Shown here: piece by piece, positions 1-39,407 of the stretch
How positions within the stretch are numbered: the stretch's first letter is position 1
Layout of the letters: the number at the start of each line of letters is the position of its first letter
Assembly (NCBI GenBank): GCA_902611135.1
Contig: CACLYL010000008.1
Coordinates: forward strand, 1 to 39,407
Reading direction: 5' to 3'
DNA from: an uncultured Fidelibacterota bacterium
Lineage (GTDB): Bacteria > Fidelibacterota > Marinisomatia > Marinisomatales > UBA1611
DNA: 39,407 bases
Translations under genes and position numbers: made by a program
Notes under the pieces: model-generated
Seen by the model: only the letters and a program-made list of their open reading frames with translations
The model's database searches: none
Told to the model about the DNA's origin: nothing

Positions 1-277
1 CATTCCAATTGACTATAAGGTAATCAGATTTATTAATTACTGCATTAAGGTCAAGATCGATAATCTCTCTCATCAGAAGTCTATAATCCTCAGGATTATT
101 GAGTTTCATAGAGCGGAAAGAATCATTATTTTTATCTTTTATTATACTTTTGGTTTCTTTTACTGGATCAAATACTTCATGGTCCAATTTTTCTTTCAAC
201 CATTTGGTCATTTCTATACGCCAGTCAGCTCCATCATTTACGGCGTTTTCAATTGGTCCGGACAAATATGCAATCAT
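1..277 (-). CDS. Nucleoside 2-deoxyribosyltransferase-like protein, N-terminal part
   Basis: The gene runs off the left edge of the window, so only the first 92 residues are seen. The protein opens with MIAYLSGPIENA, the beta-strand plus glycine loop typical of the nucleoside 2-deoxyribosyltransferase superfamily, where it contacts the nucleotide. It continues with a W-x-x-x-M-x-x-W-L helix, an F-D-P segment near residue 37, and a hydrophobic strand SDYLIVNWN at the edge, which in the family leads into the substrate-binding loop. The enzyme class exchanges or hydrolyses the base of deoxynucleosides; whether this member is catalytic cannot be judged because the C-terminal half is missing. The ATG at 277 is the first start that keeps the YLSGPIE strand at the N-terminus. 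The next gene in from the right (375-560) is on the same strand, so the two may be co-transcribed. Confidence 0.7.
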   Translation of the reverse strand, partial: MIAYLSGPIENAVNDGADWRIEMTKWLKEKLDHEVFDPVKETKSIIKDKNNDSFRSMKLNNPEDYRLLMREIIDLDLNAVINKSDYLIVNWN

Positions 278-374
278 AGTTATGTTTGTAGAATTTCCCG
301 CGGAATGACTGAATTAATATCATTTGATATGATATTGGAACAGACATATAATGTTATTGTAAATTCTTTTTTTT

Positions 375-560
375 TTATTCGTTACCATCTCTTACCTCGA
401 GAACAGTTATATTTTTGGAATTTATTTTTACTTTTATCATATTGGGGTTGCAACAGACATCGCAGTCCCAAATGTCGGTTAGAACGCCCTCAAAATCCTT
501 TGTTTCTAGATAAAAACTAAAATTTTCGAAGCAGAAAAAGCAAATAATTTGAATTTCCAT
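375..560 (-). CDS. CPXCG-type cysteine-rich small protein
   Basis: A 61-residue protein that matches the pattern of the CPXCG cysteine-rich family (small proteins of unknown role): a CxxC pair close to the N-terminus, an acidic stretch, a DCxVCCxP motif near the middle, and a strand-rich tail ending in acidic residues. Here the first motif is C-F-F-C-F instead of the usual C-P-Y-C-G, while DCDVCCNP is intact. The four cysteines likely bind one zinc ion; that is inferred from spacing. It starts at an ATG at 560 and lies 97 bases upstream of the deoxyribosyltransferase-like gene on the same strand. The family has no established biochemical function. Confidence 0.7.
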   Translation of the reverse strand: MEIQIICFFCFENFSFYLETKDFEGVLTDIWDCDVCCNPNMIKVKINSKNITVLEVRDGNE

Positions 561-673
561 CTAAACTATTGATTATTTAAGAATACAACATACACAAAAT
601 AACAAAATAACTAAACTTTCATCAAATAAAATGTAAATTGAATAAACATCACGAATTATACATTTAGTTTAAT

Positions 674-1660
674 TTAAAAATCTAAATCAGGGTAAAATTT
701 AATTCTTTGGTCTTTTTTAATTTTCAATTTAAGATTTGTTTGTACATCAATAAAAATCCCATTCCAATCAACTACCATTTGGTAGTTAAACCCTACCTCC
801 CTAACACTCTTAACAATGCCTTCAAAAGATTTATTTTGATCACCCACTAATCCTTCTACTTTGAATTGTTCAGGACGAATACATACATATTGTATATTAT
901 CATCAGTGCTCAAAAAACTACGTTTTGAGTCTTTTAAATACTTTAACGGTATGAAATTAGCTTTTCCAAATAATAATGCAGTTTGTTTAGAATTTGGATT
1001 TTTAAAAACTTCATTTGGTACTCCCTCTTGAATAATGCGTCCTTTTTCTAAAACTATTAACCTGTCAGAAAATTCCATCGCATCATGTATATCATGTGTA
1101 ACGATAAGAGCTGTAGTTTTTGATTCTATCAGTAACTTTTTTACGATTTGTCTCAAGCTAAATTTTAACTCATAATCAAGATTACTTAACGGTTCATCCA
1201 TTAACAAGATACCAGGCTTAACTGCTATAGATCGAACAATTGCGATACGTTGTTGCTCTCCGCCGGAGCATTGATGAGGAAATTTCTTTAAAAGGGTATT
1301 AATTCCTGCAATATTGATCAGGTCTTTAATTTTTGAATCGGACTTTAATGCATTTTTACCTAAATATATATTTTCTTCTACCGTTAAATTTGGAAACAAA
1401 GCATAATCTTGAAAAACCAGAGAACAATTTCTTTTTTCTGGATTTATAAAAGTGTTTCCATCATTCACAGTTTTATTTTTTAGTTCTATTTTTCCTCTCA
1501 TTGGTAGCTCTAGTCCAGCAATGATTCTGAGCAGGGTAGATTTACCGCTTCCGCTTTTACCTACAATAGTAACAATTTCTCCATTTTGTACCGTAAGGTT
1601 TATATCATCTAATATCAATTGGGCGTTATAATTTTTAGACAAATTTATTATTTTCAGCAT
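674..1660 (-). CDS. fbpC: Iron(III) ABC transporter ATP-binding protein
   Basis: Cytoplasmic ATPase that powers the permease encoded just upstream. All ABC landmarks are present: Walker A GKSGSGKST at about 34-42, Q-loop glutamine near 84 in FQDYALFP, signature CSGGEQQR at about 131-138 (Cys in place of the usual Leu), Walker B ILLMDEP at about 151-157, D-loop SNLD and switch histidine in VTHD near 189. At 328 residues it is longer than a bare ATPase. The extra C-terminal part, with an IRPEQF segment followed by strands, fits the TOBE-type regulatory domain of FbpC/PotA-like ATPases. It lies 5 bases downstream of the permease, so the two are surely co-transcribed. Iron as substrate rests on the binding protein of the same cluster. 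Confidence 0.9.
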   Translation of the reverse strand: MLKIINLSKNYNAQLILDDINLTVQNGEIVTIVGKSGSGKSTLLRIIAGLELPMRGKIELKNKTVNDGNTFINPEKRNCSLVFQDYALFPNLTVEENIYLGKNALKSDSKIKDLINIAGINTLLKKFPHQCSGGEQQRIAIVRSIAVKPGILLMDEPLSNLDYELKFSLRQIVKKLLIESKTTALIVTHDIHDAMEFSDRLIVLEKGRIIQEGVPNEVFKNPNSKQTALLFGKANFIPLKYLKDSKRSFLSTDDNIQYVCIRPEQFKVEGLVGDQNKSFEGIVKSVREVGFNYQMVVDWNGIFIDVQTNLKLKIKKDQRIKFYPDLDF

Positions 1661-1665
1661 AATAT

Positions 1666-3222
1666 CTATTGCTGCCCATTTAATTGCTTAGAAATTACAA
1701 ATAGAGCAGGAAATGAAATTAATATAATTAATAATGATGAAAGTGAAGATTGAAAAAAATTTGCTTGATTTATTAAGTCATATGTTAATGTTGAAAGTGT
1801 ATCAAAATTGAATGGTCGAAGGATCAAAGTAAGAGGAAGTTCTTTAGTAATATCAATAAATACCAATAAAACAGAGAGCAAAATTGGCTTTTTTAATATT
1901 GGAATATTAATTTTAAAAATGGAATAACCAATCCTTCTTTTCATTAATCGAGCTGCTTGATTAATTGTTAAACATTGCTTTTCCATACTTGCTTCCAAGG
2001 GTTGCCATGCAACAGCTAAAAAACGAATTAGGTATGCAAATGTAAGACCAAAAACAGTTCCTGTTAATGTGATTAACGGCAAGTTGCTAAGTAATTTATC
2101 AAAGTTTAGAATACCTATGGCAATGATTGCTCCAGGCATAGAATATCCCAAAATAGTCAAAAAACCTAGTTTTTTCAAAAATTGATTATTATAAAAGTTC
2201 TTTATAAAGTTAATGAAAAAAGCAAAAGATGTAATTAAAAATGCTGATATTATTGAAAGAAGAACCGTATTTAACGTACCTCCAATAATATCTAGATTTG
2301 ATGAATCGAAATTTATATATAAAGCCCAGCTAATTAATCTTGTGAAGGGAACTATAAAACCAAAAATAATAGGAGTGCAACAAAATATCCATGCGAGAGC
2401 GGTCTTTTTTTTGGATAGAGAAATCCTTTTTAACCTGTACATTGTTCCTGTTTTGTTGTGATATCTTTCATTGCCTCTTAGCATCCGCTCTAAAATCAAA
2501 AACAAAAAGACGAAACTAAGTAAGAAGGTTGATATTTTAATAGCACTTGTAAGGTCGTTCATTCCAAACCATGATCTAAATATTCCGATTGTTAGTGTGG
2601 AAATTCCAAAATATTCTACAGCACCATAGTCATTTAAAGTTTCCATTATAACTAAACTTAAACCCGCAATTATTGCAGGTTTAAGTACCGGCAACATAAC
2701 CTTGAGAAAAGATTCAAATGGAGAAAATTTTAAAGTATAAGCTGCTTCAATTAATCGATTCCCTTGAATTGACAAAGATGCCTTTGTGGACAAATATATA
2801 TAAGGGTATAAAACAAAAGTAAACAAACTGATTACAACTGAGTAAATAACCAAGCTATCTATTAGAATTAAAAAGTTTGAACCATAATTTTCGCGTACCC
2901 AAATGTATATAGGATTAAAATAATCTAGGATATCATAATAACTGTATGCAATAATATATGTTGGAATGGTTAGTGGTATTATTAAGAGCCATTGAATAAT
3001 CTTTCTTCCGTAAAATTCATACACGCTTACAATCCAAGCAGTACCTACTCCAAAAATTAAACTTAATATTCCAACACCAATAACTAAAATGAGGGTGGAA
3101 AAAGTATACTTTAAAAGGAGAAACTCTTTTATATGGTTCCAATTATCAGAATATTGATAGGAGTTTAAAATTACTAAAGTCAAAGGTATAAAAGTTAATA
3201 GGCATAATAATTTTGACACCAA
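1666..3222 (-). CDS. fbpB: Iron(III) ABC transporter permease, two fused membrane domains
   Basis: A 518-residue inner-membrane protein with about a dozen hydrophobic segments. It has the duplicated layout of FbpB-type permeases: each half carries a cytoplasmic coupling loop that docks on the ATPase, one near EAAYTLKFSPFESFLKVMLP and a second near QAARLMKRRIGYSIFKINIP. These are EAA loops (E-A-A/Q-A-A followed by a hydrophobic strand). No ATG lies near the N-terminus. The frame is open upstream to an in-frame TAA, and the plausible starts are TTG at 3222 or GTG at 3219, with no strong ribosome binding site, so the exact start is uncertain. It sits 80 bases after the binding-protein gene and 5 bases before the ATPase gene. 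Confidence 0.88.
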   Translation of the reverse strand: MVSKLLCLLTFIPLTLVILNSYQYSDNWNHIKEFLLLKYTFSTLILVIGVGILSLIFGVGTAWIVSVYEFYGRKIIQWLLIIPLTIPTYIIAYSYYDILDYFNPIYIWVRENYGSNFLILIDSLVIYSVVISLFTFVLYPYIYLSTKASLSIQGNRLIEAAYTLKFSPFESFLKVMLPVLKPAIIAGLSLVIMETLNDYGAVEYFGISTLTIGIFRSWFGMNDLTSAIKISTFLLSFVFLFLILERMLRGNERYHNKTGTMYRLKRISLSKKKTALAWIFCCTPIIFGFIVPFTRLISWALYINFDSSNLDIIGGTLNTVLLSIISAFLITSFAFFINFIKNFYNNQFLKKLGFLTILGYSMPGAIIAIGILNFDKLLSNLPLITLTGTVFGLTFAYLIRFLAVAWQPLEASMEKQCLTINQAARLMKRRIGYSIFKINIPILKKPILLSVLLVFIDITKELPLTLILRPFNFDTLSTLTYDLINQANFFQSSLSSLLIILISFPALFVISKQLNGQQ

Positions 3223-3302
3223 AGTCAGAATATTAGCTTTAAAATAAAACTCATTTTTAAGGTAAGTAATGAAATTATTGATGATTTACAGACCTTTTAT
3301 GT

Positions 3303-4313
3303 TTATTCCCAACCAGCTTTGTCAAAGAGTTTTACAGCTTCAGCATTATTTTCACCAAGCTTAGATAGGTGGATTTTATCCGATTTAAAATTTCCCCACT
3401 TAGAAATCAAATCTGAATTGTTCTTATTCAAGCGTAAAGGGTATTCGTAATTATTTTTTGCAAATGTATTTTGACTAGATTCAAGAGTTAAAAATTCTAG
3501 GAAAAATATGGCTTCTGATTTGTTTTTGGAGCTTTTAGTAACTCCACCTCCGCTGACATTAATATGAGTTCCCCTATCATTTTGGTTTGGAAAAAGAATT
3601 GCAACCTTTTCGGCAACCTTTACATCATTTCCGTTTGATGAATTTTCAAGTAAGCCAACATAATATGTATTAACAACACCTATATCTGCTATTCCAGATG
3701 CAACAGCTCTTATCTGATCTCGGTCATTACCTCTAGGTTTTCTTGCCATATTTTCTCTGACAGACTTTACCCATTTTAATGCTTCATCTGATCCATTAGC
3801 TGTAATTATCGATGCCAACAAGGATTGGTTGTATATATTATTTGATGATCTGATTGCAAGCCGCCCTTTCCATTTTGGATTTGCTAGGTCTTCATATGAA
3901 CTTAATTCCCGGTTATTTACTCTCTCTTTAGAATATACAATTACCCTTGCTCGAACACTTAATCCAAACCAGTAATTATCCTTATCTCGCATCGATTCAG
4001 GAATGTTTCGAATTAGAACATCGGAACTTATTGATTGTAAAAGGCCTTTATTTTTTGCCCGATATAAGCGACCCGCGTCCACTGTCAACAATATATCCGC
4101 TGGAGAGTTCATACCTTCATTTTCTAATCGTTGGATTAATTGGTCTGCACTACCCTTAATTATGTTTATATCAATCCCGGTAAAATCGGTAAATTTTTGA
4201 AATAGGATTTTATCTGAATCATAATGACGATGAGTATAAATATTTATTTCACTATATAAAATATTTTGAAAATGTATTATTGTTAAAACTAGTATTAATA
4301 TTGTATTGAGCAT
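3303..4313 (-). CDS. fbpA: Iron(III) ABC transporter substrate-binding protein
   Basis: Periplasmic binding protein of the FbpA/FutA type, 336 residues from the chosen start. It begins with a hydrophobic export signal of about 20 residues, followed by the first strand of the mature protein (INIYTHRHYDSD), very like FbpA family members. A paired tyrosine in NTYYVG at about 217-218 matches the iron-coordinating tyrosines of this family, which supports ferric iron as ligand. A TTG-initiated frame extends upstream to 4361, but the ATG at 4313 is better because it is preceded by a strong GGGAGG ribosome binding site and leaves a normal signal peptide. It is the first gene of a three-gene transport operon. 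I saw no convincing Fur box upstream. Confidence 0.88.
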   Translation of the reverse strand: MLNTILILVLTIIHFQNILYSEINIYTHRHYDSDKILFQKFTDFTGIDINIIKGSADQLIQRLENEGMNSPADILLTVDAGRLYRAKNKGLLQSISSDVLIRNIPESMRDKDNYWFGLSVRARVIVYSKERVNNRELSSYEDLANPKWKGRLAIRSSNNIYNQSLLASIITANGSDEALKWVKSVRENMARKPRGNDRDQIRAVASGIADIGVVNTYYVGLLENSSNGNDVKVAEKVAILFPNQNDRGTHINVSGGGVTKSSKNKSEAIFFLEFLTLESSQNTFAKNNYEYPLRLNKNNSDLISKWGNFKSDKIHLSKLGENNAEAVKLFDKAGWE

Positions 4314-4318
4314 ACTAT

Positions 4319-4326
4319 CGGTCCTC
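4319..4326 (-). promoter_or_regulatory. Ribosome binding site deciding the fbpA start
   Basis: On the minus strand the bases read AGGGAGGACC just before ATAGTATG, a strong Shine-Dalgarno match a few bases upstream of the ATG at 4313. It argues for that ATG over the upstream TTG at 4361. Confidence 0.7.
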
Positions 4327-4508
4327 CCTGTTATATAGAATGGATCTGCCTCCCATAACAAATTAATTCTTTATCGGTTATATCTAATATTGAAATTTAA
4401 TATTGGATTTACTAAACAATTGATATTAAAAGTGGTCATATTTAGGTACTATTTGACTAAAGATAAAACCCTTTTGAATTTTTAGTATTTATATGTTTAA
4501 GTTGATAA

Positions 4509-4712
4509 ATGAAATATATTACACATATTAAAGATGCTTTTTTTGTTTTAATAATAGTTTATCTATCTGTTACAGTTACTGAAAATGTCCTGATGTTAAA
4601 ACAACTGAGATCTCAACTTGAACAAACCAAAGAAAACTTATATCAAACAAATATTGTCATAGAGCAAATGCAAAAAAAACTAAAGGAAAGTTTAATCCAT
4701 TACAGCTTTTAG
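4509..4712 (+). CDS. Small single-span membrane protein with coiled coil
   Basis: A 67-residue predicted protein. Residues about 8-28 are strongly hydrophobic and could span the membrane once. The rest (about 31-60) is a Leu/Gln/Lys/Glu-rich helix with heptad-like spacing, likely a short coiled coil. I do not recognise a family. It is divergent from the iron transporter and convergent with the next gene. The ribosome binding site is weak, so coding is supported mainly by the clean transmembrane plus coiled-coil layout. Confidence 0.45.
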   Translation: MKYITHIKDAFFVLIIVYLSVTVTENVLMLKQLRSQLEQTKENLYQTNIVIEQMQKKLKESLIHYSF

Positions 4713-4733
4713 TAGATTTTATTTCATGTTAAT

Positions 4734-5978
4734 CTAATTATAATGATCTGACAGTTTTTCGATTACAATTTTTGGTATCCTTTTGGCGGCTCTCATATTT
4801 AACTCGCTCCTTGATGGTGCAAAACGGTCTTTTGCTTTTATCAAAGTACTATATTTAGAGTTTAGAGCTCGCTTATCCCCTTCATATGTTGCCCATTCAT
4901 GAAAAAACTTTTCTTTTTCTTTAACAATATCGGAGAAAAGAATTTTGCTATCGTTAATATCTACTATTTTATATGAAAAGGTTAAGATGGATTTAGCACT
5001 CTTTTTATAATGCTTAATCTCAGCTGTAACTTTTTCTTTTTTTTTTCTGGTTTTTTCAACCCCATTTTCATCCAAATATGTTTCTTTTCCAACTGTGATT
5101 TCTTTTTCTTGTATTATGTTTTCATTTAAAATTGTTTCAGTTGGGCGATGAACAATATTTAAAGATGCACTCATGATATGGTTTGCGCCAGATAACGTTG
5201 CTACTTTTAAATATTTATTCTCTGTAATACCTGAATCCACCAGATTCCTCTCATTAATTATCGAACCTAATTGATCTCTTGTTACAAGTTGCAAAAACTC
5301 TTTCGAGTAATCGTTCTGAGAATTAATAATTTCTTCCCTCAGATAAATCACAATATTTCTATCACCATCAAAACGACTTACTAGCAGGGTAATGATTGCA
5401 GCTTTTCTTGTTTCCTCATAAAGGGCAATTGAATTTTTGTAGCCTGGCACAAAATCTTGAACCGCTTTGAAAGACTTTGCAGCTAATTTTTGACTATCCT
5501 TATCAGCACTTTTACGATGTTTAAGTCCCTTTAAATATTTAAAATCAGCAGCTAAAAAAGAAATCGTGTCTAACTTTTGACGGTAGTCAAAAGGAGCTAA
5601 ATCAATTCTATAATTGCCATTATTGTTTAAAAAAGAAACTAACGATCTTAATTCATTGTTTAGATTTTGAAGTCCGGAATATTGAAAATATAAATTTGGC
5701 CAATTGATATTATTTTCAGATTCAATATCCAGAATTTTCAGTTTATAATTATTTCGTGATTTAATGAAAGCATTTTCAAAAAGCTCAATCACTGACTTTT
5801 TTTGAAAGTTATTTTTAATTGATTTTGAAGCAAAAAAAACTGCCTGGTCATAGTTTCCATTTTTATAATATTTCTTTGCACTTTGATACTCACCATAACC
5901 ATCTATAAAGATGCTACAAGATAAAAAAAAACAGAACGCTAATAAAGTAAAGAAGTAACTTCGCATAATGGCCAACAT
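4734..5978 (-). CDS. Envelope protein with TPR-like N-terminus and CsgG-like C-terminus
   Basis: A 414-residue exported protein. A hydrophobic signal of about 20 residues ends in FFLSCS, so it may be a lipoprotein, though the lipobox is not ideal (Phe at -3). The segment at about 30-50 (YQSAKKYYKNGNYDQAVFFA) reads like one tetratricopeptide helix pair. The middle and C-terminal parts contain a run resembling the CsgG/ABA fold: a strand-helix with RDQLGSIINERNLVDSG, then SGANHIMSASL, comparable to the GAD-x-(hydrophobic)-x-G-x pattern of CsgG-like outer-membrane proteins. A charged K/E stretch near 300-320 interrupts the fold. ATG starts at 5978 and 5966 are both possible. Its function is unknown; the fold call is a pattern match by eye. 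Confidence 0.6.
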   Translation of the reverse strand: MLAIMRSYFFTLLAFCFFLSCSIFIDGYGEYQSAKKYYKNGNYDQAVFFASKSIKNNFQKKSVIELFENAFIKSRNNYKLKILDIESENNINWPNLYFQYSGLQNLNNELRSLVSFLNNNGNYRIDLAPFDYRQKLDTISFLAADFKYLKGLKHRKSADKDSQKLAAKSFKAVQDFVPGYKNSIALYEETRKAAIITLLVSRFDGDRNIVIYLREEIINSQNDYSKEFLQLVTRDQLGSIINERNLVDSGITENKYLKVATLSGANHIMSASLNIVHRPTETILNENIIQEKEITVGKETYLDENGVEKTRKKKEKVTAEIKHYKKSAKSILTFSYKIVDINDSKILFSDIVKEKEKFFHEWATYEGDKRALNSKYSTLIKAKDRFAPSRSELNMRAAKRIPKIVIEKLSDHYN

Positions 5979-6111
5979 ATAACTATTTTACTAAGGATAA
6001 ATTTAAATCCCCATTATTTTCTAAATTTGTTTTGATCTAAGAGAAAAGTAAAAAATATTCTTTGAAAATCTATATTTAACCAAAAACGTATTAAACAGGT
6101 TTTTGAGAAAA

Positions 6112-6942
6112 TTACCATTTATTTAAATCGACTTCCAATGGTCTATCAAAATAGCATGAAAAGTTTTGCCAGTTTATTTTCAGGGCATACACCTCGATAC
6201 CTTTATCAGCTGCATTATTTAAATATTTAGCGTAAACTGGATCTCCTTGCCAATTGGCTTTGAATAAATTGCAATCTGACCTATTCACCACAAAAATAAT
6301 TGCAAACTTAAACCTCCCCTTATCCCTTATCATAGTATCTAATTGACGAATAGATCGCTCAGAGACTACTTTTTTGTTTTTGTAGTTCTGTTTTCTTTCC
6401 CCAAATGGATATATACCTGATCTGATAAAGGGTTTTGATTTATCGTAAAATGGTAATTTATAATGATCCTGATTGATATTTGGATTGTAACTTGCACAGA
6501 CTACATTTTTTATCTCAATAATAATGATTTCGTTTTTACTATTTTTTAAATATAAATCTCCCCTATAGTCAATCTCTTTTGGTTTCTCTGTTAATTGATA
6601 ACCATTAAAAGGATTCCATAGATTTTTCATAATAATGCTTTTGCAAATTTTCTCAGCCGTAAATGGATTGGCTCCTATGATTACTTTTCCATACACTTTA
6701 TCATCAAACTTGACTAATTGAGCAATAAAGTCAGTCTTTGAGTTCTCATTGGATAAAGTCGCATAGATCTTGGATCCATTATTACATTGCTCTCCAAGAT
6801 TCAAGAAAGGGGTATGGACCAAAACCTTTCTACCAGTCTTTGTAACTGCATCCGCTACATATGGAGATTTAATTATTTTTGAAGGTCGGTTACTCAGTAT
6901 TAGAAGGACTGCTTTATCGAGAATACCTGTTAATTTATGCAT
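6112..6942 (-). CDS. sfsA: SfsA-family DNA-binding protein/nuclease
   Basis: A 276-residue SfsA-like protein; the E. coli member is about 234. The N-terminal part (about 25-100) matches the OB-like half: VLVHTPFLNLGE, then a strand-rich stretch ending with GANPFTAEKI (GVNT-like). The C-terminal half has the PD-(D/E)XK-like core with RGDLYL and a following IIIIEIKNV strand. It continues with RSIRQLDTMI and VVNRSDCNLF, then a DPVYAKYLNNAADKGIEVYA segment that is near-diagnostic for SfsA. Members bind DNA, and nuclease activity has been proposed. The invariant Asp and Glu-x-Lys are both visible, so the site looks intact. The neighbours on the same strand are unrelated, so no pathway is suggested. 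Confidence 0.85.
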   Translation of the reverse strand: MHKLTGILDKAVLLILSNRPSKIIKSPYVADAVTKTGRKVLVHTPFLNLGEQCNNGSKIYATLSNENSKTDFIAQLVKFDDKVYGKVIIGANPFTAEKICKSIIMKNLWNPFNGYQLTEKPKEIDYRGDLYLKNSKNEIIIIEIKNVVCASYNPNINQDHYKLPFYDKSKPFIRSGIYPFGERKQNYKNKKVVSERSIRQLDTMIRDKGRFKFAIIFVVNRSDCNLFKANWQGDPVYAKYLNNAADKGIEVYALKINWQNFSCYFDRPLEVDLNKW

Positions 6943-6981
6943 CGGATTAGTTTTTAATTGAAAATTATATATGCTTTCAAT

Positions 6982-7788
6982 CTATTTTAATAAAATCATC
7001 TTTTTCATTTGAATATTATTATTTGACTTGATTTGATAAAGATATACCCCCGCAGGAACTTTTTTTCCCAAATTATCGGTTGCATCCCATTTAATTAAAT
7101 TAACCCCGAAAGAAGGTTTGTTCTTCAACAGATTTTTGATTAATCCACCCCTTAAATCGTATACACTTAGTTCGATACTTTGATCAACAGGAGCACTGTA
7201 CTTTATGATTGTCCAGGGATTAAAAGGATTTGGATAATTTTTATATAAGGTAAGATTTTGACAAAGATAATCATTGTTAATTGTAGATAAATCTGAAAAC
7301 GCAACAATATTGCTCGTAATATATACATCATCACCACCTGTTCCGTTTGAACCTCCAGTAGCTAAGCCAGATACACTGAATGTTATATTTCCAGAATTTT
7401 CATCTGGAGATAACCACTCAAAAATCCATGATCCTGATGTTGTTCTTGAATTCTGTTGAATATATGAGTTGTTTAATTCAAGGTTACTAGATTCAGAGCT
7501 AATTAAAAATTGACCAACTGGTCCACTCTCATTTTGAGCGGCTGCTTGAAACCCGTAACCTCTCGCACTAGTTCCTGTAACTACAACTTCTATAGTATAA
7601 ATCTCATCTAGGGAATAGTTCGATGGTAATTGACTAAAATAGACAGATCCACTGCCTTCATTTACATTCCCAGAGTGACAGGTAGTACAATTTCTATACT
7701 GCGGAGCATTATTTGCATATCCTGAAGGTGGACCACTGCTGTTGCCATTCAAAATTGTGACGAATAAAAAAATGCTGACAGTTATCAT
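6982..7788 (-). CDS. Secreted CxxCH protein with type IX sorting tail
   Basis: A 268-residue exported protein. After an N-terminal hydrophobic signal it carries C-T-T-C-H near residue 34, a single c-type haem attachment motif, inside a segment (YRNCTTCHSG) typical of the choice-of-anchor V domain proteins of Bacteroidota and relatives. A beta-rich, Ser/Gly-rich region follows that resembles the reeler/choice-of-anchor fold. The C-terminus has NYPNPFNPWT, SVYDLRGG and GVYLYQI, then a KKMILLK end, which is the type IX secretion type A sorting domain. It is therefore likely to be exported across the outer membrane and attached to the surface. It is divergent from the exonuclease gene at 7947. 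Function is unknown. Confidence 0.8.
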   Translation of the reverse strand: MITVSIFLFVTILNGNSSGPPSGYANNAPQYRNCTTCHSGNVNEGSGSVYFSQLPSNYSLDEIYTIEVVVTGTSARGYGFQAAAQNESGPVGQFLISSESSNLELNNSYIQQNSRTTSGSWIFEWLSPDENSGNITFSVSGLATGGSNGTGGDDVYITSNIVAFSDLSTINNDYLCQNLTLYKNYPNPFNPWTIIKYSAPVDQSIELSVYDLRGGLIKNLLKNKPSFGVNLIKWDATDNLGKKVPAGVYLYQIKSNNNIQMKKMILLK

Positions 7789-7946
7789 TATTTAAACTAC
7801 GAATAAATAAACAACAAGTTCTAAACTCTTAGTTAGAATTTTATAAAATTTCATCTAGTTAATAGATATTAAAATCTATTCTTGACCTTATTAATCATGG
7901 ATATTCGTAAATTTTAATGATTTCATTCTAAGAAAATAAAGTTCAA

Positions 7947-8786
7947 ATGATAACAAATACATTTTTACACTTTAAAGGAATAGGTAAAAGCAAAGAAAAA
8001 GCTTTTTGGAAAGAATCCATTTACAACTGGGGTGATTTAATGAAAATTTTTTCACTAGTGACAGGACCCTTTTATAATAATATAAAAAAGTCTGATTTAC
8101 AAAAATCATTCAAATCCTTAAAAACAAATGATATTAAATATTTTGCAGAGAGACTACCAATAAATCAACATTGGAGACTTTTTAGGGAATTTAAATCAAA
8201 GTGCCTTTATCTAGACATAGAAACAACTGGTTCAAATAAATTTCCAAATGAAATAACAACAATATCCACCTATGACGGAAAAAGAGTCAAATACTATGTG
8301 AATGGCATAAATTTAGAAGAATTTAAAAATGATATTTTTGATTACAACCTTTTAATTACTTATAATGGAAAATCATTTGATATACCATTTATAGAGAGAT
8401 ACTTTAATATTGATTTAGATTTGTACCAAATTGATTTAAGGTATGTATTTAAAAGCCTTGATTTCAAAGGAGGTTTAAAACTTATTGAGAAAAATTTAGG
8501 TATAGATCGAGGAGACCTTATTGATGTAAATGGGCTTTTTGCCATTCATCTTTGGAATGAATACATATTCAATAATAATAAAGAAGCACTTAACACATTA
8601 ATTGCTTATAATATTGAAGACACAATTAATCTTGAAACCTTAATGCATATTGGCTACAATTTAAAAGTAAAAGCATCGGGTCTTCAAAATTTTAAAAAAC
8701 TAGAAATACCCACTAAACCAAAACATCATTTTCTACCCGACAATGAGTTAATTAGAAAATTGAAAGTGGATTTAAAATACTTTTAG
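7947..8786 (+). CDS. RNase H-like (DEDD) exonuclease-domain protein, YprB type
   Basis: A 279-residue protein with the ribonuclease H-like exonuclease fold of the YprB type. The DEDD residues are visible: D and E in LDIETTG at about 94, D in YNGKSFDIPF near 142, and the last D in YNIEDT near 226, just after a helix with Asn and Ala, preceded by Tyr. This suggests a 3' to 5' DNA or RNA exonuclease using two metal ions. The N-terminal 80 residues, including an FKGIGKSKEKAFW segment reminiscent of a helix-hairpin-helix DNA-binding motif, are typical of this family. It is the only plus-strand gene in this stretch. The ATG at 7947 has no strong ribosome binding site. Confidence 0.85.
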   Translation: MITNTFLHFKGIGKSKEKAFWKESIYNWGDLMKIFSLVTGPFYNNIKKSDLQKSFKSLKTNDIKYFAERLPINQHWRLFREFKSKCLYLDIETTGSNKFPNEITTISTYDGKRVKYYVNGINLEEFKNDIFDYNLLITYNGKSFDIPFIERYFNIDLDLYQIDLRYVFKSLDFKGGLKLIEKNLGIDRGDLIDVNGLFAIHLWNEYIFNNNKEALNTLIAYNIEDTINLETLMHIGYNLKVKASGLQNFKKLEIPTKPKHHFLPDNELIRKLKVDLKYF

Positions 8787-8802
8787 AGTTTTTGAAAGGG
8801 TT

Positions 8803-9060
8803 TTATTGGTCAAATTTTCTACTATCAATATTAATGATTTTTAAATTGAAAACAGAATCAACTTTCTTATTAAAGATATCTCTAATCTCTGTGATTAAAA
8901 TTTTCATTATTATTTCATAATCGCCGAAAATCTGGGTGCTCATTGAATTTGTTCTAACCTCAATTGTATCATAACCATTAAGTCTTTTAATAAATTCATC
9001 AATTCTTGATAAATATTTTTTATCAAGGGGGTATAAACTAACCTCTACCGATATATCCAT
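8803..9060 (-). CDS. YkoF-like thiamine/HMP-binding domain protein
   Basis: An 85-residue protein of the YkoF-related/thiamine-binding family. It shows the hallmark N-terminal strand ISVEVSLYPL, a helix IDEFIKRLNGY, then EVRTNSMSTQIFG and a final helix-strand. Family members bind thiamine or its pyrimidine precursor (hydroxymethylpyrimidine) between strands of a ferredoxin-like fold; the YkoF protein of B. subtilis is a two-domain relative. Binding here is inferred from the family. It lies 41 bases downstream of the Nudix gene on the same strand and might be co-transcribed with it. Confidence 0.8.
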   Translation of the reverse strand: MDISVEVSLYPLDKKYLSRIDEFIKRLNGYDTIEVRTNSMSTQIFGDYEIIMKILITEIRDIFNKKVDSVFNLKIINIDSRKFDQ

Positions 9061-9101
9061 TATTGTTCCATTTAACTAGTGGATTTAAAAACATGTCTGA
9101 A

Positions 9102-9623
9102 TTAACTGTTTGAGTAAAAGCCAAACTGTTTTTTGTTATTTAGATCATACTCATATTTTTCAAGTAAAAACTTGACGGATGAAAATGCGACATTAGACCA
9201 GGGAATATCTTTTACTTGGAATATCTTAACTTCTGAAGTCTCACTATTACCAAAATAATCTTCATTAAGAATTTCTCCTAGATAAATGATATATATTTGG
9301 CTTATTCTGGGTATACTATAGGTTCCATATAATTTGATTATCTTTATTTCAAGATTTGCTTCCTCTTTAGCTTCTCTTTTTGCTCCATCTTCTAAAGTTT
9401 CTCCTATTTCTAAAAATCCTGCTGGAATTGTCCATTTGCCAAAGCCTGGTTCTATATCTCTTTTACATAAAAGTACATCAAAATTTTTAATTGGCAAAAT
9501 TCCAGCTATGATTTTGGGGTTATGATAATGAATATACCCACAAACCTTACAACGGTCTCTTTTAAGTTCATCACCCTCAATTGAGACGAATTCAGTTTCT
9601 CCTCCACATTTAATACAAAACAT
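9102..9623 (-). CDS. Nudix hydrolase with N-terminal zinc ribbon
   Basis: A 173-residue Nudix hydrolase. The N-terminal CIKCGG...CKVCGY pair of CxxC motifs (about 3-30) forms a zinc ribbon, as in NADH pyrophosphatase and ADP-ribose pyrophosphatase-like proteins. The Nudix box is GFLEIGETLEDG then AKREAKEEANLEI at about 68-92: the G-x5-E-x7-REx-x-EE core is intact, with Asn replacing the usual Gly near its end. Likely substrates are nucleoside diphosphates linked to another moiety, with the exact one unresolved. It starts 22 bases after the stop of the prolyl oligopeptidase gene in transcription order. Confidence 0.85.
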   Translation of the reverse strand: MFCIKCGGETEFVSIEGDELKRDRCKVCGYIHYHNPKIIAGILPIKNFDVLLCKRDIEPGFGKWTIPAGFLEIGETLEDGAKREAKEEANLEIKIIKLYGTYSIPRISQIYIIYLGEILNEDYFGNSETSEVKIFQVKDIPWSNVAFSSVKFLLEKYEYDLNNKKQFGFYSNS

Positions 9624-9644
9624 AGAAATAAAAGTTCTCTCTAT

Positions 9645-11753
9645 TTAAAATTTTAAGTTTGGTTCTAATTCGAAATTATTCCAGATAAAGGCTTGTATAT
9701 CTGCCTCTAGTGCAATTCTCTGATCCAATGTCACACTTCCATGACCTGCTTTCGTTTGAATTCTTATAAGTGTAGGGTTTTTTCCAGTTTGAATCTTTTG
9801 CAACCCAGCAATAAACTTATAGCTATGAGCAGGCACAACTCTGTCATCATGGTCAGAAGTCGTAACAAGCGTTGCTGGATAGGAGGTGCCCTCTTTGATA
9901 GAATGGACTGGGGAATAGGTTTTTAAATAATCAAACATTTCTTTCGATTCTTGAGCCGTTCCATAATCATAGGCCCAACCTGCGCCTGCTGTAAATTGAT
10001 TATATCGAAGCATATCAAGTACCCCCACAGCTGGTATAGCAACTTTCATAAGGTCTGGCCTTTGTGTCATCGTTGCACCAACCAGTAATCCACCATTTGA
10101 AACACCTCGTAATGCTAAATAGTTTGATGAAGTAAACTTTTGGTCAATTAAATATTCCATTGCCCCAATGAAATCATCAAAAACATTTTGTTTATTCATT
10201 TTAGTGCCTGCATCATGCCATCTTTTTCCATATTCACCCCCACCTCGAATGTTTGGCACAGCATAAATACCACCATTTTCTAACCAAGCAATGTTCATAG
10301 AACTAAAACGTGGAGTAATGCTTATGTTAAAACCGCCGTACCCATACAGAATAGTAGGGTTCATTCCATTTTTAATGATTCCTTTTTTGTAGGTAACAAA
10401 CATTGGAATCTTAGTTCCATCTTTACTTTTAAAAAATAACTGGTCCGATTGGTAATCATTTGGATTAAAATCAATTTTAGGTTCTTCGTATAATTCTGAA
10501 ACACCTTGTTCGATGTCATACTTAAAAATTGTATTCGGATAGACGTAAGAGGTAAATGAATAATATAATTCTTTTTCAATGGCTTTGGCGGAAAAGCCTC
10601 TAGCTGATCCAATACCAGGTAGCTTTACATCCCTAATGTAATTACCATCTAAATCGAACTGTATGACTCTTGACTTTGCATCCTCTAAATAATTCGCAAA
10701 GAAATACTGACCAGCCGAACTTACTCTGAGGACAGTCTCTTTTTCAGGGATAACGTAATTCCAATTGTCTAAATCCTCAAGGTTGAGCGATAGTAAACAA
10801 AAATTTGGCGCATCCTTATTTGTATAAAAATAAAAGATTTCATTTTTGTTACAAATGTAAGAAAAGTCATGTAGGTAATTATCTTTAATTTCGACCAATT
10901 TACTATTTTTATCATTTAAAGATTGGACAAATAATTTATTTCCAGATGTAGTAGTAGCTGCAGATATGATTAAATAATTTTGATCCTCAGTTACATAAGC
11001 AGATACATATCTATTTGGCTGTTTATCTCCTCCAAATATAAAAATATCCTTACTTTGAGGTGTTCCAACTTGATGATAATAGACGGTGTGAAGTTGAGTT
11101 TTTGATGATAGCTGACTCTCTCCTTTTGGTACTTCATAACTGCTATAAAAGTAACCATCATTCCCTTTCCATGATATTCCGCTGAACTTGATATTTTTTA
11201 ATGTGTCCTCAACGATACTTTTATCCTCAACTCTAATTGTTATTGCTTTCCTCCAATCAGAACCTCCCTCAGTAATCAAGTAAGATGCTGTTTTATAATC
11301 GTCGCTAAAATATATACCTCGAAGCGCGACAGTTCCATCCTTAGAAAAAGTATTTGGATCAATAAAGATTTCCTCATTTGAAAGCGAACCTGAAGGCCTT
11401 CTGTATAAAACCGAATGATTTTGAAGACCTGAGTTTTTGTAGAAATATTCATAATTACCTCTCTTGAAAGGAGCACCAATTTTTTCATAATTATTTAACA
11501 TTTCAATTCTACGTTTTAGGTTATCACGGAACGTTAAAGTATTCAAGTAACTCTGAGTTATTTTATTTTGACTTTCTACCCATTCTGAGGTTTCTTCAGA
11601 CATGTCATCCTCAAGCCAACGATATGGATCAGGAACATTTACACCATGGTATACATCAAAGTGATTCCCCTCCCTTGTTATTGGATAATTGAGATTAGTA
11701 TAATCATTGGAGCACCCGAGAACTAAAAAACTAATAACCATTAAATATTTCAT
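9645..11753 (-). CDS. Prolyl oligopeptidase (S9A), lipoprotein
   Basis: A 702-residue serine peptidase that cleaves after proline in peptides. A lipoprotein signal with lipobox VLGC at about 11-14 implies lipidation and membrane anchoring, with activity in the periplasm or at the cell surface. Residues about 20-420 form the seven-bladed propeller, opening with DPYRWLED, a family hallmark. The alpha/beta-hydrolase domain follows, with the catalytic Ser in RGVSNGGLL (about 552), Asp in DHDDRVVP (about 636) and His in KAGHGS (671), positions close to those of the mammalian enzyme. All three are intact. It is upstream of the Nudix gene with a short gap. The GreA gene lies 74 bases upstream on the same strand. 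Confidence 0.92.
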   Translation of the reverse strand: MKYLMVISFLVLGCSNDYTNLNYPITREGNHFDVYHGVNVPDPYRWLEDDMSEETSEWVESQNKITQSYLNTLTFRDNLKRRIEMLNNYEKIGAPFKRGNYEYFYKNSGLQNHSVLYRRPSGSLSNEEIFIDPNTFSKDGTVALRGIYFSDDYKTASYLITEGGSDWRKAITIRVEDKSIVEDTLKNIKFSGISWKGNDGYFYSSYEVPKGESQLSSKTQLHTVYYHQVGTPQSKDIFIFGGDKQPNRYVSAYVTEDQNYLIISAATTTSGNKLFVQSLNDKNSKLVEIKDNYLHDFSYICNKNEIFYFYTNKDAPNFCLLSLNLEDLDNWNYVIPEKETVLRVSSAGQYFFANYLEDAKSRVIQFDLDGNYIRDVKLPGIGSARGFSAKAIEKELYYSFTSYVYPNTIFKYDIEQGVSELYEEPKIDFNPNDYQSDQLFFKSKDGTKIPMFVTYKKGIIKNGMNPTILYGYGGFNISITPRFSSMNIAWLENGGIYAVPNIRGGGEYGKRWHDAGTKMNKQNVFDDFIGAMEYLIDQKFTSSNYLALRGVSNGGLLVGATMTQRPDLMKVAIPAVGVLDMLRYNQFTAGAGWAYDYGTAQESKEMFDYLKTYSPVHSIKEGTSYPATLVTTSDHDDRVVPAHSYKFIAGLQKIQTGKNPTLIRIQTKAGHGSVTLDQRIALEADIQAFIWNNFELEPNLKF

Positions 11754-11826
11754 GTAAAAACCTTAGAAAAGTTAAAATTTAAATTATTGAGTCTGATATT
11801 GACTTTAATTCTCTTTGATAAAACTC

Positions 11827-12309
11827 TTATGATGGCTCTGGAACCTTATCGATAGATAATATTGTAAATTTAGTTTCACTACCTCTCACGTCCAAAGTAA
11901 AGGTATCGTTTACCTTTTTACCTACAATTGCCTGTCCGAAAGGCGAATGAATCGTAATAACCAATGGAAAGAGATCTAATTCAAATTCAATTGGACCTAA
12001 AAGATAATAATCCTCATTAGAATCTTTTCCCTCTTCTTTGATAGTAACCATATTTCCAAAGCTAACCATCTCAGTATGTATATCATTGTATTCTACGATT
12101 TGGAACGGTGAATGTGTTTGTAAAATTTGTGTCTTTCGCACAATCATACTTTGTTCTTCCCTGGCAGCATGATATTCTGCGTTTTCTTTAAGATCTCCAT
12201 GACTTGCTGCATCCCTAATTCTGACTGCAGTATCTTTTTTTTGTTGATCTAAATCTTTCATCTTCTTTTCTAATAAACTGTGCGTGGATCGCAGTATTAA
12301 TGTTGCCAC
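11827..12309 (-). CDS. greA: Transcription elongation factor GreA
   Basis: A 160-residue protein with the GreA/GreB layout: an N-terminal antiparallel coiled coil (about 10-80) carrying the tip motif DLKENAEYHAAREEQ, with the acidic pair that stimulates RNA cleavage by stalled RNA polymerase, and a C-terminal FKBP-like domain ending with SPFGQAIVGKKVND. The start is GTG at 12309, supported by AGGAG eight or so bases upstream and by the family length. A tract of AT-rich sequence separates it from the aldo/keto reductase gene upstream. Confidence 0.92.
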   Translation of the reverse strand: MATLILRSTHSLLEKKMKDLDQQKKDTAVRIRDAASHGDLKENAEYHAAREEQSMIVRKTQILQTHSPFQIVEYNDIHTEMVSFGNMVTIKEEGKDSNEDYYLLGPIEFELDLFPLVITIHSPFGQAIVGKKVNDTFTLDVRGSETKFTILSIDKVPEPS

Positions 12310-12487
12310 CTAAATTCTCCTGTTTTTATATATACGCAAAATTAAAAAAGAATTTAAAAAATTTAAAATTTATAAACTAACGAAGTAAAGATAATCTAAT
12401 ATTTATTTTTTAAACATTAAACTTTCTTTTATTTGAAATGCATACTTTGTTTTTCTAGTATTTTTGGCACTCTGAACTATAATAAAT

Positions 12488-13480
12488 TTATCTTTGACCA
12501 TAATTATATTCGGTATTTTCCTCATTTCGATCTGTGGCATTTGGAGGAGCAATCGATAATGATGAAATACTTTTTCTTAAATCAATACTCAGGTTAATTT
12601 CCAAAGATTGGATCGAATCGAGTAATTGATCTGCATTTCTTCCTCCAATTATTGGCGAGGTAATTGCGGGATGGGCTAATACCCAAGCTAGACTTAAAGC
12701 TGTGGGAGAAACATCTAAACTTCTTGCAAGTTTATTCAGCTTTTCAGCGACTTTGTAATTGTGCTTGTCTCCATATCGTGTTCCATACATTTTATTTTCA
12801 ATAAGTCTTCCGTTTGAAGGTAGAATATTTTTTGAATACTTTCCAGTGAGTAATCCACCACCAAGTGGAGAATAACTAATCACTCCCAATTCTTCACTCA
12901 TCGCCATGGGAAGAATTTCAACTTCTGCCTGTCTTTTTACCAAATTATACATTGGTTGTATACATTTAAAAGAATTCCAACCATGCTTTATTGAAATTCC
13001 TAAACCTTTAGCAACTTGCCAAGCTGCAAAATTACTTGCACCAAGATAGAGAACTTTTCCTTGGGTGACTAGATCGTTTAAGACTCGCAGAGTTTCCTCT
13101 AATGGCGTATAATCATCAAATCTATGAATGAAATATAAGTCAATATAATCTGTATTTAATCGTTTGAGACTCTGATCTATTGAACATAAAATATGTTTTC
13201 TTGTCGCTCCTCTTGCATTGATATCTTCCCTTGTGGGAAAATATACTTTACTAGTTATTACCAATTCATTGCGGTCACTCTGAATCAGTTTACCCAATAT
13301 TTTTTCAGATTTTCCTTCCTCATATACATCTGCACAATCAAAAAAATTAATCCCTCTGTCTCTACATAAATTAAACATCTTTTTCGACTCTGCTTCATCG
13401 CTTACTCCGCCAAAACTCATTGTCCCAAGGCATAGCCTTGAGACTTTAATTCCTGTATTTCCTAGTATCTTGTACTTCAT
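12488..13480 (-). CDS. Aldo/keto reductase
   Basis: A 330-residue NADPH-dependent oxidoreductase of the aldo/keto reductase superfamily. The catalytic tetrad can be placed at Asp48 and Tyr53 in FDCADVYEEG, Lys78 in ITSKVY, and His119 in YFIHRFD. The C-terminal SPIIGGRNADQL fits the NADP-binding loop of this fold. The N-terminus LGNTGIKVSRLCLGTMSFGG is typical of YajO/general stress protein 69-like members, which reduce aldehydes and ketones of uncertain identity. The start ATG is at 13480. It has no obvious functional partner in the neighbourhood. Confidence 0.9.
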   Translation of the reverse strand: MKYKILGNTGIKVSRLCLGTMSFGGVSDEAESKKMFNLCRDRGINFFDCADVYEEGKSEKILGKLIQSDRNELVITSKVYFPTREDINARGATRKHILCSIDQSLKRLNTDYIDLYFIHRFDDYTPLEETLRVLNDLVTQGKVLYLGASNFAAWQVAKGLGISIKHGWNSFKCIQPMYNLVKRQAEVEILPMAMSEELGVISYSPLGGGLLTGKYSKNILPSNGRLIENKMYGTRYGDKHNYKVAEKLNKLARSLDVSPTALSLAWVLAHPAITSPIIGGRNADQLLDSIQSLEINLSIDLRKSISSLSIAPPNATDRNEENTEYNYGQR

Positions 13481-13635
13481 CCTATTTTGTAAAATTTTAA
13501 ATAGTAAAATAAATTAAAAAAAATTTTTCTTCAAGTAAGTAAATGCTATTTTCTTCCTCAGTATTTTAGATTTATAGAAATTTTCTCTTTACTTTTTGAT
13601 TTTAAACAAAAAACAATATACTCAAAAAAAACTGT

Positions 13636-15234
13636 CTAATCTTTTTTCGGTGGAAATTTTCTACCATTTAAAAATTCACCGATAAAAGTATTCCTAACGA
13701 AATAGTGATAACTGAAAAAGCATATAAATGTAACTATAATTGAACTGATTATAAATTTCAAAGTTATACTCAGGTCACTTTTATGAAAAAGTGAGGGAAT
13801 AAATATGGTTAGTGGTAGATGAATGATGTAAATCCAATAGGATGAATCACTTAGGTATTTAAGTTTCTCTGAGTCTTTATTAAAGTATTTGACAAAAAAA
13901 GATATACTAAGTAATACTAACGCTGGAATTCCAAAATTGTAAATAAATATGTATATTCTCTTGAAAATCATATTTTCTTGAAAATATGCATTTTGGATCG
14001 TATTTCCTAAACAATCGTCGCACTCTGACCAGCAAAATACGCCTAGGGTAATCCTTTCGTTTGTCACCCTAAACCTTCGATCACTATAACGATCATAACC
14101 ACAACCTCCATCTCTAATCTCTTTACCGTTTTCCCATCCAGATCCAAACCATTCATTATGTAGGCCATTTCGAAATTTATAATCGTAAACGCCCGGTTTT
14201 AATTTTAATGTAATTGACCATATACCGCCTCCTATATCTTTCATTTTTTGTCCTGAGGGATTACCAAGTTGATGTACGGATAAATAAACAGCCGGAAAGC
14301 CTCCCAAACCAGACATCACCTCATTTTCACCCATATCAACTAAAAAAGTTACTTTCTGTGGTTCCCCCTCATTTGCTTTTTTAGGAAATGCTTTAAATGC
14401 CTCATAAGAGCTTGGCTCTTTAGAAAGTAAGTGAGGTAATAAAAAAGTTATAAACAATATCCAAGTTAGGGTAATGAATAGAAAGTATCTTCCAGGACTG
14501 AGGTCATTCAAAGAATCCTTGCAATGATATACCTGCCATCCAATATAGTAAAAAAAGGAAAAAGATATAAACGACTTTACAGAGGATGGAAATAGAAACC
14601 AAAACCAATACGCCCATTGTGAACCTGAGCCTTGTGGCATATCTTTTACCAAAATGGACATTATTGAACCAAAAATTAAAGAAAAAGTTAGAGTCCCAAC
14701 CCATGGCATTTTTAAAATGTTTTTGACAAGCACCATTGAGATACTTTGAAAGGGATTTTTTCTAAAAATTTTATCAAAGATAAAGACGATAAAAGACATG
14801 GTCATTAAAAAATTTAGAAACCATAAATGATGAGTCAACTCGTAAGGAATGAATGAGCCTATAGTGTTTAGGGAAGTGATAGAGTCAATTAAAGAATTTT
14901 TAATTCCATGATCTTTGCGAATTAATTCAAAGAATTTAAAGCTAAATTCGTTTAAAATATGAATAGGCGGCAAAGTAAGGAGCAGTGGCAACCCTATCCT
15001 TTTAACCCTATTTATGAACATTTCCTTAGAACCTTTTCTGTAGTATAGTAAAGCACCAAAAAAACCAGAAATAAGAAAAAATGCTGGCATCCGAAAATAG
15101 TGTACCAAACCTACAAACAGAGCAATAAAACCACCATATATTGCATAATGAAATGCTGCAATATGAAAATAAACCCCTAAAAGCATCAAGCAGCCTCTTA
15201 AAGCATCCAAAGAGTGAATTCTATTGGTTTTCAT
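13636..15234 (-). CDS. Acyltransferase 3 family protein with inserted glycan-binding-like domain
   Basis: A 532-residue integral membrane acyltransferase (OpgC-like acyltransferase 3 family) that would move acyl groups onto a sugar or polymer. The N-terminal SLDALRGCLMLLGVYFHIAAF carries the family His, and FRMPAFFLISG then RVKRIGLP carry the basic residues. Several transmembrane helices follow. Between two helices, at about residues 290-410, is a soluble insert resembling the beta-sandwich domains of secreted FCB proteins (VTFLVDMGENEV, then VYDYKFRNG and a Cys-rich end CWSECDDC), similar to starch-binding/CBM48-like modules. SSYWIYIIHLPLTIF ends the acyltransferase core. A TTG-initiated extension to 15285 exists, but the ATG at 15234 gives the family N-terminus. 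The domain insert is described in the findings. Confidence 0.85.
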   Translation of the reverse strand: MKTNRIHSLDALRGCLMLLGVYFHIAAFHYAIYGGFIALFVGLVHYFRMPAFFLISGFFGALLYYRKGSKEMFINRVKRIGLPLLLTLPPIHILNEFSFKFFELIRKDHGIKNSLIDSITSLNTIGSFIPYELTHHLWFLNFLMTMSFIVFIFDKIFRKNPFQSISMVLVKNILKMPWVGTLTFSLIFGSIMSILVKDMPQGSGSQWAYWFWFLFPSSVKSFISFSFFYYIGWQVYHCKDSLNDLSPGRYFLFITLTWILFITFLLPHLLSKEPSSYEAFKAFPKKANEGEPQKVTFLVDMGENEVMSGLGGFPAVYLSVHQLGNPSGQKMKDIGGGIWSITLKLKPGVYDYKFRNGLHNEWFGSGWENGKEIRDGGCGYDRYSDRRFRVTNERITLGVFCWSECDDCLGNTIQNAYFQENMIFKRIYIFIYNFGIPALVLLSISFFVKYFNKDSEKLKYLSDSSYWIYIIHLPLTIFIPSLFHKSDLSITLKFIISSIIVTFICFFSYHYFVRNTFIGEFLNGRKFPPKKD

Positions 15235-15437
15235 ATATAAATAATTTAGGTTGTAAAAGAACCCTCCTAGACCCCTTTTCAACAAAAAAGAAAATTAAAA
15301 ATCTTTACAACAAAAATTAAACTTGTTTTTTGCAAGTTACTACATATTTATAAACAATTTTAGATAAAATTCACCTTAAATAAGCATAAAATATCTAAAA
15401 CTATTTATTTTTATGCATATATTATATAAAATAGATC

Positions 15438-16208
15438 GTGAAAAAATCACAATTAATGCAAATTCTAATTAATAAGTCAACTCTGAATGTAAAAGATTTC
15501 ACTGAAAAAGTTGGAGTAAATCGGTCTAGTTATCATTTGTGGAGGACTAAAAAAACAATTCCAAAAAAAACAACAATTAATAAAATAGCTCAAGTGTTAA
15601 ATATTGAGCTAAAATGGCTAGATGAAGATGATGTAATTATAGTAAGTAATAAAAGAAGCGAAATAAAAACTAAAACTGAAAAAGGGTACGAAAATAATTT
15701 AGAGCTAATTAATTATCAGCGAGATGAAATTGCAAGGTTAAAAGAGGAAAATAAACAGCTCAAACAAAATCCTGTAGAATCTGTTTTATTTAAAGAACAA
15801 ACTTATGATTGGAAAAGTTTTGTTGAAATAAAAATATCATACAAGGGAATTAAAAGAAGAATATATCAAGTTGAAAACATTGATGTTTTAGCAAAAAGTT
15901 TAAATGCAACGACCGGAGATATTATGCCTTATTTTGATCTAAATAATTGGCACTTTATGGAATCGCATCCAATAAATAAACTTATAACGAAACAATCATT
16001 AGAAAGTCTCAAAAATAAAACTAATTTATTTCAAAATATTCTAACTCAATTTAAAAATTTCGGCAAATTCTTTTCAGGTGATCATTTCATTACCCTGTTT
16101 GTTGATTATCAATTTAAAAATACTTTTAGTAAGACAATTAATCATTGTAAAATAATTGATTCTGAAAAATTTAACATTGTAAATAAGGTAACCATCTTAA
16201 ATGACTAG
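15438..16208 (+). CDS. XRE-type helix-turn-helix regulator with coiled coil
   Basis: A 256-residue protein. Residues about 1-60 form a helix-turn-helix of the XRE/Cro type (DFTEKVGVNRSSYHLWRTKK, then NKIAQVLNI). Residues about 85-110 (YQRDEIARLKEENKQLKQN) are a short coiled coil, likely for dimerisation. The C-terminal 130 residues, opening with DWKSFVEIKISYKGIKRR, are not recognised; a later WHFMESHPINKLITKQSLE stretch looks helical and may be a PAS-like or ligand-sensing fold. The start is GTG at 15438, with an ATG at 15456 as the alternative; neither has a clear ribosome binding site. It is divergent from the acyltransferase, which could be its target. Confidence 0.65.
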   Translation: MKKSQLMQILINKSTLNVKDFTEKVGVNRSSYHLWRTKKTIPKKTTINKIAQVLNIELKWLDEDDVIIVSNKRSEIKTKTEKGYENNLELINYQRDEIARLKEENKQLKQNPVESVLFKEQTYDWKSFVEIKISYKGIKRRIYQVENIDVLAKSLNATTGDIMPYFDLNNWHFMESHPINKLITKQSLESLKNKTNLFQNILTQFKNFGKFFSGDHFITLFVDYQFKNTFSKTINHCKIIDSEKFNIVNKVTILND

Positions 16209-16226
16209 TTTATAAGAAGTACTATT

Positions 16227-18272
16227 CTACTCCAGACTTATCCTAAATGATGAGGATGGAAGTGAATCGCTGTTAAATAATGTTGCAATTGGAGTATCAG
16301 ACCAAGCATATCTAACTAATCTAGGGTCTTTTACAGAATCGGAATAAACTAAAATATAATCTTTGAAAACCTTTACCTTAGCTTCTAAAAGCACATTCTC
16401 CGATCCAGCAATCTCAAATTCATTACCCCTATCGGATAAATTTATTAAGCCAGATCCAGTATTAGTAAACTGAATTTTAATTTTGCTATTATCTTTTTCC
16501 ACTGATTTTAATTTGGGTTCTAATGCTATTGAATCTTGGTTATAATCATTTTTTAAAGCATATGATGCAAGCCCCTCACCAACATCTTTTTTATTAGAGG
16601 GGTGTATATTATCAAAATTCCCAATATCCATTGTTACAACCATTCCGGTGTTAGCTAATTTTAGAGTTTTTCTTTGTGCGTCTCTTAAATTTTGGGATAC
16701 CTGATATGCCGGGTCCTTGTGGTATCTAAAAGGTGCAATTTGAACATAATAAAATGGAAATTCAGCTTCCCATTTGTCTCGCCAATCTTCAATCATCGAT
16801 GGGAACAATATTTCATATTGTTCAGCTCTTCCCACATTGGCTTCGCCCTGATACCATATTGCCCCTCTCATCGTATAAGGGATGATAGGATTTATCATTC
16901 CATTAAAGAGCGAGCTTGGTAGCCAGGGATTCAATTTTATATAACTCACTCTGTTAGAGAAATCAGTGTCAATCTCATAAATAAAGTAATTTTTATCGTA
17001 CAGTTCTGCTATTGGCTCGCATCTCCATTCGCCAGAAATAGATATTGTTTTTCCAGAGTTATTGTAAAGTTTCATTGGACCTTCAATGTAACCTGGTCCA
17101 CCAGTATCGATTGCACGGATCGCAATTATGTTAATACCATTTTTTAAATATTCTTTTGGTACATTATAAACCCGTTCGGTGTGGGCAACACCCAAACCAG
17201 AAAGTCCCCCAATAAAATTTCCATTTATATAGGTTTTATCCATATCATCAACATATCCAAGAAATAGAGTGTAATCATCAGATATATCATCTATAAATAT
17301 TTGCTTACGTAACCAAACAGCACCATCAAAGGACGAGAGCAAATTATCAAACCTACCTGGTAGAGTTACCTTTTCCCAATTTTGATCGTTGAACTTTTCC
17401 AAACTAAGATTTTCATCTAAAAATTGGATATCCTTATACTTCTGTTTTAATTTATCCTTGGCATTTTTCTGTTTTGGTACCTTTACTGATTTAAAATTAT
17501 TAAACCAATTATAGACATCATCTTCAGAGGCATTTTTGTCATAAATATCTGTTATCTCAGAAAAAAGGCCGATTTCTTTTAATTTTGAAACACTAGTCCA
17601 AGCCTCCGCAGGTGTTCCACCCCAACTGGTGTGTATTATTCCAATTGGAATATTTAATTTTTGATGGAGAGACCTTGAAAAAAAATAAGCAGTTGCTGAA
17701 AAGTCACCTACAGACTGCGGTAACGCTTTTTTCCAATTACCTTTTAAATTTGAATGCGGTTTTGCGCTATAAAATTTCTCAACATTAAACATGCGAATAT
17801 CAGGATACTTTGCATTTGATATTTCAACCTCTGAATTATCAATTGGGTCTTTAGGCGGCCAACCTTTAAGTGGCATAGCCATATTTGATTGACCTGATGC
17901 GATCCAAACTTCTCCCACCATAATATCATTCACCTCTACCATTTCCTTGTTTGCTTTTATAATTATTGAATGTGGACCACCGGCAATTGGTGTCTGTAGT
18001 TTCGTAAACCAATTTCCAGCGCTATCAGATTCTATTACAAAATTTTCTCCCCAACTAGCAGTAATGTTAATTGATTGATTGACAACTGATTTACCCCAAA
18101 TCGTTGCTAGAGTGTCCCTCTGAAGCACCATCCCATCTGAAAATAATGGATTTACGGTCAGTTTTTGTTGGTTATTAAAACAAGAACCAAACCAAATGCA
18201 AAAGGACAGAGAAGCGATTATCTTTAAACTTAATTTAGAAAAACGTGATTGATCTGATATTATCTTTTCCAT
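16227..18272 (-). CDS. Sialate O-acetylesterase (SGNH family), lipoprotein
   Basis: A 681-residue secreted esterase of the sialate O-acetylesterase/SASA family, which removes acetyl groups from sialic acids or other acetylated sugars. A signal ending in WFGSC suggests lipidation. The first half carries an Ig-like domain then the catalytic serine in ASGQSNMAMP near residue 128. In the middle is a beta-galactosidase-type jelly-roll insert (about 280-450). The second half includes GAIWYQGEANV near 470-480 and an NIHPSNK segment with the family His near 580. The ATG at 18272 overlaps the end of the upstream zinc-ribbon gene by 13 bases, so translation is likely coupled. Confidence 0.88.
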   Translation of the reverse strand: MEKIISDQSRFSKLSLKIIASLSFCIWFGSCFNNQQKLTVNPLFSDGMVLQRDTLATIWGKSVVNQSINITASWGENFVIESDSAGNWFTKLQTPIAGGPHSIIIKANKEMVEVNDIMVGEVWIASGQSNMAMPLKGWPPKDPIDNSEVEISNAKYPDIRMFNVEKFYSAKPHSNLKGNWKKALPQSVGDFSATAYFFSRSLHQKLNIPIGIIHTSWGGTPAEAWTSVSKLKEIGLFSEITDIYDKNASEDDVYNWFNNFKSVKVPKQKNAKDKLKQKYKDIQFLDENLSLEKFNDQNWEKVTLPGRFDNLLSSFDGAVWLRKQIFIDDISDDYTLFLGYVDDMDKTYINGNFIGGLSGLGVAHTERVYNVPKEYLKNGINIIAIRAIDTGGPGYIEGPMKLYNNSGKTISISGEWRCEPIAELYDKNYFIYEIDTDFSNRVSYIKLNPWLPSSLFNGMINPIIPYTMRGAIWYQGEANVGRAEQYEILFPSMIEDWRDKWEAEFPFYYVQIAPFRYHKDPAYQVSQNLRDAQRKTLKLANTGMVVTMDIGNFDNIHPSNKKDVGEGLASYALKNDYNQDSIALEPKLKSVEKDNSKIKIQFTNTGSGLINLSDRGNEFEIAGSENVLLEAKVKVFKDYILVYSDSVKDPRLVRYAWSDTPIATLFNSDSLPSSSFRISLE

Positions 18273-18478
18273 GTGCCACCATAACAGTAATGAGGATTAT
18301 TTGGTTTGACTAAAATTAAACAAGATTTACAGATGAAGCACCAAACTTTTTGTTCGTTGTATCGAACTCTGTACATGATATTGGACTCAACTTCACATCG
18401 AAAACATTTCTTTCGTCTTTTTTGATTCAACCTACTTTTTTCTTTCCCTTTTTCTTCTAACGATTTGTTTAACTTCAT
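18260..18478 (-). CDS. Small zinc-ribbon protein of unknown role
   Basis: A 72-residue protein from the ATG at 18478 (a longer frame to 18511 exists). Basic N-terminal helix, then KKCFRCEVES, an RVRYNE strand, a CFICKSCL pair of cysteines, and a conserved-looking end NNPHYCYGGTWKR. The four-cysteine spacing fits a single zinc-binding ribbon. I recognise the YGGTWK ending as belonging to a family of small marine-bacterial hypothetical proteins, but have no function to give. It overlaps the 117-residue gene upstream by about 47 bases and overlaps the acetylesterase start by 13 bases, so three genes are stacked. Start is uncertain. Confidence 0.65.
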   Translation of the reverse strand: MKLNKSLEEKGKEKSRLNQKRRKKCFRCEVESNIMYRVRYNEQKVWCFICKSCLILVKPNNPHYCYGGTWKR

Positions 18479-18785
18479 TTTGGGCCTGTTTCCAAGTAAT
18501 ATTGCCATCAACCAATTGATCTTTCAATGAGTTATTAAATTCACTTTTTAATGACCCCTTTGAGCTCCAACCTCGCGCCCAAAGAGATTGATTTTTTAGT
18601 TCATCTTTCGAAACAACAACACACTTGCTTTTATCACAGATGGCAAACAATTCGATAAGATTATTTCTTTTATCTATATTTTTTACTTCATAATGTTTCC
18701 AACCATGAACTCTTTTTATTGAAGTCCATTTGGATTTCTGAAGTTTCACAATTTTATTATACTTTTTGTCATAATTGTTAACCAT
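18432..18785 (-). CDS. TIGR02450-family tryptophan-rich small protein
   Basis: A 117-residue basic protein. Its core SKWTSIKRVHGWKHYEVKNID, followed by LIELFAICDKSKCVVV and LWARGW, matches the TIGR02450/DUF2389 tryptophan-rich family, found mostly in marine and photosynthetic bacteria and of unknown function. The N-terminal residues are Lys-rich. The C-terminal third is a Lys/Arg/Gln-rich helix, longer than the usual family member. It overlaps the next gene downstream (zinc ribbon) by about 47 bases. No ribosome binding site stands out. Confidence 0.7.
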   Translation of the reverse strand: MVNNYDKKYNKIVKLQKSKWTSIKRVHGWKHYEVKNIDKRNNLIELFAICDKSKCVVVSKDELKNQSLWARGWSSKGSLKSEFNNSLKDQLVDGNITWKQAQNEVKQIVRRKRERKK

Positions 18786-18842
18786 AATATGAACTAATAT
18801 TCTTTTTGTTCTAATCCTCTTAAAACAGTCTATCTATCAGTT

Positions 18843-19691
18843 TCATCCCATTCGACCTGATTGGTAATCATCAAAAGCCTCAAGAATTTCTTTTTTGGTA
18901 TTCATTACAAAAGGACCTCCTCTAGCAACCGGCTCATTTAAAGGTTCTCCTGCTACAACAATAAATCTTGTATCTGATAGGGATGATTTTCCATTAATAC
19001 TTCCCTTTGTGTCCAAAACTCCCAATTGTCCTTTCTTTAAAATTAAATTGGATATTATTTCGCCTTCATAGACATAAATAAAAGAATTCCAACCATCATT
19101 AACTTTTAAATTAATATTAGATAATTCATTGATACTAACATCTAAGTAAAGAAATCCAGTATGTGATCTGCCAGGACCTTTAATATTATTATAAAGGCCT
19201 GATATTATCTTAATATTCATTCCACCTATTAAGATACTGGGAATTTTATTTGCTGGGATATCTTGGTAGTAAGGATCAATCATTTTTTTTTCCTTTGGTA
19301 GATTTAGCCATAGTTGAAAACCACGCATACTTCCTTCAGTTTGTTCAGGCATTTCGCTATGAACAACTCCTTTTCCTGCAGTCATCCATTGCACAGATCC
19401 ATCTTTTAAGTATCCTTCATTGCCTGCACTATCCTTATGCCTAAAATTCCCCTTTATCATGTAAGTTATAGTCTCAAATCCACGATGAGGATGAGGAGGA
19501 AAACCTTTTATATAATCATTCGGATCATCACTTCCAAACTCATCAAGTAATAAAAAAGGATCTAACATATTTAACTCTGGGCTACCAATTATTCTAGTTA
19601 AGCGAACGCCAGCACCATCACTCGTTTTTATTCCATTAACTTTATATTTAATCTTTCTCACTTTAAAACTATCAAATCCTGAATTGACCAT
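18843..19691 (-). CDS. Pirin family protein
   Basis: A 282-residue bicupin of the pirin family. The N-terminal cupin shows the metal-binding pattern HPHRGFET near 77 (two His), and a later KGVVHSEMP near 108 (His and Glu). The PYYQDIPANKIP linker and a second barrel follow, closing with GGPFVMNT. Bacterial pirins such as YhhW act as quercetinases or as regulators of metabolism; which applies here is unknown. The gene ends in TGA, followed at once by further in-frame stops, so TGA is a working stop codon in this genome. This matters for the gene at 24803. Confidence 0.9.
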   Translation of the reverse strand: MVNSGFDSFKVRKIKYKVNGIKTSDGAGVRLTRIIGSPELNMLDPFLLLDEFGSDDPNDYIKGFPPHPHRGFETITYMIKGNFRHKDSAGNEGYLKDGSVQWMTAGKGVVHSEMPEQTEGSMRGFQLWLNLPKEKKMIDPYYQDIPANKIPSILIGGMNIKIISGLYNNIKGPGRSHTGFLYLDVSINELSNINLKVNDGWNSFIYVYEGEIISNLILKKGQLGVLDTKGSINGKSSLSDTRFIVVAGEPLNEPVARGGPFVMNTKKEILEAFDDYQSGRMG

Positions 19692-19756
19692 GTAGATTTT
19701 AATTATATTACCATTACTATTTGTAACATATTATTAATCTATAAAGATAGTATTTT

Positions 19757-20029
19757 TTAATTTTTATTTTCTTCTAATTTTTCTAGCCTCATATTTAAAG
19801 CCTTTATATCATCTTCAATATCATTTACCTCTAAAGCTAAAAGTCTAGAAAGGGCATCAACACGTTCTCCAATATTAATTTCTAAATCAAAAAGAGATTG
19901 AACCCAGCCTTTTTCATTGTAATACTTTTTATCATCATCTGATAATTTAAACCGTGCTTGCCCAGTGGTTATGAAAAATATCAAAACGATAATCCCACCA
20001 GTAATTATACCTTTCAGAAATTGACTCAT
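19757..20029 (-). CDS. Small membrane-anchored coiled-coil protein
   Basis: A 90-residue protein. Residues about 4-22 are hydrophobic (LKGIITGGIIVLIFFITTG), a probable membrane anchor. The rest is charged and helical, with a C-terminal run (IEDDIKALNMRLEKLEENK) that fits a coiled coil. No family is recognised. It is divergent from the FabG-like gene at 20112 and could be involved in envelope organisation, but that is speculation. Start ATG is at 20029. Confidence 0.5.
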   Translation of the reverse strand: MSQFLKGIITGGIIVLIFFITTGQARFKLSDDDKKYYNEKGWVQSLFDLEINIGERVDALSRLLALEVNDIEDDIKALNMRLEKLEENKN

Positions 20030-20111
20030 AAAATCACCTATTTATAAAATTTTCGAGAATCAATTTAAACTAAAAAATCAGAATTTTATTAAAATATTTG
20101 TAAATTCAATC

Positions 20112-20840
20112 ATGAACTTGTTAAATAATAAAATTGCAATTATAACAGGTGCAGGAAGGGGTATTGGAAAGGCGACCGCCCAACTGTTTCAAAAGGAAGG
20201 CGCTACGGTTATTATTGCAGAAAGTAATAAAATTTTAGGTAAAAAGACAGCAGATAAAATTGGCGGATATTTTATCCATACGGATGTTAGTAATGAAGAG
20301 AGTGTTAATGACTTATTTGAATCTATTAAACATAAATTTAATAAATTAGATATCTTGGTAAATAACGCTGGAGTATTAAAAGATAACACCCTAAAAAAGT
20401 TGTCCTCAAACGATTTTGATTCGGTGATAAATATAAACCTAAAAGGCACTTATTTATGTGGGAAAAGGGCCGCTGATTTAATGATTGATCAAAATTATGG
20501 TGTCATATTAAATGCTGCATCTGCTGTTGCTCATAATGGAAATTTTGGCCAAACTAATTATGTTGCCAGTAAGAGTGGCGTAATTGGAATGACCAAGGTC
20601 TGGGCGCGGGAATTAGGAAAATACAATATTCGTGTTAACGCAGTTGCTCCCGGGTTTATAAAAACTGATATGACAAAAGATTTACCTGAAAAGATCATTC
20701 AATTAATGAATGACAAAGTTCCATTAAAAAGGTGGGGAAAACCTGAAGATGTTGCAAAAGCATATACTTTTTTAGCTAGTGAAAATGCCAGTTATATATC
20801 AGGTGCAACTTTAAATGTTGATGGCGGAGTGGTGATATAA
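20112..20840 (+). CDS. fabG: Short-chain dehydrogenase, 3-oxoacyl-ACP reductase type
   Basis: A 242-residue SDR enzyme of classical length. Landmarks: cofactor loop TGAGRGIGKA at about 12-21; NNAGVLKD near 84; active-site Ser in the NAASAVAH segment near 138; YVASK with Tyr and Lys at about 152-156; PGFIKTDM near 184; and a final GATLNVDGGVV typical of FabG. In the fatty-acid elongation cycle FabG reduces beta-ketoacyl-ACP, and many paralogs act on other keto compounds, so the substrate is not certain. It lies alone on the plus strand, with no fatty-acid genes nearby, which weakens the FabG assignment. Confidence 0.85.
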   Translation: MNLLNNKIAIITGAGRGIGKATAQLFQKEGATVIIAESNKILGKKTADKIGGYFIHTDVSNEESVNDLFESIKHKFNKLDILVNNAGVLKDNTLKKLSSNDFDSVININLKGTYLCGKRAADLMIDQNYGVILNAASAVAHNGNFGQTNYVASKSGVIGMTKVWARELGKYNIRVNAVAPGFIKTDMTKDLPEKIIQLMNDKVPLKRWGKPEDVAKAYTFLASENASYISGATLNVDGGVVI

Positions 20841-20901
20841 ATTTTTAAAAGCTCAACAAATCAAGTTCTGCATAGTAATCTTAAAGATCCATTCGACCTA
20901 T

Positions 20902-22131
20902 TTAAATAGTATACACCTTGGTTGGTGTGGTTCTACCTTTCAAAGTAATCTCGCCACTTAGCTTACTTTTATCATGAAGTTCCCTTTTTAGAGCCGTGTA
21001 AATCTCTTGACTAAAAGAGATTTCAGTTTCAAATTTTTTATTTGCTTGTTCAAGTCTAGACGCAACATTAACTGTATCACCAATAGTACTGTATTGAAGC
21101 ATTTCCTTGCTTCCTAAATTACCTGCAATGACACTGCCCGTATGAATTCCGATTCGCATGGTGATGGATTTAATACCATGATTTTTCCAATACCTTGAAG
21201 TTTCTTTTTGATCCCATTCATTGTTCAGTTCCATTAACATTTTCTTCATTTTAACAGCGCAAAGTGTTGCATTGTTTTCATGATTTTTTAATTTTTCTGG
21301 AGCACCAAATACGACCATTATCGAATCACCAATGTAATTCAGAATGTGTCCATCAAATTCTTTAATGGCTACATGCATTTTTGTAAAGTATTCATTTAAA
21401 AATTCTAGAGCAACCTCAGGAGACATCTTTTCAGTAATTGTTGAGTAAGCACTTAAATCAGAAAATAAAATACTGACCCATCGATTTTCTCCATCCAAAT
21501 CTCCGCCTTCTTTGATCATTTTTTCAGATAAAATATCACCAAAATATCTCTTTAAAGTGTTCTGCATCAGTTTTTTTGTTTCTTCAATTGAAATTGCTTT
21601 AGCAAAATCTGACCTTGAGTTATACTCATTTTGATATTTGTTATATGTTAATAGGACTAGAGGGATTGGAATTGAAAAAAACCATATTATGATCGATGCA
21701 TCTTGAATGTTAATTAACATAGGAATAAATGTTGAGAAAAAAAAGAAAACAGTTATCAAAGAAATGGTAAAACTAAATGGAAAAAGTATATAAATAAACA
21801 ACAGGAGAACAGGAATAAAGAGCAAAATATCTTTTTGCGAAAGTCCAGATTGTTCTAAGGCATCTGGATTTAACATCATAAGATAGATTTGAAAAAAGTG
21901 ATAAAAAAGGAATAGAACACATAAAATCAAATCAAACTTTTTCTGTTTAATTGTTTTCGGAAGAAAAAAGTAGGATATGTAAGCAGAGAAGAATAAAGGA
22001 AAAACTAACAGAGTGTAGCTAAATCCTCCAAGGGCAATATAGAAGTTTACCGCATCACCAACTGTCAATAGTAAAAAGAAAATAATAGCAAAATTAATCG
22101 GTTTTCTTATACGATTAAATTTTTCTGCCAT
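20902..22131 (-). CDS. Class III adenylate/guanylate cyclase with membrane domain
   Basis: About 409 residues from ATG at 22131, which has a GGAAG-like ribosome binding site just upstream; a longer frame reaches 22257. The N-terminal half has five to six hydrophobic helices. The catalytic domain starts with ILFSDLSAYS (first metal Asp) and includes YIGDSIMVVFGAP (second metal Asp). RIGIHTGSVIAGNLGS and QYSTIGDTVNVASRLE follow, with the Asn and Arg used for transition-state stabilisation. All catalytic positions look intact, so it should make cAMP or cGMP. The membrane part resembles sensors, but its signal is unknown. Confidence 0.88.
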   Translation of the reverse strand: MAEKFNRIRKPINFAIIFFLLLTVGDAVNFYIALGGFSYTLLVFPLFFSAYISYFFLPKTIKQKKFDLILCVLFLFYHFFQIYLMMLNPDALEQSGLSQKDILLFIPVLLLFIYILFPFSFTISLITVFFFFSTFIPMLINIQDASIIIWFFSIPIPLVLLTYNKYQNEYNSRSDFAKAISIEETKKLMQNTLKRYFGDILSEKMIKEGGDLDGENRWVSILFSDLSAYSTITEKMSPEVALEFLNEYFTKMHVAIKEFDGHILNYIGDSIMVVFGAPEKLKNHENNATLCAVKMKKMLMELNNEWDQKETSRYWKNHGIKSITMRIGIHTGSVIAGNLGSKEMLQYSTIGDTVNVASRLEQANKKFETEISFSQEIYTALKRELHDKSKLSGEITLKGRTTPTKVYTI

Positions 22132-22285
22132 AAATCTTTCTTCCATGATATGGTTTTCAAATTTACACGTATACTTATCTATTCGTGCTATTTCATTAAT
22201 ATATTGCATTATTGGTGTAGAATTACAAAAGGTAGAAAGTAGATAATACCTAAACAACTATCGCTGGATGATATCATATGCTGGC

Positions 22286-22615
22286 TTACAACTTTTGACT
22301 TTTAAATGTATTAACGATGACTACGCCCATAGCAATAAAGAGAAGACCTACAAAGGATTGCCATTGCAAATTCTCATCATAAATTAGGTAACCAAATAGC
22401 GTTACAAGGAATATACCAGCTCCTGCCCAAGTTGAATAAACGACAGCAATAGGTATCTCTCTCAGAGCAAATGTTAAAAGATAAAAGGATAATGAGTATG
22501 AAAGTACTAATATAATGCTTACCATAGGTTTTGTGAAATTTTTAGAAAAAGGAAGTAAAATAGTTGCAAAAACCTCAAATATAATTGCTCCAATAAGGTA
22601 TATATATGATAACAT
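22286..22615 (-). CDS. Small multidrug resistance (SMR) efflux protein
   Basis: A 109-residue protein with four transmembrane helices, the size and layout of EmrE/QacE exporters. The essential membrane Glu of the family is visible in IFEVFAT (residue 14). The VVYSTWAGAGIFLV segment matches the AYAIWAGLG motif of helix 3. Such proteins act as antiparallel dimers exchanging protons for cationic drugs or, in some subfamilies, guanidinium. Substrate is unresolved. It starts at ATG 22615, 26 bases downstream of the flavin reductase stop. Confidence 0.9.
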   Translation of the reverse strand: MLSYIYLIGAIIFEVFATILLPFSKNFTKPMVSIILVLSYSLSFYLLTFALREIPIAVVYSTWAGAGIFLVTLFGYLIYDENLQWQSFVGLLFIAMGVVIVNTFKSQKL

Positions 22616-22641
22616 GTTAATAATACGTTGTTTAGTTTAGA

Positions 22642-23130
22642 TTAAATTAACTTAATAAAATCATTTAAAATACTCTTGACCGAATCTTCATTGTAAGGGC
22701 TTGTATTATTTACCATGATAGTCCGTGGGAATACAATAACCCCAAGATGTTCTAATTGAATTCGAAAAGTCGAAAGAAATCTAGCCCCTGCACCACCACT
22801 GTGTGTACCTATAAGTGCCTTTTTATTTGAAAAAAGTTCTCTAAAGTTATCAGTGATAACTGATATCCATGTAATAGCATTTGTGAGTATGGGTGGAGAG
22901 CCTCCATTATACTCTGGTGCACAAAAAATCAATCCATCAGCATTTTTAAATTTTTGACCTAATTCATAGATAAGTGCTTTGTCAATATTATTTAAATTAG
23001 GTAAATAAAGAGGCATTTCATAATCCTCTAAAACTACTATTTCATTTTTAATATTAATATCTCTTTTTATGTTCTTGGCAAGAATAAAATTCGTACCCTT
23101 GGTAGCAGAGATAATTAATATTTTAGACAT
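22642..23130 (-). CDS. NADPH-dependent FMN reductase-like flavoprotein
   Basis: A 162-residue protein with the flavodoxin-like fold: an N-terminal strand KILIISATKGT forming the phosphate loop, then CAPEYNGGSPPILTNAITW, where P-E-Y-N-G is the flavin-binding loop of NADPH-dependent FMN reductases (the ChrR/YieF group), followed by a GTHSGGAGAR segment. Such enzymes reduce quinones, azo compounds or chromate using FMN. It is followed by the SMR gene on the same strand with a short gap. Confidence 0.88.
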   Translation of the reverse strand: MSKILIISATKGTNFILAKNIKRDINIKNEIVVLEDYEMPLYLPNLNNIDKALIYELGQKFKNADGLIFCAPEYNGGSPPILTNAITWISVITDNFRELFSNKKALIGTHSGGAGARFLSTFRIQLEHLGVIVFPRTIMVNNTSPYNEDSVKSILNDFIKLI

Positions 23131-23142
23131 AAAATGGGTTAT

Positions 23143-24582
23143 TTATTTTAAAAAAATCATTTTGTTTGTTTTATGAAATTCTGTGCTGGTTATTTGGTAG
23201 AGATATACTCCAGATGCCAAACTTTCACCTTTCTCATTTTTTCCATCCCATTCAATAGTTTTTAATCCTGGTCCCTGATGTTCATTTAGTAAAGTTCTTA
23301 CTTGTCTTCCCATTATATCAATAACGGAGATTTTAATGTTTATTGATTTAGAAATATTATAATGAATTTTTGTAGAGGGGTTAAATGGATTTGGATAATT
23401 TTTAAATTCTTTTAGAAGATATTCAGACTGGATCGGGTCTTTGGAAACACTAAGATCAGAATTAAGGAGTGATTTTGATATAAATCTATACAAATATAAA
23501 TGCCCAAAACCAACATACCAGAGGTCTTTTTTATTGCTAATATAGTCTAAATGAGACCAAGTATAATCTTGGTCCCAAACTAAAATATTAGGGTGTGTGA
23601 CCAAATGATACACTCCAGATGAATTTATCACATTTTCAAAAGCTGAATTAAGCTCCTCAATATCATAAGAGCCCCAATAATAATTATTACCAACTTCTAT
23701 TGTTGTTCCCACTGGGTCAAACTTATGAAGCAGATTATCCCAATTTGAGAAAAAATTTTCATTATAGTAAAATAACCTGGATATAAGATATTGACCATTA
23801 CTGGTCATTATATCTATGTCCTCATCATAGCTTCCATAAGGAGCTACCCATGCATAGATGTACTCATTTGGTCCTGATCGATTGTGACCTGTAAGGTTTA
23901 GATTATCAATTATGTCCTGTTTGCTACCAAGAACTTCCCCTTCCAAATCATCATAAGGAGCATAGGGATGAGTTCTTGAATGCGATAAGACCTCTACAAG
24001 TCCATTATCAACTTCATTTTGAATGTCATCCCAAGTTTCATTATTACAAGCTGAAGTAATAACGCCAACCGAGTACCACAGATTGTAGCTTCGAAAATTT
24101 TGGCATGCCTGGATAAATTTTTGGTTGCACCAATCTGCCCAATCATCTCCAGTTATTGTAACTGCAGCTTTTCTATTATCGTAATATTCGCTGATCCCTT
24201 GGAATGTTATATTAATTTTTTCATCAAAATCATTTACTAATTTTACAATAATTTTATCTGAAATAATTGAAAAGCCAACAGAGACATATGTAATACCATT
24301 TTGATAATCAAATCGAACCACCTCTTCCCCGTTGAAAAAATCATTTTCGACCTTAGTGGACATCAAAGACCAACTTTGAGATTCTAAGTTTTTTTTATAG
24401 GCCTTAAGATTATCTAGGTTTGGATCAATCTTCAACATATATGTTACTGGATAGGATAACCCATAATTAACATGGTCTTCATTGTTACATGTTAGCATGA
24501 GTTCACTATCAACAATTTGAACATCAATCACATTGCCAATAGTAAAATTGCAAAGGAAAAATGTAAAAAGAATATTTTTCAT
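23143..24582 (-). CDS. Secreted NodB/deacetylase-fold protein with type IX sorting tail
   Basis: A 479-residue exported protein. After a signal peptide and a beta-rich N-terminus (to about 130), a polysaccharide-deacetylase fold is suggested by VTITGDDW (Asp at about 146-147), SHSRTHP (His at about 201 and 205) and an APYGSYDE segment. This is the usual Asp-His-His metal triad of NodB-type enzymes. The C-terminus has FKNYPNPFNPST, DIMGRQVRTLL and GVYLYQI, the type IX sorting domain. It probably acts on an extracellular sugar or amide, but the substrate is unknown. It ends 13 bases before the flavoprotein gene downstream. Confidence 0.75.
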   Translation of the reverse strand: MKNILFTFFLCNFTIGNVIDVQIVDSELMLTCNNEDHVNYGLSYPVTYMLKIDPNLDNLKAYKKNLESQSWSLMSTKVENDFFNGEEVVRFDYQNGITYVSVGFSIISDKIIVKLVNDFDEKINITFQGISEYYDNRKAAVTITGDDWADWCNQKFIQACQNFRSYNLWYSVGVITSACNNETWDDIQNEVDNGLVEVLSHSRTHPYAPYDDLEGEVLGSKQDIIDNLNLTGHNRSGPNEYIYAWVAPYGSYDEDIDIMTSNGQYLISRLFYYNENFFSNWDNLLHKFDPVGTTIEVGNNYYWGSYDIEELNSAFENVINSSGVYHLVTHPNILVWDQDYTWSHLDYISNKKDLWYVGFGHLYLYRFISKSLLNSDLSVSKDPIQSEYLLKEFKNYPNPFNPSTKIHYNISKSINIKISVIDIMGRQVRTLLNEHQGPGLKTIEWDGKNEKGESLASGVYLYQITSTEFHKTNKMIFLK

Positions 24583-24802
24583 TTATGGGTATTTAGAGAT
24601 TATTTTTTTCCAGCTTTTATGGAATTTAATATTAATTCCATATTTGATAAAATTTTATTGAACAATAAAATACTACAAAATATCCAAAATAAACCTTTTA
24701 ATGGTTAAATTATATTAAAAGGCTAGTTATTTGAGGATAGTTTTTTTTGACATATCTTAAAATCTGTTTGATATAAAAGGCAATTATGTTTTAAAATTAT
24801 TT

Positions 24803-25630
24803 ATGTTACCTCTTTCTAAATTTTTTCTCTGGCTCTCTTTATCAATAGGATATCTGTATTCCCAGTATTATGAAATTGGAGATACAATAGTCAATTTTGG
24901 AGCTGATATTTGTGCAAATGGTGATGGATCATGGAATTTTAATGCTGAGTCTTACAACAAGGTAGTGTATCTTAGTATATTTGCATCTTGGTGAGGCGGT
25001 TGTCAGGCGGAGGCTCCGGAAATTGAAGAATTAAAAAATCATTACAGTAACCAAAATGTACTCATCATAAGTGCTGGGCGCGACTGGAATCAACCATACA
25101 GCTGTCAGGAATGGGTCCAAGAATTTGGACTTTCTTTTCCAATTTTAGATGATGAAAGTGATTCCTTATCAAGTATATTTGGGACTTCAATACCTACAAA
25201 TGTTGTTATTGATGCCAATAAGTTAGTCACTTTTGTTTCTAGCTATCATAATATGGGTCAAGTTGAAGATGCAATTGAAAGTGCGCTCAGTTCTATAATA
25301 CCTGATACAGATGGAGATGGAATATTAGATGATATAGACAATTGCATAGGTGTTGAAAATATTGATCAAATTGATAGCGATGGAGATGGCTTTGGAGATG
25401 AGTGCGATATATGTGACAATACAAGCACATGGGTTGGTCTAAACATTAATGGTAATATCAATTTAAATGGTTCATATGAAGTAGATGTGTTCGACCTGCT
25501 GGCATTAGCAGATCTTGTCTTAAATAACTACACAGATAACTGTGGTTTTGAAATATCTGATCTAAATGGGGATAATAGCGTAAATGTTTTTGATGTAATC
25601 ACTTTAGCGCAGTTTATAATAGAAAATTAA
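24803..25630 (+). CDS. Exported thioredoxin-like protein with in-frame TGA at UxxC, probable selenoprotein
   Basis: Read as one gene with TGA decoded as selenocysteine (24992-24994, residue 64), it encodes 275 residues. A signal peptide (about 1-20) leads into a TlpA/redoxin-type domain: VVYLSIFASW, then U-G-G-C-Q-A-E-A-P-E, so TGA stands exactly at the first Cys of the CxxC active site and Cys67 is the partner. Downstream the frame is uninterrupted: LIISAGRDW and an SIPTNVVID loop with the cis-proline, both expected of the fold. Residues about 168-204 are two thrombospondin type 3-like calcium repeats (DTDGDGILDD, DSDGDGFGDE); about 212-274 look like a dockerin-type pair (NINGNINL, DLNGDNSVNVFD). 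Nearby pirin, methyltransferase and M23 genes end in TGA, so this is not a general code change. The alternative is a one-base nonsense mutation of a Cys codon. Confidence 0.75.
24992..25026 (+). promoter_or_regulatory. Candidate bacterial SECIS stem-loop after the TGA
   Basis: Downstream of the TGA is a short hairpin: CGGA at 25008-25011 pairs with TCCG at 25015-25018, closing a three-base loop G-G-C (25012-25014). A second, looser stem may be TCA at 25003-25005 with TGA at 25024-25026 across an internal loop. There are 17 bases between the TGA and the loop, and a G is at the first loop positions, as expected for bacterial SECIS elements bound by SelB. Stability is modest and it was found by eye. 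Confidence 0.5.
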
Positions 25631-25680
25631 ATATTCAATTAGCCCACATAATACCGCTTTTTTAAGGTTTTTCTATAGGC

Positions 25681-26310
25681 TCAATATAAGTTTCCTAGGA
25701 CTAATCTCGGATCTGGAAAAACCTTTAAAGCTATTTTATGGTCAACTTCAGATACAACGCCAGGCAAATCACAACTTTTTGGCTCTATCAAACTTAATTG
25801 AAAATGAACATGTGGAGGCCATCCTCCATTTTCGTTTTTACTACCCAAATATCCAATGGTTTCACCAGTTTGCAACTTTAAACCAATTTTTTTATCAAGA
25901 ATTGAATCTTTAGATAGGTGCCCATATAATGCGTAAATATTTTGATTTTTTATCTTATGCTTCGTAACGATTGTATATCCATAGTCAAACTCTAAATCAT
26001 TATATTTAAAAGAAAAAATTTCTCCCTTAAAAAAAGATCTTACAGGTGTGCCAATTGGTGCTCCGATATCTATACCCATGTGAATATATCTTTTCCATTT
26101 TTCAAATAAATTGCCTTTGTACATGTTAGGTCTTTTTTCATTATACTTTCCAATTGAATATTTGTGTACCTTGTTTGACATATTTGGATTCAAAAAATCG
26201 TGGACATATACTTTGTCGGGAAGATCAATAATGCTTTGAAAAGATAGATTTGATAGGTCTGGCAACTCTGGATGTTTCTTAAAATTTTTAAAAAATGAAC
26301 TAACTATCAA
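25681..26310 (-). CDS. Peptidase M23 (LytM-type) domain protein
   Basis: A 209-residue protein with the M23 zinc metallopeptidase fold: HMGID at about 77-81 (His and Asp ligands), YGHLS at about 129-133 (catalytic His) and GGWPPHVHFQ at about 162-171 (HxH). All ligands are present, so it should be an active endopeptidase, classically on peptidoglycan cross-bridges. No signal peptide is seen, and the GGWPPHVHF wording resembles the M23 domains fused to aminotransferases, so the substrate may differ. The start appears to be TTG at 26310, with an AAAGG about ten bases upstream. Its stop is TGA. Confidence 0.82.
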   Translation of the reverse strand: MIVSSFFKNFKKHPELPDLSNLSFQSIIDLPDKVYVHDFLNPNMSNKVHKYSIGKYNEKRPNMYKGNLFEKWKRYIHMGIDIGAPIGTPVRSFFKGEIFSFKYNDLEFDYGYTIVTKHKIKNQNIYALYGHLSKDSILDKKIGLKLQTGETIGYLGSKNENGGWPPHVHFQLSLIEPKSCDLPGVVSEVDHKIALKVFPDPRLVLGNLY

Positions 26311-26432
26311 AACAATAATACCTTTATTAAAATTGTGTTTTAGGCTGTCAAGTCTAATTTTAAAAATATATTTTATTGAATCATATTTAATTAAATAAAA
26401 AAAATTAAATTCGTATAAAGGGAAATGTAAAT

Positions 26433-26957
26433 TTGAAAATGAAATATTTAATTAAAGAGGCATTTTATATTTGGGCAACTTTTGATCCATATATAGAAGA
26501 TTATTTAAAAAAATTAATGGAACAAACTAATAGTGAACTTCGTGGTCCTAATTTCGTTCCCCATCTAACCCTATCTGAACCAATACATTTAGATAAGACT
26601 AGGATGGACGACTCTTTAAATAAACTATCTGGTAAAATTCGCTCGATACCTTTTCAATTAGAAGAGATAGAAATGAAGGATACTTTTTTTCAATCTTTTT
26701 TTATAAAGGTAAAAAAATCTAAACTAATCATGACTGCAAATAAAATGATAAATAAACAATTTAATTTATTTTCAGATGAATTTTTTCCTCATATAAGTTT
26801 GTATTATGGAAATGCAGATATTACAAAAAAAATGATTGTTAAAGAAAAAGTACAACTTCCAAGGACAAAACTTAAATTAGATCGATTGTCACTTGTTCAT
26901 ATAAGAAAAAAAATAGAAAACTGGGAAATATTAAAAACCTATCACCTTAAAGGTTAA
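26433..26957 (+). CDS. 2H phosphoesterase / 2'-5' RNA ligase-like protein
   Basis: A 174-residue protein of the 2H phosphoesterase superfamily. The two family motifs are visible: VPHLTLSEP near 44 (HxT) and FPHISLYYG near 120 (HxS). Together they form the catalytic pair of cyclic phosphodiesterase or RNA 2'-5' ligase-like enzymes, acting on 2',3'-cyclic phosphates. LxLDRLSLVHIRKK at the end is a common closing strand. The start is TTG at 26433 (AAAGGG about ten bases upstream) or ATG at 26439. Exact substrate is unknown. Confidence 0.8.
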   Translation: MKMKYLIKEAFYIWATFDPYIEDYLKKLMEQTNSELRGPNFVPHLTLSEPIHLDKTRMDDSLNKLSGKIRSIPFQLEEIEMKDTFFQSFFIKVKKSKLIMTANKMINKQFNLFSDEFFPHISLYYGNADITKKMIVKEKVQLPRTKLKLDRLSLVHIRKKIENWEILKTYHLKG

Positions 26958-26983
26958 TCATTTTGTCGATTATGGTAAGTTAT

Positions 26984-27411
26984 TTAAAAAACATCATTAA
27001 TCTGTTTCTCTTTTAATTTGAAATGACCTTGCATATGATAAACCGACTCAAGGAGTACTAAAATTGCTGAGAAAAAGATAATATAATTTAATTTGATATG
27101 AAAACATGATTTTAGTAAAGGATTATTTAACCCTCTGCTAATCTAGTATAATTTAATATTAGGATCTAAAACTCGTCCATTTATAGTTAAAGGACCGTTC
27201 AAAATCGTTGATCCGCCTCCCAATTCAATTTTTTGATTTTTAAATTAAAGAGGTAATTTAAATCAATAGGATAAAATTCTTAATCATTTCCAAAATAATT
27301 ATCAGAACTTTTCTCCCTTTGAGAACCATATCCAGTTGTAGAAACAAATTTATCTGGAAAAATTTTCTCAAAGTTAATTGTGCCTAAATAACCAGCTCTA
27401 ACCTGTTCTGG
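26984..27411 (-). pseudogene. Decayed minus-strand coding region
   Basis: In a 614-base gap (26958-27571) with no intact gene, the minus strand holds coding-like pieces in two frames. Piece one (27280-27411) reads PEQVRAGYLGTINFEK then IFPDKFVSTTGYGSQ, ending in TAA. Piece two (27143 to about 27247), shifted in frame, reads ELGGGSTILNGPLTINGR then VLDPNIKLY, ending in TAG. In that same frame a third piece (26984-27142) encodes a hydrophobic helix and ends VYHMQGHFKLKEKQ. None has a good start. The likeliest view is a broken gene or genes; origin is not recognised. The remainder of the gap is AT-rich with nothing visible. Confidence 0.35.
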
Positions 27412-27571
27412 CTATGTGTTAATTTTTTTTGAGAAAAGGACAGTTTAATAAATAGAGTAATCGAAAATAGTCTAAAAATTGGATTTGTCTATTTGTCTGA
27501 AGCATTGTTTAAAATAAATTATGTCCTTAGAAATCTTTTAGTTAATACTTTAAAGGTAATTATTGTTCAAG

Positions 27572-28603
27572 TCATGTTTTTTTTATGACTATGTTAAGAT
27601 AGGGCTGAAAGAGTGCCTTATTTATTTGAGGTTGGTACTCTGATATTAAATCAATATATCTCTGCGCTATTGACTTTTTCTTAAATCTGATTTGCCTCGA
27701 AATATTTAATAATATACTCTCAATATGGTACTTTCTATTTTCGTATGAAAACAACGATTCTTCAAAGAATATCTGATTTAAAGGTCTTCTTAAAGAAACT
27801 TCAAGATCATGATAACTCATACTTCTTCCCCAACCAATAAACTCTTTAATTTTCTTTTCATTAGGTTCACTAATAAAAGATTTACCATTAAAAACACTGT
27901 TGTTGTTAATTTGGACATATCTATAAGCAAGTTCATCAGATATCCAATGATGAAAGGGTAATCCTGATGTATGACCATCATGAAAAAATAAACAATTTGG
28001 AGTATCTAAAATAATTATCAGTCCGCCTTTTTTTAATATTTTCCAGGCCATCTCTAATGAATGAATCCTATCAATTAAGCTCATATGCTCTAGGGTTGCA
28101 TAGAAAATAATTGCATCTATACTATCATCTTTATTTTTAATTGAAGCGTATTCAAGAAGCCCGCAAGAAAAATATTCTATATTATCTAATCCGAGGATTT
28201 CACATCGATCACGACATACCTCAACAATACTTTTATCTATATCAAGCGCGATCATTGATTTAACTTGTTCAGCAAATGCACTCGTGCCTGGACCAGATCC
28301 ACATCCTACATCAATTACATTAAAATTAGAAAGGTTTCCAATTGAACTAATCCATGGTATTACTTTGTTCCTACTGAAAAAAAATCTTTCGTAAATCAAA
28401 TCTTTTATAGCTTTTTGACCATGATTAGTATCTATATATTCAGAATTGTAGCCCCTGGATTTTGTAAAATGGTTTTCAATTAACGATTTTTCTAAGACTT
28501 TATAATAATTTTCCGGCAAATTGCGAAAATTTTTAGAAATATTATCTGGAATCTTACTTCTAAAGAAGAATGACTTTAATTTTGATTTAAATTTATTTAA
28601 CAT
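27572..28603 (-). CDS. SAM-dependent methyltransferase (class I)
   Basis: A 343-residue protein. The Rossmann core has motif I VIDVGCGSGPGTSAFAEQV at about 98-116, the acidic end of strand 2 in MIALDID, and a strand 4 segment DAIIFYATLEHM followed by the helix of a GGLIIILDTPN loop. These residues bind S-adenosylmethionine. The C-terminal 120 residues hold FHDGHTSGLPFHHWIS and have no clear family assignment, so the methyl acceptor (lipid, sugar or quinone) is unknown. It ends in TGA. Confidence 0.8.
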   Translation of the reverse strand: MLNKFKSKLKSFFFRSKIPDNISKNFRNLPENYYKVLEKSLIENHFTKSRGYNSEYIDTNHGQKAIKDLIYERFFFSRNKVIPWISSIGNLSNFNVIDVGCGSGPGTSAFAEQVKSMIALDIDKSIVEVCRDRCEILGLDNIEYFSCGLLEYASIKNKDDSIDAIIFYATLEHMSLIDRIHSLEMAWKILKKGGLIIILDTPNCLFFHDGHTSGLPFHHWISDELAYRYVQINNNSVFNGKSFISEPNEKKIKEFIGWGRSMSYHDLEVSLRRPLNQIFFEESLFSYENRKYHIESILLNISRQIRFKKKSIAQRYIDLISEYQPQINKALFQPYLNIVIKKT

Positions 28604-28678
28604 TAAGAATTTTTATATCTTGATTGAAATATGAGACGAATTGATAAAATAGATCACAAGAACCCTTTAAAGAGAACA

Positions 28679-28900
28679 TTAAGTTAATGGGTTTATAATT
28701 TTCAACTTTTTGAAATATTGTATTTTCTTTTCATTTTTCTTCTTTTTAGAAAAATAATTAATTCCGAATAAAATAAGCACCAGTCCTGAAATACTATTAA
28801 TTAAATCGGCCCATTTATGACCAAAAAAAAAGATGACTGTGGTATTTGCGATGATTATAATACCAACAATTAACATAATAAATTTATATATTCTATTCAT
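28679..28900 (-). CDS. Small two-span membrane protein
   Basis: A 73-residue predicted protein with two hydrophobic segments (about 6-25 and 34-49) and a very Lys-rich tail (KKKKNEKKIQYFKKLK), which suggests a cytoplasmic C-terminus by the positive-inside rule. No family is recognised. It lies upstream of the methyltransferase gene on the same strand. Confidence 0.5.
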   Translation of the reverse strand: MNRIYKFIMLIVGIIIIANTTVIFFFGHKWADLINSISGLVLILFGINYFSKKKKNEKKIQYFKKLKIINPLT

Positions 28901-29077
28901 CTAATAATCTAATACCTAGTTTGTTTAGATAATAGAAAATCTATTCTATTTTTCTTGTGGTGTTAAAAAATTGTTAATATTTACTTTTTTTTCAATCTTG
29001 AAGATGATTTTAATCTAATTATTGTTATATATCGATAGACATAATATATTTACTTGTAGTATAAAAGTGAGATTCGA

Positions 29078-29362
29078 ATGAAAAATAAAACTTTAATTAA
29101 AATTTTAATCCAAGTACTTTTATCGTCATTTATTCTAGCTAATGTTAATGATAGTAAAACTAATGTGAACGATGATCAAAAAATCAAAGCTAATCCAGCC
29201 TCTGCAACCAAAGAAATGAACAAGAGTGAAATACTTGAAACAATTGGTAGTTGCGTTGCCAGTTGCTGTCCTAAGGATGAAAAGATGGTTGATAAAACTA
29301 ATTTCAAAACAAAAACACCCAAAGTTAGTAAGAAAAAGAGATTTGGGTGGTTTTCTAGATAA
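29078..29362 (+). CDS. Small secreted Cys-containing protein
   Basis: A 94-residue predicted protein. A signal peptide (MKNKTLIKILIQVLLSSFILA) is followed by an Asn/Asp/Lys-rich linker, a central IGSCVASCCPKDE motif with three cysteines, and a Lys-rich end (KVSKKKRFGWFSR). I do not recognise it. The cysteine trio could bind a metal or form a disulfide; this is a guess. The ATG at 29078 has only a weak ribosome binding site. A competing frame on the other strand (29176-29508) has no such signal, so the plus strand is preferred. Confidence 0.5.
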   Translation: MKNKTLIKILIQVLLSSFILANVNDSKTNVNDDQKIKANPASATKEMNKSEILETIGSCVASCCPKDEKMVDKTNFKTKTPKVSKKKRFGWFSR

Positions 29363-29570
29363 TATCTATTTTGATTTAACATGTATAAATCGACGTTACA
29401 ATCAATGAAAAAAATCACCTTAACTGATGTCTTCAAAGGATAATTACTATTAATCTTTTCGGTGACAATCTGTTGTTTCCGCGTTATATACTCCAAAGCA
29501 TTCACCAACCCTTTTAAACTAGATCATTTCCAGAAAAAAGGAGCATTTTTATTAGTTCAAAAAAAGTTAA

Positions 29571-30167
29571 TTGAAATTAAAAATTAGAAAATATAAAAAG
29601 ACAGATCTTGACTCTTTATATCAAATTTGCTTACAAACTGGTAATAATGGAAAAGACGCAACAAAGTTATATAAAAATAAAAAATTGATTGGTCATATAT
29701 ATTCAGCTCCGTATGCTATCTTTGAACCTGAACTTTGTTTTATACTTAGCATGAACTCAAATCCCTGTGGCTATATATTAGGGACAAAAAATACCATAAG
29801 GTTTCAAAAATGGTTAAAAAATAAATGGTATTTTAAACTACAGAAGTCTTATTCCATGCCATTAGATGAAGATAATTCCAGAGATGCAAATTTAATAAGA
29901 CAGCTTTACATCCAGCAAGATAATCGAGAAGAATTTAAAAATTACCCTGCACATCTACACATTGATATTTTACCAAATGCCCAAAGGAGAGGATACGGTA
30001 GAAAACTGATTAATGCTTTTTTAAAAGAATTAATTTACCAAAAAGTAATAGGAGTACACTTGATAGTGAGCAAAAACAATATAAATGCGTTTAACTTCTA
30101 TCAAAAAGTTGGTTTTACAAATTTTAAATTTCTAAAGGAGTCAATTTTATTTTATAAAAGCTTATAA
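29571..30167 (+). CDS. GNAT-type N-acetyltransferase
   Basis: A 198-residue protein of the GNAT fold. The acetyl-CoA loop QRRGYGRKLINAF is at about 143-155 (R-x-x-G-x-G/A pattern), preceded by the HLHIDILPNA strand. FYQKVGFTNFK is the usual GNAT C-terminal motif. The N-terminal half (LYQICLQTGNNGKDA, then APYAIFEPELCFIL) resembles the acetyltransferase domains found next to O-GlcNAcase-like proteins in eukaryotes and in bacterial relatives. The frame starts with TTG at 29571, directly after an in-frame TAA, so translation must start there or later. Substrate is unknown. Confidence 0.82.
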   Translation: MKLKIRKYKKTDLDSLYQICLQTGNNGKDATKLYKNKKLIGHIYSAPYAIFEPELCFILSMNSNPCGYILGTKNTIRFQKWLKNKWYFKLQKSYSMPLDEDNSRDANLIRQLYIQQDNREEFKNYPAHLHIDILPNAQRRGYGRKLINAFLKELIYQKVIGVHLIVSKNNINAFNFYQKVGFTNFKFLKESILFYKSL

Positions 30168-30207
30168 AGACCAATATCATGCTTTTGAATATCACATACT
30201 TCCTGAT

Positions 30208-30834
30208 TTAGATCGGGTAATATTTTAAATTTATGTTCTTAGCATTATTTAAAATTTCTTTGTAATTATCAAAATGATTCCATTTAAACCCAGTTTGATA
30301 ATCCATAATTATTGGCTGTCGTAATTTAGAATTATGTAAATATTTCATAATACCAGATGCGCCTTTTGTAAGAATTGTTACAGTATTAATTATTTTTCCA
30401 TCGCCCCTACCAAGCCATCGATCCCATAAACCAGCTAGGACAAACAATTCATTATTTTGAATATGAATCAAATGCTTAATTTTTTCTTTGTCCTCATGCC
30501 GCCACTCATAAAAACCATCTACTATGACAATACAATGACGCCTACCAATTAAATTTTTAAAAGACGGTCGGTCTTTAATGGTCTCTGATTTAGCATTTAG
30601 TGTTTTATTTCTTATGTTTAAGGCGCCTTCATAACTCTTTATCCATGAAGGGATTAATCCCCAATTAAACAATTGAATATTGTTTGGTCGATCATGCGTA
30701 ATTACTGGTATCTTGGGATAAGTAAAACCACTTATTAATTTTTTTTTAAAAAACTTTTCACCTTCTTCAAATTTTGATTTAAATATGTCTTCAATTGTCC
30801 TTTTTGAAGAGTTAATCGATATATTGTAGCACAT
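30208..30834 (-). CDS. SRAP-domain protein (HMCES/YedK type)
   Basis: A 208-residue SOS response-associated peptidase family protein. It starts MCYN, the Cys2 that forms a thiazolidine cross-link with abasic DNA sites after removal of the initiator Met. Other landmarks are NAKSETIK near 79 (Asn and Glu), DGFYEW near 106, and the YLHNSKLRQPIIM segment near 165 with the catalytic His. In E. coli YedK and human HMCES these protect abasic sites in single-stranded DNA. All the key residues are present, so the activity is likely conserved. Confidence 0.9.
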   Translation of the reverse strand: MCYNISINSSKRTIEDIFKSKFEEGEKFFKKKLISGFTYPKIPVITHDRPNNIQLFNWGLIPSWIKSYEGALNIRNKTLNAKSETIKDRPSFKNLIGRRHCIVIVDGFYEWRHEDKEKIKHLIHIQNNELFVLAGLWDRWLGRGDGKIINTVTILTKGASGIMKYLHNSKLRQPIIMDYQTGFKWNHFDNYKEILNNAKNINLKYYPI

Positions 30835-30871
30835 GGGAAAGATTGTTTAGATAGTTTTTTAAAAAAACATA

Positions 30872-31714
30872 TTAATTTATAGCATCTATAAAATCTTGAC
30901 TAATTTGCCATAGTTTTTCTTGATGTAATTTTGAATATGAGATCTTTGATGAGCTGACGATTTTTGACTTTTCAAAATACTTACCACTAATTTTCATCAC
31001 CTCATTTGATGTAGAAAGATAGACACTTGTTTTTGCACCATTTCTAACATTTATGGATATTAACTTTTTACCAATACTCAAGATATTTTTTCCAAATCCT
31101 ACATTGTTATCACCAAAACTTGTATCCACGAATCCTGGATGTAAAGCATTAAAGGTAATATTCTTTCCATTATAGATTCTGTGTGCTTGGTAAGTAAATA
31201 ATATATTCATCAATTTTGAGTTGCAGTATGCTGTCCATCCCTTATATCCATCCTTCATTTGGAGATTATTTATATCAAATTTTGCTCTAAAATGAGCGCC
31301 CGATGCTACATTTATTACCCTTCCACCTCTTCTAATACTAATCATTTCTATTAAAGTATTTGTTAAAGCAAAATATCCTAAATGGTTCAGCGCGAGTGTT
31401 TTCTCAATATTCTCAGATGTTAAATGATGTTGGCTGAAATAGGCACCTACGTTATTAATCAAAATATCTACATGGTCGTAATCTTTTTTAATCTGATCTC
31501 CCAATTCTTTTACATTACTTACTAATGATAAGTCAGAAGTATAGAATTTTACAGATGCATCCCTTTTAAGTGACTTTATTTCTTGACAAACCGACTCACA
31601 TTTTTCTCTATTTCTACCAACTAAGATTAGATTAAATCCAAGAAGAGATAATTCAATGGCAGTTTGTTTCCCAATTCCATCTGTTGCTCCAGTGATAATA
31701 CAGGTCTTACTCAT
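30872..31714 (-). CDS. Short-chain dehydrogenase, retinol dehydrogenase-like
   Basis: A 280-residue SDR. Cofactor motif TGATDGIGKQTA at about 8-19, NNVGAYF near 87 (Val in place of Ala), the NVASGAH segment with the catalytic Ser, and YCNSK with Tyr and Lys near 164-168, followed by NALHPGFVDTSF. The wording HPGFVDT and a GYFALTNTL helix resemble retinol dehydrogenase/WWOX-like SDRs. Substrate is unknown. It is divergent from a small ORF at 31845 and downstream of nothing obvious. Confidence 0.85.
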   Translation of the reverse strand: MSKTCIITGATDGIGKQTAIELSLLGFNLILVGRNREKCESVCQEIKSLKRDASVKFYTSDLSLVSNVKELGDQIKKDYDHVDILINNVGAYFSQHHLTSENIEKTLALNHLGYFALTNTLIEMISIRRGGRVINVASGAHFRAKFDINNLQMKDGYKGWTAYCNSKLMNILFTYQAHRIYNGKNITFNALHPGFVDTSFGDNNVGFGKNILSIGKKLISINVRNGAKTSVYLSTSNEVMKISGKYFEKSKIVSSSKISYSKLHQEKLWQISQDFIDAIN

Positions 31715-31844
31715 TATGGAATATAATAATACACCTCTATAATTTTTAAAAAAATTTATATTTTTATTACAATTAAACTAGATTAGTTTTATAAATTTAA
31801 TTAACAAGATAATAATTTTTAATTAACAAGGATTTTAAATAATT

Positions 31845-32018
31845 ATGAAAAAAGAAGAATTAAGCTTTAAAGAAAAATTAGAATTATATTATGATTTAGC
31901 TCGTTATTTTGAATATCAGTTCAATCAAGAAAGTGACTCAAAATTAGATAATATAATCCAAAGACTAAAGATATGGGGGAAAGAGCTCAAAATAAGACAA
32001 CAATATTATGAAGTATGA
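31845..32018 (+). CDS. Small charged helical protein, unknown
   Basis: A 57-residue predicted protein starting MKKEELSFKEKLELYYDLAR and ending RQQYYEV before TGA. It is rich in Lys, Glu, Leu and Tyr and looks like two amphipathic helices. AAGGA lies about 12 bases upstream of the ATG at 31845, which supports translation. No family is recognised. Because of its short length it may be missed by gene callers. Confidence 0.5.
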   Translation: MKKEELSFKEKLELYYDLARYFEYQFNQESDSKLDNIIQRLKIWGKELKIRQQYYEV

Positions 32019-32072
32019 TATTTTAATAGTTTTTATTTAAATAAAAAAATTTGCATTGATATAAAATTATTT

Positions 32073-32420
32073 ATGATTTTTGACCTTATTATTAAAATCA
32101 AAGACATACAAATAGATAAGCCAGTCATAACAGTTCAAGATTTTTTAAATGTTGATAATAAACTCGTTGATAATTTAAGCGGAATATTTAGTGTCGGGCA
32201 CAATATTTATTCACCGTTCGCACCGATAAATAGACTATTTTTTTGGGGAGCCATAAATGTTTCTTTTCATGTTGGCCCATTCATAAATGAGTTAATAAAA
32301 GTGCAAAAGAAAAATTCGGCTTCAAATTGGAACGGGCAATTTGATGATGGAGATGTCATTTATGAAGCACCTTTCTTTTTTGGATTACAAAAAAAGAAAA
32401 CCCTATTTTGTTGGCGATAA
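32073..32420 (+). CDS. Uncharacterised 115-residue ORF
   Basis: A frame of 115 codons with an ATG at 32073 and no evident ribosome binding site. The N-terminal part is Ile/Asp-rich; a central segment (FFWGAINVSFHVGPFINELI) is hydrophobic. No family is recognised. Possibly a truncated or orphan gene. The 255 bases after it (32421-32675) are AT-rich with nothing I can name. Confidence 0.35.
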   Translation: MIFDLIIKIKDIQIDKPVITVQDFLNVDNKLVDNLSGIFSVGHNIYSPFAPINRLFFWGAINVSFHVGPFINELIKVQKKNSASNWNGQFDDGDVIYEAPFFFGLQKKKTLFCWR

Positions 32421-32675
32421 TTTTTTATTTTAGAAATCCAAAAAAAACTTCAACGCTTCAACTAAATGAATAGTCAGGATAACTAAAAATATTATTAATT
32501 TTATAATATTGTATTTTTTCTACTGAGAAATTTTTCTGTCCTAAGAAAATGTTGAAAAAAACACAAAGCCTAAAACTTTTAAATAAACCCTCCTGAAATT
32601 TTATTTAAATTAATATTTAGAATTAATAAAAGTTATATTTTCCTTTGGTTAAGTCAAATAAATGTTAAGAATGCT

Positions 32676-35642
32676 TTAAAACGAGTATCTAAATCCTAGA
32701 TCAACGGTTCTACCGTAATGCTGTTCAGATTTTAAATTGTCCCCATAAGAACTGTATCCCCTATACCTATTTACGTCAATTGATTCGGTAATATTATTTA
32801 CATTTAAGAACAGTTGTAATCCTTTTAAGGGTAAATCCTGTTTCATGGATAAATCCCATCTTGTATAGGGATCCGTCGTTTCTCGAAGTTCAGGCCAAAA
32901 GTTAGTAGACATAAATACATCGTCTTTACTCAGCATAGAAAGTCTTCCGGAAAATCCCTTGTAATCATATCCAATCGAAAAATTAATGATTCTGTCTGGT
33001 TGATCCAGCAAACGATCTGTGTAAGTAGTATCTACATTGCTTTGGATAACTCCTGCTGGCGGGCCCCAGTCAAACTCAGATTCGATAACGGTTAGTGGAT
33101 ATTCAACTTCAGAGTCAGCAATGGTATAGTTGGCATTGAACACCAATCCCTTTAAAAGACCCGGCATCCATAGAAACCGAGTTTGAAAATCAAACTCCCA
33201 GCCTTTGAGTAAGATATCATAGGGATTGTTCAGCTCATAGTTTAATATTTTATAATTCACATAATTCCCTGGCAAACCAAAACTTGATGTATCATCCTCA
33301 AACAAGATTCTAGAACCACTGGAGTAAATTAAATCACTAATGGTTTTATCAAAATAACCAACGGTAAAGAGGCCAAACTTATTATTGTTTATTGAAATTG
33401 ATAGATCATTATTCTTGGATAAACCCGGCACTAATCGTTTATTCCGCCAATCCATGGTTGCGGGTGATCGACCGTTACTCCTAAGCAAAGGTATGATGCT
33501 GATATAATCAGGACGCGTTAAAGTTGTGGTATTTGCATAACGAATATCTAACCACTCTAAAGGTTTAAACTTTAGAAAAAGTGCAGGCAAATTATAAGTG
33601 TTGGTCCTCCTGTGTGAAACAGATTCACCAATATAAACCCAATTTGGCAAAGCGTGATCGGAGGACTCATTGGAATAATAAAGGGTCTCATTGGTCTCCC
33701 GTCTAACTCCAGTCACTACATTGACTTTAGGTCCTAGATCAATATCTGCCATAATGTAGGAAGCATCATACTTTTCTTCACCAGTGTAATCATATATCTG
33801 TGAATCAGTCTGGTGAAAGTGATGTACAACCTCAACATTAGAGGCAACTGCGCCAAAATAATCGATGCCATTTCCATCCCAATTATCTGAAAAAAAATCA
33901 TAAACAAACATCATCTTGTCTAAATCTGCAACAGCACCAAAAGAATAACGACCATTAAAAAAATTATCATCTCTGTAATCGTCATCAATGAAAGCAAGCA
34001 AAGGAATTCTTTGATCGTGTATCATTAAATGGCCCACATTTAATGTATCTACAAGAGCATCTCTGCCTCGGGATCCCGCATTAAAACTACTAATATCAGC
34101 ATACTCAAGATGACGATCATAGGAACGTTTTTTAGTTCGGACCTTGTTTCCAAATTTAATATTACCTGATACTTTATTTGTCAACCTAAAGTCATACTTT
34201 ATATTCAAACCAAAGGTCTTTTCACTCTCCTTGCTGAAATCTATTGAACGATCGTACCTACCAAAATACATATTGGTTGTGTCATTTTTGGCAATTCTTT
34301 GTATAGCTTCAATACTTTGGTCATTGGTGGTCTCAGTATATGCAAAAGGCTCATCAAACCTAAAATTATAATCTGAATCATCGCTAATAGATCTTGAAAA
34401 TGCCAATAAAGCATCTAAACTAAGCCTTGAAAAAAGTTTTTGTTCATACTTAAATGATTCATTTAGAACATTAATAGAGCTGACCCCCATCGATGTATTC
34501 ATGTATCGGTAATTTAATGGTAACGTATAACTAATAGCGTAATTGGTAATATCCTTATCGATAGTGCTATTCAGGTTGCTGTAACTGATATTTCCATTTG
34601 GAATGTTAACATCAAAGACAAAGAGTCTGTTTTCACGATCATTGATCCTAATAATATCGTTAAGATTTAAACTTTCTAATGTTAAAGTATTAACAGAGTC
34701 CAGTTGTTCTCCCATTAGGTTATAAGTGGTTCCAAGCTCATTAGAGCTACGGTTTCTGTTCTCCAGATCAATCTGTCCCAACACACCAATCCTGTCATTG
34801 AAGAAACGATTACTGACATCTAAGATTAACTTTGTATCTTTAAACTCATCTTTTAATCCATTATGCATCCCTTGACCAACTACATTATAATGAAAGCCAG
34901 GTCTTGCTTTTCTTAATAAAAAGTTTACCGTTCCTCCGAGCACATCAGAGTCCAAATCAGGTGTCCCTGCTTTGGTTACCTCAATCCCATCTAACATATA
35001 CTGCGATATCATACTGAGATCGGTACTTCTGTTTTCATTATCAGTAGAAGCTAGCTTAACACCATTAACCGTAACACTATTATATTTAGGAGATAAGCCT
35101 CTTACCACAACCTTATTTCCTTCTCCACCTTCCCTTTGAATGGATACACCAGGTACTCTTGCAACAGTCTCAGCTGCATTCGCATCCGGTAATTCTCGTA
35201 TACGATCAGATGAGATAATGTTGACCAGTGATTTTGCATTTAACTGTTTATTAATAGCAGCCATCTGACCTTTAGCCTGGGCGGTTACGGTTACTTCATT
35301 GCCTTCTATTGTGGTATAGTTTAGTTTGAAATCTTTAGTGAAGTCTTTGCCATCTAATAGCTCGCTTGTCTGGTCAAGCTGTATGGTATCAGTGAGGGTT
35401 TCATAGCCAATGTAGCTAACTTTTATGGTATAAGTGCCTTCTTTAACGCTCGTAATCTTATAGTAGCCTTTCTTATCCGTTGCAGAGCCAAGCGATGTGC
35501 CTTCAATGTAAATATTGGCTCCTATTAAAGACTGCTCACTTTTGGTATCTGTTACATAACCAGAGATTGTAAAGTCCTTAGAATATAATTTACCAAATGA
35601 CATAAGTGAAATAAAAATAAGTAGTGTTTTGTATAGTTGCAT
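32676..35642 (-). CDS. TonB-dependent outer-membrane receptor
   Basis: A 988-residue outer-membrane receptor. A signal peptide (about 1-21) is followed by a carboxypeptidase-regulatory-like beta-sandwich (about 24-100; ISGYVTDTKSEQSLIGANI, then GYETLTDTI), usual in this phylum. The plug domain starts near 125, with IRELPDANAAETVARVPGVSI and the RGLSPKYNSVTVNGV motif; the barrel follows and ends in LGFRYSF, an aromatic end expected of outer-membrane barrels. The GTPDLDSDVLGGTVNF segment is typical of the large TIGR01782-type receptors that take up sugars or other large substrates using TonB energy. It starts only 10 bases after the stop of the giant surface protein, so the two are likely co-transcribed. 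Confidence 0.9.
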   Translation of the reverse strand: MQLYKTLLIFISLMSFGKLYSKDFTISGYVTDTKSEQSLIGANIYIEGTSLGSATDKKGYYKITSVKEGTYTIKVSYIGYETLTDTIQLDQTSELLDGKDFTKDFKLNYTTIEGNEVTVTAQAKGQMAAINKQLNAKSLVNIISSDRIRELPDANAAETVARVPGVSIQREGGEGNKVVVRGLSPKYNSVTVNGVKLASTDNENRSTDLSMISQYMLDGIEVTKAGTPDLDSDVLGGTVNFLLRKARPGFHYNVVGQGMHNGLKDEFKDTKLILDVSNRFFNDRIGVLGQIDLENRNRSSNELGTTYNLMGEQLDSVNTLTLESLNLNDIIRINDRENRLFVFDVNIPNGNISYSNLNSTIDKDITNYAISYTLPLNYRYMNTSMGVSSINVLNESFKYEQKLFSRLSLDALLAFSRSISDDSDYNFRFDEPFAYTETTNDQSIEAIQRIAKNDTTNMYFGRYDRSIDFSKESEKTFGLNIKYDFRLTNKVSGNIKFGNKVRTKKRSYDRHLEYADISSFNAGSRGRDALVDTLNVGHLMIHDQRIPLLAFIDDDYRDDNFFNGRYSFGAVADLDKMMFVYDFFSDNWDGNGIDYFGAVASNVEVVHHFHQTDSQIYDYTGEEKYDASYIMADIDLGPKVNVVTGVRRETNETLYYSNESSDHALPNWVYIGESVSHRRTNTYNLPALFLKFKPLEWLDIRYANTTTLTRPDYISIIPLLRSNGRSPATMDWRNKRLVPGLSKNNDLSISINNNKFGLFTVGYFDKTISDLIYSSGSRILFEDDTSSFGLPGNYVNYKILNYELNNPYDILLKGWEFDFQTRFLWMPGLLKGLVFNANYTIADSEVEYPLTVIESEFDWGPPAGVIQSNVDTTYTDRLLDQPDRIINFSIGYDYKGFSGRLSMLSKDDVFMSTNFWPELRETTDPYTRWDLSMKQDLPLKGLQLFLNVNNITESIDVNRYRGYSSYGDNLKSEQHYGRTVDLGFRYSF

Positions 35643-35652
35643 TTTTTTTGTT

Positions 35653-38600
35653 TTATTTTAGTAATAACATTTTCTTAGTTTGATTAAAATCTCCAGCTTC
35701 TATGCTATAGAGATAGACGCCAGATGGTACCTTCCTTCCGAAATTATTCTTCCCATCCCATTGAACTGATTTGAATCCAGCATTTTGATTTTTATTAATC
35801 ATGTTTCTAATTGGTCTACCCAATATATCATATACTATTATCTGAACTTTGGTATCCTTAGGCAAATCAAACCGAATATTTGTATTTGGATTAAAGGGAT
35901 TCGGATAATTTTGATGTAAAGCAAATGTTTTCGGAATTAGCTTATCATCAGAAGTAAGATTATCTTGAATATTAATAGATATAGAGGGCCAAACAATATG
36001 ATTAGTGGCATAGCCTGAGTTATGAAATTCAACCGTAGAATTAAATCCACCTTGTAGAATTAAATTCTCTTTGCTATAGAAAGAAACTACATCAGAACTA
36101 TCAATCATACCTAAAGCATACGAATTTAATCCATTATTCGAAATAAAATCTTTTATATCTATGTTTATTTCATCATTTAATTCTAAGTCAAAAATAGTAT
36201 CTAAAGGGGTAATATTTGATAAATTTAACATTCCAATATTGCTTTCATTTAGCTTCTCAGTCCATGTCGTATCATTAAATTTATACAAAATCATCCCATT
36301 TTCATTTGATCCGACATAGGATGGAGTGATATTAAATTGAATTGAATTTACAATATTTAGATTTATCGGCAAGTCAAATTTGAAAAATGCAAATTTAATA
36401 TTTGAAACTTCTAAATTTTGCATGTGTGATGGCAGATAAGTACTATCTTGAATGCTCATATCTACAGAACGGTCATTTAAGGGATAAAACTTGTCTGCAG
36501 TGCTAAAAGTCCAGCTCTCTCCACTTACACTTCCCGGAACACCTTGAATGGAAACGGACCAATTGTAACTACTATTTGGCATCAAATTCACAAACATTAC
36601 ATTATTTGGATAATCAAATACTCTAACATCATTCAACCCAGGTCCGCTAATGGTTACAGTAGCACTTACACCATTGTAATTTTCTGACCAAGGATAATTC
36701 CATGCAAGACCATATTCTATGGGTACATTTTCTGCACCATTCCTTGGAATTGGTATACTTGGATAATTATATCTATATCCAGGTATCCAGTAAACTGAAT
36801 CTCCGTATTCATATGGGCCAATATCTGGCGCGCTTCCAATGTATGCTCTATTCTGACCGAAGAAAGATTCTCCATGGTAAAAGCTTTCTTCCTGACCATC
36901 ATTAATGCCCTCGATTATCTTACCATTATCGATAAAAACAGATCCTTTCTTAGGCCTAAAATCATATGATTGAAAACGATCATTTTCAAATGGGTCAACT
37001 CCAAATATATCTACCAACTGCTCTGAAGATCTATTTCTATTATCTATCCATGGATTTTCCATTTCAAGTTGTGGAAATGATTGAGACCAATTACCCGCAT
37101 CATCATCTATGGGAAAATGCCTTCCATACCAATTACCTGACTCATTAAGTAAAAACGCTGGATCCGTATTAACTACATCTGCTCCATTATTCGTTGTGGA
37201 AGGATCACCACAGTCGTATGATGAACATGGGAAGCCTCTACCTGCAATAACATTATGAACATTTGTATTATAGTTTCCTTCTCCATTTGGAAGTCCAGTT
37301 TCATGCTCTGCTGTGCCATAATCACCGCAATATTTATCTGGGCGTACAACGACATCACTATCATAATTATCATAAGCTGCCACGTGATAGATATCGTGTT
37401 TATCACCTTTAATACGAAACCCGCGCTTATTACCCACTGAGATTACATGATGTACAAGACCAAATTGTCCAGCACAACTACCATCAAATCTTAAACCATT
37501 CCGATTGGTGTTAAATAGCCAGCAATATCTTGTGGTGGACTTGTGTGCGGCACCTGGACCTCTTCCTATACCAGATCCATCCGTATTTTGATAATGATTT
37601 TCAATCCATGCATATTCTACAAGAGATCTTTTACCTGGTCCAATATTTCCTGACCTATTATGCCTCATTGTGATATATCTCCACGTATCAGAAAAATAAT
37701 TTTCATCATTAGTAATATCAGCATGGCAGTTCGCACAATTATCATCAACCTTTAAATTCCAAAATTCATTTCCAAACCACCCATTATATTCAGCAAGTAT
37801 ATTTTCATACACAGGCCAAAATACTTTTTTAAATCTAAAAATATATGCATCTACAACGTATCTAAATACGCAATTTCGTACTGTGTTATTCAGCCCATTA
37901 ACCATCATATTCCCTCTATGACGCTTATCAATTCCTGCCTCCATCATTTGACGATGCCTTAAACCAACTTCCCAACTATGACTAAAAGTTGAATTTTTAA
38001 ATGTAATGAAGCTTGCATCGCTCGTAAAAACAGCACCGGAACCAAAATGAAAATTATCAAAAGTAATATTATCAGAGTTACGCAGATCCAAACTGTACGT
38101 TCGAACCCGAACTCTTACATTGGTCGAATCTGGAATTTCATCTCCAGGGAAAATATAGAGAGTATTTGTATTTTTATCGAACCCATACTCCTCAATTGTG
38201 TCCAAATTATTTAAATCACCTGGCTCATACCCTCCAACATAAGGTACTCCACCGAGATCAACTGAAAACACCGTATTAGGCTCTGGATTATCCATATTTC
38301 CATAAGTCAAATCTGTTGGATTTTTAAAGTTGACTGGCATAGCAGGAATCACATATCGATCATTTACAAATACTCCATAAATCGTATCTATATGAGTGTT
38401 AGCATTTTTTGAAATTTGACCCATGTCAAGAACTGTTCTATATACCTGGTTTCCATTTAAGTTGTATGGTTCCCAGGTTGCATTGACTTCTACAGTTCCA
38501 TCAATATATGTATCATCACTTTCACCAATAACCTCAATTTTAGGCCCCTCAAAATGGGTTGATTGATTTATAAAATCAGCAAAAATTAGGTCAGTATATC

Positions 38601-39407
38601 TTCCCTCTCTAACTAATATACTTTGGCCTCCTTGAGCATTTTCTAAAGCATCTAGAATAGTTGGATAGGGACATCCGTATGATCCATCCGGTCCATCTGG
38701 GCAATTTTCAGAACTAAGAAATTCAGGCAATATATCTACATGATCTAAGGATGCATGATGTTGGTATGGTGAGTTGTCAATAATTTTAAAATCATCGTTC
38801 GTATCCATTGTATAATAAGCTAGGAGGCCATCTGAATTTCCATTTAATAATCCGTACATATTTTGATTAATTTGAGATTCTGATCTTGTAATATTCCAAA
38901 CCCTTACCTCATCTATTCTTCCAGAAAATCTTGTTCCAATCGAAGTAATTGGAATCAAGGACGGAATAACCCCTGCCCATGAAACTGTACTGTCAATAAC
39001 TTCTCCATCTAAGTACAGTTTTGCTTCATTTCCATCAAAAGTAAATGCAACATGCTGCCATATTTTAGAAGATCTAACATTGGGAACGATTCGATTTTTT
39101 ATTTGACCATTGGATGAAAAACCATAATAGATATCATCGTTTCTGATAAAGGTAATATGCGGAGAGGAATTATTGTACTGATTGCCATTAAATATCAGAT
39201 TTCCAATTAATTTTTGATGATAATCACTTGTTGAATCATTCGAGTAAAATAAAGCTTCAAGTGTAAATGTACTGCCTAAATTGGGGAAATTACTGGGAAG
39301 TTTTATTTCATCTTTTGATCCATTACTGTGATTATTCAAGCCTCCATGTTTTGAAAAACGATCAAATTTAGCGTAATATTGTTTATCATATTCCATTTCA
39401 CTATCAA
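35653..39407 (-). CDS. Giant secreted LamG/beta-helix protein with type IX sorting tail, 5' partial
   Basis: The frame is open to the right edge (D-S-E precede the first ATG at 39396), so the signal peptide and any further N-terminus are missing. Over 1247 residues are seen. About 40-200 form a LamG/concanavalin-like domain (HVAFTFDGNEAKLYLDGEVID, then RIDEVRVWNITR). About 245-830 resemble a right-handed parallel beta-helix as in pectate and chondroitin lyases, with short repeats of N-x-x-x-hydrophobic type and a CANCH motif within it. About 880-970 is an Ig/FN3-like domain, and about 975-1110 is similar to carbohydrate-binding CBM96-like repeats. The end NYPNPFNPNT, VYDILGRP and GVYLYSI is the type IX sorting signal. 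It probably degrades or binds a polysaccharide, in concert with the receptor. Confidence 0.78.
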   Translation of the reverse strand, partial: DSEMEYDKQYYAKFDRFSKHGGLNNHSNGSKDEIKLPSNFPNLGSTFTLEALFYSNDSTSDYHQKLIGNLIFNGNQYNNSSPHITFIRNDDIYYGFSSNGQIKNRIVPNVRSSKIWQHVAFTFDGNEAKLYLDGEVIDSTVSWAGVIPSLIPITSIGTRFSGRIDEVRVWNITRSESQINQNMYGLLNGNSDGLLAYYTMDTNDDFKIIDNSPYQHHASLDHVDILPEFLSSENCPDGPDGSYGCPYPTILDALENAQGGQSILVREGRYTDLIFADFINQSTHFEGPKIEVIGESDDTYIDGTVEVNATWEPYNLNGNQVYRTVLDMGQISKNANTHIDTIYGVFVNDRYVIPAMPVNFKNPTDLTYGNMDNPEPNTVFSVDLGGVPYVGGYEPGDLNNLDTIEEYGFDKNTNTLYIFPGDEIPDSTNVRVRVRTYSLDLRNSDNITFDNFHFGSGAVFTSDASFITFKNSTFSHSWEVGLRHRQMMEAGIDKRHRGNMMVNGLNNTVRNCVFRYVVDAYIFRFKKVFWPVYENILAEYNGWFGNEFWNLKVDDNCANCHADITNDENYFSDTWRYITMRHNRSGNIGPGKRSLVEYAWIENHYQNTDGSGIGRGPGAAHKSTTRYCWLFNTNRNGLRFDGSCAGQFGLVHHVISVGNKRGFRIKGDKHDIYHVAAYDNYDSDVVVRPDKYCGDYGTAEHETGLPNGEGNYNTNVHNVIAGRGFPCSSYDCGDPSTTNNGADVVNTDPAFLLNESGNWYGRHFPIDDDAGNWSQSFPQLEMENPWIDNRNRSSEQLVDIFGVDPFENDRFQSYDFRPKKGSVFIDNGKIIEGINDGQEESFYHGESFFGQNRAYIGSAPDIGPYEYGDSVYWIPGYRYNYPSIPIPRNGAENVPIEYGLAWNYPWSENYNGVSATVTISGPGLNDVRVFDYPNNVMFVNLMPNSSYNWSVSIQGVPGSVSGESWTFSTADKFYPLNDRSVDMSIQDSTYLPSHMQNLEVSNIKFAFFKFDLPINLNIVNSIQFNITPSYVGSNENGMILYKFNDTTWTEKLNESNIGMLNLSNITPLDTIFDLELNDEINIDIKDFISNNGLNSYALGMIDSSDVVSFYSKENLILQGGFNSTVEFHNSGYATNHIVWPSISINIQDNLTSDDKLIPKTFALHQNYPNPFNPNTNIRFDLPKDTKVQIIVYDILGRPIRNMINKNQNAGFKSVQWDGKNNFGRKVPSGVYLYSIEAGDFNQTKKMLLLK

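Follow-up and report, generated by a model that had tools for sequence, protein, structure and literature searches.

Acyltransferase-3 (AT3, or TmAT) membrane proteins, among them OafB, OatA and HGSNAT, are built on a core of ten transmembrane (TM) helices with an R-X10-H motif (PMC9833829), an RxxR motif in TM3 (PMC9833829; PMC12423673), a DxxR motif and a tyrosine in TM9. In these two papers the conserved residues are given roles in acyl-CoA binding and transfer. Additional domains are also described there and in a review, namely SGNH or alanine racemase domains fused to the C-terminus (PMC9558356), an N-terminal NRF domain and the luminal domain of HGSNAT (PMC12423673). How enzymes consisting of the AT3 domain only can work without a second domain or a partner, and how they present the acceptor sugar, is posed as an open question in the same review (PMC9558356). 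An AT3 protein with a separable sugar-binding module would make the question of acceptor presentation directly testable. In the literature searched (PMC9487903 included), available in part and with most subscription papers outside its scope, no carbohydrate-binding or inserted domain was found in any AT3 protein, and the combination of AT3 with an inserted starch-binding-like domain appears to be new. This agrees with the sequence-only reading of the DNA described here, which knew of no standard architecture of such kind.

The DNA analysed (the window) comprises 39,407 nt of contig CACLYL010000008.1 (assembly GCA_902611135.1) from an uncultured marine Fidelibacterota bacterium (Marinisomatales; UBA1611). 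One of its genes encodes an AT3/TmAT-type acyltransferase, the nearest named family of which is MdoC/OpgC and which probably, by prediction, attaches acyl groups to sugars. Its features are as follows, with the residues of the protein (P0001) numbered without M1:

13636..15234, minus strand: the whole acyltransferase-3 (TmAT) gene, module included, 532 aa, ATG at 15234, stop at 13636-13638
14419..15216, minus strand: first part of the AT3 core (TM helices 1-7), residues 6-271 in the AlphaFold2 model (HGSNAT match, Z 13.9)
15163..15198, minus strand: R-X10-H motif (R12, H23) in TM1, invariant in the 13-row alignment
14998..15009, minus strand: RxxR motif (R75, R78) in TM3, invariant in the same alignment
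13972..14418, minus strand: periplasmic TM7-TM8 loop holding the module, residues 272-420, about 150 residues
14011..14358, minus strand: the insert itself, a beta domain of CBM20/48 type (type A), residues 292-407, ~116 residues
14011..14034, minus strand: CWSECDDC end of the module (C400, C404, C407)
13696..13971, minus strand: second part of the AT3 core (TM helices 8-10), residues 421-512, including the conserved tyrosine Y468 in TM9

The only Pfam family matched was PF01757 (Acyl_transf_3; E 1.5e-23, 83.8 bits against a cut-off of 31), and since the match falls into two stretches, the AT3 domain is interrupted, as had been claimed for an enzyme with a mid-protein insert. In the 13-row alignment, which takes in four insert-less alphaproteobacterial AT3s, D9xxR12, R12-X10-H23, F51-x4-G56, R75xxR78 and G231 are invariant and Y468 is nearly so, in agreement with the TmAT residues given in PMC12423673. 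An AlphaFold2 model based on 13 aligned sequences has ten membrane helices (mean pLDDT 74.8, pTM 0.71), and the whole model aligned with HGSNAT over 286 residues (Z 13.9, rmsd 5.5), which places it in the ten-TM core fold. Foldseek found nothing at E <= 0.001 for the full-length model, and a PDB sequence search with the single acyltransferase protein returned no match up to E 1.

Unlike the extra domains described for known AT3/TmAT proteins, the module interrupts the core itself, in the stretch from TM7 to TM8. The model has a single beta domain at residues 292-400, between TM7 (246-271) and TM8 (421-449), and this segment is absent from the insert-less alphaproteobacterial relatives in the 13-row alignment. 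With the N-terminus taken as cytoplasmic, the TM7-TM8 loop is periplasmic. Lysines and arginines at the cytoplasmic ends number 2, 3, 3, 2, 4 and 5, versus 0, 3, 1 and 2 in the other periplasmic loops, two of which are long (39 and 28 residues). The insert also holds four of the seven cysteines of the protein, and the three cysteine columns of the CWSECDDC end are all Cys in 8/8 homologues, which makes disulfides probable there, judging by sequence conservation. Helix count, positive-inside counts and the conserved cysteines thus support a periplasmic location in the model. The sequence-only reading had put a soluble, periplasm-facing block between two TM helices at 13990-14380, close to the domain and loop delineated here, and the motifs it quoted are present (GVYDYKFRNG at 14193-14164, CWSECDDC at 14034-14011; VTFLVDM runs from 14352 down). 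Structure prediction gives a beta domain instead of an ordinary helical loop.

At the level of the fold the insert resembles alpha-glucan-binding modules (CBM20/48/41/26), which bears out the starch-binding-like character ascribed to it earlier. Within the whole model it matched CBM20, CBM41, CBM26 and AMPK glycogen-binding domains with Z up to 9.2. Folded alone (mean pLDDT 71.8), it had its best match, at Z 9.6 (93 aligned residues, rmsd 2.9), to a CBM20. Of the 50 matches listed, all but one are CBM20 or CBM26 modules, glycogen-binding domains of AMPK, or starch-binding ends from amylases, glucoamylases or CGTases; the exception, 4rkk, is titled only as a phosphatase. Foldseek returned three matches for the insert alone at E <= 0.001, the CBM20 of STBD1 and two AMPK domains (E 6e-4 to STBD1 and to an AMPK domain). 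The fold shared with CBM20/CBM48/AMPK modules extends over about 90 residues and includes the GxYxYKF-W hairpin, whereas identity is 11-20% among the matches listed, the Cys-rich end is extra and Pfam gave nothing above cut-off for the window's module, the sole match being X25_BaPul_like (E 0.039).

Related modules on other proteins of the phylum do exceed the Pfam cut-offs for CBM_20, AMPK1_CBM and CBM_48. An insert profile found the module on GH16 proteins of the same genome, at the N-terminus of one (E 5e-22) and the C-terminus of another (E 4e-8), so that in these proteins it is terminal and not inside a membrane enzyme. Chance resemblance is ruled out by the profile E-values together with the fold. 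Another phylum protein with such modules as internal inserts, the second known from these sequences, is a DUF1800 protein of 716 aa (L070:748-2895), in which two CBM-like modules lie inside the domain, DUF1800 positions 1-143 coming before them and 154-360 after.

In the window's type of module the sequence reveals a CBM20/48 sugar site only in part. K352 and W361 have counterparts in an alignment with the AMPK glycogen-binding domain, and we take these AMPK residues to contact glucan; the counterpart of W361 is a tryptophan, and W361 is kept in 8/8 homologues. The tryptophan of the AMPK FNNW motif, which presumably contacts sugar as well, is without a counterpart in type A inserts; in type B an FNGW-like motif is present in most rows (both types are defined below). 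Model confidence is low at residues 359-383, a possible place for a ligand loop. As the closest relatives of the window's insert are on GH16 enzymes, starch may not be the ligand.

Among 245 Marinimicrobia genomes, 8 have the full architecture, at 11 loci altogether, and all 8 belong to the window's family (33 genomes), a narrow occurrence for an insert that might have proved common and annotated. Ten of the loci are intact. The other (L035, genome G020) is broken by stops, its acyltransferase being interrupted after the module (L035:147-1535 on G020:C20) with the remainder in a separate match; values from its C-terminal part were left out. A search with just the window protein recovered 10 further full-architecture loci (E 3.3e-94 to 6.6e-142), the broken one among them. 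A2 contains eight of the 11 loci, and the E-values for those eight are self-matches, not counted as evidence against chance. A scan of the genomes of 84,980 species with two peptide patterns, which reaches only relatives holding those peptides, confirmed 13 relatives: nine insert-bearing loci and the four insert-less alphaproteobacterial AT3s. Seven of the nine are titled Marinimicrobia and the other two (TMED217, TMED46) are genes of G030 and G004 of the window's family. No viral contigs were found. Eleven of the 33 family genomes have AT3 genes over cut-off; eight of the eleven have copies with the insert, and in three only an insert-less copy was seen, one of these copies being cut short. 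At the end of a contig, the window's genome also retains the C-terminal part of a third acyltransferase copy, a remnant that contains a stop (G000:C23:19052-19375, the end of L087), and ~5 kb from it on the same contig there is a degraded MotA-like mini-gene.

Two types of insert can be delineated. Type A comprises the window, its paralogue L002, L034 and L035, and type B comprises L036-L042; the insert tree separates them with support 100/100. Across types the inserts are 23-31% identical and the N-terminal cores 39-52%, which suggests module replacement in one loop, and on these sequences a replacement in the same TM7-TM8 loop is likely. In a tree of 53 of the 88 domain hits (same-gene second locus ids, hits below 85 aa, the contig-edge L017 and L057, and L071 being left out), type A joins the N-terminal modules of GH16 proteins (96/91), to which its members are 32-48% identical, and type B groups with modules found on other proteins (95/80). 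This topology favours two separate captures of the insert. A single origin of all inserts is possible, their single clade being not rejected (AU p 0.164). Core trees mix the types, the mixed group having support 97/96 with outgroups (10 of the 13 insert-less phylum AT3s, without the partial L085 and L086 and without L077, plus the four alphaproteobacterial ones) and 92/92 without them (10 of the 11 loci, L040 being omitted as a near-copy of L039). A type A clade is not rejected by the whole core (AU p 0.11) or its N-terminal part (0.102), and the insert data reject the mixed group of the core (p 1.1e-7). For the L036/L042 pair dN/dS (NG86) is 0.094 in the insert and 0.217 in the core; of the other pairs, L039/L040 is too similar to weigh and two are saturated or nearly so at silent core sites. 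The insert of L036/L042 is thus under purifying selection.

We propose, with roughly even confidence, that this is an AT3/TmAT acyltransferase whose periplasmic CBM20/48-type module holds a glucan-like polymer beside the acyl-CoA pore and thereby selects the glycan to be acylated. From knowledge of the family, acyl-CoA would donate the acyl group at the cytoplasmic face, and the hydroxyl of a sugar would receive it at the periplasmic one. The module in the TM7-TM8 loop could give the enzyme a hold on its target sugar: it would bind the polymer, hold it beside the exit of the pore and so set which glycan is acylated. We infer that the acceptor is probably a glucose polymer, perhaps a beta-linked one, given that GH16 enzymes carry the nearest modules. 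A parallel among the ten best Foldseek matches of the insert alone is offered by the feruloyl esterases 6rzn and 8bf3 (wtsFae1B), in which, according to the entry titles, a CBM48-type module likewise accompanies an enzyme of acylated glycans. We take these enzymes to remove acyl groups, to have the module at the N-terminus and not to be membrane proteins. A further idea, which we hold only tentatively, is that the TM7-TM8 loop is a slot for the exchange of glycan-binding modules, one type of them related to modules on GH16 enzymes of the same bacteria, that swapping would retarget the acyltransferase in evolution, and that acylated glucans would arise in the periplasm of SAR406 bacteria. In the literature searched, as far as it was available, no description of such glucans in the SAR406 periplasm was found. 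The finding points to an acylation of glucans outside the cytoplasm in uncultured SAR406 bacteria, which may bear on their handling of algal glucan.

The module could also keep its fold without a ligand and act in protein docking or as a structural element, recruiting a partner or stabilising the membrane domain; such a partner might be a transferase in the periplasm by which the reaction is completed, the part played by SGNH domains in other AT3 proteins. The missing AMPK-type tryptophan in type A speaks for this, as do the MotA-like mini-protein adjoining 6 of the 11 loci and the partner need of AT3-only proteins, posed as a question in PMC9558356. The module sequences themselves point both ways: five of 11 match the NCBIfam T9SS plug protein (best E 2.7e-6), whereas seven of 11 match AMPK1_CBM (best E 8.1e-5). 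We know of no glycan-binding role of the plug protein. With W361 strictly kept and the nearest relatives being modules on GH16 proteins, we regard docking as a serious but rather unlikely explanation. That the insert is a non-selected passenger, or an artefact of assembly or gene calling, would fit the stops in L035 and the remnant at a contig end in the window's genome, but is contradicted by ten intact loci in several assemblies, the purifying selection in L036/L042, the cysteines kept in 8/8 homologues and conservation across genera; we give it hardly any credence.

A plain MdoC/OpgC-type succinyltransferase of osmoregulated periplasmic glucans (OPGs) with a decorated loop is suggested by the NCBIfam searches, in which MdoC (PRK03854) was the top match of the window protein (E 6e-37) and the best one for 8/8 homologues scanned. 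The score is, however, far below cut-off (127.7 bits against 338), and unlike MdoC/OpgC the window protein has the loop of about 150 residues. In addition, PF04349 (MdoG/OpgG) was found in none of the 33 family genomes, only seven of which reach 90% completeness or more with contamination of 5% or less (the window's genome is 57.9% complete), and the positive control was found in E. coli. The known acceptor pathway thus seems absent, classical osmoregulated glucans are unlikely as the acceptor, and OPG succinylation is disfavoured; we consider it improbable.

Across the 11 loci there is no conserved polysaccharide gene cluster around the acyltransferase. Its neighbours in the window are:

15438..16208, plus strand: Cro/C1-type HTH gene (HTH_3, E 6.3e-5), divergent to the acyltransferase, with a same-side homologue in L034
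16227..18272, minus strand: SASA-type carbohydrate O-acetylesterase gene (PF03629, E 2.2e-16)

The esterase gene is possibly a functional neighbour of the acyltransferase, a weak suggestion, and its position may also be a coincidence. Two SASA genes were found in the window's genome (the other is L003:5-1366; 38% identical), one next but one to the acyltransferase and the other adjoining a GH16 gene with the same module type. In the eight genomes with the architecture, a SASA gene shares the contig of an insert-bearing acyltransferase only in the window and in G004 (about 8 kb away), and the esterase was therefore rejected as a conserved partner. Nor is the architecture associated with the presence of GH16 genes, which occur in 6/8 genomes with it and in 16/25 family genomes without it.

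At 6 of the 11 loci one or two MotA-like membrane proteins of ~140 aa are encoded beside the acyltransferase and on the same strand, with weak MotA_ExbB matches (best E 0.00096):

L039:7703-8578, same strand as the acyltransferase: MotA-like mini-proteins
L040:7703-8575, same strand: MotA-like mini-proteins
L038:5037-5921, same strand: MotA-like mini-proteins
L041:4993-5862, same strand: MotA-like mini-proteins
L034:5493-5876, same strand: MotA-like mini-protein region
L035:1818-2264, same strand: MotA-like mini-protein region

They often stand two in tandem, 6 bases apart, and at the five loci measured the gaps are 6 to 282 bases. A profile of the mini-proteins gave 40 matches in the family; 15 are short, 10 of these being at acyltransferase loci, and the remaining 25 lie in frames of 260-271 aa. 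The mini-proteins look like MotA without its long cytoplasmic loop. At four of the 11 loci, homologous proteins are encoded within about 6 kb of the acyltransferase (window 20905-22257, L034:1669-2925, L036:11288-12574 and L041:9745-11007), and the two that were scanned, those of the window and L034, both have an adenylate/guanylate cyclase domain.

Follow-up and report, generated by a model that had tools for sequence, protein, structure and literature searches.

The window analyzed here is the whole 39,407-nucleotide stretch of DNA from an uncultured Fidelibacterota bacterium. On its forward strand, the frame at 24803-25630 runs for 275 codons plus TAA, and its sole internal stop is a TGA at codon 64 (24992-24994) in the context IFASW*GGCQAEAPE. 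Read as selenocysteine (Sec, U), this codon gives the active site W-U-G-G-C of a TlpA/ResA-like redoxin. Translation confirmed what a sequence-only reading had noticed, i.e., a continuous 275-codon frame with a single TGA at the first Cys of a thioredoxin active site. The split it expected from gene callers is real, with a separate ORF beginning at 25253 under standard ORF calling. The features of the locus are as follows.

24803..25630, forward strand: selenoprotein gene (very probable), 275 aa with TGA as Sec; predicted exported TlpA/ResA-like redoxin with a TSP3-like and dockerin-like tail
24803..24865, forward strand: N-terminus resembling a signal peptide by its sequence (MLPLSKFFLWLSLSIGYLYSQ), with a helix predicted at 4-18
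24890..25282, forward strand: thioredoxin-fold TlpA/redoxin domain, approximately residues 30-160, with WUxxC, I-P-x-N at P131 (cis-Pro type) and invariant Cys37 and Cys101
24992..24994, forward strand: putative Sec codon (residue 64), in-frame TGA, same codon in orthologs
25008..25018, forward strand: SECIS-type hairpin CGGA-GGC-UCCG, starting 13 nt after the UGA, triloop GGC at 25012-25014, 17 nt after the TGA
25304..25627, forward strand: C-terminal TSP3-repeat-like and dockerin-like module, homologous to the NF045500 C-terminus

Protein architecture and homologs

The read-through translation matched Redoxin (PF08534, 1.2e-12) and AhpC-TSA (PF00578, 2e-12), both over the cut-off and spanning the TGA. 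Since full-length orthologs also carry TGA at the same codon, the frame is not a product of chance. Matches to ResA profile models were below their cut-offs, and a sequence search against structures returned ResA/TlpA matches. An AlphaFold2 model built with 18 homologs (pLDDT 78, pTM 0.59) aligned in Foldseek with DsbE, ResA and CcmG structures at a TM score of ~0.8 normalised to the target, and residue 64 of the model directly precedes the active-site helix. Among the columns that are invariant across the 18 aligned sequences are W63, site 64, C67 and P131, together with two extra cysteines, C37 and C101. The protein thus has the thioredoxin fold, WUxxC in place of WCxxC and the cis-Pro motif of the TlpA/ResA type. 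It shares fold and active-site position with the ResA/TlpA/CcmG (DsbE) oxidoreductases, whereas those are Cys-based and lack a dockerin/TSP3 tail.

The N-terminal residues resemble a signal peptide. The C-terminal tail was below the gathering cut-off for Pfam TSP_3 and Dockerin_1, and by sequence comparison it is clearly homologous to the C-terminal end of the NF045500 Omp28-related selenoprotein. In some orthologs a type IX sorting domain is added (L028, TIGR04183), whereas the window protein stops at the dockerin-like part.

Searches of the family and phylum recovered many full-length homologs, each with exactly one TGA at the same codon. An alignment of homologs had been proposed as a check, and in it the active-site column holds either TGA (76) or Cys (16) across 92 distinct sites in the phylum, a split that is no frequency estimate because TGA genes were fetched preferentially. 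Nine Sec/Cys changes were needed on the homolog tree, at least five of them on well-supported branches. After the TGA, substitutions are still distributed as in coding sequence, the third position varying most (57/37/105 by codon position between L027 and L028).

Several more distant configurations were also observed. One homolog (L107) has two TGA codons in a row at its active site (WUUPC). In L040, L041 and L045, a larger protein contains another TlpA-like Sec domain (FFxxWUPVCAPEFSD), and L040 and L041 have a hairpin at the same spacing. Eight distant homologs (L120, L121, L122, L137, L138, L139, L146 and L149) carry the TGA within xMSATWUGxCYSxIG; the GGAGGCTCC hairpin is absent at this place, and their SECIS must therefore differ.

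The hairpin downstream of the TGA

Across relatives, the hairpin [N]CGGA-GGC-UCCG[N] occupies a fixed place downstream of the TGA. Pairing and covariation were evaluated for six pairs in a 40-sequence ungapped alignment. The pairs were formed in 90.8% of cells (76.2 +/- 1.6 in shuffles), double-change cells numbered 31 (9.6 in shuffles), and covariation was 0.382 (0.131 in shuffles); 0 of 500 shuffles reached values as high for any of the three measures. When the partner was slid by 1-3 columns as a control, pairing fell to 22-48%. Because the shuffles take no account of relatedness, more weight falls on the sliding control and on the Cys homologs.

One alternative, though a very improbable one, is that conservation after the TGA reflects the Q-x-E-A-P peptide alone and no RNA element, in which case a different SECIS could still make the protein a selenoprotein. 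E-A-P is indeed conserved in these redoxins, but where Cys homologs retain E-x-P they encode it with different codons, and the pairs are missing. GAG encodes the Glu at +6 in 57 of 58 TGA genes versus 2 of 11 such Cys homologs (GAG makes up only 29% of Glu codons in the window). Counting the T of TGA as column 0, pair 17-25 is present in 0/11 of these homologs and pair 19-23 in 2/11, so that two of the three inner pairs are gone. The pairs also covary, including changes from C-G to U-A to G-C. Furthermore, the unrelated Omp28-type selenoprotein genes of relatives contain a similar hairpin, CGCGA-GUU-UCGCG (variants UGCGA/UCGCA and CGCAA/UUGCG), which is shifted by 2 nt and read in a different codon register than in the TlpA-type genes.

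The published bSECIS model sets loop size, a G at loop position 1, spacing and an energy cut-off of -7.5 kcal/mol (PMC13188914). The loop GGC with G first, the 4-bp stem and the 17-nt spacing of the window hairpin all fit; its energy of ~-3.6 kcal/mol alone (60-nt MFE -5.2) is weaker than the required <= -7.5. Over 60 nt, many relatives reach folding energies below -9. Unconstrained single-sequence folding of the window copy preferred another fold with a poor z-score and supported no stable hairpin. According to the review, a subset of real bSECIS elements fails the model (PMC13188914), and for this reason we do not count the energy against selenoprotein membership. A scan of the source genome (G000) with a hairpin model (R1) recovered only two genes, both already in its seed, and so yielded no independent discovery. 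The element after the TGA is of bacterial SECIS type, short and weak in the window copy.

Selenocysteine machinery and the reading of TGA

The source genome is represented by a 1.36-Mb assembly that is 57.9% complete. On contig C34, selA (TIGR00474, 492 bits) adjoins selB (TIGR00475, 324 bits, profile positions 1-575 of 581); a TPP riboswitch was also observed on this contig (L015 1517-1618, 66 bits). The selD gene (TIGR00476, 366 bits) is found at the end of C18, and its own Sec site is a TGA (GAGUACKIGP). A second TlpA-like gene, on C23, has TGA at the same active-site position (ATWUIPCQTE). A 2016 paper listed three SAR406 single cells with orphan SelD. The coordinates of selD and of the second TlpA-like gene are given below.

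L020 1-900 (G000 C18 start), reverse strand: selD, truncated by the contig end, TGA at the Sec position
L002 1483-2052 (G000 C23, match 1992-2456): second TlpA-like putative Sec gene, hairpin CUGA-GUC-UCAG, without dockerin tail

The search for sel genes proposed by the sequence-only reading was therefore borne out for selA, selB and selD, while selC (tRNA-Sec) was not found in the 58%-complete assembly. The RF01852 matches in this genome belong to other tRNAs; the one over the cut-off was rejected as tRNA-Sec, being tRNA-Ser(TGA). No tRNA-Sec was found in a 76%-complete genome of the same genus either, where the best RF01852 matches are tRNA-Ser. Among the 33 family genomes, ARAGORN identified tRNA-SeC with anticodon TCA in 14, and selB was over the cut-off in 28. 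Two genomes that are 92-93% complete (G023 and G025) have TGA selenoprotein genes and selB, with no tRNA-Sec match at E<=1e-8, perhaps because the tRNA has diverged or falls into a gap of the assembly. A search of the source genome for the neighbor of tRNA-Sec in relatives found nothing, an uncontrolled negative that is consistent with an assembly gap.

The open frame beyond the TGA and the lack of tRNA-Sec in the assembly could also be accounted for by genome-wide reassignment of UGA (to Trp, Gly or Cys) or by a leaky stop without Sec, which we regard as scarcely probable. The stops of the 28 other window ORFs are TAA (18), TAG (7) and TGA (3), so TGA is a normal stop in the window, as had been argued from three neighbors ending in TGA to make wholesale reassignment unlikely. 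When all six frames of the window were scanned for TGA in UxxC, CxxU and UxxS/T contexts, codon 64 was the only UxxC, located at an active site, with no second convincing candidate. The genome's selA, selB and selD, the latter with TGA at a known Sec position, likewise argue against reassignment. A pseudogene, or a sequencing or assembly error placing a premature TGA in a Cys-type redoxin, has almost no probability left, for although a single base change turns TGT or TGC into TGA and the assembly is one of low completeness, orthologs from many separately assembled genomes have the same TGA with the frame preserved and the hairpin conserved, and the excess of third-position substitutions persists after it.

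The frame, the site, the conservation of the TGA, the covarying hairpin, the Sec machinery genes and the fold were all computed directly. We conclude that 24803-25630 is a genuine selenoprotein gene with a probability of about 96%, and infer from these results that Sec is actually inserted. The homolog column of Cys or TGA and the presence of selA, selB and selD support the probable selenoprotein originally proposed. What had been named as grounds for refuting it (a source genome with none of the sel genes, a TGA confined to one read set, or a column without conserved Cys) was not encountered, the same TGA recurring in many separately assembled genomes.

In the proposed mechanism, SelB bound to the hairpin would bring Sec-tRNA to the UGA at 24992. 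The product would be exported and, at the surface or in the periplasm, act as a TlpA/ResA-type thiol-disulfide oxidoreductase; this location, like the direction of the reaction and the substrate, we infer. As in TlpA/ResA, the attack on a disulfide or an oxidised substrate would come from the selenol of Sec64, and Cys67 would supply the resolving thiol. Through its TSP3/dockerin-like tail, the protein is probably held on the cell surface or within an assembly stabilised by calcium.

Relationship to known selenoproteins and Omp28-type partners

UxxC selenoproteins of the Prx-like, Trx-like and redoxin types are known from Sargasso Sea and GOS metagenomes (PMC1088965, PMC2398784; review PMC13188914). 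The Trx-like 1, Prx-like 3 and Redoxin-family members resemble the window protein in being marine, in having Sec at the first active-site Cys and in belonging to PF08534/PF00578, whereas the TSP3/dockerin-like tail sets the window protein apart. The GOS survey described a Prx-like 3 protein fused to an unknown domain, which, compared by description only, might be the same architecture. NF041054 also describes a ResA-like selenoprotein, but its motif is WAxxUGC rather than WUGGC (WUxxC), and the window protein scored 35 bits against a cut-off of 300. It passed no NCBIfam selenoprotein model. Two features are common to it and NF045500, namely the TSP3/dockerin-like module at the C-terminus (102 bits over residues 117-273, the C-terminal part only and below the 200-bit cut-off) and a similar SECIS-type hairpin, while NF045500 proteins differ in their Omp28-type redox domain with FTGLxUPYC. 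In a 2026 review, the hypothetical protein GOS_C (UxxC) has the NF045500 model accession (PMC13188914). Among literature matches on Marinimicrobia/SAR406/Marinisomatota selenoproteins, examined in part, no report of this TlpA family was found. A subfamily with a Sec-TlpA domain on the tail of the Omp28-related selenoproteins, and with a similar mini-SECIS, appears to be undescribed.

Relatives carry Omp28-related selenoprotein genes that encode FTGLxUPYC and have the same type of hairpin, likewise conserved (L021, L033, L038, L042, L044, L047 and L048, and also L031 and L036); the gene of L021 scores 549 bits against NF045500. In L031, L033, L036 and L038 the Omp28-type gene is ~1.3 kb from the TlpA-type gene, which suggests a partnership of the two selenoproteins; the incomplete source genome yielded no full Omp28-type gene. 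A tentative and rather doubtful extension is a lineage-specific extracellular system, in which TlpA-type and Omp28-type Sec proteins share a TSP3/dockerin-like tail (type IX sorting in relatives), closely placed genes and one GA-G(G/U)Y-UC mini-hairpin. If true, the selenoproteome of the phylum would largely consist of exported, surface-attached redox proteins acting as partners.

Standard annotation would fragment this gene and many of its relatives, concealing an exported redox enzyme. The covarying mini-hairpin offers a clean SECIS variant: it is short, the distance to its triloop is almost constant, and two different protein families use it. The repeated exchange of Sec and Cys provides natural Cys controls for the contribution of selenium outside the cytoplasm.
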